Below are positions 1 to 50,197 of a stretch of 50,197 nt of DNA, in pieces (within the stretch, counting starts at the first letter, position 1; the number at the start of each line of letters is the position of its first letter). Both the position numbers and the translations under genes were made by a program. Source of the stretch: Mollicutes bacterium (GTDB lineage: Bacteria; Bacillota_I; Bacilli_A; Izemoplasmatales; Izemoplasmataceae). The notes under the pieces were generated by a model. That model saw only the letters and a list, made by a program, of their open reading frames with translations, was not told where the DNA came from and made no database searches. The stretch lies in the NCBI GenBank assembly GCA_003553945.1, contig PWEL01000033.1:1-50197 (forward strand), written 5' to 3'.

Positions 1-1
1 A

Positions 2-58
2 GCCTTGCAAGAGAAAAAACACAACGTGAAGCGGCTTCTTGAGTTGCTTCGATTATAG
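2..58 (+). CDS. 3' end of an unidentified gene (partial)
   Basis: An open frame enters from the left edge and ends at TAG (56-58), giving a charged, leucine-rich tail ending KRLLELLRL. This looks like a C-terminal amphipathic helix, but 18 codons are too few to name a family. The T-rich stretch after it (about 75-105) may serve as its terminator, but I see no hairpin. The gene on the other strand ends at 156, so the two would converge. It could also be chance. Confidence 0.3.
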   Translation, partial: ALQEKKHNVKRLLELLRL

Positions 59-155
59 GATATCTTATCTCTTCTTCTTTTTTCCTCTTTTTGGTCTCAC
101 ATCATTTACAACTCTACATAATCGAGGGGATACGACGCTGAGCACAGTCCGGCAT

Positions 156-698
156 TTATTTCCGCAAAATACCGTAGCCGCCGTATACCGGACGGATGTC
201 CGTCGCGGTGACCATCACTTGTTCGTCATAGGACTTCAGAAAGCGGATCGTTTCATCGAGACGCTTTCTCGGAATATGCATGATATGGATCTCCCGTCGT
301 TCGTCACGACCATAGGCATCACTCGCCGTCACGCCGAACCCCATCTCACGGAGGCTGCGGGCGATCGCTTTACCATGTATCTTCTTGACGATCGCCTCGA
401 CGCGCATAGTCCCGATCGCCAGTTTATCCTCGACGATCGTGCCGGCGTAGTTGCCCAGAGCGAACGCCAAGGCATAGACAACCACCCTGAGAGGGTCTCC
501 GAGGACATCGTCCAAAATCGTGACAGCCAGAACGACCCAGAGCGTCACCTCGACAAAGGCGATAAGCGAGCCAACGAGCTTTTCACCCTTGGTGATAAGA
601 ACGATACGGACCGTCGCGATTCCCACTTCCAGAATCTTCCCGAAGAAGATGAAACCGTAGAGGAAAAGCGGATGCACCTGATCCAGCATTTCACTCAT
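156..698 (-). CDS. UPF0316 / DUF2179 membrane protein
   Basis: A 180-residue protein of the UPF0316 family (YebE-like): an N-terminal half with about three membrane segments (DUF5698-like; residues 8-30, 38-62 and 68-90) and a C-terminal cytoplasmic DUF2179 domain (about 105-175) of the kind found in YitT proteins. The molecular role of the family is unknown; DUF2179 is thought to be a small-molecule sensing fold. The ATG at 698 lies 6 bases after the TGA of the upstream amidohydrolase gene (705), so the two are almost surely cotranscribed and translationally coupled; no separate promoter is visible. The length fits the family. Confidence 0.85.
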   Translation of the reverse strand: MSEMLDQVHPLFLYGFIFFGKILEVGIATVRIVLITKGEKLVGSLIAFVEVTLWVVLAVTILDDVLGDPLRVVVYALAFALGNYAGTIVEDKLAIGTMRVEAIVKKIHGKAIARSLREMGFGVTASDAYGRDERREIHIMHIPRKRLDETIRFLKSYDEQVMVTATDIRPVYGGYGILRK

Positions 699-704
699 GA
701 TGCA

Positions 705-1868
705 TCACGCCGCGTGGACTACGGCGCCCTCGATGAAGACGCGTTCCGCCCTTGTCATGATATCGAAGGGGTCGCCGTCCCAGATGACAAGGTCCGCATC
801 CTTGCCCGGTTTCAGTGACCCGACGCGGTCATCGATGCCGTTGATCGATGCCGATCGGGAAGTGACAGCTTCAAGCGCGCGCGCTCTCTTCAGTCCTTCC
901 TTGACGAACAGCGCGAGCTGTACAAGCGTGTTCTCTGTCGTGACCACGGGATGGTCCGTCATCACTGCGAATGGGATGTCGTAAGAATCGAGAATCGCCG
1001 CGCTTTTAAACGACCGGGAGGTTGTCTCGTACTTTGTCGAGGCGCCGAGGGTGGGCCCGAGGATTACAGGGAGGTCGCTTTCGGCGATCGTTCTGGGGAT
1101 CAGATGCGCTTCCGTGCCGTGGTCGATCGAAGCATCGAGACCAAACTCCTTGCTGATGCGGATCGCCGTCATGATGTCATCGCTCCTGTGCGCATGGATC
1201 TTCACTTTCATCCCCTCGAATACTCGCTTCAGACTGTGCAGTTTCATATCGAAGTCCGGTTTCTTCTCGCGTTCGCCTTTTTCATGCATTTCCAAAGCGC
1301 GTTTGTATTCTTGAGCCTTGATCAGCCACTCGCGCATCAATGCCGCACTGGCCATGCGTGTGGATGGGCTCTTCTGCTGATTGGAATAGATGCGCTTGGG
1401 ATTCTCGCCGAGCGCCATCTTCATCGCGGTCTCCTCCTTGAACACCATCTTCTCGACCGTGTCGCCGACAGTCTTGACCGCGCAGAACGTGCCGCCGATG
1501 ATGTTCGCGCTGCCAGGGCCGCTCACGACTGTGGTGACACCGCTCTTGACCGTGTTTTTGAAGGCCATGTCCTTGGGATAAAGGGCATCCAGGCCCCTGA
1601 GTTCGGGATGGATGGGGTCCGTCATCTCGTTATGGTCCATGCCCTCGAAACGGATGCCTTCCTCCGAGACGCCTACATGACAGTGCGGGTCGACGAGCCC
1701 TGGTGTCAACGGCTTCCCTTCGGCGTCGATGACAGACGCATCCTTGAATCGCGACGCGTCGAAGGTGCGCCCCGTTTCCACGATCCTGCCGTCTTCAAAA
1801 GCCACATAGCCATTCTCACCGTTGATCGACTCCATCGTATGGAGTGTCGCGTTCTTGATGACTTTCAT
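705..1868 (-). CDS. Amidohydrolase, imidazolonepropionase-like
   Basis: A 387-residue metal-dependent hydrolase of the amidohydrolase superfamily. In order: an N-terminal beta-sandwich piece, the metal-binding PHCHVG motif (about residue 60), HAHRSDD (about 220), DHGTEAHLI (about 245), the late metal aspartate in TDHPVV (about 300), and the C-terminal GSLKPGKDADLVIWDGDPF strand typical of imidazolonepropionase/prolidase-type members. The substrate cannot be told from sequence. I chose ATG 1868 because AAAGGAAG sits 6 bases ahead of it; ATG 1874 lies directly against that site and in-frame ATGs further upstream have no site. It leads the UPF0316 gene in one operon. Its leader holds a perfect hairpin (1900-1922). 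Confidence 0.88.
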   Translation of the reverse strand: MKVIKNATLHTMESINGENGYVAFEDGRIVETGRTFDASRFKDASVIDAEGKPLTPGLVDPHCHVGVSEEGIRFEGMDHNEMTDPIHPELRGLDALYPKDMAFKNTVKSGVTTVVSGPGSANIIGGTFCAVKTVGDTVEKMVFKEETAMKMALGENPKRIYSNQQKSPSTRMASAALMREWLIKAQEYKRALEMHEKGEREKKPDFDMKLHSLKRVFEGMKVKIHAHRSDDIMTAIRISKEFGLDASIDHGTEAHLIPRTIAESDLPVILGPTLGASTKYETTSRSFKSAAILDSYDIPFAVMTDHPVVTTENTLVQLALFVKEGLKRARALEAVTSRSASINGIDDRVGSLKPGKDADLVIWDGDPFDIMTRAERVFIEGAVVHAA

Positions 1869-1899
1869 GTGCATCTTCCTTTCTTTTTTTGATCGGCGT

Positions 1900-1922
1900 A
1901 CGGGTTCATCGCATGAACCCGT
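1900..1922 (-). other. Leader hairpin of the amidohydrolase mRNA
   Basis: ACGGGTTCAT and ATGAACCCGT form a perfect 10-bp stem with a 3-base loop, between a -10 TATAAT (1964-1969, minus strand) and the ribosome binding site. No T-run follows on either strand, so it is not a terminator; it may be an operator or an RNA-stability element. Confidence 0.5.
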
Positions 1923-2004
1923 CCCCGCCTTCCTCGATTGGCACAATACGCTCAGGCAGTCTAATTATAACAGACTTCCTTGTCCCGCTCGAGGGTGCCT
2001 GCAG

Positions 2005-2031
2005 AAAAAAACGCCCCGGAAGGGGGCGTTT
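2005..2031 (-). terminator. rpsO terminator
   Basis: On the minus strand AACGCCCC pairs with GGGGCGTT over a short loop and is followed by seven T. It begins 7 bases after the rpsO stop codon. Confidence 0.9.
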
Positions 2032-2038
2032 CGCAAAC

Positions 2039-2308
2039 TTAACGACGCAGTTTGAGTTTCTTGACGATTTCTCGGTAGCGGGAGACATCCTTGTCCGCAA
2101 GATATTTGAGCAGCTTGCGGCGTCTTCCGACCTTCTTGAGCAGTCCACGGCGCGAATGATGGTCCAGTTTATGCTCTTTTAGATGGGTGTTGAGCTTTTC
2201 AATCTCCTTAGTGAGCACAGCAATCTGAACTTCAGGAGAACCGGTGTCTCCTTCTTTCGTGCGGAACGTCTCGACGATTTTCTGTTTTTCGTCTTTCGTC
2301 AGTGCCAT
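2039..2308 (-). CDS. rpsO: Ribosomal protein S15
   Basis: 89-residue small-subunit protein that binds the 16S rRNA three-way junction early in 30S assembly. The sequence matches the family from end to end: N-terminal helix ([15 protein letters not shown]), [11 protein letters not shown], the conserved [16 protein letters not shown] rRNA-binding stretch (about 39-55) and the C-terminal [11 protein letters not shown] helix. ATG 2308 has GGAGGATTCAT directly ahead. It is a single-gene unit: its own promoter (2392-2419), an 80-base leader and its own terminator (2005-2031). S15 often represses its own translation through structures in such leaders; the G/C-rich 5' part could fold, but I cannot match it to a known S15 leader class. 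Confidence 0.97.
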
Positions 2309-2391
2309 ATGAATCCTCCTCTTCTTTCAATCTTACCCACCACCTAGCAAGACGACGAGGACCGTCGAGCCAAGTCATGGGCGCAACATGC

Positions 2392-2419
2392 ATTATAGCA
2401 TAAATCATCATATTTGCAA
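2392..2419 (-). promoter_or_regulatory. rpsO promoter
   Basis: TTGCAA (2414-2419), 16-base spacer, TATAAT (2392-2397), reading toward rpsO with a leader of roughly 75-80 bases. Confidence 0.85.
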
Positions 2420-2432
2420 GGGGAAAGTCTTC

Positions 2433-3341
2433 CTAGATACCCTTACCGCGGCCGAAGAGCTCCCGTGTCTTCTCTTCATCTTCTCTGATCGCTTCAACAA
2501 GCGCTTCAACGGAGGAGAAACTGCGTTCGTCCCGCAGACGTTCGACGAAACAGATGCTCATCACCCTGCCGTAGAGGTCTCCTTCGAAATCAAGAAGATA
2601 GGTCTCGACGCTGAGCGTCTTTTTGGCGTTGAGCGTCGGATTGTGCCCCACGCTGGTCATGGAGTCATACCATGTGTCCTTGACTCTCGTGCGTGTCGCA
2701 TAGACGCCCCTGCCCGGCAGGAGGTACTCCCCGGTCTCAAGGTTCGCCGTCGGATAGCTCAGAATCCTGCCCTGCTTGTCACCGTGCACGACAGTGCCCT
2801 CGATGCAGTAGTCCCTGCCGAGATAGCGCGCCGCTTCGCTCACCTGTCCGGACTGGACGAGGGTGCGGATGCTCGTGCTGCCGATCTTGACACCAAAGAG
2901 TGATCTCTCATCGACGACGATGACATCGAGAGGGAGCGACTTGAGCGTCTCGACCGTCCCTTCCGCTCGTGCCCCGAACGTGAAATCGAAGCCGCATACG
3001 AGCGCTTCGAGACGGGATAGGTATTCACTGATGAATGTCTTTGGCGAAAGCTTCGCCTTCTCTTCGGTGAAACGGATGACATAGGCCCGGTCGAAGCCGA
3101 GCGCCTCGAAATGCCTGAGCCGCGCACTGAGCGGTGTCAGGTAGAGATAAGTTGTATGCTGGAGCACCGCCCGGGGATGGACGTCGAATGTAATGACGCT
3201 CGCGTCGACGCCGCGCTTTTCTGCGAGCTCGAGCGTACTGTCGAGGAGCGCCCGGTGCCCCTTGTGCACGCCATCGAAGAAACCGATGGCCGCGACAGTC
3301 TTTTCGGGGGGCGTTTGCCCGTTCAGTTCGATATATTCCAT
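2433..3341 (-). CDS. ribF: Bifunctional riboflavin kinase / FAD synthetase
   Basis: 302 residues, full length for RibF. The N-terminal nucleotidyltransferase domain (about 15-180) has GFFDGVHKGHRALL with the nucleotide-binding GxHxGH pattern and the late STSIR motif (about 155); it adenylylates FMN to FAD. The C-terminal riboflavin kinase domain (about 185-295) shows the GDKQGRILSYPTANL and GVYATRTRV motifs and makes FMN from riboflavin and ATP. Its start lies 9 bases after the truB stop, the common Bacillota truB-ribF pairing, so it is transcribed with truB. The stop precedes the rpsO promoter, which overlaps the end of this gene's region. Confidence 0.96.
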   Translation of the reverse strand: MEYIELNGQTPPEKTVAAIGFFDGVHKGHRALLDSTLELAEKRGVDASVITFDVHPRAVLQHTTYLYLTPLSARLRHFEALGFDRAYVIRFTEEKAKLSPKTFISEYLSRLEALVCGFDFTFGARAEGTVETLKSLPLDVIVVDERSLFGVKIGSTSIRTLVQSGQVSEAARYLGRDYCIEGTVVHGDKQGRILSYPTANLETGEYLLPGRGVYATRTRVKDTWYDSMTSVGHNPTLNAKKTLSVETYLLDFEGDLYGRVMSICFVERLRDERSFSSVEALVEAIREDEEKTRELFGRGKGI

Positions 3342-3350
3342 GACATCGCC

Positions 3351-4199
3351 TCACATGACCCGTTCTGGTTTATAGATGCCTTCGTGACGCTTATAGATGG
3401 CGAGAAGACCGCCTTGAGGGTCGACGATTTTGATGCGTTCGCAGGTGGCATCCACTTCGATCGGGCGGCCGTTTTGAATCATCCCGGGATCAAGGGCGAC
3501 ATGCGTCGGCAACTGAAGGGAGTCGCTCAAGGGCTTGAGGCGGCATTCCCCTCTTTTGAGCGCATCGAGCGAACAGCACTCCTTAAGGGAGAACCCGCCG
3601 CTTTTGCTGCGGCGGATGAACGAGGTGCGGCCGACGGAGCCGATGGCTTGAGCGATATCGTCGGCCAGCGCACGCACGAAGAGGCCCTTGCTGCAGGAGA
3701 GGTCGAGTTCGACATGAAGGAGGCCGTCATGGCTTTCGACATCGCTTGTGCGCTTCAGGGAGTGGACATGCACTTCCCTTTTCGGACGCTCCGGCGGCGT
3801 CTCATCAGCACGCATGTATTCATAGAGTTTCCTGCCCCTCACCTTGACCGCGGAATAGAGCGGTGGGGTCTGAGTGTAAGTCCCTTCAAAAGAAGCGAGC
3901 ACAGCATCGATGTCGCCGGGGACTTCAACGGGTGATGACTCCGTGACGACGCCGGTGTGGTCGAGCGTGTCCGTCCTCTCACCGATGACGAGTCCGAAGC
4001 GGTAGCGCTTGTTCTCGTCCGTGAGATAGCGAAGGATCTTCGTTCCTTTTCCTATGCCCAGAACCAGCACGCCGCTCGCTTCAACATCGAGCGTACCCGC
4101 GTGGCCGACCTTCCGGGTGTCAAACGCCCGCCTGGCAACGTCCACGCAATCATGGCTGCTCATGCCGACGGGCTTATCAATAAGCAAAATACCGTCCAT
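3351..4199 (-). CDS. truB: tRNA pseudouridine-55 synthase
   Basis: 282-residue TruB, which isomerises U55 in the T-loop of tRNAs. The start is well marked by MDGILLIDKPVGMSSHDCV; the catalytic aspartate is in HAGTLDVEASGVL (about residue 40), followed by the RYRFGLVIG and YSAVKVRGRKLYEYMR family motifs and a C-terminal PUA-like tail. I chose ATG 4199 over the longer frame opening at 4274, because the extra 25 codons run through the trxA terminator and a TATAAT (4216-4221 region, minus strand) just upstream. The ribosome binding site (GGTGAT) is weak. First gene of the truB-ribF operon. Confidence 0.96.
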   Translation of the reverse strand: MDGILLIDKPVGMSSHDCVDVARRAFDTRKVGHAGTLDVEASGVLVLGIGKGTKILRYLTDENKRYRFGLVIGERTDTLDHTGVVTESSPVEVPGDIDAVLASFEGTYTQTPPLYSAVKVRGRKLYEYMRADETPPERPKREVHVHSLKRTSDVESHDGLLHVELDLSCSKGLFVRALADDIAQAIGSVGRTSFIRRSKSGGFSLKECCSLDALKRGECRLKPLSDSLQLPTHVALDPGMIQNGRPIEVDATCERIKIVDPQGGLLAIYKRHEGIYKPERVM

Positions 4200-4236
4200 A
4201 CTATCACCGACATCATTATACACAAAAAGCGCTGAA

Positions 4237-4271
4237 AACAAAAACGGGATTGTCGGAAATCGACAATCCCG
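4237..4271 (-). terminator. trxA terminator
   Basis: CGGGATTGTCG and CGACAATCCCG form a perfect 11-bp stem with a 5-base loop; on the minus strand it is followed by TTTTTGTTTT. The T-rich part lies next to the truB promoter. Confidence 0.92.
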
Positions 4272-4302
4272 CAATAAGAAAGCTCCTGAACGGCTTGAAA
4301 TG

Positions 4303-4614
4303 TCAGTCTACGCTGTTGACCCACTCGACGATGGCGTCCTTGGGCATGAAACCGGCCTTCTGGTCGACGACTTCCCCGTCTTTGAGGACAAAGAGGGAAG
4401 GAATGCCCTGAACACCATATTGCTGGGCAAGGCTGATGTTTTCATCTACGTTGACTTTCACGATTTTGAAATCATCGTTTTCTTTAGCGACTTCCTCGAG
4501 AACGGGGCCGATCATCTTGCAGGGTCCACACCAGTCCGCGTAGAAATCCAGTAGTACTTTGCCTTCTTTGACTTTTTCGTCAATATTTGTGCTGTCCGCA
4601 TAATCAAGTGCCAT
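4303..4614 (-). CDS. trxA: Thioredoxin
   Basis: 103-residue cytoplasmic thioredoxin with the redox-active WCGPC at about residues 29-33, the cis-proline in QGIPSLFVLKDGEVV and the usual single-domain length. It reduces protein disulfides, being itself recharged by thioredoxin reductase (not in this window). ATG 4614 is preceded by AAGGAGGCAATATC; the longer frame to 4695 would cover the promoter. It has its own promoter (4645-4673) and terminator, so it is a one-gene unit between mutS2 and truB. Confidence 0.96.
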   Translation of the reverse strand: MALDYADSTNIDEKVKEGKVLLDFYADWCGPCKMIGPVLEEVAKENDDFKIVKVNVDENISLAQQYGVQGIPSLFVLKDGEVVDQKAGFMPKDAIVEWVNSVD

Positions 4615-4644
4615 GATATTGCCTCCTTTTTTGGTTTCAACCCC

Positions 4645-4673
4645 ATTATACAAAGTCATCGCCCCAAAGACAA
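4645..4673 (-). promoter_or_regulatory. trxA promoter
   Basis: TTGTCT (4668-4673), 17-base spacer, TATAAT (4645-4650), about 30 bases ahead of the trxA start. Confidence 0.8.
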
Positions 4674-4691
4674 CTATTTTGCTTGCAGGGG

Positions 4692-7013
4692 TCATTCATC
4701 GAAGTATATGACGGTCACGCCCTGTCCGCCTTCATTGTTCTCCCCGTCGCGGTGGTGCTTGATGATGGGGGATTTATCGACGACATCCTTGACCATCTTC
4801 CTCAGGGCCATGGTGCCGAATCCGTGGATGATGGTCGCGTAGGGCTGTTTCGAGAGCGCGCAGTCGTCCAGGTATTTCTCCAGACGGTCCCTGGCCTCCT
4901 CCACGCGTTCACCGCGAAGGTCGAGCGTCGCGTCGACCTCTTTTTTCACGTGCTTCGGCGCCGAGGTGTCCGGGGCGGGGGCTTCCTCCGTCCGATTGTC
5001 GACGAACTCGAATTCATCCTCGTCGAAAGTGCCGCTCAGATTCCCCATCCGGACGCGCCAGCGGTTGTCGCTGAGCGGTTTCTCCAGGGTGCCCTGACGA
5101 TTGTATTTGAGGATGCGGACGGTGTCGCCCTTCTTATAGTCATGCTCGGCGTCGCTCTTCGGCGCTTCGCTGGCATCGAGCGTGCGCGCTTCGTGCTTCT
5201 TGTCCGCGATCTCGTGCGGCTTGTGCGCGCGCTGCTTCATCGATTCAAGCTCTTCGATGAGGCGTCCGGCCTTCTCCTTGGTGGTGCGCATCTCTTCTTC
5301 ATGCGCTTTCTTGAGTTCTTCCCTGAATGTCGCCTTTTCCTCGGCAAGTTCCCTCTTGAGCGCTTTTACCTCCTCGCGCTCCTTCATGAGCGCTTGACGT
5401 TCCGCCTCGTATGCCTGACGCTCTGCGTCGAGTTTCTTATGCTCGCGCTTGAGTGTGTCGATCAGATCGCTCACTTCCGAGCGCTGGGGGAGAACATCCT
5501 CTTTCGCCGCTTCGACGATCGAGGCATCCAGCCCCAGCCGTTCACTGATCAAAAAGGCATGGCTCTCGCCCGGCGTCCTCAGAAGCAGCCGGTAGGTAGG
5601 CTCGAGCGTCTCCTCGTCGAATTCGACGCTGGCGTTCATCACATCGCTCCGGGTGTAGGCGTAGGCCTTGAGCTCCGGATAGTGCGTCGTGGCGATGATG
5701 ACGCTGTCCCTTGTCGACAGATGGTTCAAAATGCTCATCGCGAGGCTTGACCCCTCCCTGGGGTCGGTGCCGCTCCCGAGTTCGTCGAGGAGGATGAGCT
5801 GGTGGTCGTCGTAGTTATCGACGATATCGACGATGCGGGAGAGGTGCGAGGAGAAGGTCGACAGGGATTGCTCGATGCTCTGTTCATCCCCCACATCGGC
5901 ACGGATGGCGTTGAAGAGGCGGATGGTGCTTCCCTCGAAGGCCGGAATCGCCAGCCCGCTCTGCGCCATGATGTGCAGAAGGCCGATCGTCTTCAAGGCG
6001 ACAGTCTTGCCGCCGGTATTCGAACCGGTGATGACCATCATCTTCGTTTCATCATCGATGGTTATGGTATTGGGGACCGCTTCATCGTCGGGAATCAACG
6101 GATGACGCGCATTGAGAAGGTTGAAGGTATCATCGAGGAAGGGGACGTAGCTGTCGCTCTCCCGGGCGTAGTGGCCCTTCGCGAAGAGGAAGTCCAGATG
6201 TCCGATGCGTTCGGCGTTCACGCCGAGAATGTCGGCGTTCGCCTTGACCTCCTGGCTGAGACTTCTCAGGATGCGCTCGATTTCCTCCTCCTCCTTGCCC
6301 TCGAGCCTTATCTTCTCCGCACTGAGCGATTGCACGTTGGCGGGTTCGATGAACACCGTCTCGCCGCTGCTGGAGTAATCGAGGATAGTGCCCTTCACAT
6401 TGTTTTTCTCGGTTGCCTTCACCGGCACGACGTAGCGGTCGTAACGCATGGTTATGAGCGCCTCGCTAAGACGTTTCTTCTCTTTTTCGAGCACATTGTC
6501 GAGCGTTTCCTTGATACGTCTTTCCTGCGTGGCGATCTGTCGGCGCAATGTCTTCAAAGCTTTCGAGGCGTCGTCCTTGATAGCCCCGTATTCGTCGAAG
6601 ACCGAAGCGAGGGATTTGAAAAGCTCGGAGGGAATCTCGATGTCATCGGCGTAGCCGGTGATGCTGTAGGTCTCTTCAAGGGCCTCGGGGAGTTTATGCA
6701 TGGACTTCTTCACACGGCGGGACGCCTCGATATGACGGCGGATGCCCATGAGCTGTTCCTTGCTGAGGACACCGTCCATGCGGGCGCGCTTCAATGCATC
6801 GTCGATATCCTCCGCGGCCTCGAAGGAAGGGACGGCGTCATGCTCGACGTAGCGTTTCGCCTCACGTGTTTCAAGCAGCCATTGTTCGAGCGTCTCCCGC
6901 TCGCTTGTGGGTGCGAGCGCCTCGACAAACGCCGCGCCCTTGTCGGTGCGGGCGTGACGCTTGATGCGCTCGATGATTTTAGGGAATTCCAGAGTTTCTA
7001 TGTCATAAGGCAT
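4692..7013 (-). CDS. mutS2: Endonuclease MutS2
   Basis: 773 residues, the usual MutS2 length. The core and clamp (about 1-300) lead to the ABC-type ATPase with Walker A GSNTGGKT (about 330) and Walker B LILLDELGSGTDP (about 410), then a long charged coiled coil (about 520-640) and a C-terminal Smr nuclease domain with LDLRGERVEEA and HGFGTMALRK. MutS2 acts on branched DNA and, in B. subtilis, on collided ribosomes; it is not a mismatch-repair MutS. I chose ATG 7013 because GAGGAGTGGTCTT precedes it and MPYDIETLEFPKI is the family N-terminus; the 32 extra codons upstream cross the shared promoter region. Divergent from rnhC. Confidence 0.96.
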   Translation of the reverse strand: MPYDIETLEFPKIIERIKRHARTDKGAAFVEALAPTSERETLEQWLLETREAKRYVEHDAVPSFEAAEDIDDALKRARMDGVLSKEQLMGIRRHIEASRRVKKSMHKLPEALEETYSITGYADDIEIPSELFKSLASVFDEYGAIKDDASKALKTLRRQIATQERRIKETLDNVLEKEKKRLSEALITMRYDRYVVPVKATEKNNVKGTILDYSSSGETVFIEPANVQSLSAEKIRLEGKEEEEIERILRSLSQEVKANADILGVNAERIGHLDFLFAKGHYARESDSYVPFLDDTFNLLNARHPLIPDDEAVPNTITIDDETKMMVITGSNTGGKTVALKTIGLLHIMAQSGLAIPAFEGSTIRLFNAIRADVGDEQSIEQSLSTFSSHLSRIVDIVDNYDDHQLILLDELGSGTDPREGSSLAMSILNHLSTRDSVIIATTHYPELKAYAYTRSDVMNASVEFDEETLEPTYRLLLRTPGESHAFLISERLGLDASIVEAAKEDVLPQRSEVSDLIDTLKREHKKLDAERQAYEAERQALMKEREEVKALKRELAEEKATFREELKKAHEEEMRTTKEKAGRLIEELESMKQRAHKPHEIADKKHEARTLDASEAPKSDAEHDYKKGDTVRILKYNRQGTLEKPLSDNRWRVRMGNLSGTFDEDEFEFVDNRTEEAPAPDTSAPKHVKKEVDATLDLRGERVEEARDRLEKYLDDCALSKQPYATIIHGFGTMALRKMVKDVVDKSPIIKHHRDGENNEGGQGVTVIYFDE

Positions 7014-7080
7014 AAGACCACTCCTCGTGCCTATCATTCTACCAAATTTCATGCTAAAATACACGGGAAGGTGATGAAAA

Positions 7081-7974
7081 ATGACGCAAGTGCTCACTTT
7101 GACGCGCAAGCAGATCGACGCACTGAAGGATTATTACCGGCATGCCTTGAAAAAACCTCCGAACCCTCACATGGAGATGTTCATCAAGGAGGAAAAGCTT
7201 ACCATCGCCGTCTACAAATCCGGAAAGGTCGTCTTCCAGGGACCGCATAGCGAGGAGGCGTTCTTCTTCTGGCATAACGCATTCGGCCTCCCGCCGCTGG
7301 AGACAAAGGCCAGGGATGCGGAGTTCTTCAAAGTCTCCATCGGCAGCGATGAATCGGGCGTCGGCGACTATTTCGGGCCGCTCACCGTCGCGAGCGTCTA
7401 TGTCGACGACACGCACAGGAATCTTTTGAAGCGCCTGCAGGTGAGGGATTCCAAGACCATGAGCGACAAGGACATCACAGAGGCGGCCGCGACGCTCGAA
7501 AAGAGACTCCCCCATAGCGTCTTTGTCCTCGACAACATCCGCTACAACGACGGCATCGAAAAGGGATACAACGCCAATGCGTTGAAGGCCTACCTCCATG
7601 AAAAGACGCATCGCGAGCTCATAGGAAGACTTGGAAAGCGCCCGGAGATCATCATCGATAAGTTCTGCGCACCCTCCTTCTATAGGAAGCATCTTGAAGG
7701 GAAGGATGCGCCGATCATCCCGGATGTCTTCGTCACCGGAGCGGAGACGCTCTACGCTTCCGTCGCCGCCGCGAGCATCCTTGCGAGAAACGCGTATGTC
7801 GAAGCGCTTAAAACACTGGAGAAAGAACTCGGGATGACGCTTGAGAAGGGCGCTTCGAAACGCGTCGAGAAAAAAGCGGCGGCGATCGCCAAAACGCATG
7901 GCGAAACCATCCTGCGCCGCATCGCGAAACTGCATTTCAAGACCACGCAGAAAGCGTTGGGACAAAACGCATGA
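7081..7974 (+). CDS. rnhC: Ribonuclease HIII
   Basis: 297 residues. An N-terminal TBP-like substrate-binding domain (about 1-80; FQGPHSEEAFFFW) is followed by the RNase H fold with GSDESGVGDYFGPL (DE of the active-site DEDD set, about residue 90), RDSKTMSD (about 123), IIDKFC (about 187) and ETLYASVAAASILAR (about 220). It removes RNA from RNA-DNA hybrids. The ATG is preceded by GGAAGGTGATGAAAA, and TAAAAT about 20 bases upstream can serve as -10. In many Bacillota rnhC and mutS2 are close neighbours in one direction; here they are divergent from a 67-base gap. Confidence 0.96.
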   Translation: MTQVLTLTRKQIDALKDYYRHALKKPPNPHMEMFIKEEKLTIAVYKSGKVVFQGPHSEEAFFFWHNAFGLPPLETKARDAEFFKVSIGSDESGVGDYFGPLTVASVYVDDTHRNLLKRLQVRDSKTMSDKDITEAAATLEKRLPHSVFVLDNIRYNDGIEKGYNANALKAYLHEKTHRELIGRLGKRPEIIIDKFCAPSFYRKHLEGKDAPIIPDVFVTGAETLYASVAAASILARNAYVEALKTLEKELGMTLEKGASKRVEKKAAAIAKTHGETILRRIAKLHFKTTQKALGQNA

Positions 7975-8035
7975 AACACTTCTGCAAAGAATTTTTTATG
8001 TTATAATGCAAGCACCCTGAGGAGGAGGCCACATC

Positions 8036-8875
8036 ATGCATATCATCCCCCTGCTGTTTTTATATGCCGCAGGCATCATTCTCATCTATTACATCCTCGC
8101 ATTCCTATTCACACGGCTGTGCAGGTTCGAGACGACAGCGATGGTCTTCTGGCCGCTCGGCTTCACCATCCTGGCTATAGCACTCGAGACCATGACATAC
8201 CTCTGGCGGGGCGAGATACGCAGCGTCTCCCGCTTCGTGACAATTTTCATGGTGCTCTGGGGCCTCCGCCTTGCGCGCTATCTGCAGAAGCGCAGAAAAA
8301 GGGCCAAGGAGGAGGACTTTCGCTTCGAAAGGCTGACGACAGACGCCGAAGGGAACCACTCGCATCTGCACGCGTTCTTCCGCGTCCATATGACGCAGGC
8401 GTTGCTGACGTTTTTCATGGCGTTCCCCATCATCATGGCGAACGCATCGCCCAACCCCGTCATCGACCCCATCAACATGGAGGGCGCTGAACTCATCGGC
8501 ATCGCCGTTGGCGGGCCGCTCTGGGTGGTCGGGTTCGTACTACAGATCGTCTCTGACGAAGAACTCAAGAATTTCAAGCGGCGCCTTGAAAACGAAGGCA
8601 AAGTCATGCGCTATGAACTATGGCGCTATTCCAGACACCCGAACTACCTCGGGGAGCTCATGATGTGGATCGGCATCGTCGTCTTCGTCACCCTGAACAC
8701 CGGCGATTTTGGATTCCTGAGCGTGATAGCGCTCCTCCCCCTCTTCTTCCTCATCTTCTTCGCCACAGGGATCAGACCTGTGGAAAAATATCTCGAAAAC
8801 AACTTGAGCGACTACAAGGACTACAAGAGAAAGACGAGCATGCTCCTGCCGTGGTTTCCCAGGAAGGCCAAATAA
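8036..8875 (+). CDS. DUF1295 membrane protein (steroid 5-alpha reductase-like)
   Basis: 279 residues with about seven membrane segments and the DUF1295 signature LWRYSRHPNYLGE (about 197-209), which in related sterol and fatty-acyl reductases and isoprenylcysteine methyltransferases binds the nucleotide or SAM cofactor. The substrate is unknown; a lipid is likely from the family. A strong AGGAGGAGG site lies 9 bases ahead of the ATG, and TATAAT at 8002-8007 gives it its own promoter after rnhC, though the -35 is poor. It ends at a terminator-like hairpin (8874-8893). Confidence 0.85.
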   Translation: MHIIPLLFLYAAGIILIYYILAFLFTRLCRFETTAMVFWPLGFTILAIALETMTYLWRGEIRSVSRFVTIFMVLWGLRLARYLQKRRKRAKEEDFRFERLTTDAEGNHSHLHAFFRVHMTQALLTFFMAFPIIMANASPNPVIDPINMEGAELIGIAVGGPLWVVGFVLQIVSDEELKNFKRRLENEGKVMRYELWRYSRHPNYLGELMMWIGIVVFVTLNTGDFGFLSVIALLPLFFLIFFATGIRPVEKYLENNLSDYKDYKRKTSMLLPWFPRKAK

Positions 8876-8893
8876 AAAACCGGCATAGCCGGT
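8874..8893 (-). terminator. Terminator of the feo operon
   Basis: ACCGGC and GCCGGT pair over three bases; on the minus strand six T follow. It lies directly after the methyltransferase gene (8895) and can also slow transcription from the plus strand. Confidence 0.75.
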
Positions 8894-8894
8894 C

Positions 8895-9428
8895 TCATTC
8901 AAGGTGAACGGTCGCTTCAAAAGCTTTGAATCTATGACTTTTATAACCGTTGATAGACACATCCGGAAGCGCCTCATAGAATCGTGAGAAGCGTGGATTG
9001 GCCGTCCTGGCCGCAATCCGCGCTTTTTCATTATGGGCACGGATGGCAGAAATAAGTCCGCCCTTAGGCTCCGCCTGAAGGGCGATCAGCGCATGGGTGA
9101 AGGCGAGGCCTTCAAGGTCTCTCCCGTCCCTGTGTAGTATTTCAATCCGGTCGTCGAGATTGTGTTTACCGACGACCTTGCGCGCCCTCTTGACGGCGGC
9201 GGCGTCAGTATCGACGGCGATGATGGTGACATTTTTCTCTTTTGCGATGAGAAGCGGCGTGAAAGGCACTGAACCGGCGCCGATGAAAAGAAGCCTGTCG
9301 CCTTCTTCCAACATCAGAAGGTCGGTCTCTCTCTTGATGATCTTACGATAGGGAAGTGTGTAGAGTGCGCTCAGAAGCCTCGAATGGCTCGCGATTTTTT
9401 CCAGTGTCGCCATGATGCGTTTGAGCAT
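8895..9428 (-). CDS. Methyltransferase-fold protein of the feo operon, nicotianamine-synthase-like
   Basis: A 177-residue single-domain Rossmann methyltransferase. The SAM-binding loop reads LLFIGAGSVPFTPLLIA (about 53-69), followed by an acidic strand end (IIAVDTDAAA, about 75-84) and HRDGRDL (about 103). The GxGxxPxT pattern resembles the nicotianamine synthase/CntL family, which joins aminocarboxypropyl groups of SAM into metal-binding opines, more than ordinary methyltransferases; it is shorter than CntL, so this is only a suggestion. ATG 9428 follows AGAGGTGACATC, 10 bases after the feoB stop, so it is the third gene of the feo operon. A plain SAM-dependent methyltransferase is the alternative. 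Confidence 0.65.
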   Translation of the reverse strand: MLKRIMATLEKIASHSRLLSALYTLPYRKIIKRETDLLMLEEGDRLLFIGAGSVPFTPLLIAKEKNVTIIAVDTDAAAVKRARKVVGKHNLDDRIEILHRDGRDLEGLAFTHALIALQAEPKGGLISAIRAHNEKARIAARTANPRFSRFYEALPDVSINGYKSHRFKAFEATVHLE

Positions 9429-9438
9429 GATGTCACCT

Positions 9439-11235
9439 CTATCCGAAAAGGATTCCAATCAGTTCATATGAACGGGCGAACAAACCGCCGATGAAGAATG
9501 CGGCGAGTGTGGTGAAGAGAAACACGGCCACTGACGTTCTGATGCTGAACTCCTTGGCAAGGGTCGCGATCATCGCGATGCAGGGCACATAGAAGAGAGC
9601 GACGAGGGCGCCGGTGAAGAACTGCGCTGTCGTGAGGTCCATGTCGATCAGGGGAAGCACTGTGAGCTCCCGGCGGACAATCCCCATGATCAAGGGTGTT
9701 GACGCTTCGCTGGGAAGATTGAGCCAGCCGGTGACCAGCGGTGACATCGCATCACCGACGACGATCAGAACACCGAGCTCATAAAGCAGGGCGGCTGCGC
9801 CGATGGCGATCACCATGGGCACGGCGCCGTCCTTGAGGTAGTGCTTGATGCGGAAGAGGATCTTCCTCGAGAGGATTTTCGGCTTGGGAAGGAGAAGCGG
9901 GGGAAGTTCCATCAGGGTGAAGGGCGGTTTCTGACGGTGGAAGCGGTCGATGACAAGCCCGGAGAGAATCATGGCGATGATGGAGACGATGAAGATCGCG
10001 AAGAAGGCGAGAAGGGACCGCTCCACCAAGAGAACGACGAACGCTCCTGACTGCGCCACGCAGGGCACCGCGAAACTGACCATCACCGCGACCGATAGGC
10101 GTTGTTTCTTAGACGGCAACGCGCGCGTCGACATGATCGCCGGGATGCCGCAGCCGTACCCCAGAAGAATGGGGATGACGCTCGAGCCGTTCAGGCCGAT
10201 CTTCTTGAAAAGACCATCCAGAAGCACAGCGATGCGCGGGAGATATCCTGTATCCTCAAGGATGCTGATCATGATATAGAAGGACATCACATAGGGCAAT
10301 ACAAGGGCGAACGGCCATTCGATCCCCTTGATCAGAAATCCGTACTCGCCGATGAGCACGTTACGGAACGCCCCTTCGGAAACGACGGCGGACACTCCTT
10401 GTTCGATCAATGGAAAGATCATGCCGTCGAAAAGCAGGAGGAGCAGCTGCCGGGTCCCCATGCCGACACCGATGACAAAAGCGAACATCAGCGCGAGCAC
10501 ACCGAGGGCGATCGGGATGCCGGGGAGCGGTTTGACGAGGAATGAAAAGCGGTCGTCGCCGTTCTCCCCGGGGGATTTCACCACATCGTGGGTGATGGTC
10601 TCTACAGCCCGCCAGCGTCCCGTGTCGGTCTCGGGGGGATCATAAGTGATCGTTTCATCGAAGACCTTCGATATGGAATACTTCAGAACATCGAGACTTT
10701 GGGTTTTCAAAGCCACTGTCGGAACGACGGAGACCTTCAACCTTTCAGAGAGGGCGCGGTAGTCGATCTTCATGCCTCGGGACTTCATCAGATCCGTCCG
10801 GTTGAGGGAGACGACAGTGGGGATATTGTATTCAAGCACCTGAAGCAGAAGGTGCAGGCTGCTTTCAAAATTCAAGGCGTCGAGCACGAAAATGATGGCC
10901 TCAGGGCCATCCTCAAGCATATTGACTGCGACGCGTTCGGCGTCATCCTGGCTGTCCTTCAGATTGTATACACCGGGGGCGTCCCTGAGAAGATAGGTCT
11001 CGCCCTCGATATCCATTTGGCCTTCATAGAATTCGACCGTGGTGCCGGAATAGTTCGAGACCATGGCGTCGATACCGGTGAAACGTGAAAAGATGGCGCT
11101 TTTCCCGACATTGGGCAAGCCCATCAGAAGAATGTGCTTATGAGAAGGCCGGCCGCGGGATTCACGGTGATGCTTCCTGCGTAGCCGGCGCTTTTGTCTG
11201 CGTGTGCTTTTGGAACCGCCGCAGTGGTTGGCCAT
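9439..11235 (-). CDS. feoB: Ferrous iron transporter FeoB
   Basis: 598 residues. The G domain (about 33-200) has G1 GLPNVGKS, G2 SNYSGTTVEF, G3 DAPGVYNL and G4 NRTD; the membrane part (about 245-595) has two Gate motifs, including GYGCGIPAIMSTRAL and SFAVPCVAQSGAF. It imports Fe2+ across the cytoplasmic membrane. Ahead of the G domain is an unusual basic extension starting MANHCGGSK and holding a run of Arg/Lys/His, perhaps a metal- or lipid-binding tail. ATG 11235 has GTAGAGAT ahead and overlaps the region of the feoA stop (11243), so the two are coupled. The longer frame to 11301 runs inside feoA. Confidence 0.95.
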   Translation of the reverse strand: MANHCGGSKSTRRQKRRLRRKHHRESRGRPSHKHILLMGLPNVGKSAIFSRFTGIDAMVSNYSGTTVEFYEGQMDIEGETYLLRDAPGVYNLKDSQDDAERVAVNMLEDGPEAIIFVLDALNFESSLHLLLQVLEYNIPTVVSLNRTDLMKSRGMKIDYRALSERLKVSVVPTVALKTQSLDVLKYSISKVFDETITYDPPETDTGRWRAVETITHDVVKSPGENGDDRFSFLVKPLPGIPIALGVLALMFAFVIGVGMGTRQLLLLLFDGMIFPLIEQGVSAVVSEGAFRNVLIGEYGFLIKGIEWPFALVLPYVMSFYIMISILEDTGYLPRIAVLLDGLFKKIGLNGSSVIPILLGYGCGIPAIMSTRALPSKKQRLSVAVMVSFAVPCVAQSGAFVVLLVERSLLAFFAIFIVSIIAMILSGLVIDRFHRQKPPFTLMELPPLLLPKPKILSRKILFRIKHYLKDGAVPMVIAIGAAALLYELGVLIVVGDAMSPLVTGWLNLPSEASTPLIMGIVRRELTVLPLIDMDLTTAQFFTGALVALFYVPCIAMIATLAKEFSIRTSVAVFLFTTLAAFFIGGLFARSYELIGILFG

Positions 11236-11242
11236 GCTATCT

Positions 11243-11488
11243 CTACTTTCTGATGAAAATCTCTTCTGCGAGCGAGCGGTCGACAGCGACCGAGCGTTCA
11301 TCGACCATCAGAATCAAAGGTCCATTGGCGAGACTTTTGCTGAGGACACGCACGCGCTTGCCAAGTCTGATACCGAGCGATGCAAGCAGGCTCATGCCCG
11401 GAGTGTCATAGATGACACCCTCTTCCCCTCTTTTAAGGGAACCGATTGTGTCGATGGTATGCGGGGTATCACTCAGTCTTTCCGCCAT
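11243..11488 (-). CDS. feoA: FeoA protein
   Basis: 81-residue SH3-like FeoA, a cytoplasmic partner needed for FeoB activity. It shows the family pattern GSLKRGEEGVIYD, LLASLGIRLGKRVRVL and a C-terminal strand with VAVDRSLAEEIFI. I chose ATG 11488 because GGAGG stands 8 bases ahead of it; the ATG at 11503 lies just before that site and would waste it. First gene of feoA-feoB-methyltransferase, read from the palindromic promoter at 11540-11573. Confidence 0.92.
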   Translation of the reverse strand: MAERLSDTPHTIDTIGSLKRGEEGVIYDTPGMSLLASLGIRLGKRVRVLSKSLANGPLILMVDERSVAVDRSLAEEIFIRK

Positions 11489-11539
11489 CGTGCAGGCCTC
11501 CATCTTTATAAAAAATACAAATAATTTTTCTCAAACTCA

Positions 11540-11573
11540 TTGATAGTATAACGCGCCTTTGCTATACTGTCAA
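11540..11573. promoter_or_regulatory. Palindromic divergent promoter of feoA and the flippase-like gene
   Basis: Minus strand: TTGACA (11568-11573), 17 bases, TATACT (11545-11550), reading to feoA. Plus strand: TTGATA (11540-11545), 17 bases, TATACT (11563-11568), reading to the gene at 11671. The two are the same DNA, because the arms TTGATAGTATAAC and GCTATACTGTCAA are inverted copies (11 of 13 positions) around 8 bases. Only one polymerase can sit here at a time, and the dyad could also be the site of an iron-sensing repressor. Confidence 0.85.
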
Positions 11574-11670
11574 TGTTATATGAAATCATTACAAATAAGC
11601 ATATAAACAAGTCCGACAGGCTTTAAAGAGCCATCGACATCTTTTATATTTTTTAGAAGGAAGGGTCGCC

Positions 11671-12642
11671 ATGACGCTCCTCACGTACATGAAACGACAC
11701 AAGAATCGCATACTCCTCGCCCTGGGCGTCATCCTTCTGGCGACCCTTCTCATTCTCAGCGATCCAGGGGAAGTCATCGCCGCCATAGGAGCGCTGACGT
11801 GGTGGCAGTTAGGGATTCTCATCGGACTGCAGTTGCTGACGCTCTTTCTGATCAATGCGCAATGGCGGAGCGTCGCCTGGCATCTCGGAAAGCGGCTACG
11901 ATATCGTAAGCTGCTCAAGATGAATTTCTTGGGGACTTTCTTTGAGAGCGTGACTCCTGTCGTCAAAGCGGGGGGTGAAGCCTATAAGTTCTTCTATCTG
12001 AAAGAGCAGGGCTTGAAGACCGGTGATGCGTCGGCCCTGATTGCAGCGCAAAAGAGCGTAAGTTTCCTGACGTTCACCGTCCTCGCCATGCTCGCCATTC
12101 TAACCAGCGGCATCAGCGCCTTTATCGAGACGTCCATACTGAGGGTCGCCATCATCAACCTGACACTGCTGCTTCTTCTTATCCTGGCGCTTTTCCTGCT
12201 CGTCCGATTCTATCAAAAAAAGCAGCGAAACGCTGCTTTTCAAAGATTTTCGAGCTTCTTCGAGGCCCTCGGTGGACTGAAGACAAACAAACGCCGTCTG
12301 AGCGTTCATATTCTGCTGGGTTTCACCATATGGACGCTCTATGCTTTCAAGACATATGCCGTGCTTGAGATAATGGACATTGAAATTGCGTTCTTATTCG
12401 CCGCTGCAATCACCTACATCACCTATATCGTGAACATGCTTCCCCTATCGCCCGGAGGGCTCGGCACTTTTGAAGGCACCATGGCCGCGCTTTTATTCGC
12501 ATTGGATACGCCGGCCAGCCATGCGATGGCGGCGGCGATGACCCTCAGACTGTTCACTTTCTGGTTCATGCTTTTCTTAAGCGCAGGCTATCTAGGGATC
12601 GATCAGATAAGGAGGCGGACCTATCAAAATAACAAGAAATAA
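11671..12642 (+). CDS. Flippase-like / LPG-synthase-type membrane protein (UPF0104)
   Basis: 323 residues with about eight membrane helices, matching the membrane half of lysylphosphatidylglycerol synthase (MprF) and related UPF0104/AglD proteins: the FESVTPVVKAGGEAYKFF region (about 91-108) and the late NMLPLSPGGLGTFEG motif (about 258-272) are typical. Members move or hold lipid-linked substrates. There is no aminoacyltransferase domain. The ATG has GAAGGAAGGG ahead. The gene overlaps the following phosphatidyltransferase gene, which suggests a joint lipid role. Confidence 0.88.
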   Translation: MTLLTYMKRHKNRILLALGVILLATLLILSDPGEVIAAIGALTWWQLGILIGLQLLTLFLINAQWRSVAWHLGKRLRYRKLLKMNFLGTFFESVTPVVKAGGEAYKFFYLKEQGLKTGDASALIAAQKSVSFLTFTVLAMLAILTSGISAFIETSILRVAIINLTLLLLLILALFLLVRFYQKKQRNAAFQRFSSFFEALGGLKTNKRRLSVHILLGFTIWTLYAFKTYAVLEIMDIEIAFLFAAAITYITYIVNMLPLSPGGLGTFEGTMAALLFALDTPASHAMAAAMTLRLFTFWFMLFLSAGYLGIDQIRRRTYQNNKK

Positions 12643-13135
12643 AGTCATCGCTTTCACCATCTCGAACATCATCATCGCCGCATTGGCACTTCTCCTCGCT
12701 TTTTACAGGCAGTTCACCCTTGTCGGAGCGCTGATCGCTTTAAACGCTGTCTTCGACCGCTACGACGGCCGGCTCGCACGCGTTTACGGCGTAACCTCCA
12801 CATTCGGCAAGCGAACTGACACGACAAACGACCTCATCGCCTATGCGGCGGTTCCCATGACAGTATTCTTTAGAAGTGGTATTGAGACCTCCGGCAACGC
12901 TGTGCTCGTCGCCATCCTCTTCTTCCTGGCCGCAGGGCTCCGTCTGCACCGCTTCCACCGCAAAAGCGAAGACACCTACATGCAAGGTCTCCCTACGACC
13001 ATCGCCGGCGTAGCGTGGCTGGCAGTCTTCTTCATGAAGGACATACTTCCCTTTCCGGATGCGCCGTTGATGCTTACCTGGACCTTGATTCTCTCGGTGC
13101 TCATGGTCACCAATATAAGATGGAAGAAAATATAA
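12623..13135 (+). CDS. CDP-alcohol phosphatidyltransferase, probable AUC start
   Basis: About 170 residues with several membrane segments. The whole CDP-alcohol phosphotransferase signature is present: DG, two residues, AR, eight residues, G, three residues, D, three residues, D (DGRLAR at 12764-12781 onward), with the leading D of DRYDG. The family swaps CMP for an alcohol such as serine, glycerol phosphate or inositol phosphate; serine is my guess from neighbours and length. No ATG, GTG or TTG occurs in frame before TTG 12683, which would cut off the first membrane helix. AAGGAGG (12609-12615) stands 7 bases ahead of ATC 12623, so I place the start there, overlapping the upstream gene by 20 bases. 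Confidence 0.75.
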   Translation: MKITRNKVIAFTISNIIIAALALLLAFYRQFTLVGALIALNAVFDRYDGRLARVYGVTSTFGKRTDTTNDLIAYAAVPMTVFFRSGIETSGNAVLVAILFFLAAGLRLHRFHRKSEDTYMQGLPTTIAGVAWLAVFFMKDILPFPDAPLMLTWTLILSVLMVTNIRWKKI

Positions 13136-13156
13136 GCCGCCGTTCGGCGGCTTTTT
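13136..13156 (+). terminator. Terminator of the flippase/phosphatidyltransferase unit
   Basis: GCCGCC and GGCGGC pair over a 4-base loop with five T following on the plus strand, right after the stop codon. Confidence 0.9.
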
Positions 13157-13168
13157 AAAGCACGGACC

Positions 13169-15100
13169 CTAGAGCCTGGAGGGCCGGTGGAAATAAAAGC
13201 CCTGCTGCAGATGGCACCCAAGCCTTCTCAACGTTTCACTCTGCGCCCTGTTTTCGACACCTTCAGCGATAGGCGCTTTTTCAGAGAGATGCGTGATGCG
13301 TGTAAGCATCTTGATGATCTCCTGGTTCTCCATCTGGACGATTCTCTCGGTGAACAGCGCATCGATCTTGATGATATCGAAATCGACATGTTCAAGGATG
13401 GAAAGCGAAGAATATTCCTTGCCGAAATCATCGAGGGCGACATGAAACCCTTCGCTACGGTATGCGGCAATCCGTTCGATACAAGCTTCGAGATTGTAGA
13501 CAAAGGTCTTCTCGGAGACTTCTATGACCACATCGGCGGTCGATAATCCGTAATCCACGACGCGTTTTTTGATATATGCAATATAATCAGGATTGAGAAG
13601 CGTAGAGGGCATGAGGTTCAAGGATAACGCCACATCATGGTAGGAATCCTGTTCCCGGGCCATCGAGAATTTTTTGATCGAGCGGTCGATAAGATACCGT
13701 TCCAGCCTGTCGAGGATGTTCGCTTCCTTGGCGACGGCGAGAAAAGTCTCGGGCCGGAGGACACCCAGGACGTCATCTTTCCATCTGGCCAGCTGCTCCA
13801 GATAGGCCGGTGCGCCGGTCTCAACATCCCGGACCTCCTGAAAATGAACATCTATCTGGTCTTGTTTCAAGGCTTCCCGGAGCCTCTCGGCCATATGGAT
13901 GTTATATTCTATCTCCTCCCGCATGGAAGGCAGATACCGGACCACCCGCGGCGTCGCGGACTCTGTGCTCTTCCTCATGGCGAGGGAGGATGCGTCGATG
14001 AGCTCGACAGCGCGCCCGACATCATCGGGATAAAGGGCGTAACCGCTGTTCAAGCGCACGTCGATAGTCTGGCTCGCGCATTTCAGCGTGGTCTTCAGCA
14101 TCGTCGAAATCTGTCTCAGAACATCATCTATACGCGCATCGCCTAGTTTTGCGTCCTTGAACAGCACTGCAAAGGTCGCTTCGGAGAGGCGGTAGATGCC
14201 TGCTTCATCGTTGTCAAGACACGCAAGGCGCTGCACAAGGTCGAAAAGCAGCTGCTCGCTCTCTTTCTCTCCGTAATAATCGGAGAAGGTCGAAAAGCTG
14301 TTTACACTGACCGAAAGAAGCATGGTGCGCTCCTCTTCACAGGTGCGCAACGTTTTTATCAGTGTCTCCCTATTGTAGGGGCCGTTATTCAACCGCATCT
14401 TTTTATCATCCTCTGAGAAGCCTCCCAGTGCTTCCTCGTTCTTATTTTCATTGGATGACGCATGCAGCATCCGTGCCTTGATCAGATATCCGGAAGCACA
14501 CCGTTTTATCTTTTGAAAACGGAAAAGGGTGTAATGCCTTGCCTTTTCAAAACGCAGCCGGAAAAAGCAGCTTTCCTCTCTTTGATCATTCAATACATCG
14601 TGAAACATGGGCAAATCTTCAGGATGAACCATTTGCTCGAACCGCCTGAGGCTCGTCGATTGATAAGTATAAGGGATGTCGTGGTGTTGGATGATCTTCC
14701 CGCCGATATGCATGAACACCCTTCGCTTCCTGAACTTGATCTTCAAGGTCCCATCATCGACGGATACCTGCGCCGCGCCGCTCTGCAATCCCTCGAAAAA
14801 CAACGCGGACCCGAAATACAGCACGCCCAGCATCGTGAAGACGGACTGCATGGAATACTCCGCCGTGCCTTGATTCATGAATTCAGGATAGAACTGCATG
14901 GTAGTCGCACCCAGGATAAAGACCAAAGAGAATGCGAGGAAGGCATGGCGCTTTTTATAAGAAGCGCGCATCAGAACCGCGCTCAGAAATACAACGCCGA
15001 CGCTCATAAATACCGGCACCGCCAACAGCCAGAGCGCCTCGATATGATACATCGCCAGCAGCATAAGACAGAACGCAGTGATATAGAATCTTTTGAACAT
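13169..15100 (-). CDS. Membrane GGDEF/EAL protein, probable c-di-GMP phosphodiesterase
   Basis: 643 residues: about four N-terminal membrane helices (1-110), a PAS-like linker (about 140-220), a degenerate GGDEF domain (about 255-385; SEATF where GGDEF should be, so no cyclase activity expected) and a C-terminal EAL domain. The EAL active site is kept: EQLAR, the Asn of LSLNLM, EVSE, DDFG, the Lys of IIKID, AEGVE and the Gln of LQQGFYF. It should hydrolyse c-di-GMP. ATG 15100 follows AGGAGG by 5 bases; ATG 15118 (GAGGG, 6 bases) is nearly as good. Its promoter (15221-15270) carries the same box as the peptide precursor gene, which ties it to the RNPP regulator. Confidence 0.9.
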   Translation of the reverse strand: MFKRFYITAFCLMLLAMYHIEALWLLAVPVFMSVGVVFLSAVLMRASYKKRHAFLAFSLVFILGATTMQFYPEFMNQGTAEYSMQSVFTMLGVLYFGSALFFEGLQSGAAQVSVDDGTLKIKFRKRRVFMHIGGKIIQHHDIPYTYQSTSLRRFEQMVHPEDLPMFHDVLNDQREESCFFRLRFEKARHYTLFRFQKIKRCASGYLIKARMLHASSNENKNEEALGGFSEDDKKMRLNNGPYNRETLIKTLRTCEEERTMLLSVSVNSFSTFSDYYGEKESEQLLFDLVQRLACLDNDEAGIYRLSEATFAVLFKDAKLGDARIDDVLRQISTMLKTTLKCASQTIDVRLNSGYALYPDDVGRAVELIDASSLAMRKSTESATPRVVRYLPSMREEIEYNIHMAERLREALKQDQIDVHFQEVRDVETGAPAYLEQLARWKDDVLGVLRPETFLAVAKEANILDRLERYLIDRSIKKFSMAREQDSYHDVALSLNLMPSTLLNPDYIAYIKKRVVDYGLSTADVVIEVSEKTFVYNLEACIERIAAYRSEGFHVALDDFGKEYSSLSILEHVDFDIIKIDALFTERIVQMENQEIIKMLTRITHLSEKAPIAEGVENRAQSETLRRLGCHLQQGFYFHRPSRL

Positions 15101-15147
15101 CCGGGCCTCCTGAGACATAGCGATCCCTCGCCTTTCTATTGTAGAGT

Positions 15148-15201
15148 TCATGCTGCAAAATAATCATTCTTAGGAAGACGTTTTTTAACTCTTTTAATCA
15201 T
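15148..15201 (-). CDS. 17-codon leader ORF ahead of the GGDEF/EAL gene
   Basis: The first ATG downstream of the inferred start of transcription (about 15213) opens MIKRVKKRLPKNDYFAA, preceded by GGAAAAG. It is basic and unlike the acidic precursor repeats. It may be a small translated leader or a chance frame; a second TACAAT near 15138 could start transcripts that skip it. Confidence 0.3.
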   Translation of the reverse strand: MIKRVKKRLPKNDYFAA

Positions 15202-15220
15202 ACTTTTCCAGTGCAACTGT

Positions 15221-15270
15221 ATTGTAAAGCGATATATTCCCTTGAAACAGCGCGGATATGTCGCATTTTT
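15221..15270 (-). promoter_or_regulatory. Box-bearing promoter of the GGDEF/EAL gene (P2)
   Basis: On the minus strand the box core CGACATATCCGCGCTGTT (15246-15263, with five A and AT-G extension to 15270) ends exactly 19 bases before TACAAT (15221-15226). The same box, 24 of 25 bases alike, sits at the same distance from the -10 of the peptide precursor gene (16320-16369). No TTGACA-like -35 is present, so the box probably replaces it as an activator site. Confidence 0.75.
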
Positions 15271-15271
15271 A

Positions 15272-15298
15272 AAAAAACAGCCTCGAAAGGCTGTTTTC
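15272..15298 (-). terminator. Terminator of the RNPP receptor gene
   Basis: AACAGCCT and AGGCTGTT pair over a short loop with seven T following on the minus strand. It lies after the full-length receptor frame (15385) and just before promoter P2. Confidence 0.85.
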
Positions 15299-15384
15299 GC
15301 TTTATAGCTACATGAATGAAAGAGACGCCATGTCCACAAAAGAGCGCGACCGCTAATCGATAGCTTTCTCGCTTTATAAACGCT

Positions 15385-16305
15385 TCATGTCACGCGTTTT
15401 TTCAAAAAGCGGAGCGCGAAATTGTCAAAATGGATGTTGAAATCTTTTTCTATCCACTGAATGAACATCTCGTTCTTCTTTTTGTTTCCTTCGAGCTGGA
15501 GGACGTTGTAGCACTTGAAAAGGGCATTCTCATACTCTTCGAAGTCCTCCAAGGCAAACCACGCAAGCGCTTTGTAGTAGAAAAAGTACTCCAGTAGATA
15601 GTATTATTTATAATAGATGCCCCTCTTGATTCCAAGGTTGCAGAAACCGATGACATCATTATAGTTTTGTCGCTCTCCATGCTTTTTACTAAGTCGCATC
15701 AGTATTACTGCGTGCACAAAATCCGTTCCACTGCTTAAAATTCTTTCCTCGTCATCATAAAGTTTCGACAGATGTTCGAGCAGCTGTGCATATGTCCCAT
15801 CCCTGTCGAGTTCAAGGATTGTGCTCAGAATCAATACTTCAATATCTGTAAAATAACTTTGCTTTAGCACTTTTGGATAATTGACAAGTTCAAGGAGTCT
15901 CGAGATTGCAAGGTCACGTGTTGTCTTCTTCTCCAGATATTCATATAAAATCAACGCATGGTCGTAATGAAGCTTGGTCTCTTCTTCAATCAATACTTCT
16001 TGATTGATCAGTGATTGTAGTCGTTTCGCTTCACTACGGTTTCTATTCACGACGGCATTATATAAGTCATTGATAAGCTTCAATTGTCGATGCTTTTCCT
16101 GTTCAAACTCATTTAATAACTTTTTACTTGGAATACCGAGTTTATCCGCAAATTGTTGAAGTTTCTCATAGGGAATTTCGCATTCACCGCTGCGATACCT
16201 TTGATACTGCCGCAAGGAGACGATGCCGTCGACAAATTCCTCCTGGGTGACCTTTCTTCCTAGACGCACACGCTCTAGGTAGTTGCTGAGTTCCATTGAA
16301 TTCAT
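15385..16305 (-). pseudogene. RNPP (PlcR/Rgg-like) peptide-sensing regulator, interrupted by one in-frame TAA
   Basis: The frame opens at ATG 16305 (AGGAGTGAGCCAGC ahead). An N-terminal XRE helix-turn-helix (about 8-65; VTQEEFVDGIVSLRQYQRY) is followed by helical TPR-type repeats. At codon 234 stands TAA (15604-15606), but the same frame continues as YYLLEYFFYYKALAWFAL and on through KCYNVLQLEGNKKKNEMF to TGA at 15385, with text typical of the C-terminal TPRs of this family. Full length would be 306 codons, as expected; the 233-residue product lacks the last repeats that cap the peptide pocket. Divergent from the tandem-repeat precursor gene. Either a recent nonsense mutation, a sequencing error, or stop readthrough. 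Confidence 0.85.
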
Positions 16306-16319
16306 GCTGGCTCACTCCT

Positions 16320-16369
16320 AAAAATACGACATATCCGCGCTGTTCGACATGGAATTTCTCGCTTATAGT
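16320..16369 (+). promoter_or_regulatory. Box-bearing promoter of the peptide precursor gene (P1)
   Basis: The box core CGACATATCCGCGCTGTT (16327-16344, match extends left to 16320) ends exactly 19 bases before TATAGT (16364-16369). The -35 region has no good TTGACA, as expected for an activated promoter. Downstream TCGCTT next to the -10 is also shared with P2. The box lies 15-39 bases ahead of the receptor start, so it could also serve receptor autoregulation. Confidence 0.75.
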
Positions 16370-16402
16370 GTAAAGTAAAGTTGATATAAGGAGGCGTTTT
16401 GA

Positions 16403-16882
16403 ATGAAACGATTGCTCTTCGTTACTGTTTTCGCACTAACATTGTTTGCATTCTCCGGTGATTCCATGATCACACCCGATGGTTTCGATGACGACGACCA
16501 CTTCCCCGAATATGTCGTTTACTTCGACGGTATCACACCCGACGGCTTCGATGACGACCACTTCCCCGAATATGTCGTCTACTACGACGACGTCACGCCC
16601 GACGGCTTCGACGACGACCACTTCCCCGAATATGTCGTCTACTTCGACGACATCACGCCCGAGGGCTTCGATGACGACCACTTCCCTGAATATGTCGTCT
16701 ACTTCGACGACATCACGCCCGACGGCTTCGATGACGACCACTTCCCTGAATATGTCGTCTACTTCGACGACATCACGCCCGACGGTTTCGATGACGACCA
16801 CTTCCCTGAATATGTCGTCTACTTCGACGACATCACGCCCGACGGCTTTGACGACGACCACTTCCCCGAATATGTCGTCTAA
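16403..16882 (+). CDS. Secreted tandem-repeat protein, candidate multi-copy peptide pheromone precursor
   Basis: 159 residues: a Sec signal peptide (MKRLLFVTVFALTLFAFSG) followed by seven copies of a 20-residue unit, ITPDGFDDDHFPEYVVYFDD, the last ending at PEYVV. The mature part is extremely acidic and has no cysteine. Size, signal peptide and place beside a divergent RNPP receptor recall papR/nprX-type pheromone genes, but those carry one copy. If processed like PapR, the product would come from the end of each unit, around HFPEYVV. AAGGAGG sits 8 bases ahead of the ATG. Alternatives: a calcium-binding or surface repeat protein, or a bacteriocin precursor. No homologue is known to me. Confidence 0.8.
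   Translation: MKRLLFVTVFALTLFAFSGDSMITPDGFDDDDHFPEYVVYFDGITPDGFDDDHFPEYVVYYDDVTPDGFDDDHFPEYVVYFDDITPEGFDDDHFPEYVVYFDDITPDGFDDDHFPEYVVYFDDITPDGFDDDHFPEYVVYFDDITPDGFDDDHFPEYVV
16469..16879 (+). repeat. Seven 60-bp in-frame tandem repeats
   Basis: Unit 1 is 63 bp (one extra GAC), units 2-6 are 60 bp and unit 7 is 48 bp before the stop. Differences in the core GFDDDHFPEYVV fall at five sites and are all silent; the four amino-acid changes (I/V, D/E, F/Y, D/G) all lie in the linker. Units 5 and 6 differ at a single base, which suggests recent copy-number change. Confidence 0.97.
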
Positions 16883-16911
16883 CAACTAACTCGCTGAAAG
16901 GAGATTCTCAT

Positions 16912-17187
16912 ATGACAAAACAGGAATTCATCGTAGAAATGGATGGTGTGATCGGTACCATCAGGACATACACAAGGAACCCCTTCATGATGGGATATAT
17001 CAAAGAGCTCAAGCGTTCCATCGAGCACGATGATTACGACAAGATCAGGATTGCCCTGGACAAGCTTATTGAATGGTATCAAGAGGAGTATGACAACATC
17101 AAGACCGATGAGTATGTCTTCAATAAGCACATGCACGAAAAGGCTTTCCATATACTGTCAAGGTATCGCGAAGCGCTGCAAAGCTGA
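16912..17187 (+). CDS. Small helical protein cotranscribed with the repeat protein
   Basis: 91 residues, mainly predicted helices with alternating charge, no signal peptide and no membrane segment; I recognise no family. GAAAGGAG precedes the ATG, which lies 29 bases after the precursor stop with no terminator between, so both are read from P1. In peptide systems such a partner may be a processing factor, an immunity protein or a second regulator, but nothing in the sequence picks one. The unit ends at the hairpin 17284-17312; the 96 bases after the stop hold nothing else that I see. Confidence 0.8.
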   Translation: MTKQEFIVEMDGVIGTIRTYTRNPFMMGYIKELKRSIEHDDYDKIRIALDKLIEWYQEEYDNIKTDEYVFNKHMHEKAFHILSRYREALQS

Positions 17188-17283
17188 ATCCATTATTGCT
17201 CCTTCAACGATAGCATAACATCAATATTCATTTCTGTCATCAAGGATTGCCCCCTAATCCCCCTTCCCCTATAGATCCAGACC

Positions 17284-17312
17284 AAAAGAGCCGTCCGGAG
17301 ACGGCTCTTTTC
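17284..17312. terminator. Bidirectional terminator
   Basis: AAAAGAGCCGTC and GACGGCTCTTTT form a 12-bp stem with a 4-base loop, flanked by A-run and T-run, so it serves both the precursor operon and the convergent MMPL gene. Confidence 0.9.
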
Positions 17313-17325
17313 TCATTCCAATCCA

Positions 17326-20094
17326 TCAATCGCTTTTGAAGTCCTTGTTCATTGTCGTCTTTTCCAGAATAGCGTCGAGAAAATGCAGAACCGCCGGAAG
17401 CAGGAGGAGCACGAAGACAACAGAGACTGCCGCCCCTCGAGCCAACAGATATCCGACACTATATATCGCCATCTGCGATGAAACAATGCCCACGGCCAAT
17501 CCAGCGGTGATAAGGATGAGGCCCGATGTGAACACAGTCGGCAGCGAGCGGTTGACAGCCAGCTTCAATGCGTCACTCTTGCCATAGTGATTCCGGAGTT
17601 CCAGATAGCTTGACGAGATAAGGATGCCGTAGTCGACCGTTGCGCCCATCTGGATCGCAGTGACCACAATGTAGGTCATGAAGAAGATCGGCTCGCCTAT
17701 GAGAGCGTTGAAGCCCATGGACATCCAGATGGCCCCTTGAATGATCATCACCAGAATGAAGGGGAGCGTATAGGAACGGAATGTGAGGCCTACAAGAAGG
17801 ACGATCGCACCGACAGTGATGAGACTGATACGGAGAAGGTCCTCGTCAAACGCATCGGCGATATCATAATTGGAGATGACTGTGCCGGCGAAATATGCCT
17901 CCTCGGAGAATATCTCTTCTCCTTCCGAACGCATGAATTCAACAAGATCGAAGGCGTCTTCCCCTTCCGAATCAATCTCAAGGGTGAGGATCATGCGCGT
18001 ATAGGACTCGCCGGCGAACATCTCTTCGGCAAACGCCAGTTCATCGAGGGCATGGTCGAGCATGTCGCGAACATCCTCATCGACAAAGTCCTGCAGGATT
18101 TCGTTGTTTTCAATTTCGCCCTCAATAAACATCAACAAATCCTTTGCGCGTATCGTCTCTTCGGAGATTCCGGCTTCCTCGGCGAAATAAAAGGAGTAGA
18201 GCAGCTTGAAGAAGTCTTCGTCCGCATCTTCAATCTGTTGAGCGGCTTCCTGATAATCATAGGATTCATCCACGGATTCAATGAATGGAACCAATGCATC
18301 CATTGTCTCCCGCTCATCCTCGCTGAGTGTGATCGCCCCCTCATCATCGAGCTCGTCGATGAACAGGATGAGCTCCCCGAGTTCAATCGTCTCCGTGCCG
18401 TCGAAATCTCCGATGAGCAGATCGGTGGCCAAGGCTGCGGCCTGTTGCATGAGGGCCTCATCAGGGTCGTAGTCATCGGAATGATACGCCCAGTAGAGAA
18501 ACAGCATCTCGATCTCGGACATCTCTAGAAAGGCCGCCGCCTCTTCTATGGTATAGTCCTCATCGATTTCATCCTTCAAGACGGCGAACTCGGCGATGAA
18601 ATCGCGTGTCTCTTCATCGAGCGCCTCATCCAGAGGTGCCTCATCAGCGTGCGCATCCAGGAAGGCGACCATATCCCTGACCGCAACGGAGTCTTCCTCA
18701 ATATATCCATGCTCGAGATGATAAAGCCCGAAAAGGGCGCCGGCCATCGTTTCATCCATGCCTGCCATCTCGGCTACGTCCATCGTGTCGAGAGGCGCCA
18801 GCGCCGTAGCCACATAGCTTGCCTGACCCTTGAGGACCCTGTCGCCGTCTATTTCATAATCCTCGAGGCTTTCAATGAACGCCTCTTGTTCTTCAAACAC
18901 ATCGTCATGCGTTTCAATGGTCGCCGTCACGGGCTCGCTGCGGCCGAACATGGCTTCAATCTCATCCGCCCCTTCAATGTCAGGTTCATCGGCGAAGAAA
19001 TACTCATTGGTGGTCTGCACCGCGAACGCAGCGAAAAATATGATGACGGTGAGTACCGGCAATAGTTTCCTGCCTTTCAGGGAAAATCGCGTAAACGGGC
19101 CGCCACGTAGGTTGATTGTCCGTTTGCGGGTCTTGTCGAGAATCCTCGAGCTGACGAGCAGGAGTCCTGGAAGGACCAAGAAGACACTTATGAGCGAGAG
19201 AAGGATTCCTTTCGCAAGGACCACGCCGAGGTCGAGGCCGATCTCGAACGTCATGAAGGTCAAAGCGAGCATGCCGGCGACGGTCGTCAAGGAGCTTGAA
19301 GAGATCGGAGCGATCGACCGTGCCAAGGCTTCCTTCATCGCATCTATGTTGTTTGTGAACCGTTCGCGTTCCTGATGATAGCGGTTGAGAAGGATGATGG
19401 AATAATTCATCGACAGACCGAGCTGGAGCACCGCCGCGACGGACTGGGTGATGTAGGAGACATCGCTCAGGAAATAGTTCGTCCCCATATTGATAATGAT
19501 GGCCATGGTGACGACAACGATGAAGACAGCCGGTTCGAGCCAGGAACGTGATGTAAGCAGGAGAATGCCGAGCACGATGCTGACGGCGAGCACCATGATC
19601 CAAGGGAGCTCGCTGAGCACCGCTTCCTGCAGCTCATAGTTGGCGACCGACGGTCCCGCGAGATAGGCATTATAATCTTCGACAACATCCTTGATATCAA
19701 GGACGACCTGTTCCGCGTCCGGTGAATAATCATCAGCGTCGATTGTCACCTGCAGGAGTGCCGTCCCGCCTCTGGCACGAATATAGTGCTCGGGGGAGTG
19801 TTCGTCAAAAGTGACGAACTGCACATCGTCGAAGTCACCGATCTCCTCCGCTACATCATGGGCCTCCTCGGCGGATACATCCAGCAGCATGACTTCCGCG
19901 GTGCCGGTGCGCCCGAACTCTTCTTCCATCGCCTCGAGACCGAGCGTCGTCTCGGAATCCACAGGAAGATAGTCCGCCATGTCGTAGTTGACTTCGACCC
20001 GCGGCATCAGAAATGCGCTGAACAATGTCAGAACGAGCATGAATCCCATTATATAGAAGCGTTTATCGACGATGAACGAGGCTATCTTATGCAC
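17326..20094 (-). CDS. MMPL/RND-family exporter
   Basis: 922 residues with two repeats of one helix, a large extracytoplasmic domain and five clustered helices (about 15-330 and 360-915). The second outer domain is very acidic and alpha-helical (about 370-720). Markers are NYDMADYLP after helix 1, and QLGLSMNYSIILLNRY and QMGATVDYGILISSSY, the proton-path helices of MMPL proteins. It should export a lipid, peptide or drug using the proton gradient. The start is GTG 20094, with GGGGGTGATGTA ahead. It shares its control region with a divergent TetR regulator (20227), the usual sign of a ligand-induced efflux pump. Confidence 0.92.
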   Translation of the reverse strand: MHKIASFIVDKRFYIMGFMLVLTLFSAFLMPRVEVNYDMADYLPVDSETTLGLEAMEEEFGRTGTAEVMLLDVSAEEAHDVAEEIGDFDDVQFVTFDEHSPEHYIRARGGTALLQVTIDADDYSPDAEQVVLDIKDVVEDYNAYLAGPSVANYELQEAVLSELPWIMVLAVSIVLGILLLTSRSWLEPAVFIVVVTMAIIINMGTNYFLSDVSYITQSVAAVLQLGLSMNYSIILLNRYHQERERFTNNIDAMKEALARSIAPISSSSLTTVAGMLALTFMTFEIGLDLGVVLAKGILLSLISVFLVLPGLLLVSSRILDKTRKRTINLRGGPFTRFSLKGRKLLPVLTVIIFFAAFAVQTTNEYFFADEPDIEGADEIEAMFGRSEPVTATIETHDDVFEEQEAFIESLEDYEIDGDRVLKGQASYVATALAPLDTMDVAEMAGMDETMAGALFGLYHLEHGYIEEDSVAVRDMVAFLDAHADEAPLDEALDEETRDFIAEFAVLKDEIDEDYTIEEAAAFLEMSEIEMLFLYWAYHSDDYDPDEALMQQAAALATDLLIGDFDGTETIELGELILFIDELDDEGAITLSEDERETMDALVPFIESVDESYDYQEAAQQIEDADEDFFKLLYSFYFAEEAGISEETIRAKDLLMFIEGEIENNEILQDFVDEDVRDMLDHALDELAFAEEMFAGESYTRMILTLEIDSEGEDAFDLVEFMRSEGEEIFSEEAYFAGTVISNYDIADAFDEDLLRISLITVGAIVLLVGLTFRSYTLPFILVMIIQGAIWMSMGFNALIGEPIFFMTYIVVTAIQMGATVDYGILISSSYLELRNHYGKSDALKLAVNRSLPTVFTSGLILITAGLAVGIVSSQMAIYSVGYLLARGAAVSVVFVLLLLPAVLHFLDAILEKTTMNKDFKSD

Positions 20095-20114
20095 TACATC
20101 ACCCCCTTTTCATG

Positions 20115-20165
20115 TTGACTTATGCGACACGTGAGTAATATAATACATATTATCCAATCATACAA
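20115..20165. promoter_or_regulatory. Overlapping divergent promoters of the MMPL and TetR genes
   Basis: Plus strand: TTGACT (20115-20120), 18 bases, TATAAT (20139-20144) to the TetR gene. Minus strand: TTGTAT (20160-20165), 17 bases, TATATT (20137-20142) to the MMPL gene. The -10 elements overlap. ATAATA-CA-TATTAT and CACGTG are small dyads here that could be the TetR operator. Confidence 0.75.
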
Positions 20166-20226
20166 CACCAGAGACTTTCAAGTTGTGTCTTTTTACTCAG
20201 AATATTCTTTTTTGTGGAGGTCTTAC

Positions 20227-20784
20227 ATGGATAGACGTGTCCGAAAAAGCCGGGAGGCCATAAAAAAAGCGTTGCTGATAATGTTGAAGCGTGAGGAGCT
20301 GCAACAGATCTCTGTCAAGACGCTCACGGAAATCGCCGATGTCAATCGCAAGACATTCTATAACCACTTCTTCGACATCTACAGCGTCCTTGATGCCATC
20401 GAAGGCGATATCACTCACGTCATCCTCACACGGATGGCCGGTTATGACTACACAGACCTTTCCAAGAACCCCACGCCCTTCCTCAAAGAAATCACCGAAG
20501 AGCTCAACGCCAACGAGGACTTCAACCATCTCTTCATCCATCCGAGGCTTTCGAACCGCATCCTGAGTAGAATCAAACGGACGTTGAAAGACGAACTGAC
20601 CACCTTCTACAGAAACCGCTACCAGAAAGACCCCACCGCTTTTTCCTTCGCGCTTTCATTCGTGATTTCCGGCGCGCTCGATACCTATCAGGAATGGTTC
20701 CATTCCGACCGCTCGATCAGTCTCGAGACCCTAACTGAGAACATCAGTTCGCTCATTGCGGGCGGCATCCGCTCCACGTTATGA
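20227..20784 (+). CDS. TetR-family regulator
   Basis: 185 residues. The N-terminal helix-turn-helix (about 10-55) reads KTLTEIADVNRKTFYNHF, the usual TetR recognition helix with TFYNHF, and the rest is the helical ligand-binding part of the type seen in AcrR/DhaS-like members. I chose ATG 20227 (GGAGG 6 bases ahead) over the longer frame from 20122, whose first 35 codons are promoter DNA. Most likely it represses the divergent MMPL exporter and itself. It ends at a hairpin shared with the convergent M20 gene. Confidence 0.9.
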   Translation: MDRRVRKSREAIKKALLIMLKREELQQISVKTLTEIADVNRKTFYNHFFDIYSVLDAIEGDITHVILTRMAGYDYTDLSKNPTPFLKEITEELNANEDFNHLFIHPRLSNRILSRIKRTLKDELTTFYRNRYQKDPTAFSFALSFVISGALDTYQEWFHSDRSISLETLTENISSLIAGGIRSTL

Positions 20785-20809
20785 AAAACTCCCGTTCAAG
20801 GGAGTTTTA
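20785..20809. terminator. Bidirectional terminator between TetR and M20 genes
   Basis: AAAACTCCC and GGGAGTTTT pair over five bases (GTTCA), with A/T-rich flanks on both sides. Confidence 0.85.
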
Positions 20810-21979
20810 ATAAAGGCCGAGGTGCTCGCCGATGCGAATCAACGCACCTAGACCGTTGCCGAGCGCTTGAGGGGTGAAGTCGAATCGGCTGCTGTGGAGG
20901 GGGGGAATGAATCCTTCCTGCGCATTGCGGCTGCCGAGCATGAAGAAGAACGAAGGGACATGCTGTGAGAAGTAGGCGAAATCCTCCGCCAGCAAAAGCG
21001 GCGGCAGGGGTTCGACCTCGAATTCAGAAAATACGGGCACAATGCTTTCATAAAGGTCCGCATCGTTGATAAGCGGTGGATAGAGCGCGCGGATGTCGCT
21101 TGTCACCTTGACATCAAAGGCGTGCTCGATGCCGGCGTCTATACGGCGCATGCTTCTTTCAAGGGTTTCGAAATCCGAGTGATTGAAGGTCCGGATGCTC
21201 CCTTCGAGGTAGGCATCCTTGCCGATGACATTACGGGCATCGCCGGCGCGGAGAGTGCCTACGTTCAGCACTGCGGCATGTTCTTTCGCGACACTGCGGC
21301 CGGGAAGCGTCTGATACTGCGTGATCAGCTGCGCGGCGGCGAGAATCGCATCGTTGCCGCGGTGCGGCTGCGCACCATGAGCGTTCATTCCCTCGATGTG
21401 GATGTCGAACTCACCGTCCTGGCCCATGAGAAGCCCCTTGCGCACGCCGATCTTGCCTTCCTCGATTTCAGGATAGAGATGGAAGCCGAACATGGCCTCG
21501 ACATTGTAGCGTTCGAGCACGTCGGCTTCTATGAAATGCCGGGCGCCGCCGGCGGTCTCTTCAGCGGGCTGGAAAATCAACGTGACGGAACGCTTGAGCT
21601 CGAGTTCGGAAAGAAAACGGGCGAAGGCGAGGACGATGGCCATGTGTCCGTCATGCCCGCACGCGTGCATGAAGCCTTCGTGCTCGGACATTCCTTCTTG
21701 TGGCGCCTCCTGAATCTGAAGGGCGTCCATGTCCGCCCGGAAAGCGAACGACCTCGGATCCATGCCTTCCTTGTAAGCGACAATGCCTGTGCCTGCGACA
21801 CTCTCTATATCGTAACCGAACGTTTCAAGCTGACGCTTTATATACGCATGTGTCCTATATACATCGAAATCAATCTCCGGAATGCGGTGGAGGTCGCTAC
21901 GATAGCGCTCCATGCTCTCCTGGAGTGATTCAGTGTAGCCTGATGAACGCGCTTGCCTCAGTGTCTCTAGTCTTTCCAT
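20807..21979 (-). CDS. M20D amidohydrolase under lysine control, probable N-acetyldiaminopimelate deacetylase
   Basis: 390-residue zinc hydrolase of the M20D family. Metal ligands are visible in HACGHDGHMA (about 105), PAEETAGG (about 140), the GFHLYPEI histidine (about 170) and PPLHSSRFDF near the C-terminus; NAHGAQPHRG marks the inserted dimer domain. Family members cut N-acyl amino acids, hippurate or N-acetyl-L,L-diaminopimelate. The lysine riboswitch upstream (22050-22190) argues for the last, a step of lysine/diaminopimelate synthesis. ATG 21979 follows AGGTGATAATT; a GTG at 21988 lies inside that site. It is a single-gene unit. Confidence 0.9.
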   Translation of the reverse strand: MERLETLRQARSSGYTESLQESMERYRSDLHRIPEIDFDVYRTHAYIKRQLETFGYDIESVAGTGIVAYKEGMDPRSFAFRADMDALQIQEAPQEGMSEHEGFMHACGHDGHMAIVLAFARFLSELELKRSVTLIFQPAEETAGGARHFIEADVLERYNVEAMFGFHLYPEIEEGKIGVRKGLLMGQDGEFDIHIEGMNAHGAQPHRGNDAILAAAQLITQYQTLPGRSVAKEHAAVLNVGTLRAGDARNVIGKDAYLEGSIRTFNHSDFETLERSMRRIDAGIEHAFDVKVTSDIRALYPPLINDADLYESIVPVFSEFEVEPLPPLLLAEDFAYFSQHVPSFFFMLGSRNAQEGFIPPLHSSRFDFTPQALGNGLGALIRIGEHLGLY

Positions 21980-21993
21980 AATTATCACCTATA

Positions 21994-22027
21994 TAAAAAT
22001 CCACGAGCTTTTTCAAGGCTCGTGGAT
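21994..22027 (-). terminator. Expression-platform terminator of the lysine riboswitch
   Basis: ATCCACGAGC and GCTCGTGGAT form a 10-bp stem followed by TTTTTATAT on the minus strand, just ahead of the M20 ribosome binding site. Its place between aptamer and gene fits control by premature termination. Confidence 0.88.
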
Positions 22028-22049
22028 GCATATCTCTCAACATGCCCCC

Positions 22050-22190
22050 ACTTCATAAAAGCACATTCTCTTCCTCCGGGCAGAGGGCGAGAACAGCCCT
22101 GGGCCTCTTAGACCCAGCACCAGCATGCGCTTCGGCGCTTGTCCCTTTCTCTGTCGATACTCATGACAAGCGCAGCCTCTTTTATAAAGC
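22050..22190 (-). promoter_or_regulatory. Lysine riboswitch (L box)
   Basis: Reading the minus strand, the L-box hallmarks occur in order: AGAGG-CTGCG, GAGTA, AAGCGCCGAAG, GCTGG, GGGCTGTT and GGAGGAAGAG. The outer P1 helix is formed by CTTTATAAAAG (22179-22189) and CTTTTATGAAG (22050-22060), with one G-U. It is followed by a terminator (21994-22027) and the M20 gene. High lysine should cause termination. Confidence 0.88.
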
Positions 22191-22203
22191 TCATTTTCAT
22201 GTA

Positions 22204-22232
22204 ACTCTAACACGGGGCGACGCTTGTGTCAA
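22204..22232 (-). promoter_or_regulatory. Promoter of the lysine-riboswitch unit
   Basis: TTGACA (22227-22232), 17 bases, TAGAGT (22204-22209), starting a leader of about 220 bases. It lies against the end of the CPBP gene (22247). Confidence 0.85.
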
Positions 22233-22246
22233 TAGATGCACTTACG

Positions 22247-23095
22247 CTATGGCCGACGTGGATTCGTCGGCCGAAGCCGATGCAGACGCCAGAGACTCAA
22301 AGGAAGGAGTAAGAATACGAAAAGATAGGAGATATAGGTTTCAAGGCCGGGGACCGCTGTCAAAAGCCAGTCGAGGTCGCCGCGCTGAAACAGCGTCGAA
22401 AACCCGTTGTGCACAAAATGGATGGTGATCGGCACCCATAGCGAGGCGGTCCATATGAAGGACAGTCCGATGACGAGACCGAGGGTGAAAGCGTAAAGGC
22501 CGTCGATGACGTTCATCTGATAGACAGCGAACAGGAAGGATGTCAATACGAGGCTCGTCCAGAGCGACGCACGATGTTGTTCGAAGACTCTGAAGAGGAT
22601 GCCCCGGAAGAAGATCTCCTCGAAGAACGGCGCGAAAACAACCACCGCGAACATCATCGGCATGACCTCGCTCTCGGCGATCACTTCAAAACGCGACTGG
22701 AGCGCGGCAAGGGTTTCGGGGAACATTCGGCGTGTGACGCGCAGGACCATTTCACTGAGGAATACTGTCGAAATGCCGATGAAGACGGCGAGCATCAAAC
22801 TTTTCCCTTTCGGGGGATAGAATCGGGAATGCTTGAAGAAATCGCGTCTCGAGATATAGCGGACAAATGCATAGAGAAGGGATACAACCATGATGACAAG
22901 CAACAATCCGTAGAAATCCTGACGGAAGAGCCATTCAGTGACGGTCTCATCCCCGATTTCCATGCCCGCCGATCGCAGGATGAAAAGAACAGTCCTGATC
23001 AGATAGCGGAGGAATATGTCGAGAAAAAAGGCGGTCAACGCAAGAAACAGGACAATGAAGAAGAGTCTGGCTGTGAATACTGCAGTGGGTTTCAC
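22247..23095 (-). CDS. CPBP-family intramembrane protein with altered active site
   Basis: 282 residues, about eight membrane helices. The CPBP (Abi, Rce1-like) motifs are FFEEIFFRG (about 165) and HFVHNGFS (about 238). The second motif, normally FxxxH, reads FAVYQ, so one catalytic histidine is replaced by glutamine and protease activity is doubtful. The start is GTG 23095; GTGA overlaps the stop of the methyltransferase gene (23092), so the two are translationally coupled. CPBP proteins process prenylated or peptide substrates or protect against bacteriocins; which applies here cannot be told. Confidence 0.88.
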   Translation of the reverse strand: MKPTAVFTARLFFIVLFLALTAFFLDIFLRYLIRTVLFILRSAGMEIGDETVTEWLFRQDFYGLLLVIMVVSLLYAFVRYISRRDFFKHSRFYPPKGKSLMLAVFIGISTVFLSEMVLRVTRRMFPETLAALQSRFEVIAESEVMPMMFAVVVFAPFFEEIFFRGILFRVFEQHRASLWTSLVLTSFLFAVYQMNVIDGLYAFTLGLVIGLSFIWTASLWVPITIHFVHNGFSTLFQRGDLDWLLTAVPGLETYISYLFVFLLLPLSLWRLHRLRPTNPRRP

Positions 23096-23766
23096 GCACG
23101 ACCCTCTTTTTTCTTCAGAAGGTAGATCCGGTTCACATGGGACCCTTCGGCACCGAGATGGACGCGGTGCTCATGCACACAGTAAAACAAGGGAGAGAAC
23201 AACGACCTCCAGGCATCGTCATCGAGGTTCAAGAGGTACAGACCGCTACTTTCCTGATAAAGCGGCCCCTCGACATGCTCGAGCCCTTCTTCGAGCGCCG
23301 GTCTCTCAAGATATGCGTTGACTTTGACGAATACTCTGCCGTCCGCTTTCAGAATGCGGGCGATGGCTTCAAGCGTGCGCGAGGCAACCTCTAGGGAAAG
23401 ATTGTCGAGGATGTTCGACAGGATGACGCCGTCGAAGCTCTGTTCAGGCATTTCCCCAAGTATCTCGACAGAACCTTTCCTTGTCGTGGCACACCTTTCG
23501 GACAATGCAAACAAGGCCTCCGCTGTCTTCAAAGCCTCCCCGGATAAATCCACGGCGACACATTCCGCATTGAACTGTTTCGCGAGACGAAGAAGCATCA
23601 TCCCGCTGCCGCAGCCGAAATCGAGGAAGCGTCCATCCTTGCATCCTATCCAGTCCAGCCCTTCATCGATTGCCGCATATCCCGTGCTGTCGACATCACG
23701 AAGGGAGGACGACATCTTCGCGAACACATCATCCCAGTAGGCTTTAGTCTTTTGATAATCATCCAT
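23092..23766 (-). CDS. Class I SAM-dependent methyltransferase
   Basis: 224 residues. Motif I is FLDFGCGSGMMLLRLA (about 47-62), the acidic end of strand 2 is VAVDLSGEAL (about 70-79), and motif IV is FDGVILSNILDNL (about 111-123), close to the UbiE/Coq5 and trans-aconitate type. The substrate is unknown. ATG 23766 follows AGGTGGTTGC; the longer frame adds ten codons without a site. It is coupled to the CPBP gene by a 4-base overlap. Confidence 0.88.
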   Translation of the reverse strand: MDDYQKTKAYWDDVFAKMSSSLRDVDSTGYAAIDEGLDWIGCKDGRFLDFGCGSGMMLLRLAKQFNAECVAVDLSGEALKTAEALFALSERCATTRKGSVEILGEMPEQSFDGVILSNILDNLSLEVASRTLEAIARILKADGRVFVKVNAYLERPALEEGLEHVEGPLYQESSGLYLLNLDDDAWRSLFSPLFYCVHEHRVHLGAEGSHVNRIYLLKKKEGRA

Positions 23767-23810
23767 GCAACCACCTCGTCTGTATCTTACCACCACTTGG
23801 CATGATCCGC

Positions 23811-23836
23811 AAAAAAGAGCGCCGTGAAAGGCGCTC
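23811..23836 (-). terminator. Terminator of the ArsR-permease operon
   Basis: GAGCGCC and GGCGCTC pair over six bases, followed on the minus strand by six T, right after the thioredoxin-like gene. Confidence 0.9.
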
Positions 23837-23841
23837 CTTTT

Positions 23842-24075
23842 TCATTCGGAGAGTAGCTTCTTGAGCTTCTTTGTCGAAGGGACGCGGCCGGAGATCTTGA
23901 CATGCTCATTGACGACAAGCGCCGGGGTCTGCATGACGCTGTAGTCCGCGATGGCATTGATATCGGTCACTTTCTCGAATGTCGCTTCTTCCTCCAGTTC
24001 ATCGACCGCACGTCTCACGCGACGCTCGAGCGCGTCACAGCGTTTGCAGCCTTTGCCGAGAATCTTGATGTTCAT
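23842..24075 (-). CDS. Thioredoxin-like small redox protein (redox-active disulfide protein 2 type)
   Basis: 77 residues with the family start MNIKILGKGCKRCDALE; CKRC (about 10-13) is the redox CxxC, and TPALVVNEHVKISGRVPS is the thioredoxin-fold second half with its cis-proline. Such proteins regularly follow DUF318/ArsP permeases and are thought to supply electrons or carry a thiol-bound metalloid. Third gene of the arsR-permease operon, 19 bases after the permease, with AAGGAGGGG ahead. Confidence 0.9.
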   Translation of the reverse strand: MNIKILGKGCKRCDALERRVRRAVDELEEEATFEKVTDINAIADYSVMQTPALVVNEHVKISGRVPSTKKLKKLLSE

Positions 24076-24094
24076 AGAACCCCTCCTTTTCGTA

Positions 24095-25117
24095 TTAATA
24101 GATGATCGCGCCGGCGAGCAGGCCTATCAGGCCGGCAAAGATGACGACAAGCGCGATATAACTGAGTGAACGCTTGATGCCGATGACACGCGTGATGACA
24201 ATCATGTTCGGCAGGCTGAGCGAGGGACCTGCAAGAAGCAGCGCGGTCGCGGGCCCCAGGTGCATGCCGAGTCCCCTGAAGCTTTCGACAATGGGGATCT
24301 CGGTCAGAGTGGCGAAATACATGACGGCGCCGAAGAGGGAGGCGATGACGTTCGCCGGGTAGGTGTTGCTTCCGACGAGGCCGGCCATGAATTCATCACT
24401 CACAGCGAACGTAATGATTCCGGCGATGAATATACCGATTAGAAACAGCGGCACTATTCGTTTCGCAAGGTCGAATGTGGCGCGCCCCCATTCGAGAATA
24501 TCCTCACGCGCATAGAACAATGCAAGCTGGATGATGAGGAGGATGAAAAGCGCGCCTGTGAGGATCAGAACATCAGGAAAGCTCAGGAGCATGCCGATAA
24601 GTGTTGCGAACAGTAGCAGCTTCTGCCAGGGTTTCAGCGCCGATGTCTCCTGATCCTCGAACATGCGCTGATCCCCCTCGGACGTCTCGCTCATATGAAA
24701 AAGGGCGAACATCGTCAGTCCGATGATGACAGCCAGCAGAATTGCCCCGATGACACGCACAAGCATCACTTCAATGCCGAACGCGTCGAACGTCATGGTC
24801 ACAGCCAGGACATTGATCGCCGGCCCTGAAAACAAAAATGCGATGGCCGGTCCGAGGCCGGCGCCTTTCCTGCGGATGCTCGCGAACATGGGAAGCACGG
24901 AGCACGAGCACACGGCCAGGACGATGCCGGAGACGGAGGCGACGAGATAAGCGAGTCTCTTGTCGGTCCTGGGACCGAAATACTTGAGCACGGCCCCCTG
25001 GGACATGAATACAGCGATGGCGCCGGAGAGCGCGAACGCTATGAGCAATGAGAAGAAGCGGCGGATCGTGATGTAGTCGATGAGATACTTTAGACCTTCC
25101 TGAAGTGCGTCCAGCAT
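24095..25117 (-). CDS. Permease, ArsP/DUF318 family
   Basis: 340 residues, eight to ten membrane helices in two repeats. The repeats hold the family's paired motifs: VCSCSVLPMFASIRRKGAGLGPAIAFLFSGPAIN in the first (about 68-101; CSC with the S/P-rich loop) and TEIPIVESFRGLGMHLGPA-type loop with LLAGPSLSLPN in the second (about 265-305). ArsP members export trivalent organoarsenicals; others are uncharacterised. The two cysteines in CSC fit thiophilic metalloid binding. It lies 12 bases after an ArsR gene and ahead of a small CxxC protein, which supports metalloid export. Confidence 0.88.
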   Translation of the reverse strand: MLDALQEGLKYLIDYITIRRFFSLLIAFALSGAIAVFMSQGAVLKYFGPRTDKRLAYLVASVSGIVLAVCSCSVLPMFASIRRKGAGLGPAIAFLFSGPAINVLAVTMTFDAFGIEVMLVRVIGAILLAVIIGLTMFALFHMSETSEGDQRMFEDQETSALKPWQKLLLFATLIGMLLSFPDVLILTGALFILLIIQLALFYAREDILEWGRATFDLAKRIVPLFLIGIFIAGIITFAVSDEFMAGLVGSNTYPANVIASLFGAVMYFATLTEIPIVESFRGLGMHLGPATALLLAGPSLSLPNMIVITRVIGIKRSLSYIALVVIFAGLIGLLAGAIIY

Positions 25118-25129
25118 ACTGACCCCTCT

Positions 25130-25480
25130 CTAGGTGTATTGGTTTCTATAACGCATGCGCAGGGTCTCGCCGTCTGTAATGCGCTCGGCGTCGCGCTTTA
25201 ATGGTTCATAGGCGGTGTAGTTCTTCAGGATGTCGTCAAGCAGCGCCCTCTGGATGGCGTCGGTGATGGCGAGCGTATAGTAGGTGTAGCGTTCTTCTTT
25301 CCTTGTCGTCAGAAGCCCCATGGATTTGAGCGTAGCGAGATGCTTGGAAATCTTCGGCTGTGAAAGACCCGTCACCGCAACGAGTTCACAGACACAGAAA
25401 TCCTTCTGTGCGAGCAGGACGAGAAGCCGCAGACGTATTGCATCGGAACAGGCTTTGAAAAAATCGAGCAGTCGTTCCAT
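25130..25480 (-). CDS. ArsR/SmtB-family repressor
   Basis: 116 residues with a winged helix (about 10-80): DFCVCELVAVTGLSQPKISKHLATL, where CVC just before the recognition helix is the classic ArsR metalloid-binding CxC. Derepression by As(III)/Sb(III) or organoarsenicals would be expected. GGTGGTGATCGC precedes ATG 25480. It leads the arsR-permease-redox protein operon and probably binds the palindrome at 25495-25518, which overlaps the promoter. Confidence 0.93.
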   Translation of the reverse strand: MERLLDFFKACSDAIRLRLLVLLAQKDFCVCELVAVTGLSQPKISKHLATLKSMGLLTTRKEERYTYYTLAITDAIQRALLDDILKNYTAYEPLKRDAERITDGETLRMRYRNQYT

Positions 25481-25494
25481 GCGATCACCACCGT

Positions 25495-25518
25495 ATACTT
25501 ATATGCGTATGCAAGTAT
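25495..25518. promoter_or_regulatory. ArsR operator and promoter region
   Basis: A 24-bp dyad with outer arms ATACTT and AAGTAT, nearly symmetric also inside, lies 15 bases ahead of the arsR start. A minus-strand -10 TATACT lies in its right arm, with TTAAAA 17 bases before it. Confidence 0.7.
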
Positions 25519-25558
25519 ATGATACTATACATGCGCTTTTAAAGCAAGGAATTCTGCC

Positions 25559-26185
25559 CTAGATTTCTTTATGGTACATGTAGAGCTTAAAGCGCATCGC
25601 TTGAACACCCGGAAAAGTGAAGGTTTTTTCATCGATGCGTTCATAGCCATTATGATCATAGTAGCCATAACTCGAATCAGAATCAGTGAAGAGGAAATAG
25701 GATTCTACCCCCTTTTCCCGGGCGGTGTCTTCAAAGCGTTCGATGAGGCGCTTCCCGATGCCCTCCCCCCGGAACCTATCATCGACTATGAAAAGTTCCA
25801 GTGCCGATTCAAGGGACACGTCATTCTCCCGCTTCATCTGCTTGAAACCGCGTTCCACCTGCTTGAAGGCGCCGAGAAGCTTCCTGCCTTCCTTCACAAG
25901 ACTCAGATTGAGAAGGTGCCAGGCGATGATGAGCTTCCATTTCAAAGCATGAAACGGACGCTTTCTGCCGGGAATCGATGCGAACAGTACGCCGATAACT
26001 TCGCCGTTCTTCTCGGCGGATAAAGAGTAGTTCCCATAGAGGAGCGCCTCATTCGTCTCTATCGCATACATGTGCTTTTTGATGCGGGCATGGGACGTAT
26101 ACTTTTCAAGTGGCCAGGCCTTCCTGCTCATGCGTCGAAGGGCTTTTATATCCTTGCGTGAATAGTTCCTGATATGGATGGACAT
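25559..26185 (-). CDS. GNAT-family N-acetyltransferase
   Basis: 208 residues. The acetyl-CoA pyrophosphate-binding loop is RFRGEGIGKRLIERF (about 136-150), and the C-terminal strands with SYGYYDHNGYERI are the typical motif B end. The region between about 60 and 115 is a basic, helical insertion. The acceptor is unknown. ATG 26185 follows AGGAGTTGATACGA; the TTG at 26194 falls inside that site. Single gene. Confidence 0.88.
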   Translation of the reverse strand: MSIHIRNYSRKDIKALRRMSRKAWPLEKYTSHARIKKHMYAIETNEALLYGNYSLSAEKNGEVIGVLFASIPGRKRPFHALKWKLIIAWHLLNLSLVKEGRKLLGAFKQVERGFKQMKRENDVSLESALELFIVDDRFRGEGIGKRLIERFEDTAREKGVESYFLFTDSDSSYGYYDHNGYERIDEKTFTFPGVQAMRFKLYMYHKEI

Positions 26186-26246
26186 TCGTATCAACTCCTA
26201 TGACCATTATAGCAGAAATTACAAAAAAAGAGGCCTTTTAAAATCC

Positions 26247-26522
26247 TCATTCCACCTTGAAGGATATGTTCTTCTTCTCTTTCTCCAACGTCCTCCATAC
26301 CTCGATGATCTGTTCGCCATAGGCCCCGAGGTTGTCGATGAGGGCGTCCCTGTTCTCAAGAACGACTGTGAGAGGCTCCTGCAGCGAGCTGAGCGCATCC
26401 TCAAGAGCATCCAGATTATGGCCGTAGTAATCAGGGAGGCCGAGCTTCGACTGCATATGGATATGCGCAGCGACCTTCCCTTTCATCCTCTTACCGTCGA
26501 GATGCACTGTGCGTTCACTCAT
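26247..26522 (-). CDS. Barstar-family ribonuclease inhibitor
   Basis: 91 residues matching barstar: GLPDYYGHNLDALEDAL (about 34-50) keeps the tyrosine and the two aspartates (NLDAL..D) that plug the barnase active site; the family tryptophan between them is Glu here. It neutralises the barnase homologue inside the cell. Its ATG overlaps the barnase stop by 8 bases (ATGAGTGA), so the inhibitor is made with the toxin from one mRNA. The frame extending to 26570 is only readthrough inside the barnase gene. Confidence 0.93.
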   Translation of the reverse strand: MSERTVHLDGKRMKGKVAAHIHMQSKLGLPDYYGHNLDALEDALSSLQEPLTVVLENRDALIDNLGAYGEQIIEVWRTLEKEKKNISFKVE

Positions 26523-26976
26523 CGTCTTCCTCCTTGGGGTAGACCTGGACAAACGTATCGTAGTGGTCATCGGTGTAGAAAATCAGGCCGTCGTTCGAAT
26601 ATACAAGGCGCTCGGGGCCGCGGTACCCTCCGTCATAGTTGACATCGGCTGTGTAATAGACTCTACCCGTTTCATCAGGCAGGATCCCCTCGCGGTTCAT
26701 GAACGGGTCGCCGCCGATGCTCTTCTCATCAGTGACCTCCCATAGATTGCCTTCTTCCGGGACCCAGCCTTTTTCCTCCGCTTCATCCTTGGTGATGTAG
26801 TTCTCCGGAAGCTCACCGTAGAGATGAATATATCTTGCGACTTTCCCGGGCGATGTGTAGGGTTCGCCTTGTGTGACTTCGACATCTTCACGGGGCGGCA
26901 TGTCCGGAGCGGGGTCGACCTCGCAGCCCATAGGAAGGAATGATAAGAACACTACCAGGACTATCCATAATTTCAT
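26515..26976 (-). CDS. Barnase-family secreted ribonuclease with altered catalytic residue
   Basis: 153 residues: signal peptide (MKLWIVLVVFLSFLPMG, then Cys, an imperfect lipobox), an acidic spacer, then the barnase fold from about residue 45. Compared with B. amyloliquefaciens barnase, the counterparts of Lys27 (ITKDEA), Arg59 (MNREG), Arg83, Arg87 and His102 (TDDHYDTF) are kept, but the general base Glu73 is Thr (VYYTADVNY). The nuclease may be weak or use another base. ATG 26976 follows GGAGGAGG; coupled to barstar. Likely a secreted or surface anti-competitor RNase. Confidence 0.93.
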   Translation of the reverse strand: MKLWIVLVVFLSFLPMGCEVDPAPDMPPREDVEVTQGEPYTSPGKVARYIHLYGELPENYITKDEAEEKGWVPEEGNLWEVTDEKSIGGDPFMNREGILPDETGRVYYTADVNYDGGYRGPERLVYSNDGLIFYTDDHYDTFVQVYPKEEDDE

Positions 26977-27044
26977 ATGGCTTCCTCCTCCGACTGCCAT
27001 TGTAACATATCAAGCATCCATCGGACATCAGCGGACGGCCCGCG

Positions 27045-27713
27045 TCAGGACATGATGACCCCGTTCAGCATGTGCGCTTCCTCGCTCGCAAGATACACGA
27101 TCAGGCGCGCCGCCGCATCGAAATCCACACGGGGCTTCCCGTCCTTGTCTGTCGTCGTGTAGGCCCCGGGCGCGACAGCGTTACAGCGGATGCCGTGCGC
27201 CTGATACTGATGCGCGACATGCCGGGTGATACCGTTCAGTGCATGCTTGCTCGCCGTATAGGCGATGCCGCCGGTGTCGCCGCGCTCGCCGGCCGGGGAG
27301 GAGACATTCACAATGGCCCCGCCACCGTGTTCAAAGAAGATCGGGAGCGCCTTGCGGATGGTCCTCAGAGGGCCATGGGCATTGATGGCCATCACGGTCT
27401 CGAATTCATCGTCGACTACGGTCTCAGCCGACTGCCGCTTGTCGAGGACGCCGGCGTTGTTGATGAGGATGTCCACTTTACTGAAGGCGCGCACAGCTTC
27501 AAGGAACACACGGTCGACTTCATATTGCAACGACACATCGCAAGGGACCGAGAGTGCGTTGCGCCCTATTGAAGATGCGAGGCTTTCAGCCCGCGTCTCA
27601 TCCGCATCCGCGATGACAATGTTCGCACCGTTTTCGGCAAGCAGTTCGATAATCCGCTTCCCGAGTTCGTTCGCGCCGCCGATGATGACAGCGGTCTTAT
27701 TTTCAAAACTCAC
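27045..27713 (-). CDS. Short-chain dehydrogenase/reductase
   Basis: 222 residues. The NAD(P) loop is IGGANELGK (about 11-19), the acidic end of strand 2 is IVIADADE, NNAG is at about 85-88, and the catalytic Ser-Tyr-Lys lie in VSSPAG and YTASK (about 137-156). The protein stops soon after LASEEAHMLNGVIM and lacks the usual final GG-containing strand, so it is about 25 residues shorter than classical members. Start GTG 27713, with AAAGGAGG ahead. The substrate is unknown. Confidence 0.88.
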   Translation of the reverse strand: MSFENKTAVIIGGANELGKRIIELLAENGANIVIADADETRAESLASSIGRNALSVPCDVSLQYEVDRVFLEAVRAFSKVDILINNAGVLDKRQSAETVVDDEFETVMAINAHGPLRTIRKALPIFFEHGGGAIVNVSSPAGERGDTGGIAYTASKHALNGITRHVAHQYQAHGIRCNAVAPGAYTTTDKDGKPRVDFDAAARLIVYLASEEAHMLNGVIMS

Positions 27714-27756
27714 TGCAACGCCTCCTTTGACAGTCCTGCATCAACAGTGCTATAAA

Positions 27757-27790
27757 TAAAAAAACCATAATTTCCAAAGAGAAACTATGG
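27757..27790 (-). terminator. tRNA-Leu(CAG) terminator
   Basis: CCATAGTTTC and GAAATTATGG pair (one G-U) over six bases, followed by TTTTTTTATT on the minus strand. Confidence 0.88.
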
Positions 27791-27798
27791 TGCAATGA

Positions 27799-27884
27799 TG
27801 GTGCGAGCGGGGGGACTCGAACCCCCATGGGACAAACCCACATGACCCTGAACCATGCGCGTCTACCAATTCCGCCACGCTCGC
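27799..27884 (-). tRNA. tRNA-Leu (anticodon CAG)
   Basis: Acceptor GCGAGCG/CGCTCGC, encoded CCA, D-arm AATTGGTAGACGC, anticodon stem CATGG/TCATG with loop TTCAGGG (anticodon CAG), a long class II variable arm and T-loop TTCGAGT. One-gene unit with its own promoter and terminator. Confidence 0.96.
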
Positions 27885-27899
27885 GTCGGTTGCATGACT

Positions 27900-27928
27900 A
27901 TCATAGCATCAAAAACGCCATAAGGCAA
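27900..27928 (-). promoter_or_regulatory. tRNA-Leu(CAG) promoter
   Basis: TTGCCT (27923-27928), 17 bases, TATGAT (27900-27905), about 15 bases ahead of the tRNA 5' end. Confidence 0.75.
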
Positions 27929-27968
27929 TCCCCTTCCTTGTCTTTCAGCATGGTTTCTGCCCTGAGCG

Positions 27969-29003
27969 TCAGTCGTAATAGTCTTCTATCACTTCATTGA
28001 GGAGTGTGGGCCGGTCGGTGAGGATGCCGTCGGCGCCGAGCTCGACGAGCTCGCGCATGTCATCCTCGTCATTGATCGTCCAGTAATGCACCGCGATATT
28101 ATGCCTTTGCGCAGCGTTGACGAACGCATCGGTGGCGAGGTCGAAGCCGCCTTCCTCCATCGGGACCTGGAAGGATGTGACCTCGTCGCGATAGAAGAAC
28201 GTAAGGCGCGGCAGGTGCAATGCGTAGAACTTCTCGATACTGTCGTGCTGGGGTGAGAACATCAAGTCGGGGTATTCAGTGTCCCTGAGTTCAGTGAAGG
28301 CATCCGTCATGTCCCTGTGGAACGAGGCCAGGTTGATGCGCTCGAATGTGTCGTACTCATCATCAAGGTCCTCCATGAGCTCGATGATCGCATCGAGAAG
28401 CTCGAGGCCTTGCTCGCCGCCCTGCTTGAGTTCGACGATGAGGTAGTTCTCAGGAAAATGCGTGATCAACTCTTTAAGGGTGGTCGCGCGGAAGATTTCC
28501 TCGTGTCTTGGCTCGACACCATCGGGGTAATCGACATCGAGCGGCGTGACGTGCCTGCCGTCATAAGTTTCATATTCATGGAATTCACCGGTGGTGTTGA
28601 ACCCTTCGTCATCGATCGGGTTCTCATAGCCGAAACCGACTTCATCCTCCATCAAGTCTTCATAGCGGGTCTCTTCGACCGGCGCTTCCGTGATATTCGT
28701 CTTGCGGTCGAAGGTCAGATCATGCGTAAGCACAACGACACCGTCCTCTGTCAAGGCCACATCGGTCTCGAAGATAGCGTCGGGGTCGATGCTGTAGGTG
28801 TTGTAGTAGGCCTCGAGGGTGTTGTCGGGGAATTCCATGTTGCCGCCGGCATGGGCGATGATGTGCGGCGGCCCATCTTCCTCTCTTCTGAAGGGGTTGT
28901 CTTCTGTCGCCACAGGACGCGGCGCAAAAGCGAACACGACCCAGACAAAGAGAATGACTATAAGGACCAGCAGAATCTTTTTCCAGATACCACCAAGCTT
29001 CAT
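27969..29003 (-). CDS. Membrane-anchored glycerophosphodiester phosphodiesterase
   Basis: 344 residues with one N-terminal membrane helix (about 9-27), then a GDPD TIM barrel facing outside. Catalytic features: IIAHAGGNMEFPDNTLEAY (about 48-66; the usual HRG is HAG, so the Arg is Ala), the metal pair in FETDVALTEDG (about 77), HDLTFDR (about 94) and IVELKQG (about 190). It would release glycerol 3-phosphate from deacylated phospholipids or teichoic acid. An acidic insertion of about 60 residues separates early barrel strands. Promoter TTAACA (29060-29065), 17 bases, TATAAT (29037-29042); GAGGCAAGCAC precedes the ATG. Confidence 0.9.
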   Translation of the reverse strand: MKLGGIWKKILLVLIVILFVWVVFAFAPRPVATEDNPFRREEDGPPHIIAHAGGNMEFPDNTLEAYYNTYSIDPDAIFETDVALTEDGVVVLTHDLTFDRKTNITEAPVEETRYEDLMEDEVGFGYENPIDDEGFNTTGEFHEYETYDGRHVTPLDVDYPDGVEPRHEEIFRATTLKELITHFPENYLIVELKQGGEQGLELLDAIIELMEDLDDEYDTFERINLASFHRDMTDAFTELRDTEYPDLMFSPQHDSIEKFYALHLPRLTFFYRDEVTSFQVPMEEGGFDLATDAFVNAAQRHNIAVHYWTINDEDDMRELVELGADGILTDRPTLLNEVIEDYYD

Positions 29004-29036
29004 GTGCTTGCCTCGCTTTCAATATCATATACTCTG

Positions 29037-29065
29037 ATTATACAATACCCCACCAGCCATGTTAA
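29037..29065 (-). promoter_or_regulatory. Promoter of the GDPD gene
   Basis: TTAACA (29060-29065), 17-base spacer, TATAAT (29037-29042), about 35 bases ahead of the start codon; it lies between the end of the antiporter gene and this gene. Confidence 0.8.
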
Positions 29066-29102
29066 TCATGATGAGTGAAAATTTCAATCTTCATCACAAG
29101 CG

Positions 29103-30317
29103 CTACGCGCGGGACTCTCCCGAACGTGAGATCATGGATTTGAACACGATGGGGCCGACGATTTCGAAGAACAGGATGCTTGCAAGAATGATCGTCTGTA
29201 CGATGCGGGCCTCTTCATCAGGCAACATGGCGGTAAGAGCCACCAGCATACCGATGGTGACACCGCCCTGGGGAAGGAGGCTGAAGCCTATGTAGCGCTT
29301 GGTGGATAGGGACGCGCGCGTTATAACCGCCCCGACGTAGGCGCCGAGAAGCTTGCCTATCATACGGAACGTTATGAAGGCCAGCGCAATCAATCCGGCA
29401 TCCTGCAGAACGCCTGGGGAGAGCTCCAGTCCGACGACAGCGAAAAAGAGTATGATAAAGGGCTTCTCGAAGTTGCTTAAGGCCCTGTATTGAAGCTTGA
29501 AAGTGGCTTTTCCTATGAAATTCGTGAACACCATTCCGGCGCTCATAGGCATAAGAATCAAAGAAAGGGCGTATGCCTCGGCGATCCAGACGGAAAAGAG
29601 GATCGCTATCATCGAAAGCACCAGGTAGGCGGTGTATTGATCATCCAGACAGTACTTGCAGACGACGAATTTCGACGCCAGCCCGAGCAGTAGTCCGAAA
29701 ACACCGCCAATGCCGATGGAGAGCACGACCTCGAGGATGGGATGATAGAACGCGTTCTGCACGTTGATCTCCTCGCCGGTGAGCACCGAGACCGCGATGG
29801 TGGAGAGAAATCCGAACATGACGACAGAAATGATGTCGAGGATTCCGACAAAGGGGACGACAGTCTTCGTGAGCGGGCCCTTGGCCCTGAGTTTCTGGAT
29901 GATTACCATGATAGGGGCCGGCGCGGATGCGACGGCCAATGAAGCAAGTGCGAAGGCCAGCCATAATGTAGAGGATATGGCCCAGACCGCGAGAAAGACG
30001 ACGATGGCCACAATCAAGGCGTGAATCAAAGTCATGACAAGTATCTTGACACCATGTTGCTTGAGTTTCGGGAACCATAGCTCCGTCCCTATCTGATAAG
30101 CGATGATGGCGAGCACGAGGCTGGTGATGACATTCAATCCGGGAATCGCATCATGGTCGATCAATCCCAGGACATTCGGGCCGATCAGAAGTCCGGCGAC
30201 GATGTAGCCGGTGATTTCAGGCAGTCTGGCCTTATCGGCGATCCTCCCCATGAGGAAGCCGAACAAGAGCAGCAAGCCGAGATATAGAAACAGTTCATAG
30301 TGAAGCAAGGTGATCAT
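29103..30317 (-). CDS. CPA2-type cation:proton antiporter
   Basis: 404 residues, 12-13 membrane helices, with the KefB/NapA-like pattern: LPEITGYIVAGLLIGP (about 32-47) and the middle ALASLAVASAPAPIMVII and FVGILDIISV helices (about 123-165), in which the ion-binding aspartate of ILDIIS is kept. There is no C-terminal TrkA/RCK domain, so it is the short NapA/GerN-like form exchanging Na+ or K+ for protons. ATG 30317 has GGAG directly against it; the in-frame TTG at 30308 has better spacing (9 bases), so the true start may be nine bases inward. Confidence 0.9.
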   Translation of the reverse strand: MITLLHYELFLYLGLLLLFGFLMGRIADKARLPEITGYIVAGLLIGPNVLGLIDHDAIPGLNVITSLVLAIIAYQIGTELWFPKLKQHGVKILVMTLIHALIVAIVVFLAVWAISSTLWLAFALASLAVASAPAPIMVIIQKLRAKGPLTKTVVPFVGILDIISVVMFGFLSTIAVSVLTGEEINVQNAFYHPILEVVLSIGIGGVFGLLLGLASKFVVCKYCLDDQYTAYLVLSMIAILFSVWIAEAYALSLILMPMSAGMVFTNFIGKATFKLQYRALSNFEKPFIILFFAVVGLELSPGVLQDAGLIALAFITFRMIGKLLGAYVGAVITRASLSTKRYIGFSLLPQGGVTIGMLVALTAMLPDEEARIVQTIILASILFFEIVGPIVFKSMISRSGESRA

Positions 30318-30361
30318 CTCCAGGAGATAATTGTATTTTATACATATTGCATTTTACACAT

Positions 30362-30391
30362 AAAAAACCTTTCAAAGGCGTCTTTGAAAGG
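30362..30391 (-). terminator. Terminator of the tRNA-Val/tRNA-Leu unit
   Basis: CCTTTCAAAG and CTTTGAAAGG pair over four bases, followed by TTTTTTA on the minus strand. Confidence 0.88.
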
Positions 30392-30406
30392 CGCGTAACA
30401 CTTTGA

Positions 30407-30496
30407 TGGTGCGAATGGGGGGACTTGAACCCCCACGGCCGTTAAGTGGCCACATGGCCCTCAACCATGCGCGTCTACCAATTCCGCCACATTCGC
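30407..30496 (-). tRNA. tRNA-Leu (anticodon GAG)
   Basis: Acceptor GCGAATG/CATTCGC, encoded CCA, anticodon stem CATGG/CCATG with loop TTGAGGG (anticodon GAG), long variable arm and T-loop TTCAAGT. Second gene of a two-tRNA unit after tRNA-Val. Confidence 0.96.
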
Positions 30497-30502
30497 AGAA
30501 GA

Positions 30503-30577
30503 TGGTGGAGACTGGAGGACTTGAACCTCCGACCCCTTGCACGTCAAGCAAGTGCTCTCCCGCTGAGCTAAGTCTCC
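30503..30577 (-). tRNA. tRNA-Val (anticodon GAC)
   Basis: Acceptor GGAGACT/AGTCTCC, encoded CCA, anticodon stem CTTGC/GCAAG with loop TTGACGT (anticodon GAC), T-arm GGAGG/CCTCC around TTCAAGT. First gene of the unit. Confidence 0.96.
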
Positions 30578-30592
30578 CTTCAGTCGCAATGA

Positions 30593-30622
30593 ATTATACC
30601 ACCGCGCGGCATTGAAAGTCAA
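30593..30622 (-). promoter_or_regulatory. Promoter of the tRNA-Val/tRNA-Leu unit
   Basis: TTGACT (30617-30622), 18-base spacer, TATAAT (30593-30598). Confidence 0.82.
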
Positions 30623-30647
30623 GGCCGGGGCGGAGGAAATTTAGGGA

Positions 30648-31658
30648 CTATTCGTAATACACGGTATAAAAGGCGTCTTCCTTTTCCACCCGCGTGACAG
30701 TGTCAAAGACAATGTCCGTCTCCTGCTCGCTGACGACAGGCATCCTGATGTTCGCATTGTAATGCGGGACGGAACGGTTCAAAGCTTCAATGTAACGACG
30801 GTGGGCGTTCAGCCGGTCGTTGACATGAAGCAGTGATTCGAAGGGAAGATTGAAGAACGCTCGGTCGATGGGTTTCAGGGAAGTGTGCGCATGCATGAAG
30901 GCGTGCGAGTTCCTCCGCTCGAGCGCGGAGATGAGTGCGGTGTTGCCTCCCTCCCAGAAAGGGGCCAGCACCGTATCATCCTTGATAGTAGTCATGCGCA
31001 CGAGCCTTTTCACGACCTCCGCCGGAAGATGCGACACCTCGCGGGGCGATGGTCCGCGCGGTGTCTCATCGGCGAGATTCCACACGCCGGAGAACCATGT
31101 ATTGCGTTCCTCGTAGAAAAACGCGCTCTCGCGGCGGCGCATCTTGTCTTCTTCCGCAGGGAATCGTCGGAGGCCGCCCTTTCTGAACAGGAGGATATGG
31201 GAGCTATCGAGCGTCACATAGGCGCCGGCCGGCAGGGTGCCGGAGCCCATGAACGTATTATGGTTATGCGCGGGACGCCGCCAGATGATCGAGGGGAGGG
31301 CCGTGAAGCCATGCTTTCGCAACGTCATCGTGATACGGGCGGCGTTCGGATGCAGTTCAAACTGCTTATTCATGCTGCGGGGTGCACCTTCGGCCAGCAC
31401 AGCCACGAATCCCCCGTCCTTTACAAGCCGAGGAAGTTCTGACCAGGTCTCATCCAGGATGGCGTGCATATGAGAGAAAGTATGAAAGGCGTCTTCAGTG
31501 TGAAGCGCTTGCCGGACATGAGGAGAACGGGCGCAGAAATAAGCATCGCAGGATTTACGCATGGGCATGGGCGGTGCGGCGATGACGAGGTCGGCGCTGG
31601 CGTCAGGGAGTGTGTGAAGGCCGGTGTCGGCGGCCCTGAGCGTATGAACAGTATGCAT
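30648..31658 (-). CDS. Degenerate DNA-methyltransferase-like protein
   Basis: 336 residues with the layout of a beta-class N6-adenine/N4-cytosine DNA methyltransferase: the catalytic motif IV position comes first (DLVIAAPPMPM, about 24-34) and the SAM-binding motif I comes late (VLAPFWEGGNTAL, about 239). Both are altered: (S/D)PPY has become APPM, and DPFxGSGTT has become APFWEGGNT. The fold probably remains but catalysis is doubtful; it may bind DNA or SAM only. No restriction gene is nearby. ATG 31658 follows GGGGGGCGTTCA, 11 bases after DUF6062. Third gene of the acylphosphatase-DUF6062 run. Confidence 0.75.
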   Translation of the reverse strand: MHTVHTLRAADTGLHTLPDASADLVIAAPPMPMRKSCDAYFCARSPHVRQALHTEDAFHTFSHMHAILDETWSELPRLVKDGGFVAVLAEGAPRSMNKQFELHPNAARITMTLRKHGFTALPSIIWRRPAHNHNTFMGSGTLPAGAYVTLDSSHILLFRKGGLRRFPAEEDKMRRRESAFFYEERNTWFSGVWNLADETPRGPSPREVSHLPAEVVKRLVRMTTIKDDTVLAPFWEGGNTALISALERRNSHAFMHAHTSLKPIDRAFFNLPFESLLHVNDRLNAHRRYIEALNRSVPHYNANIRMPVVSEQETDIVFDTVTRVEKEDAFYTVYYE

Positions 31659-31669
31659 TGAACGCCCCC

Positions 31670-32299
31670 CTAGCGTCGATAATCCCCTTGATCGGTTGTC
31701 ATCCTGACCGCCTTCTTCCATGCCCGTCGCTCTTCTTCTGTCCATTTCTCATGCGCGGCTTTATAATCACGCTTGCGTCTGATCTCTCTGAGATGGGATT
31801 GCAGAGTGTCATATTTTGTCAGGGTCGTATGCTTCAAGCGCTCGCGAAGAGCGCTTTTTTTGCGCATGGATGCAAGGCAGGCCTCGAGATGATGCATGCA
31901 GAGCATGCCCTCTTCCTCGTAACGCTTAAAGAACGCCTCTTCTTTCAGGAGTCTCGGGAAATAGTGAAGATAATTCTTCTCGTTCTTGTGTTCAAGTTCA
32001 CATAGGTCGCACGTCTTAGGTGAGCGTTTCTTATCAAGGCTCTTCTTTTTCTCTTCAATCAAGCTTTCATAGAGGATCGCATGAGAGAGAGGACGACCCT
32101 TCCGAAGGACTTGATCCCCGTGATGCTTGCAAAACCCTTCCGCATCGAGGAATCTCTCCCGTGAGTCGGGATTGGTCACACACCCTGTGAGCACATGGGA
32201 TATGCGCTTATTCGTACGATGGGCGATGAGGCGGCATATGGGGCATTCATCATCACTCATCATATCCATAAGATCGTTATAGATCATGTCCTTGCTCAC
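31670..32299 (-). CDS. DUF6062 family protein with two Cys/His pairs
   Basis: 209 residues. Two similar metal-site halves are visible: CPIC (about 19-22) with FCKHH (about 57-61), and CDLC (about 97-100) with CMHH (about 133-136), probably binding zinc or iron. The rest is charged helix, with a basic tail. The family's function is unknown. The start is GTG 32299, with AGGATGTGATG ahead. It lies 16 bases after the acylphosphatase stop and 11 bases before the methyltransferase-like gene, so the three form one operon. Confidence 0.82.
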   Translation of the reverse strand: MSKDMIYNDLMDMMSDDECPICRLIAHRTNKRISHVLTGCVTNPDSRERFLDAEGFCKHHGDQVLRKGRPLSHAILYESLIEEKKKSLDKKRSPKTCDLCELEHKNEKNYLHYFPRLLKEEAFFKRYEEEGMLCMHHLEACLASMRKKSALRERLKHTTLTKYDTLQSHLREIRRKRDYKAAHEKWTEEERRAWKKAVRMTTDQGDYRR

Positions 32300-32315
32300 A
32301 ACATCACATCCTGTT

Positions 32316-32597
32316 TCAGAATTTCACGTCAAAAGAATCGGGGGCGTCATCGGGGGCGTCCAGCCATTCGCCTTCCACTGAATCGATGTGGCCGGCACCG
32401 ATCTTGTTGCGGCGCAACAGGTCGATCATGCGCTCGATGTCCTTTTCTTTCCCCACGAAATAGATCTCCACTCTGCCGTCCGGAAGGTTCTTCACATGTC
32501 CCCTTAGTCCTTTGCGCGTTGCGGTCGTGCGTACGGAAAAACGCATGCCGACGCCTTGTACAATTCCGTTCAGATATCCTTTGTACGCTTTCCACAC
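32316..32597 (-). CDS. acyP: Acylphosphatase
   Basis: 93-residue acylphosphatase. The phosphate-binding loop GIVQGVGMRF (about 10-19) with its arginine and the catalytic asparagine in GHVKNLPDGRVEI (about 34-46) are present; it hydrolyses carboxyl-phosphate bonds. I chose GTG 32597 because GGAGGG stands 8 bases ahead; the GTG at 32612 lies within that site. Leads the acyP-DUF6062-methyltransferase-like operon. A C-terminal acidic tail (APDDAPDSF) is slightly longer than usual. Confidence 0.93.
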   Translation of the reverse strand: MWKAYKGYLNGIVQGVGMRFSVRTTATRKGLRGHVKNLPDGRVEIYFVGKEKDIERMIDLLRRNKIGAGHIDSVEGEWLDAPDDAPDSFDVKF

Positions 32598-32780
32598 GGT
32601 GCATCCCTCCACTTGTGGGTTTCCACTTACATCATATCATAACACAGAGGGCAATTTATAATAAAAGAGACGATTCCTGAGTAGACCGGTGCTTTGATCG
32701 TATGCAAATCGGGCATGTGAAGCGATAACGGATCCGGGATGTCATGGGCGAAAGATATGAGCCTAGGGCATATCGCATGA

Positions 32781-32808
32781 AAAAAGAGAAGGAGCCGCCT
32801 TCTCTTTC
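32781..32808 (-). terminator. Terminator of the tRNA-Arg pair
   Basis: AAAGAGAAGG and CCTTCTCTTT pair over five bases, followed by TTT on the minus strand. Confidence 0.85.
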
Positions 32809-32819
32809 GTGCACCATAA

Positions 32820-32895
32820 TGGCGCCCTCGGCAGGATTCGAACCTGCGACCTCAGCATTAGGAGTGCCGCGCTCTATCCCCTGAGCTACGAGGGC
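32820..32895 (-). tRNA. tRNA-Arg (anticodon CCT)
   Basis: Acceptor GCCCTCG/CGAGGGC, encoded CCA, anticodon stem CGGCA/TGCTG with loop CTCCTAA (anticodon CCT), T-arm GCAGG/CCTGC around TTCGAAT. Confidence 0.95.
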
Positions 32896-32941
32896 CGGCG
32901 TATGGGATGTATATGTGAAGCCCGTGAAGGGCGTCCATTAC

Positions 32942-33017
32942 TGGCGCTCCGGGAGGGATTCGAACCCACGACCTACAGCTTCGGAGGCTGCCGCTCTGTC
33001 CCCTGAGCTACCGGAGC
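32942..33017 (-). tRNA. tRNA-Arg (anticodon CCG)
   Basis: Acceptor GCTCCGG/CCGGAGC, encoded CCA, anticodon loop CTCCGAA (anticodon CCG). The T-stem GTGGG/CCCTC holds one T-T mismatch, which is unusual but not disabling. A TATAAT about 20 bases ahead probably starts a common transcript with tRNA-Arg(CCT). Confidence 0.92.
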
Positions 33018-33075
33018 ATTCAGACCTACGGTATTATATCACGCTTGACGATGTAAATAAACACCCGGGAGGATT

Positions 33076-34371
33076 TTATCCGGCGTCGCTCTTAATGATG
33101 AGGGGACAGGCATCGAGTGCGAGGCGCCCTTCTTTGACGGTGACGGCGCTGTCATCGATCAGATTGGTATAGGTCCCGTCCTCGAGGTCGGTCGTGATCT
33201 CTCCTTGGCGACCCGCAAAACTGAATACACCGGTATAACGCACTGTTTCAAAACGATACGACCCGCCAACGACCTGGTGTGCTTCATGCGCCAGGAGGTC
33301 ATAGGCGCCCCTATAAAACGGCGTATCCGACGTTATGGTCTTCAGACGCCGGAAAAACGCCGTGTGCTCGGTCCCTTCGAAACGGACCGGGTCCTTGTTG
33401 AAGAGGTCGGGGTGATGCGTATCGAAGTATTCGCCGCCTGCATACACCAGTGTCGAACCGCGGCTGAAGAAGGAGAATGCGTGCCAGTTTTTTAGCGCAT
33501 CGATGTCGGAGTCAAGCCAGCGGGCGATGCGTCCATGATCATGATTCTCCAGATGACGCAGCTTGATGTAATTCCCCGGATAGATGGATTCCTGCACCAG
33601 TAGCCATTCGACATATTCTGAGAGCGTGCCCTCGCCGTCGAGATATGCTTTGAAGAAAGGGTCGGCGTCATAATCATAGGCCATGTCGAACACTTGCAGA
33701 AGTTCGCTGTCGCTCAGCGCCTCGAACCCTTGATTCCTGAAATGACGCACAAAATCCGTGTGAATGGATTCCGCGAGCCAGATGGTGTCGGGGGCCACCG
33801 CCTCGACTGCACGGCGCGCACGGCGCAAGAATGCAAGCGGAAGCAACCCTGCGACATCGAAACGGAACCCGTCGACGCCTTTCTTCGCATACATCACCAG
33901 CACATCGATGAGCGTCTCCCAGAGGCGCTCGTCCCTTGTGAAATCAAAGTCCACTACGTCCCACCATTCACCGACTCGGTTTTTGAATTCGCCATCTTCA
34001 CGATAAAAGAAACCCGGGTGATTCTCAAAAAGCGCCGAATCCCAAGCGGTGTGATTGAAGACAATATCCATCATGAGCTTCATATCGCGGCGGTGGACGG
34101 CATCGATCAAGGACTGGAAATCCTCCATTGTGCCGAGCGATTCGTCGATGGCGGTATAGTCCCTGATGGAATAGGGGCTTCCGAGGCCGCCCTTTCGTCG
34201 CTTTCTTCCAATCGGATGGATGGGCAGGAGATAGATGATGTCGACACCCAGAGCCTTGATCCTATCCAAATCATCAATGATGGCGGACAGCGTCCCCGCC
34301 TCGCTGTGATTGCGTGGATACACCTGGTAGATGAAAGCGTTGCGAAGTTCAGGATTCGTCTTTTCAGCCAT
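33076..34371 (-). CDS. Alpha-amylase family (GH13) glycosidase
   Basis: 431 residues, cytoplasmic (no signal peptide). The GH13 conserved regions are all there: DIVFNHT (about 102), GFRFDVAGL with the nucleophile Asp (about 170), WLAES with the acid/base Glu (about 199), and ENHDHGR with the transition-state Asp (about 275). Domain C is short. It probably splits short alpha-glucans or a disaccharide; the exact bond cannot be told. ATG 34371 follows AGGAGGCTATC; the ATG at 34389 lies just before that site. No sugar transporter lies beside it. Confidence 0.9.
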   Translation of the reverse strand: MAEKTNPELRNAFIYQVYPRNHSEAGTLSAIIDDLDRIKALGVDIIYLLPIHPIGRKRRKGGLGSPYSIRDYTAIDESLGTMEDFQSLIDAVHRRDMKLMMDIVFNHTAWDSALFENHPGFFYREDGEFKNRVGEWWDVVDFDFTRDERLWETLIDVLVMYAKKGVDGFRFDVAGLLPLAFLRRARRAVEAVAPDTIWLAESIHTDFVRHFRNQGFEALSDSELLQVFDMAYDYDADPFFKAYLDGEGTLSEYVEWLLVQESIYPGNYIKLRHLENHDHGRIARWLDSDIDALKNWHAFSFFSRGSTLVYAGGEYFDTHHPDLFNKDPVRFEGTEHTAFFRRLKTITSDTPFYRGAYDLLAHEAHQVVGGSYRFETVRYTGVFSFAGRQGEITTDLEDGTYTNLIDDSAVTVKEGRLALDACPLIIKSDAG

Positions 34372-34540
34372 GATAGCCTCCTGTTTCATTCATTCGTCCC
34401 ATACACGCATAGCGTCTGCCGGGTCAGGACCTCGCTGTATGAAAAGCCCGGCACACTTGAGCATATCACATAAAAACGGCTATACAAAGGAAAACAATGT
34501 GTTATAATATTATCGACTGGTCATGAAGGAGGACAATGCA

Positions 34541-34804
34541 ATGGCTGTTATCATTATCGTCTACATCATTCAAGTGCTTTTCGGGGTCTATGCCGGTGTC
34601 GCTAACGCCACGAAGAACGAGGACGAGCATACGACCGTCGCAGTGATGGTCTTTGTCGCAATGTTGTTCCCTGTCGTCGTCATCGTTGATGGCGTGCATA
34701 GGTTCCCCCACGTTATCGGCGCTTTCTTCGCTTGGCTGTTCGTGAGCTTTCTTGTCAATGAAGGGATCCGCTTGTTCAGGAAAGTCTATGAGGGCGATGA
34801 TTGA
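34541..34804 (+). CDS. Small membrane protein of unknown function
   Basis: 87 residues with three predicted membrane helices (about 2-20, 33-52 and 60-77), short loops and an acidic end. No family recognised. AAGGAGG lies 8 bases ahead of ATG 34541; the ATG at 34523 includes that site. TATAAT at 34503-34508 is the likely -10, without a clear -35. It stands alone, divergent from GH13, and ends at a bidirectional terminator. Confidence 0.75.
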   Translation: MAVIIIVYIIQVLFGVYAGVANATKNEDEHTTVAVMVFVAMLFPVVVIVDGVHRFPHVIGAFFAWLFVSFLVNEGIRLFRKVYEGDD

Positions 34805-34852
34805 GTGCGCCATCGCGCTGCATGCGACGGCACATTCATGTTGAATAGCTGA

Positions 34853-34880
34853 AAATCCCCGCGCCGAGGCGGGGATTTTT
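34853..34880. terminator. Bidirectional terminator
   Basis: AAAATCCCCGC and GCGGGGATTTT pair over a short G/C loop, with T-runs on both strands; it serves both the small membrane gene and the convergent frameshifted gene. Confidence 0.9.
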
Positions 34881-35205
34881 TCATTGTTCATAGGTGGGAT
34901 GTTCTTTGAGGAATATTTCAGCGATGTTCGGCATGTTGTCTCGGTCTTCTTCTGAAAGGCTCATGATGCGGTTGTTGGCGGTGTCGATCCTCATCACTAG
35001 AATCTTGCTCTTCTTCCTGCCTTCCTCCTCGGGGTCGTAGACGCAAAAACACTGCCCCCTCCACATTCACAATGTCCAGATAGTAATGTCCCGGCTTGTC
35101 AAGATAACGATTGATCGGAACATGTCGACTCTGGGTCTTCTCCGTGATCGAGAGGCTGTTCTCGTGGTCATACTGCAATAACCACTTGGTGATGAATGTT
35201 TCCAT
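34881..35205 (-). pseudogene. SAM-riboswitch-controlled small protein, frameshifted
   Basis: The frame starts at ATG 35205 (AAAGGAGAAACC ahead) as METFITKWLLQYDHENSL and runs well to DIVNVEGAVF, then turns into Arg-rich shadow text. The frame that makes sense afterwards is CVYDPEEEGRKKSKILVMRI, ending HPTYEQ at 34881. Dropping one T from the TTTTT near 35050 joins them into one 107-residue protein. It may be a real one-base insertion, a sequencing error in a homopolymer, or slippage at a T-run. No family recognised: probably a small beta/alpha cytoplasmic protein. The SAM riboswitch upstream ties it to sulfur or methyl metabolism. Confidence 0.7.
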
Positions 35206-35225
35206 GGTTTCTCCTTTCTACCAAA

Positions 35226-35252
35226 AAGAAAACGCCATCGTCATGATGGCGT
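35226..35252 (-). terminator. Expression-platform terminator of the SAM riboswitch
   Basis: ACGCCATC and GATGGCGT pair over five bases, followed by TTTCTTTTT on the minus strand, just before the ribosome binding site of the small gene. Confidence 0.9.
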
Positions 35253-35261
35253 GAACGGTTC

Positions 35262-35350
35262 CACCATCATGCAAGCATTAGCACCTTGCCTCAATTTTGG
35301 CAGGTTGCTGAAGGGTCATAAAGCTTGTCTCTCGCCTTCTCTTAATGGTG
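35262..35350 (-). promoter_or_regulatory. SAM-I riboswitch (S box)
   Basis: On the minus strand the S-box hallmarks appear in order: TTAAGAGAAGG, GAGAGAC, ATGACCC, CAGCAACC and AAGGTGCTAA, closed by P1 CACCAT (35345-35350) with ATGGTG (35262-35267). A terminator follows, so SAM should switch the gene off. Confidence 0.92.
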
Positions 35351-35355
35351 TGTCC

Positions 35356-35384
35356 AAAATACACTATCCCGGAATCTTTGTCAA
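35356..35384 (-). promoter_or_regulatory. Promoter of the SAM-riboswitch unit
   Basis: TTGACA (35379-35384), 17 bases, TATTTT (35356-35361), directly ahead of the aptamer. Confidence 0.82.
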
Positions 35385-35424
35385 TGAGGTTCGCCTTGGG
35401 GGCGACCGGTGCTGCAGGGCTTTC

Positions 35425-35454
35425 TAATAAACAACCCCTCCGGCCGGAGGGGTT
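35425..35454 (-). terminator. Terminator of the FMN reductase gene
   Basis: AACCCCTC and GAGGGGTT pair around CGGCCG, followed by TTGTTTATT on the minus strand, 5 bases after the stop codon. Confidence 0.85.
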
Positions 35455-35458
35455 GATG

Positions 35459-35998
35459 TCATCGCAAGGTCTTCAAGGCCGAGGCCCATGACTCGACCTG
35501 GTCGAAAAGGGTCTGTAGGCTCTTTTCGTGGACCGATCTGGGATTGAATTCAGAGAACTCCTTGAAATCATCGAAGAGGGACATCAGCACATGAGAGCGG
35601 ACATCCGCCATGTTGAGCTCGGCGCATATATTGCGCAGATGCTCCGCCGCTCTCACACCGCCGCCGGAACCGTAGCTCACAATGCCGGCGGCCTTGTGAT
35701 ACCAGGCCTCGCGGGCCGAATCCAGTGCGTTCTTGAGCGCAGCGGTCAGTGAATGATTGTATTCGGGGACGATAAAGATGAAGCCGTCCTTCTCGTCAAG
35801 TTTCTCGTTCCAGCGCTTTACGCCGGAGGTGTCCCCGCCCTCTCCGAGCAGGGGCAGGTTGTAATCCGCGATATCGATCAGTTCATAGTCGGCGCGTTCC
35901 CTTCCTTCAGCCTGACGCTCGACCCATTGTCCGACCTGAGGCGATACGCGCCCTTGCCGTGTACTGCCGAGAATGATACCCAGTTTCAATTTCTCCAT
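35459..35998 (-). CDS. NADPH-dependent FMN reductase family flavoprotein
   Basis: 179 residues with a flavodoxin-like fold. The FMN phosphate loop is GSTRQGRVSPQVGQW (about 10-24), the PEYNHSLTAALKNALD stretch (about 75-90) is the family signature with the flavin-contacting Tyr/Asn, and SYGSGGGVRAAEHLR (about 105) follows. It reduces FMN, quinones or other small acceptors with NAD(P)H. I chose ATG 35998 (AGAGGTGAGAAC ahead); the longer frame contains the promoter TTGACG (36065-36070), 17 bases, TACAAT (36042-36047). Confidence 0.9.
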   Translation of the reverse strand: MEKLKLGIILGSTRQGRVSPQVGQWVERQAEGRERADYELIDIADYNLPLLGEGGDTSGVKRWNEKLDEKDGFIFIVPEYNHSLTAALKNALDSAREAWYHKAAGIVSYGSGGGVRAAEHLRNICAELNMADVRSHVLMSLFDDFKEFSEFNPRSVHEKSLQTLFDQVESWASALKTLR

Positions 35999-36041
35999 GT
36001 TCTCACCTCTCATATTTATATCCATTCCAAATAACATTTTC

Positions 36042-36070
36042 ATTGTAGCGCTGTCTTGCGTTTTCGTCAA
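36042..36070 (-). promoter_or_regulatory. Promoter of the FMN reductase gene
   Basis: TTGACG (36065-36070), 17 bases, TACAAT (36042-36047). Confidence 0.78.
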
Positions 36071-36144
36071 AGCATACGCTTGTGCAATGCGTCTTGCATC
36101 ATGCACTTCTGTCCGTATGTTAGAATATAGATAGAGGTGGTTCT

Positions 36145-36453
36145 ATGTGGATCGGCATAGCAATCGTCGTCGGTCTGGCCGTTTTATTCATGGTCCTCTG
36201 GGTCTTGAACCCGAAAGAGAACCTTATGAAAGAGGCGTTGGAGGAAGCGCATTCCTTCATGAAAAGACATGAACTGACAGATAAAGACAAGGAAGAACTA
36301 AAGCAGGCGATGCAACGTCTCGAAAAGGCATATGAAGAAGCGAAGGCGAAACCGATGTGCTCCGCGAGTTCATGCGCAAGGCTCCCCTTGAATGATGCCT
36401 ATGAACATCTGAGAAGGCTTCTCAATGAGTATGAACGCCGTTATGACATGTAG
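36145..36453 (+). CDS. Single-pass membrane protein with helical tail
   Basis: 102 residues: one N-terminal membrane helix (about 3-21), then a charged, coiled-coil-prone helix rich in Glu and Lys, with a Cys pair (MCSASSCARL, about 71-80) and an Arg-rich end. No family recognised. GAGGTGGTTCT precedes the ATG; TAGAAT at 36121-36126 is a possible -10. It is followed by a weak terminator (36473-36506). Confidence 0.75.
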   Translation: MWIGIAIVVGLAVLFMVLWVLNPKENLMKEALEEAHSFMKRHELTDKDKEELKQAMQRLEKAYEEAKAKPMCSASSCARLPLNDAYEHLRRLLNEYERRYDM

Positions 36454-36472
36454 AAATGTTAGACAATATCAC

Positions 36473-36506
36473 GCCCCCTTTTGTCACGGACAAATCGGGG
36501 CTTTTT
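36473..36506 (+). terminator. Weak terminator after the single-pass membrane gene
   Basis: GCCCC and GGGGC pair over a long loop that holds the inner dyad TTGTC-ACG-GACAA, followed by TTTTT. Confidence 0.6.
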
Positions 36507-36530
36507 AATGGCTTGATGAGCATTAAGCCC

Positions 36531-36559
36531 TTGTGAGGAACAGGAGCTTTGTTTATAAT
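36531..36559 (+). promoter_or_regulatory. Promoter of the PatB/MalY gene
   Basis: TTGTGA (36531-36536), 17 bases, TATAAT (36554-36559). Confidence 0.8.
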
Positions 36560-36590
36560 AGGGCCGAGTATGCACGAGAAAGGAGTTCAT

Positions 36591-37757
36591 ATGACACGCT
36601 TTGAATCACTGAGGAGATTCGGGACCGCATCTGCGAAATGGGACGGCATGAAGATGAAGCTAGGGCATGAGGATTTTCTTCCCTTCTCAGTCGCGGATTC
36701 GGACTATTCGGCGCCCGAGGAAGTACTCGATGCACTCCGTGAACGCCTCGAACACGGTTCGCTGGGCTACACGATGATCGATGACGCCTATCTCGATGCC
36801 GTCCGCCGCTGGCTGATAAAACGCTGGAGGGTCGAGATAGAGAAGGACTGGATCATACCGGCCCCGAAAGTGCTTACTGCGATGAGTGTCGCAATCGAGA
36901 CGCTGACCCGTCAGGATGATGCCATTGTCATCCAGACACCGGTCTACAACAAGTTCGCTCCCGCCGTCACCTACAATCAGCGCACGCTTTTGAAGAACCC
37001 TCTGCATTATGAAGGCGGCCGCTATGTGATGGACCTCGACGATCTGGAGGCGCACTTCAGAAAGGGGGCCAGGATGCTTTTACTCTGCAGCCCGCACAAT
37101 CCCGTCGGCCGCGTGTGGAACAGACAGGAACTGAAAGACCTGCTCGACCTCGCAAGGCGCTACGATGTCTATATTCTCAGCGATGAGATCCACGGAGACC
37201 TCATCCTAGACAATCATACGTTCACATCCATGGGGCATTTCCTGAACGATTACGAAAAGCTCGTCGTCGTCACTGCACCGAGCAAGACCTTCAACATCGC
37301 CGGTCTGCATGCCGCGAATGTCATTGCCGCTCATGAAGAGACCCGCAAAGCAATCATCAAGGATTTCAAGCGCCTCTTTCTCAGCGGTCCGAACCTCCTC
37401 GCTCAGACCGCGATGAAGGCTGCATATGAGAAGGGGGAAGCGTGGCTCGATGCCCAGATGGAACATATCGAGAACAACGACAGGATCCTGAGGGAATTCT
37501 TCAAAGAAAACGACCCGAAGGCCTACGTGCTCCCCTTGGAGGGGACGTATCTCTCCTGGGTCGATCTTTCCCACTGGAATATTGAAAGCAGGACTCTGGT
37601 TGAAAAAATGAAGGCATACGGTGTCGTCGTTGCATCCGGCACCCTTTATGGAGCGGACGGCGAAGGCTTCATCCGCATCAACCTCGGCTGCTCGAAAGAA
37701 CAGCTCGAGGAAGGGCTATGGCGCATAGGCCGGTTCATGGACACTCTACGCTCTTGA
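36591..37757 (+). CDS. PatB/MalY-type C-S lyase (cystathionine beta-lyase)
   Basis: 388-residue PLP enzyme of fold type I. The MalY/PatB N-terminus KWDGMKMKLGHEDFLPFSVADSDY-type pattern is clear, followed by the substrate/PLP stretch SPHNPVGRVW (about 165), LSDEIHGDLIL (about 199) with the cofactor aspartate, and the Schiff-base lysine in APSKTFNIAGL (about 230). It splits cystathionine or cysteine conjugates to a thiol, pyruvate and ammonia. ATG 36591 follows AAAGGAGTTCAT. It lies near, but in a separate unit from, the SAM-riboswitch gene. Confidence 0.92.
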   Translation: MTRFESLRRFGTASAKWDGMKMKLGHEDFLPFSVADSDYSAPEEVLDALRERLEHGSLGYTMIDDAYLDAVRRWLIKRWRVEIEKDWIIPAPKVLTAMSVAIETLTRQDDAIVIQTPVYNKFAPAVTYNQRTLLKNPLHYEGGRYVMDLDDLEAHFRKGARMLLLCSPHNPVGRVWNRQELKDLLDLARRYDVYILSDEIHGDLILDNHTFTSMGHFLNDYEKLVVVTAPSKTFNIAGLHAANVIAAHEETRKAIIKDFKRLFLSGPNLLAQTAMKAAYEKGEAWLDAQMEHIENNDRILREFFKENDPKAYVLPLEGTYLSWVDLSHWNIESRTLVEKMKAYGVVVASGTLYGADGEGFIRINLGCSKEQLEEGLWRIGRFMDTLRS

Positions 37758-37768
37758 AACGAACGCGC

Positions 37769-38185
37769 CTAAACGCTTCTTTCGCGGATGAACTTGATGC
37801 CGTGAAGCGCAGTGATATAGGCGAAGAATATGCCGGCCAGTAGCGTCGTGCTGTCCTGGCTCAGCTTCCCGTCGGCGATGAGACCATCTCCCGCCAAAGC
37901 GAACACGCCCAGGAAAAGAACCGCTATGACAGCGAAGGCGATGCTGTTCCTGCCGTATGTCTCGCGACGCCCCACATACGCTCCCTGGAACAGCGAGCGC
38001 GTCACACAGTAAAGTGTCGGCACGGCGATCAGAACGAACGCCTCGCTCATCGGCTCAGCCCAGGTCATATCGAAACTCGAGCGTACGAGGCCGTTCATGA
38101 GCAATAATACAAATACAATCATGAGCGCATGGTGGGAGAGTCTGTAATTGACCCACCGCTGCCTTTCGTCATACTTTTTATTCAT
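37769..38185 (-). CDS. Membrane protein paired with XRE regulator (DUF6773-like)
   Basis: 138 residues with four predicted membrane helices and the cytosolic start [20 protein letters not shown], which resembles the DERQ-type start of small membrane proteins that follow YozG-like XRE genes in many Bacillota. Function unknown; it may hold or sense for the regulator. ATG 38185 stands 6 bases after AAGGAGG and overlaps the XRE stop (38178) by 8 bases, so the pair is coupled. The longer frame in front is XRE sequence read out of frame. Confidence 0.78.
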
Positions 38186-38387
38186 CATCCACCTCCTTCC
38201 AGAACAAATCGTCCAAAGTGACATCCAGCGCCCTGCAGATGTCAATGCAGAGATTGATGGTGGGGTTGTAGGCGCCACTTTCGATGGCATTGATTGTCTG
38301 CCGTGTCACACCAACCTGACGAGCGAGTTCCGCCTGCGTCATATCCTTCTTGACGCGGGCGCTTTTCATCCTGAGATTCTTACCCAT
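38178..38387 (-). CDS. Small XRE-family regulator (YozG/Cro type)
   Basis: 69 residues, almost only a helix-turn-helix: [21 protein letters not shown] (about 17-37) and [23 protein letters not shown]. This short form usually represses its own operon. ATG 38387 follows CAGGTGATGGTT. The promoter just upstream is covered by TTTACA/TGTAAA half-sites, probably its operator. Confidence 0.92.
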
Positions 38388-38404
38388 AACCATCACCTGT
38401 CATG

Positions 38405-38446
38405 ATTATATACTATCCTTTACACAATGTAAACTATATTTTACAT
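38405..38446 (-). promoter_or_regulatory. XRE promoter with overlapping operator dyads
   Basis: Minus strand TTTACA (38428-38433), 17 bases, TATAAT (38405-38410). Over the -35 lie two joined palindromes, TTTACA-CAA-TGTAAA (38419-38433) and ATGTAAA-6-TTTACAT (38427-38446), giving three alternating half-sites. Confidence 0.8.
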
Positions 38447-38456
38447 AAAAATGCGT

Positions 38457-38486
38457 TAAAAAACGCCCTGCATGTCATAAGGCGTT
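38457..38486 (-). terminator. Terminator of the 52-residue membrane protein gene
   Basis: AACGCC and GGCGTT pair around a 13-base loop, followed by TTTTTTAA on the minus strand. Confidence 0.75.
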
Positions 38487-38510
38487 CCATTGAAAAAAGC
38501 ACGGGCGGGC

Positions 38511-38669
38511 TTAATAGATGCTGCCATCCTTTTTGGAACTGATTATGCGCCTGATGCTGTACACGAGCCATAGAAGGACGATGACCGCGATGATGATCGC
38601 GCCGACTGTGGAGAATATGTCCATCGGTGTCATACCGCCGTTGGTATCGCCGAACGTGGCCCATGTCAT
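38511..38669 (-). CDS. Small single-pass membrane protein, 52 residues
   Basis: ATG 38669 is preceded by GAGGAGGAAGG at 7-8 bases and opens MTWATFGDTNGGMTPMDIF, followed by a strongly hydrophobic helix (about 19-39) and a basic tail RRIISSKKDGSIY. Strong ribosome binding site, membrane helix with positive-inside tail and a terminator make it a real gene. Function unknown. TTGCAA with CAGAAT 17 bases on (inside and after the hairpin 38721-38744) may be its promoter. Confidence 0.75.
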   Translation of the reverse strand: MTWATFGDTNGGMTPMDIFSTVGAIIIAVIVLLWLVYSIRRIISSKKDGSIY

Positions 38670-38720
38670 TGTAGCACCTTCCTCCTCGGTCTTCTCGATA
38701 GAGTGAACATACTACCATTC

Positions 38721-38744
38721 TGCAATATCCGGAAGGATATTGCA
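38721..38744. other. Perfect hairpin / dyad
   Basis: TGCAATATCC and GGATATTGCA are perfect 10-base arms around GGAA. No T-run follows. It overlaps the likely promoter of the 52-residue protein and may be an operator. Confidence 0.6.
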
Positions 38745-38847
38745 AGAGACTGATGTCAATCTTGTTCCGAAGGATGCCTCCGGTCTTTATTAAAACGGCG
38801 TCACTCCGGATTCCAGCGGGCATTTGAATGCATGTGCTATGTCACTC

Positions 38848-40482
38848 TCAGTGCGCATGATTTTTATTGTGCTTCAGCCATTCCTTCGCCGCTTGCTTTT
38901 CCATCGGCCGGGTGAAATAGAACCCCTGTCCGTAGTCGCAGCCCAGCTCTTGCAGAAGCTCGAGCGTCTTCTCGTCCTCAATGCCTTCGGCGATTACGCT
39001 CAGTTTCATGCGGTGGGCGTATTCAATCATCAGGCCGACGAGTTTGCGGGTCTTTTCATCGCGTAGGAGGTCTTCGGTGAAGGTGCGGTCGATCTTGATG
39101 GTACTGATGGGGAAATCCTTCAAAAAGGCGAGCGCCGAATAATCCAGTCCGAAGTCATCGAGCACTGCATGCACACCGAGATCTTTGAGCGACTGCAGGT
39201 GATGTTTCGATGCCTCCTTGTCGATCATCATCGTGGTCTCCGTAACTTCGAACTTCAATGCTTCAGCGGGCATTTCATATTCTTTGAGCAATGCTTCGAT
39301 CTCCCTATACAGCTGATCTGTATAAAGGCACCGTTGCGATACATTCATCGATAATGCGATTGAAGGGTCGATCTTTTTGAATGCGTCGTAGCTTTTGAAG
39401 ACATTGCTTAGGACCCAGCGGGTGATATCGTCGATCAGCCGTGTCTTCTCCGCCGGAAGGATGAACGCTTCCGGAGAGACGACCTCGTCATTATGTCGCC
39501 ACCTGAGGAGGGCTTCGAAAGCGACACATGCGTTGGTTCCGAGGTCGACGATCGGATGGTAGACGAGAAAGAATTCTTCGTTCCTAAGCGCCTCCGGTAT
39601 TTCGCCGAGCTTCTCGAAGAGTTGCTGCTCCTTCTCGTAGTGCTCTTCATAGACGACATCCCTGAGTCCCTTGTCCTTGGCGTATGTTGCAGCGACCTCG
39701 CTTTCACGGAGTCTGTCGTCGGGTTTCTTGTAGGACGCCTTTGTGCTGATGCCGACAGCGTATTCGAAATAAAGCGGTACATTCCCTTCATAAACGGGGG
39801 ACTGTTCCAACGCCGAGAGAAACGTGGGGTGGTGCTTTTCATATTCCTCGAGCGGCATGTCGACTGTGAATTTACGCTTATCCATCAAAAAGACATTGGC
39901 GCTCTCGGGAAGCAGGCTCTGCATCCGTTCGTATATCTTGGCGAGGACACGGTTATAAGCATCGTATCCGACCATCAGAACCAGCGATTCGTAATTGATG
40001 ATCTGGATGGTGAGCGCTACACAGTCTGTGGCCGGGCATTGGTAGGCGGATAGCGCCATGCTATGGTAGTTCGGGATGCCGGTCTGTGCGTCGCGGGTAT
40101 AAAAACTCTTGAGCAGTCCGTATTGGTTCCTAAGAAATTGCACGAGCACGGCAAGCAGAGCGCCGATGAGCATGAAATAGGCGGTGCGGTATAAGGAGTC
40201 GATGAGCGCTTCACCGTTCAAACCGAGGGCCTCGAGTGACATCAGGGGCCCTATGAGCATGCCGCCTATCAATCCGACGGGCAATGCCCCTTTGACGCCA
40301 AAGAAGACTGCGGCTAAGAACACGGGAAGATACATCGTATGTGCAAACGCGCTAGGGATACCCCCTGTAATATACACAAGCCACGTGTTCACAGCTAAAA
40401 AACCGGCTATCACAAGCGCGGCGATACGTTTCTGACTTGTTGATGGCGCTACGATTGTCTTTAACAGCTCGTCCTTATCCAT
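38848..40482 (-). CDS. Membrane EAL-domain protein, c-di-GMP phosphodiesterase
   Basis: 544 residues: four to five N-terminal membrane helices (about 20-120), a degenerate GGDEF domain (about 130-270; MDKRKF at the signature place) and an EAL domain (about 285-540) with the full active site EALLR, MNVSQ, EVTET, DDFGLDYSA, IKIDRTF, AEGIED and GQGFYF. It should hydrolyse c-di-GMP. ATG 40482 has a modest AGGGTTGTCT ahead; TTG 40503 is an alternative. Same orientation as the GGDEF gene upstream, but 171 bases apart with the hairpin GCATGTAC-GTACATGC (40630-40650 region) between. Confidence 0.9.
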   Translation of the reverse strand: MDKDELLKTIVAPSTSQKRIAALVIAGFLAVNTWLVYITGGIPSAFAHTMYLPVFLAAVFFGVKGALPVGLIGGMLIGPLMSLEALGLNGEALIDSLYRTAYFMLIGALLAVLVQFLRNQYGLLKSFYTRDAQTGIPNYHSMALSAYQCPATDCVALTIQIINYESLVLMVGYDAYNRVLAKIYERMQSLLPESANVFLMDKRKFTVDMPLEEYEKHHPTFLSALEQSPVYEGNVPLYFEYAVGISTKASYKKPDDRLRESEVAATYAKDKGLRDVVYEEHYEKEQQLFEKLGEIPEALRNEEFFLVYHPIVDLGTNACVAFEALLRWRHNDEVVSPEAFILPAEKTRLIDDITRWVLSNVFKSYDAFKKIDPSIALSMNVSQRCLYTDQLYREIEALLKEYEMPAEALKFEVTETTMMIDKEASKHHLQSLKDLGVHAVLDDFGLDYSALAFLKDFPISTIKIDRTFTEDLLRDEKTRKLVGLMIEYAHRMKLSVIAEGIEDEKTLELLQELGCDYGQGFYFTRPMEKQAAKEWLKHNKNHAH

Positions 40483-40673
40483 AGACAACCCTGCACTTTC
40501 CAACGGACCGTCATTCGTTCGCAGTCACCAAGACTTACACCTGAATGATAACACATGCGGAGTGGTATTATAAAAGTTATGCAGTCCGAGGTATATATAT
40601 ATCCGCAATGGCCACTTTTAAACCCCGCATGTACGGGAAGTACATGCGATTCACTCATCACAGACAGAAAATG

Positions 40674-41603
40674 TCAGAAGAATGCCCCTTCTTTATAAAG
40701 CGTCACTGAGGCGCCGCCCTTTTCCTTGGAAGCATACATGGCTTTATCGCTCACACCCAGAAGTTCGTAATAGTCTCTTCCGGGGACTGAAGCGACGCCC
40801 ACCGAAGCACTCATATCAAAGTCCTTGAAATCAATGGCGACCCCTCTGATGTCCTCGATGATCTTTTCAGCGCGTTCATACATTTCATCTTCAGTAAAAT
40901 TGTAGATGTAGACAAAGAACTCATCGCCGCCGACGCGATAGTAAAGGACATTATACTCCCAATGGGCGATGAAGTGTTCGGCAATCTTCTTAAGCAGCAT
41001 ATCCCCCGCCTGATGGCCGAAGCGGTCGTTGAAGGTCTTGAAGGCGTCGAGGTCGATATAGAGGCCGTAGGCGTCTTCTGTCTCTTTTGATGCTTCGATG
41101 TGTTTTTTCAGGGTTTCGCGGGTGAACAGGTTCGTCAACGGATCCTGATAGGTCTTCTGATAATGCTCGATATACTGCGGTGTCGTTTCCGAGGTGGCTA
41201 TGATGGTACCGAACAAAAGCCTGCTTTCACCGGATGACTTCACACATTGGAATGCGATTGAAAGCCATAGCGGCGAGTCGCCTCGTTTCAATGGTAGATA
41301 GAGAAGTTCATCCCTTCTTATGTTGCGGAGCTTCTGCATGAAGTCCCTCTTGAAGGTCTGTCTCCCCTCGATCTCGGCTAACGCATTGTCCTCTTCGACA
41401 TAAGGCCAGATCTCATTTACAGAGAAAGGGCGCTCGAAAGGGATGGCGAGCGCTTGCGGGTCTCCGGAGATCAATCGTATGATGGGGTCCTCTTCTTCTG
41501 CGTCGAGGAAGAAACGGAGATGATAATCGTCTTTGAAGAGGACGTCATCGAGAACCTCCATGTCGTAGTGTTCTTTCAAATATTCAATATTCTCCTGTTT
41601 CAT
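40674..41603 (-). CDS. Diguanylate cyclase (PAS-GGDEF)
   Basis: 309 residues, soluble. The N-terminal half (about 1-140) is a PAS-like sensor; the GGDEF domain (about 150-305) is intact, with YQDPLTNLFTR, YIDLDAFKTFND and the signature RVGGDEFF (about 245). No RxxD inhibition site is evident five residues before the signature. It makes c-di-GMP from GTP. GGGGGCTTTTGA precedes ATG 41603; a minus-strand TTTTCA, 17 bases, TATCAT near 41655-41690 can serve as promoter. Confidence 0.92.
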   Translation of the reverse strand: MKQENIEYLKEHYDMEVLDDVLFKDDYHLRFFLDAEEEDPIIRLISGDPQALAIPFERPFSVNEIWPYVEEDNALAEIEGRQTFKRDFMQKLRNIRRDELLYLPLKRGDSPLWLSIAFQCVKSSGESRLLFGTIIATSETTPQYIEHYQKTYQDPLTNLFTRETLKKHIEASKETEDAYGLYIDLDAFKTFNDRFGHQAGDMLLKKIAEHFIAHWEYNVLYYRVGGDEFFVYIYNFTEDEMYERAEKIIEDIRGVAIDFKDFDMSASVGVASVPGRDYYELLGVSDKAMYASKEKGGASVTLYKEGAFF

Positions 41604-41796
41604 TCAAAAGCCCCCTGTCCATAGCATGGATGTACATTTCGCACCTATACTGATGATAACATATCCTCATACCATTGAAAACGCTTGTATTACAGTAGAC
41701 TTCAGACAGAACTTTTTTATATCCTGCTCAGCGGCAGCCAATGATAGTGCACCAGGATATGACTGAGTCTACAATTGAAACTTTTTTCAGCGGGTA

Positions 41797-41825
41797 TTGC
41801 TGTTGAACCGCGGACGCGCTACACT
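41797..41825 (+). promoter_or_regulatory. Promoter of the racemase-lipoate ligase operon
   Basis: TTGCTG (41797-41802), 17 bases, TACACT (41820-41825), about 30 bases ahead of the racemase start. Confidence 0.7.
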
Positions 41826-41855
41826 ATGTATAAGAATGAAATGAGGAGGAATACC

Positions 41856-42563
41856 ATGCGCACATTCATCGGTGTCATCGGCGGACTGGGTACGGATGCG
41901 ACGATTCGATTCTTCCAAGCGCTCAATGACTTTGATTTCGGCAAAGGGGATGAGGAACGACGCAAGATGCTGCTTTATAACAACCCCGACATTCCCTCGA
42001 GAAGCATCGACTTCCACGAGGGCGATAGAGACGTCAAAGAGGCATTGATCGCCTCAGTGAAAGTTCTTGATGATGCCGGGGTGGACGTCATAGCCATCCC
42101 CTGCAATACGGTGCATTATTTCCACCGATCCCTTCAGGAAAACGCGGAGGCCGAGATTCTCAACATCATAGACATCACAAGACGCGCATGCCTCGACGTG
42201 ATGGGACCCTCGGCGCGCATCGGCATTCTCGGGTCGCAGAAGACCATCCAGACCGGCCTTTACCAGGAAAGTTTCCAAGAGGAGAATGTGGAGGTCGATA
42301 CCCCTCCTGAAACCATGCAGCCTCTGATCGACGACGCCATCGACCATGTGAAGCGCAATGACATGCGTGATTTCTCCCATTTCGCCAAAGCAGTCGAGTC
42401 ATTCACTGAACAAAAATCACTTGATGCGCTCATCCTGGGGTGCACGGAACTCGGACTCATTCCATTGGAGTACTACCCATTGCATACGAGGCTTTTCGAT
42501 TCCAACACCAGCCTTGCCGAAGCTGTGTACCGATACGCCGAAGCAAATAACTGCAATGAATAA
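41856..42563 (+). CDS. Aspartate/glutamate racemase family protein
   Basis: 235 residues. Two catalytic cysteines are present in IPCNTVHYF (about 83) and LGCTELGLIP (about 192), and the N-terminus TFIGVIGGLGTDATI is the phosphate-type loop of aspartate racemases. It probably makes D-aspartate or D-glutamate for the cell wall or free pool. ATG 41856 follows GAGGAGGAATACC; the longer frame from 41775 holds the promoter. First gene of an operon with lipoate ligase, 9 bases apart. Confidence 0.9.
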   Translation: MRTFIGVIGGLGTDATIRFFQALNDFDFGKGDEERRKMLLYNNPDIPSRSIDFHEGDRDVKEALIASVKVLDDAGVDVIAIPCNTVHYFHRSLQENAEAEILNIIDITRRACLDVMGPSARIGILGSQKTIQTGLYQESFQEENVEVDTPPETMQPLIDDAIDHVKRNDMRDFSHFAKAVESFTEQKSLDALILGCTELGLIPLEYYPLHTRLFDSNTSLAEAVYRYAEANNCNE

Positions 42564-42572
42564 GGAGCACTC

Positions 42573-43550
42573 ATGAAGTATATCCATAACCCATCTTTGG
42601 ACACGCGCTATAACCTCGCCCTTTACGAATACATCCTCAGATATTGGAAACAGGGAAGCTATCTCATCATCTTTGAAAACAAGAACAGCATCATCGTCGG
42701 ACGGCATCAGAACACCTTTGCAGAAGTGAATCAGAACTTTGTCGACGCGCACGATGTCGCCGTTGTAAGACGCATCGCCGGCGGCGGTGCCGTCTATCAT
42801 GACGAGGGCAACATCAATGTCGTCTTCATCACGGACAAGAGGGACAAGCTGAATCAATTCCAGGCTTTCACTGCACCGATCATCGAAGCGCTAAGGGAAA
42901 TGGGCGTACCCGCTGAATTCAAAGGCCGCAACGACATCGTCGCTGATGGAAAAAAGATCAGCGGAAACACCCAAGTCGCCTTTAAGGACCGCATCATGCA
43001 TGGTGGGTCGGTCCTTTTCGATACCGACCTCGACGCACTAGGCGCGGCGCTTACGCCCAGCGCGAAGAAAACAGCCTCGAAGGGCGTGCAGTCAATCAGG
43101 CAGAGAGTGCGCAATATAAAACCATATCTCGACCTCGACAAGAACGCTTTCAAGGCGCGGCTTGCCAAAAAGCTATTGGGTCACCCCCTCGATGCCTGCC
43201 TGGAGACACTCGATGAGGAAGACATGCGCGCAATCAATACCATCAGACGCAACCGCTATGACCGCTGGGAATGGAACTACGGACGCTCACCCGCTTCCAG
43301 CGTCGTCAAGGAGGCGCGTTTCAAAGGCGGCCTGATCGAGATTCACCTCAAACTGAAAAAGGGGCGCATCCAAGGGATGGAAATCTTCGGCGACTTCTTC
43401 ACCAGACGTGACCTCGCCCCTCTCAAGAATGCTTTCCGGGGCGCCCCTTATGAAAAGAAGGCGGTCGACGCCATAATAAAGCGTCGACCGCCCGAAGATT
43501 TCTTTTTCCAGATCAGCACACAGGAGTTTAGAAACTGTCTTTTTCAATGA
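42573..43550 (+). CDS. lplA: Lipoate-protein ligase
   Basis: 325 residues. The lipoyl-AMP binding motif RRIAGGGAVYHDEGN (about 66-80), the GRNDIVADGKKISGNTQ stretch with the catalytic lysine (about 118-134) and the C-terminal accessory domain (about 245-325) are all present, as in LplA. It activates lipoate with ATP and attaches it to the E2 and GcvH proteins; no lipoylated protein is encoded in the window. AAGGAGCACTC precedes the ATG. Ends at a bidirectional terminator. Confidence 0.94.
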   Translation: MKYIHNPSLDTRYNLALYEYILRYWKQGSYLIIFENKNSIIVGRHQNTFAEVNQNFVDAHDVAVVRRIAGGGAVYHDEGNINVVFITDKRDKLNQFQAFTAPIIEALREMGVPAEFKGRNDIVADGKKISGNTQVAFKDRIMHGGSVLFDTDLDALGAALTPSAKKTASKGVQSIRQRVRNIKPYLDLDKNAFKARLAKKLLGHPLDACLETLDEEDMRAINTIRRNRYDRWEWNYGRSPASSVVKEARFKGGLIEIHLKLKKGRIQGMEIFGDFFTRRDLAPLKNAFRGAPYEKKAVDAIIKRRPPEDFFFQISTQEFRNCLFQ

Positions 43551-43575
43551 AGCGGCGTAGTTTACATCGCATTTG

Positions 43576-43602
43576 AAAAAGCACCTGGCAGGGTGCTTTT
43601 TT
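43576..43602. terminator. Bidirectional terminator
   Basis: AAAAAGCACC and GGTGCTTTTT pair over a short loop between lplA and the convergent lipoprotein gene. Confidence 0.92.
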
Positions 43603-44272
43603 AATCGTTTATCAGGCGTTCTATGTCACTGTCTTCCTTGATGCCCTCGACATGCTCATTAATCAGTTCCTGTTCCTTCTGCTGGATAATCTGTTCTTCC
43701 AGCTTGTCCTCGATTTCCTCCAAAGGTTCGGGATCGTCTTCGTGCTCTTCCATGTTCTTCTTGTATTCCTCATAGGCCTCTTCTATGTCTTCATCGCTGA
43801 TTTCTACTTCGTCAATCTCGGCATCGAGATAGGCTTCGATTAAAAGCTCGTCCGCTAAGAAACTACGGAAGGTCTCTTCAGTATAGTTGTTCTCTTCAAG
43901 CGCCTCTTCGAAATCTTCTTCAGTCTGAAATCCTGCCTTGGCTTCTTCGAACTTTTCATCGATCTCCTCATCGGAGACGCTGTGACCGTCCGCTTCCGCT
44001 TGCTGTATGATGACTTCTTGCTGTATGAGCGTCTCGAGCGCCATCGATTCGATCTGTTCGAGCATCATCTCGCCCTGTTCACCTTCAAAGTCCATGCCTT
44101 GCTGCTTGTAGGGTTGTTTCATCTGGTCGACCATCTGGTCGACCATCAGCTCATACTCTTTCTCCAGTATCTCTTCGTCGTTCACTATCGCGACGGGCTC
44201 CGCGTCTTCTTCACAGGCGGCAGCGAACATCAGGACAAAACCAATCGACAATATCATCAGAAACTTCTTCAT
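43601..44272 (-). CDS. SurA-N-like lipoprotein chaperone
   Basis: 223 residues. A lipoprotein signal peptide ends FAAAC (lipobox; lipidated Cys at about 20). Mature text starts with VAIVNDEEILEKEY, the SurA/PrsA N-terminal chaperone pattern, and stays helical and very acidic to the end. There is no parvulin isomerase domain, so it is a foldase-type chaperone at the outer face of the membrane. AAGGAGTCACTATGT lies ahead of the ATG. Single gene. Confidence 0.85.
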   Translation of the reverse strand: MKKFLMILSIGFVLMFAAACEEDAEPVAIVNDEEILEKEYELMVDQMVDQMKQPYKQQGMDFEGEQGEMMLEQIESMALETLIQQEVIIQQAEADGHSVSDEEIDEKFEEAKAGFQTEEDFEEALEENNYTEETFRSFLADELLIEAYLDAEIDEVEISDEDIEEAYEEYKKNMEEHEDDPEPLEEIEDKLEEQIIQQKEQELINEHVEGIKEDSDIERLIND

Positions 44273-44278
44273 ACATAG

Positions 44279-44943
44279 TGACTCCTTATTAATTTATTAT
44301 TTAGTGCGCACTTTAACATATCTCACTCAAAATGAAAACCATTAATTTGCAGCTGCTTATAAAAACATGATGGGATACATGAGGAAAATCCCATGTTACA
44401 CAACAATCCCCTGCCGGAACAGGGGAAATTCTTCCATCATATAAGACCTGTGGCGATTTCAAGTTACGGTGGAACCACATCCGGTGGGCACTATCTGCTT
44501 CGTCTGTTTTATTTAGACATCTTCGGGATATGAAGAATTCATCCTGCTAAACGGTAGGTCAGTTCAGGCGAAGGGGACATTATTAAAAGACGACCCCTAG
44601 TCCTGTATCGAAGGATACAAATTTCATCACCTTGAAATAGCTTGTCGGCAATGTACAAATCATACACAAGGGGGCCCGCAGTACTGAAAGTATGGTGACA
44701 GTATCCTGAAGCCTTTCTTCAGAGGATGGAAGTGATTCGAAGTAACCGTTTCGATCAATAATGTTTCATTGAATGAAGCTAATTTCGGTCCTTCCCTCAA
44801 ATGCATCTCACGAAGTGATGCATAATTGTCCTGCGACACGCAGATAAAGACACCAGCACGTCGAATAAGGTTAGACCGAATATTCCGTTCTTCATATCAA
44901 TCTTCACAAGGTTTTTATGAACCCAGCTCTGTCAGTGGCTACT
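44279..44943. other. 665-base stretch without an intact gene
   Basis: No frame with a start and ribosome binding site is convincing. The DNA is visibly richer in A/T than its surroundings. It holds a hairpin (CCCCTG-CCGGAA-CAGGGG, about 44407-44424) and, on the minus strand, an open frame without a start codon (44660-44896). It does not match tmRNA, RNase P, 6S or SRP RNA as far as I can see. A decayed gene or an unknown RNA are both possible. Confidence 0.6.
44660..44896 (-). pseudogene. Open frame without a start, possible gene remnant
   Basis: 78 codons between two stops read YEERNIRSNLIRRAGVFICV onward to PLKKGFRILSPYFQYCGPP. The text looks like protein rather than shadow, but there is no start codon with a binding site. 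I do not recognise it; a remnant of a mobile-element gene is a guess. Confidence 0.3.
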
Positions 44944-44997
44944 GAAAAACCCCCTTGAAACAGGGCGGATGTCTCTAGAACGCCTGTTTCAAGGGGG
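44944..44997 (-). terminator. Terminator of the nucleoside ABC operon
   Basis: CCCCCTTGAAACAGG and CCTGTTTCAAGGGGG form a 15-bp stem around an 18-base loop, followed by GTTTTTC on the minus strand. Confidence 0.9.
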
Positions 44998-45015
44998 ATA
45001 TTTCATTTCTTTGAA

Positions 45016-45987
45016 TCAGCGCTTGCTGATGTCGTATGGTTCCCCGATCGCTTCGGGTGCTTTCGAGCGCTTCGATGTCAAGGCAAGGACGACAAGGGTC
45101 ATCACATAGGGCAATATCCTCAGAATCTCAGGTTCAATCTCCAATCCCCTGAGTTCCATGATGGAATCCGCCCTCGCAGCGACGACGCGCATCAAGGCGA
45201 ACAGGATGGAGATGAAGAATATGCGCATCGGCCGCCACTGACCGCTGATCATGAGAGCGAGCGCGAGAAACCCGAAACCGCGGACATCGCTCTCGAACCT
45301 ATTCTGGAACGCAACGACGAAGAATACACCGCCCAGGCCGGCGAGCAGGCCACTGATGAGCACACCCGCATACCGCATCCTGCCTACATCGACGCCAACC
45401 GAGTCAGCCGCATGCGGATTCTCTCCGCAACTCCTGAGCCTCAGTCCGAAGCGAGTCTTATAAAGCAGGATGATCACTGTGATCAGGATGATGATGCCTA
45501 TGAAGGTCGAGAGGAAAGCGTCCTGGAAAAGCAGCTCGCCGAGCACCGGTATGTCGCTCAAGAACGGCACATCCATACGGTAGCTCTCATCGACGTTGAT
45601 GCGCCGGTATCCATACACGGTCCTGGCGACAAAGACACCGACAGCGCCTGCGAACAGGTTGAGCGCAGTCGCACTGATGATCTGGTTCGACTGCATGCTC
45701 ACGGACGCGAAGGCATGGAAGAAAGAGAACCCCATGCCGACGAGCGCGCCGGTGATCAGTGCGAAGAACACCGCAAGCTGTATGGGCAGTTCGACTGTAT
45801 AAAGCAGGAAGTAAAGCATCATCGCGCCGACAAAACCACCCATGACCATGATACCTTCGAGTGCGATGTTGATGACGCCGCTCCGTTCGCTGAAGAGTCC
45901 GCCGAGCGAAACGACAAGCAGGACGATCATGACCGGTATCACATAGGCGCCTACTGAGACAATCTCATTGAAAATGTCTGCAATCAT
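45016..45987 (-). CDS. Nucleoside ABC permease (NupQ/BmpC type)
   Basis: 323 residues, eight to nine membrane helices. Typical features of the second BMP-type permease are GGLFSERSGVINIALEGIM (about 28-46) and the late FGLRLRSCGENPHAADSVGVD cytoplasmic coupling loop (about 182-202). With the gene at 45984 it forms the membrane channel. Its ATG overlaps the stop of that gene by 4 bases (ATGA). Last gene of the operon. Confidence 0.93.
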   Translation of the reverse strand: MIADIFNEIVSVGAYVIPVMIVLLVVSLGGLFSERSGVINIALEGIMVMGGFVGAMMLYFLLYTVELPIQLAVFFALITGALVGMGFSFFHAFASVSMQSNQIISATALNLFAGAVGVFVARTVYGYRRINVDESYRMDVPFLSDIPVLGELLFQDAFLSTFIGIIILITVIILLYKTRFGLRLRSCGENPHAADSVGVDVGRMRYAGVLISGLLAGLGGVFFVVAFQNRFESDVRGFGFLALALMISGQWRPMRIFFISILFALMRVVAARADSIMELRGLEIEPEILRILPYVMTLVVLALTSKRSKAPEAIGEPYDISKR

Positions 45988-47189
45988 CGTACATCACCCT
46001 TGGACTGAACCTGCACGTCCCGTTTGGCACGCCGGCTCAAGTATTTGGCAATCATCTTCTGCGTGAAGAGGCTGAGAGCGCTGAAATAAATAATGACAGC
46101 GATGATGACATCGACGATTTCCTCCCGGTAGAGCGACTGGGCGAAATAACCGCCCCGGTTGATGCCGCCGTAGAAAAGACCGGCAATCAGGACCCCGATG
46201 GGGCTTGACAGACCGAGCAAGGCGATTGCGATGCCCGTGAAACCTTCCTCGAGGGGGACGTCGACGATGCGGATATAGGTGCCGGGGACAAGGAACATCA
46301 TCGCACCGGCCAGTCCGGAGAGCCCCCCCGCTATGATGAAGGACAGCGCGACATTGCGCTTCTCCTTCATGCCGGCGTAGCGCGCCGCGTCCGGGCTGAA
46401 CCCGACACTCTTGAGTTCATAGCCGAACGTCGTCTTGTTGAGCACGATATGGATGAGAATGATAACCACAATCGTTATGAAGATGCCGATGTTGATGCTC
46501 GAACGGGGGAACAATTCCCCGAGAAAGAGCTGAGGGATGTGTGAACTATCCTCCGGGCCTTGTGCGCGATTGAGGGTAGGGTTGAAGATGAACAGTCTCA
46601 CAAGGCCGTTGACAAGATAGATGGCCATATAGTTGAGCATGATGGAGGCCACCACTTCATGCACGTTCCTGAAGGCCTTCAAAAGACCTGGAATCGAACC
46701 CCATAGCGCACCGCCGAAGATACCGCCGAGCATCGCAACGATCCAGTGGAGGGGCCCCAGGAAATCCCATTGAACGCCGATATAGACGGCGATGAAAGCG
46801 CCAATATAAAGCTGCCCGGAAGCGCCGATGTTGAAAAGGCCCGTCCTGAAGGCGAAAGCGACGCTCAAGCCAGTCAGTATGATTGGGACTGCGTAGAAGA
46901 TCGTGTCGCCGACGCTCCTGAGCCCCTGCTGGAAGGGACCGAGAAGGATGGTGAAGAAGCCGGAGAGTGCGTTGGAGGGGTCGACGATGAGCATGACGAT
47001 GAACCCGAATAAGAGTCCCGCGATGACGGCGATGAAGCTCGATGAGACGCTGACCGAGTTCGGACGCGCCGCCATCCATTTCGTTATCCTGTCCCAGACT
47101 TTTCCTACCGCACGGCCGAAGGCCGTCTCTGATAGCTTTTGCTGCAGGCGAAGGAAGAAGCGGCCGATTACTTTTAAGATGCGCTTCAT
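45984..47189 (-). CDS. Nucleoside ABC permease (NupP type)
   Basis: 401 residues: a basic cytoplasmic N-terminus (about 1-45) and eight to nine membrane helices. RTGLFNIGASGQLYIGAF (about 115-132) and the coupling loop TTFGYELKSVGFSPDAARYAGM (about 252-273) are the family marks. It pairs with the permease at 45016. Overlaps by 4 bases both the preceding ATPase gene (47186-47189) and the following permease gene, so the three are translationally coupled. Confidence 0.93.
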   Translation of the reverse strand: MKRILKVIGRFFLRLQQKLSETAFGRAVGKVWDRITKWMAARPNSVSVSSSFIAVIAGLLFGFIVMLIVDPSNALSGFFTILLGPFQQGLRSVGDTIFYAVPIILTGLSVAFAFRTGLFNIGASGQLYIGAFIAVYIGVQWDFLGPLHWIVAMLGGIFGGALWGSIPGLLKAFRNVHEVVASIMLNYMAIYLVNGLVRLFIFNPTLNRAQGPEDSSHIPQLFLGELFPRSSINIGIFITIVVIILIHIVLNKTTFGYELKSVGFSPDAARYAGMKEKRNVALSFIIAGGLSGLAGAMMFLVPGTYIRIVDVPLEEGFTGIAIALLGLSSPIGVLIAGLFYGGINRGGYFAQSLYREEIVDVIIAVIIYFSALSLFTQKMIAKYLSRRAKRDVQVQSKGDVR

Positions 47190-48712
47190 GATGTCTCCCT
47201 CCGTTTAGACCCAGACATGTAGAGACCGAGTTCGCTCTCCGACGTCTCCGCCGGGTCGAACTCACCGACATTCTCGCCTTCGTACATGACAAGGATGCGG
47301 TCGGCGAGGGTGAACACTTCGTTGAGATCATAGGAGATGATCAGCACCGCCTTACCGGCATCGCGCTGAGCGATGATCTGCTTGTGGATGCTCTCAATAG
47401 CGCCCACATCAAGTCCCCGTGTCGGCTGCACAGCGATGAGAAGGTCGTTGCCCCTGTCGATCTCGCGGGCGAGTATCGCCTTCTGCTGGTTGCCGCCGCT
47501 CATGCTGCGCGCGAGCGTCGGAGCGCCGATGCTCGTGCGGACATCGAAGTTGTCGATGAGCCTTTCCGCATGTTCACGAATGACATCGAACTGGAGAAAA
47601 CCCCTCGACTGAAAGGGCGTCTGGAAATAGTTCTGCAGTATCATATTATATTCAAGGCTGAAATCCAGAACGAGCCCATGTCGCTGGCGGTCCTCGGGTA
47701 TGTGTGAAATCCCGGCGAGACTGCGCTCGCGGATATCATAACCGGTAATATCCTTTTGATTCAGATAGAGTCTGCCGCCGCTCAGGGGATTCAGGCCGGT
47801 GATGCCGTAGACAAGTTCGCTCTGACCGTTCCCCTCGATACCGGCGACAACGAGGATCTCGCCGCTTTTCACATCGAAGCTCGTGTTCTTCACAACATCT
47901 TTCCTGACGGTAGGGCTGTAAACGCTGATGCTGTCTGCGGCGAAGACCGGTTCTTCAATCCTTGCCGGAGCTTTTTCCACGCGGAAGACCACTTCACGGC
48001 CGACCATCATCTCAGCAAGGTTCTTGTTCGTAGTGTTCTTGACCTCGACAGTATCTATCTGCTTTCCATCGCGGAGGATTGTCACTCTGTCCGCGATGCG
48101 ACGGATCTCCTCGAGTTTATGCGTGATGAAGACAATGGACTTCCCTTCGGAAGCGAGACGTTTGAGAATCTGCATAAGTTCGTCGATCTCCTGAGGAGTC
48201 AGGGATGCGGTGGGCTCATCTAGAATAAGAATCTCCGCGTCCCTGTAGAGCATCTTGAGAATCTCCACACGCTGCTGATGCCCCACGGAGATGTCGGAGA
48301 CCATGGCATGCGGGTCGACATTGAGGTTGTATTGCCTCGAAAGGGACTTGATGCGTTCAACTGCCTTGTCGTATGTGAGAAATCCCCGGTGTGTATCTTC
48401 AGCACCTAGGACAATGTTTTCAGCGACAGTGAACCGGTTGACCAGCTTGAAATGCTGGTGCACCATGCCGATGCCCAGGTCGTTCGCATCGTTGGGGTTG
48501 CGGATATCCGCTTTGTCGCCCCAGACGCGGATTTCACCTTCATCTGCCTGATAAAGGCCGAACAGAACGCTCATCAATGTGGTCTTGCCCGCGCCGTTTT
48601 CTCCAAGCAGGGCGTGAATTTCACCTTTTCTGACCCGGAGATTGATGTTGTCATTGGCTTTTATGCCGGGGAACTCTTTAGTGATGTTGAGCATTTCTAT
48701 CGTGTGTTCCAT
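47186..48712 (-). CDS. Nucleoside ABC transporter ATPase (NupO type, two nucleotide-binding domains)
   Basis: 508 residues with two ABC domains. Domain 1 has Walker A GENGAGKT (about 37), signature SVGHQQRVE and Walker [12 protein letters not shown]. Domain 2 has the degenerate Walker [10 protein letters not shown] (about 291), signature MSGGNQQKA and [14 protein letters not shown], where the Walker B acidic residue is changed. This asymmetry is usual for the sugar/nucleoside class. It powers both permeases. The ATG is preceded by AGAGGTGACGTT. Confidence 0.94.
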
Positions 48713-48745
48713 AACGTCACCTCTTGTGCTGAGTCCTTATGAAAC

Positions 48746-48775
48746 AGGAGAGGAAAGGTTATCCTTTCCCCTCCT
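48746..48775 (-). other. Intercistronic hairpin in the ABC operon
   Basis: AGGAGAGGAAAGG and CCTTTCCCCTCCT pair with one mismatch over TTAT, without a proper T-run. Such hairpins after binding-protein genes protect that part of the mRNA or cause partial termination, giving more binding protein than transporter. Confidence 0.75.
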
Positions 48776-48796
48776 ATGCGGTCTTTCAATGCGCGT

Positions 48797-49900
48797 TTAC
48801 GGTTCTACAGTCTCTTCTTCAATGTCAATGGGGTCGAGATCATTCTCATCGATGAAGGTTTCGAGCTCCTCATAGGTGGCGGGGACATCGACAGTTCCAT
48901 CGGCGAGGTCATCAAAGATGGCTTCGTATTCTTCTACGGTGAACGTCTCGAAACGCCAGGGGTCTAGGTCGTCCTCACGTTCGACCGGCAGGCCTACGCC
49001 ACCTTCCGTTGCACTCAGGAACTGGGTTTCTCCGCCAGGGAACTCATCATCGTAGTACTGATCGAGAACACGCTGTACGGATCCGGCGAGGTCCTTCATC
49101 GCGCTCGTAAGCACGGTGTCGCTCTCTGCGGACTGGTCGACATCGACGCCGATCATCCAGGCTTCCTCATCGCCCGCAGCGCTCATAACAGATGTTCCGG
49201 CGCCACCCGCTGCCGCGAAGATGACTTCAGTGCCATCCTCATACCATCCTGCGGCACGACTTTCGAACTCATCGCTCGGATCGAAGGAATCAAGATACGT
49301 GTAGCGATCGTCGGGGAATGTCAGTGAGACATCCTCTTCCGCGGCGGCATAATAAGCACCGGCAATGTAGCCTACACCAAAGCGGACAACGGCGGGAACC
49401 GCCATGCCACCCATGTAGCCATGGTTCGTCAGGCCTTCCTTGACAGCGCCGTAGCCGGCGAGAAAGCCGGATTCGTGCTCATCATAATAGATGGCGACAG
49501 TGTTGTCGGCGACATCAGCCTCCGCTTCTTCTTCAGGACGCGGCTCGCCGTCGAGAATGATGAATTTGACGTCCGGATGGTTATACTGGGATTCATAGAT
49601 GGCGATTTCGAACAAGAACCCCGGCGTCACGACGACATCAGCGCCATCAGCGACCGCCATGTCGATGGAGTTGATGTACTCGGCATCCGATACTTCACTC
49701 GGACGGTAGTAACGGTGCTCGATACCATGTTCCTCTGCATACTCCTCGATGCCTTCCCAGGTGCCCTGGTTGAAAGATTCGTCGTCAATGTCTCCGTAGT
49801 CGGTGATCATCGCGATTTCGACTTCGTCTTCCTCGCCGTTGCACGCAGCAAGGATAAAGACCAAAGACAAGGCCAATACCGCAACAAGGACCTTTTTCAT
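48797..49900 (-). CDS. BMP-family nucleoside-binding lipoprotein
   Basis: 367 residues. The lipoprotein signal peptide ends ILAAC (lipidated Cys at about 20). The mature BmpA/Med/PnrA fold shows DYGDIDDESFNQGTWEGI (about 34-51), the ligand loop and DVDQSAESDTVLTSAMKD (about 246-263), all usual for purine nucleoside receptors of this class. It is very acidic. It delivers nucleosides to the ABC channel encoded next. TAAGGAGGCG precedes the ATG, and its promoter is at 49939-49968. First gene of the four-gene operon. Confidence 0.94.
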   Translation of the reverse strand: MKKVLVAVLALSLVFILAACNGEEDEVEIAMITDYGDIDDESFNQGTWEGIEEYAEEHGIEHRYYRPSEVSDAEYINSIDMAVADGADVVVTPGFLFEIAIYESQYNHPDVKFIILDGEPRPEEEAEADVADNTVAIYYDEHESGFLAGYGAVKEGLTNHGYMGGMAVPAVVRFGVGYIAGAYYAAAEEDVSLTFPDDRYTYLDSFDPSDEFESRAAGWYEDGTEVIFAAAGGAGTSVMSAAGDEEAWMIGVDVDQSAESDTVLTSAMKDLAGSVQRVLDQYYDDEFPGGETQFLSATEGGVGLPVEREDDLDPWRFETFTVEEYEAIFDDLADGTVDVPATYEELETFIDENDLDPIDIEEETVEP

Positions 49901-49938
49901 TTCTTAACGCCTCCTTATAATTTGTTTCTCTTAACCTT

Positions 49939-49968
49939 ATTCTACTTTGAATATGACAGCTAAGTCAA
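49939..49968 (-). promoter_or_regulatory. Promoter of the nucleoside ABC operon
   Basis: TTGACT (49963-49968), 18 bases, TAGAAT (49939-49944). The leader is only about 30 bases, too short for a purine riboswitch. Confidence 0.8.
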
Positions 49969-50042
49969 GAAAGCCCTTGCAATAATTACTGAAAAGCATC
50001 GAAAAACATGCGAGGTACGAAAAAAGACCCCCCTTTTCGCAG

Positions 50043-50094
50043 CGGTTGTTTATGATTGAAACCGTTTGTATCACAAATGAAATTGCGCTAGAAT
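50043..50094 (+). promoter_or_regulatory. Promoter with cre-like operator at the right edge
   Basis: TTGTAT (50066-50071), 17 bases, TAGAAT (50089-50094). TTGAAACCGTTTGTA (50056-50070) matches the CcpA cre consensus at all but one position and overlaps the -35, which would mean repression by good carbon sources. Confidence 0.65.
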
Positions 50095-50113
50095 GAAATT
50101 AATCAAATATGAC

Positions 50114-50156
50114 AAAAAGACCGGCCGGCATAACTATGATGTCAGCCGGTCTTTGA
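50114..50156 (+). terminator. Leader terminator or attenuator
   Basis: AAAGACCGGC and GCCGGTCTTT form a 10-bp stem around 19 bases, then GATTTAG. It lies between the promoter and the start codon at 50176, so it may attenuate that gene or end a short transcript. Confidence 0.65.
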
Positions 50157-50175
50157 TTTAGGGGGAGGAAAGACT

Positions 50176-50197
50176 ATGCGTTTTACAAAAGGTCTTG
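50176..50197 (+). CDS. 5' end of an unidentified gene (partial)
   Basis: ATG 50176 follows the strong site GGGGGAGGAAAGACT and opens MRFTKGL before the window ends. Too short to name. The cre-like operator suggests a carbon-use gene. Confidence 0.7.

Follow-up and report, generated by a model that had tools for sequence, protein, structure and literature searches.

Among the peptide quorum-sensing systems described to date, the closest to the locus considered here is PlcR-PapR of the Bacillus cereus group, in which a receptor with XRE and TPR domains is paired with a secreted precursor carrying its pheromone at the C-terminus, and in which an operator lies upstream of the pheromone gene itself. 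Divergent gene pairs can occur in the Rgg-SHP systems. Precursors of the Phr, NprX, AimP and PapR types, from Bacillales and their phages, can hold several identical or similar pheromones, and up to six (PMC9765709) or up to eight (PMC11343458) copies per RRNPPA precursor have been published. A preliminary description of the present locus had taken one copy per precursor as the norm and the pair as a candidate new quorum-sensing system; because six- and eight-copy RRNPPA precursors are on record in these two papers, a multi-copy precursor is not new in kind.

The window, that is, the whole stretch of 50,197 nucleotides analysed, is a single contig (C20) of a draft genome (G000) of 1.17 Mb that is 64% complete. 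By public-record names, the nearest relatives of its receptor come from Mollicutes bacteria and Candidatus Izimaplasma/Izemoplasmatales, and for the closest three, isolate names (T3Sed10, B1Sed10) hint at a sediment source, which we take to be soda-lake sediment. The cassette (Table 1) is read here, with a probability of about 0.85, as RNPP-type quorum sensing in the Izemoplasma/Acholeplasma lineage, its secretion, maturation, import and binding steps being predicted. As first described, a receptor gene (16305-15604, -) and a gene for a signal peptide followed by repeats (16403-16882, +) diverge from a short intergenic region; that description overlooked the in-frame TAA in the receptor gene, an additional Asp in the first repeat, the operator, the EAL gene and the SpbK-like third gene. 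Adjoining the cassette, an MMPL-family transporter gene (17326-20094, -) is divergent to a TetR-type regulator gene (20122-20784, +), an order kept in the relative L029.

Table 1. Features of the cassette in the window, followed by examples of the peptide unit.
Feature	Position	Strand	Basis or remark
Membrane GGDEF-EAL protein, predicted c-di-GMP phosphodiesterase output	13169..15151	-	motifs
-10 box TACAAT, EAL gene promoter	15221..15226	-	19 nt from operator
Second operator copy AACAGCGCGGATATGTCGCA, upstream of EAL gene	15246..15265	+	repeat and comparison of relatives
Continuation of receptor frame, 72 conserved codons up to TGA 15385-15387	15385..15603	-	matches C-terminus of intact relatives
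RNPP (PlcR/ComR-type) receptor, XRE HTH and TPR	15607..16305	-	233 codons, then in-frame TAA 15604-15606
Operator AACAGCGCGGATATGTCGTA, in the gap separating receptor gene from precursor gene	16325..16344	-	repeat and comparison of relatives
-10 box TATAGT, precursor promoter	16364..16369	+	19 nt from operator
Predicted secreted precursor of 159 aa, with a signal-peptide-like start, then seven copies that end in HFPEYVV	16403..16882	+	frame call, repeat reading
Tandem array, 60-nt period, first unit 63 nt, core GFDDDHFPEYVV	16469..16879	+	TRF and unit alignment
91-aa four-helix protein, SpbK N-terminal domain homologue, third conserved component	16912..17187	+	profiles, model, synteny
Example unit LDFDDHHIPEHVTV			three copies
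Example unit LGFDDPEDLPEYVS			seven copies
Example unit DFDDRDEPEFINI			nine copies
Example unit DFHNSGNPEYEEL			eight copies and a variant ninth (Peloplasma)
Example unit DFDDEDFPEFINL			ten copies
Example unit DFDDDDLPELINI			about twelve copies, array runs off contig

Pfam and NCBIfam returned weak HTH matches only for the receptor, and Rgg, ComR and PlcR were reached weakly by sequence profiles alone. The fold was modelled with AF2 on the intact receptor of the relative L052 (mean pLDDT 90.6). Among solved structures, Foldseek placed PlcR-PapR-DNA (3u3w, E 9.8e-6), ComR, PrgX and Rgg2 at the top, and a second aligner matched the same model to PlcR with Z 17.2 across 263 residues at an rmsd of 7.8, a large value that we read as domain movement. 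The modelled fold is that of an HTH and TPR receptor as in RRNPPA systems, with PlcR-PapR-DNA as its best match, and on this relative it bears out the earlier assignment to the RNPP-type regulators.

The precursor begins with a signal-peptide-like stretch (MKRLLFVTVFALTLFAFSG), as assessed on hydropathy only, here and throughout. TRF gave a period of 60 nt, 6.8 copies and a 93% match over its gene, and seven units are found by reading, the number originally proposed. Within the 12-residue core, the codons for Gly1, Phe2, Asp3, Pro8 and Val12 vary between copies, silently every time, and unit alignment confirms that the replacements I/V, D/E, F/Y and D/G all lie in the linker, outside the core. 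The claim of a core with silent changes only holds for these five codons, but copy 1 carries one additional Asp (GFDDDDHFPEYVV) and the core is not perfectly invariant. An automatic count over 5.8 aligned copies, linker included, gave 8 silent to 3 replacement changes (p=0.0006). Pfam and NCBIfam matched nothing credible to the repeat gene. With 159 aa, the precursor exceeds the 10-100 aa propeptide range of RRNPP_detector (PMC10075063), a limit set for searching rather than one that biology imposes; single-copy relatives fall within it, and long multi-copy precursors such as that of the window would be missed.

In relatives, silent and replacement changes between copies in one gene number 22:0 in L095 (p=1e-14), 15:0 in L048 and in L063, 13:0 in L064 and 12:0 in L053, the expected silent share being about a quarter; L050 and L052 were left out of these counts, as automatic repeat detection took the wrong frame. 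A strong silent excess is present in most multi-copy genes. Gene conversion alone would remove both kinds of change. The counts agree with selection on the repeated peptide itself, as first suggested from the window. The peptide also varies in step with the receptor. Across 40 systems, peptide distance and TPR distance are correlated (r 0.68); the partial Mantel statistic for peptide and TPR given HTH is 0.50 (p=0.0002), with shared ancestry only partly removed, and that for peptide and HTH given TPR is -0.06, in a comparison where the TPR part exceeds the HTH in both length and variability. Judged by these distances, peptide divergence tracks the receptor TPR domain, not the DNA-binding domain, and the co-variation that the preliminary description had proposed to look for is found.

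A single pass of the receptor profile through the GTDB genome set detected 63 loci, and one locus was detected in viral contigs. The loci belong to Izemoplasmatales, Acholeplasmatales and Haloplasmatales, and cultured carriers include Acholeplasma oculi, A. granularum, A. laidlawii, A. equifetale and Peloplasma aerotolerans; among 392 sampled genomes of the phylum, the receptor was found in 33, from five families only. By hand reading, a divergent secreted peptide gene with a predicted signal peptide lies upstream of the receptor, adjacent to it as in RRNPPA systems, in 49 of the 60 readable loci, i.e., those with at least 200 nt of upstream sequence, and further systems exist besides; the co-occurrence of receptor and repeat gene expected from the first reading therefore holds among the relatives. 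A recognisable peptide is absent from the other 11 of the 60, mostly those with the most distant receptors.

The peptide unit, of a form like xDFxDxGxPExVxL, is present in 1 to at least 12 copies, and its consensus across systems is [LV][DG]F[ED][DN]xGxP[ED][YW]V. Two or more copies occur in 33 of 42 curated systems, a figure in which L086 counts as a three-copy system on account of its three single-copy genes, and many units abut directly without a linker. Single-copy precursors are about 45-60 aa long with one C-terminal unit (e.g. VLVDFENSGEPEWVTR). At L086 (1-549), three consecutive single-copy precursor genes, two ending VDFDDIDLPEVVVV and one IDFDDIEHPEVVK, lie upstream of one receptor, which is amplification at the gene level instead of the unit level. 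Some genomes (loci L204, L205, L207, L210, L213 and L214) contain at least two tandem receptor genes and the SpbK-N-like gene, with single-copy precursors that differ in sequence (e.g. ADDEDIVYPLSPRPY); these loci are a family of paralogous signalling cassettes. In the one-contig genome of L222 (2715-3246), a peptide-like gene and an SpbK-N-like gene occur with no receptor adjacent, and the former is possibly an orphan signal. OppA-type binding proteins (PF00496) are encoded in 35 of 41 genomes, with two in the genome of the window; PF00496 was not found in the system-bearing G004, G005, G008 and G018, of which G004 is rated 96% complete.

The window holds two oppositely oriented copies of a 26-nt sequence, one in the gap that separates the receptor gene from the precursor gene and the other upstream of the EAL gene, and versions of the operator contained in this sequence are found upstream of nearly every receptor. 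Izemoplasmatales have the form AACAGCGCGGATATGTCGTA and Acholeplasmataceae MAGs the form AACAGGGCGTATATGTCCTA; that of Acholeplasma, AACACGACATATATGTCGTA, encloses a perfect palindrome. In Izemoplasmatales loci with an EAL gene, the second operator precedes that gene, and both operators co-vary between species. A search of 61 genomes gave 36 operator matches in 19 of them, and none with a reversed control. The distance from the operator end to the -10 hexamer is exactly 19 nt at 56 of 57 peptide promoters and 15 of 19 EAL promoters, and also at 10 of 10 further Izemoplasmatales sites and most Acholeplasmataceae sites. Any other spacing is found at no more than 7 of the 57, except a spacing of 14 with 22 matches, which we put down to sequence common to one clade. 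The 19-nt spacing places the operator centre near -41.5, the position of a class II activator, and on this in silico evidence the predicted target promoters hold a defined operator. Predicted targets outside the cassette, named by eye, include secreted or membrane proteins, a C39-peptidase-like ABC transporter and two EAL-type genes located on other contigs in G003 and G054. The genome of the window has a third exact operator on contig C8 (22048-22067; L046, about 10049-10068), flanked by an operon that by eye is encapsulated-ferritin/encapsulin-like and by a 164-codon membrane-protein frame. Control of the encapsulin operon by this site was rejected, as a TATAAT box at 19 nt faces the membrane-protein frame.

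The 91-aa gene lies within 2 kb of the receptor in 31 of its 43 occurrences in the 61 genomes, in 29 of them divergently; ten of the remaining 12 lie close to a contig end (about 400 nt or less), the pattern that assembly breaks at repeats would produce. The order receptor, peptide, 91-aa gene is also found in more distant families (L243, L244, L245 and L247). The protein matches the N-terminal domain of the phage-defence protein SpbK (E 2.7e-16; PADLOC spbK 6e-18) and is modelled as a four-helix bundle (pLDDT 95), the form published for SpbK residues 1-94 (PMC12847820). The SpbK residues F69 and F71, which touch the phage portal YonE in the published model (PMC12847820), align to Tyr68 and Phe70. 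By homology and model, the protein is a predicted N-terminal portal-binding four-helix domain of SpbK type. It lacks the C-terminal TIR NADase domain of SpbK, and TIR_2 has no match in six genomes of the genus (G000-G005), so the gene is not an SpbK system. Foldseek with the model returned nothing significant; the SpbK N-domain is unresolved in the published cryoEM map (PMC12847820). Searches of phages, plasmids and viral contigs found no relatives of the gene, a result that speaks against its being phage-borne. A 375-aa protein with an SpbK-N-like domain is encoded among type I restriction-like genes at L242 (3009-4136). Bacillus subtilis spbK adjoins rapI-phrI (PMC8880864), a suggestive parallel to the cassette and nothing more. 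A speculative and rather unlikely proposal is that quorum sensing is coupled to the phage response through the SpbK-type domain, so that these wall-less bacteria would set their antiviral readiness by cell density; if it were true, the free-standing domain in the signal operon could bind phage portals or feed phage presence into the circuit.

The EAL protein of the window retains the catalytic motifs EQLAR (ExLxR), DDFG, EGVE and QQG (Q motif), and its GGDEF site is degenerate, not canonical; no GGDEF site was found in L048 and L049, where the gene is much shorter. With the EAL motifs kept and the GGDEF site degenerate, activation of the gene would likely lower c-di-GMP.

Taken together, these elements point to the following circuit. 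The precursor would leave the cell by the Sec route, and proteases would release from it several copies of a short acidic peptide around xFDDxHFPEYVV, the C-terminus of which is probably the end of each unit. The peptide would re-enter the cell via an oligopeptide permease and bind the TPR domain of the receptor, which, in its peptide-bound form, would bind the operator. The bound receptor is predicted to activate its own peptide gene in positive feedback, the SpbK-N-like gene behind the precursor, presumably in the same transcript, and the EAL gene, so that c-di-GMP would be lower at high density. Tandem copies would yield more signal per transcript.

In the strain of the window, this circuit may be broken through its interrupted receptor. 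The in-frame TAA stands at codon 234, compared with about 306 codons in relatives; at 233 aa the window copy falls below the 250-500 aa of the RRNPPA class, within which the relatives lie, and on the AF2 model of a relative's fold the last four helices are lost. The stop may be a recent nonsense change, a polymorphism or a draft error. A cassette that is real but dead in this strain, its receptor a pseudogene and its signal produced without response, is a serious possibility, if somewhat short of even odds, and is compatible with quorum sensing in the family. The profile built from 52 relatives reads through this one TAA. Against a dead cassette, the frame beyond the stop has stayed open and conserved, and no damage is seen in the repeat core or in either operator, which implies that the stop arose recently or reflects an error of sequencing or assembly; the sequence comes, besides, from one draft genome with 64% completeness.

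Other accounts concern the family as a whole. Small secreted peptides adjoining a regulator, together with the C39-peptidase-like ABC transporter behind one regulon site, would also suit a multi-copy, bacteriocin-like antimicrobial under receptor control with the 91-aa protein as immunity; yet this account is considered improbable, given that the peptide co-varies with the TPR domain, that the 91-aa SpbK-N homologue looks soluble and that the receptor has the fold of a pheromone receptor. Still harder to sustain is a surface or calcium-binding protein with an incidental receptor neighbour: Asp-rich repeats in a secreted protein agree with it, but the single-copy relatives of about 45-60 aa with one C-terminal unit, the fixed synteny, the common operator at exact spacing and the peptide/receptor co-variation do not. 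The quorum-sensing reading first put forward is supported by co-occurrence, TPR co-variation and the RNPP fold. If it is true, the cultured Acholeplasma laidlawii and Peloplasma aerotolerans are open to direct testing, the 19-nt promoter rule offers a direct genome-wide read-out of the targets of the signal, and the natural range of copy numbers is a clean system for relating precursor copy number to signal dose.

What appears to be new is peptide quorum sensing in the Mollicutes lineage, together with the promoter rule, the output through c-di-GMP and the SpbK-like partner; in open-licence PMC, outside which most subscription journals lie, no literature was found tying RRNPP systems or peptide pheromones to Mollicutes, Acholeplasma or Izemoplasma. 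With PlcR-PapR, its best structural match, the cassette shares the traits given at the outset, but it differs by an identity of only about 12-15%, a divergent and often multi-copy precursor, the SpbK-N-like third gene, the EAL output and the Mollicutes lineage. The PapR7 heptapeptide, which we take to be ADLPFEF, resembles units such as DLPEYV. SpbK of ICEBs1 in Bacillus subtilis shares its N-terminal four-helix domain with the 91-aa protein, which differs in being without a TIR domain. Rgg-SHP and ComR-ComS share the receptor fold class, but SHP peptides, unlike those of the cassette, are tiny and PptAB-exported, and repeated precursors were not found for them (PMC9765709). Whereas the published multi-copy precursors come from Bacillales and their phages and hold up to six or eight pheromones, in the present cassette two or more copies are the rule (33 of 42), the number rises to at least 12 and the units often abut.
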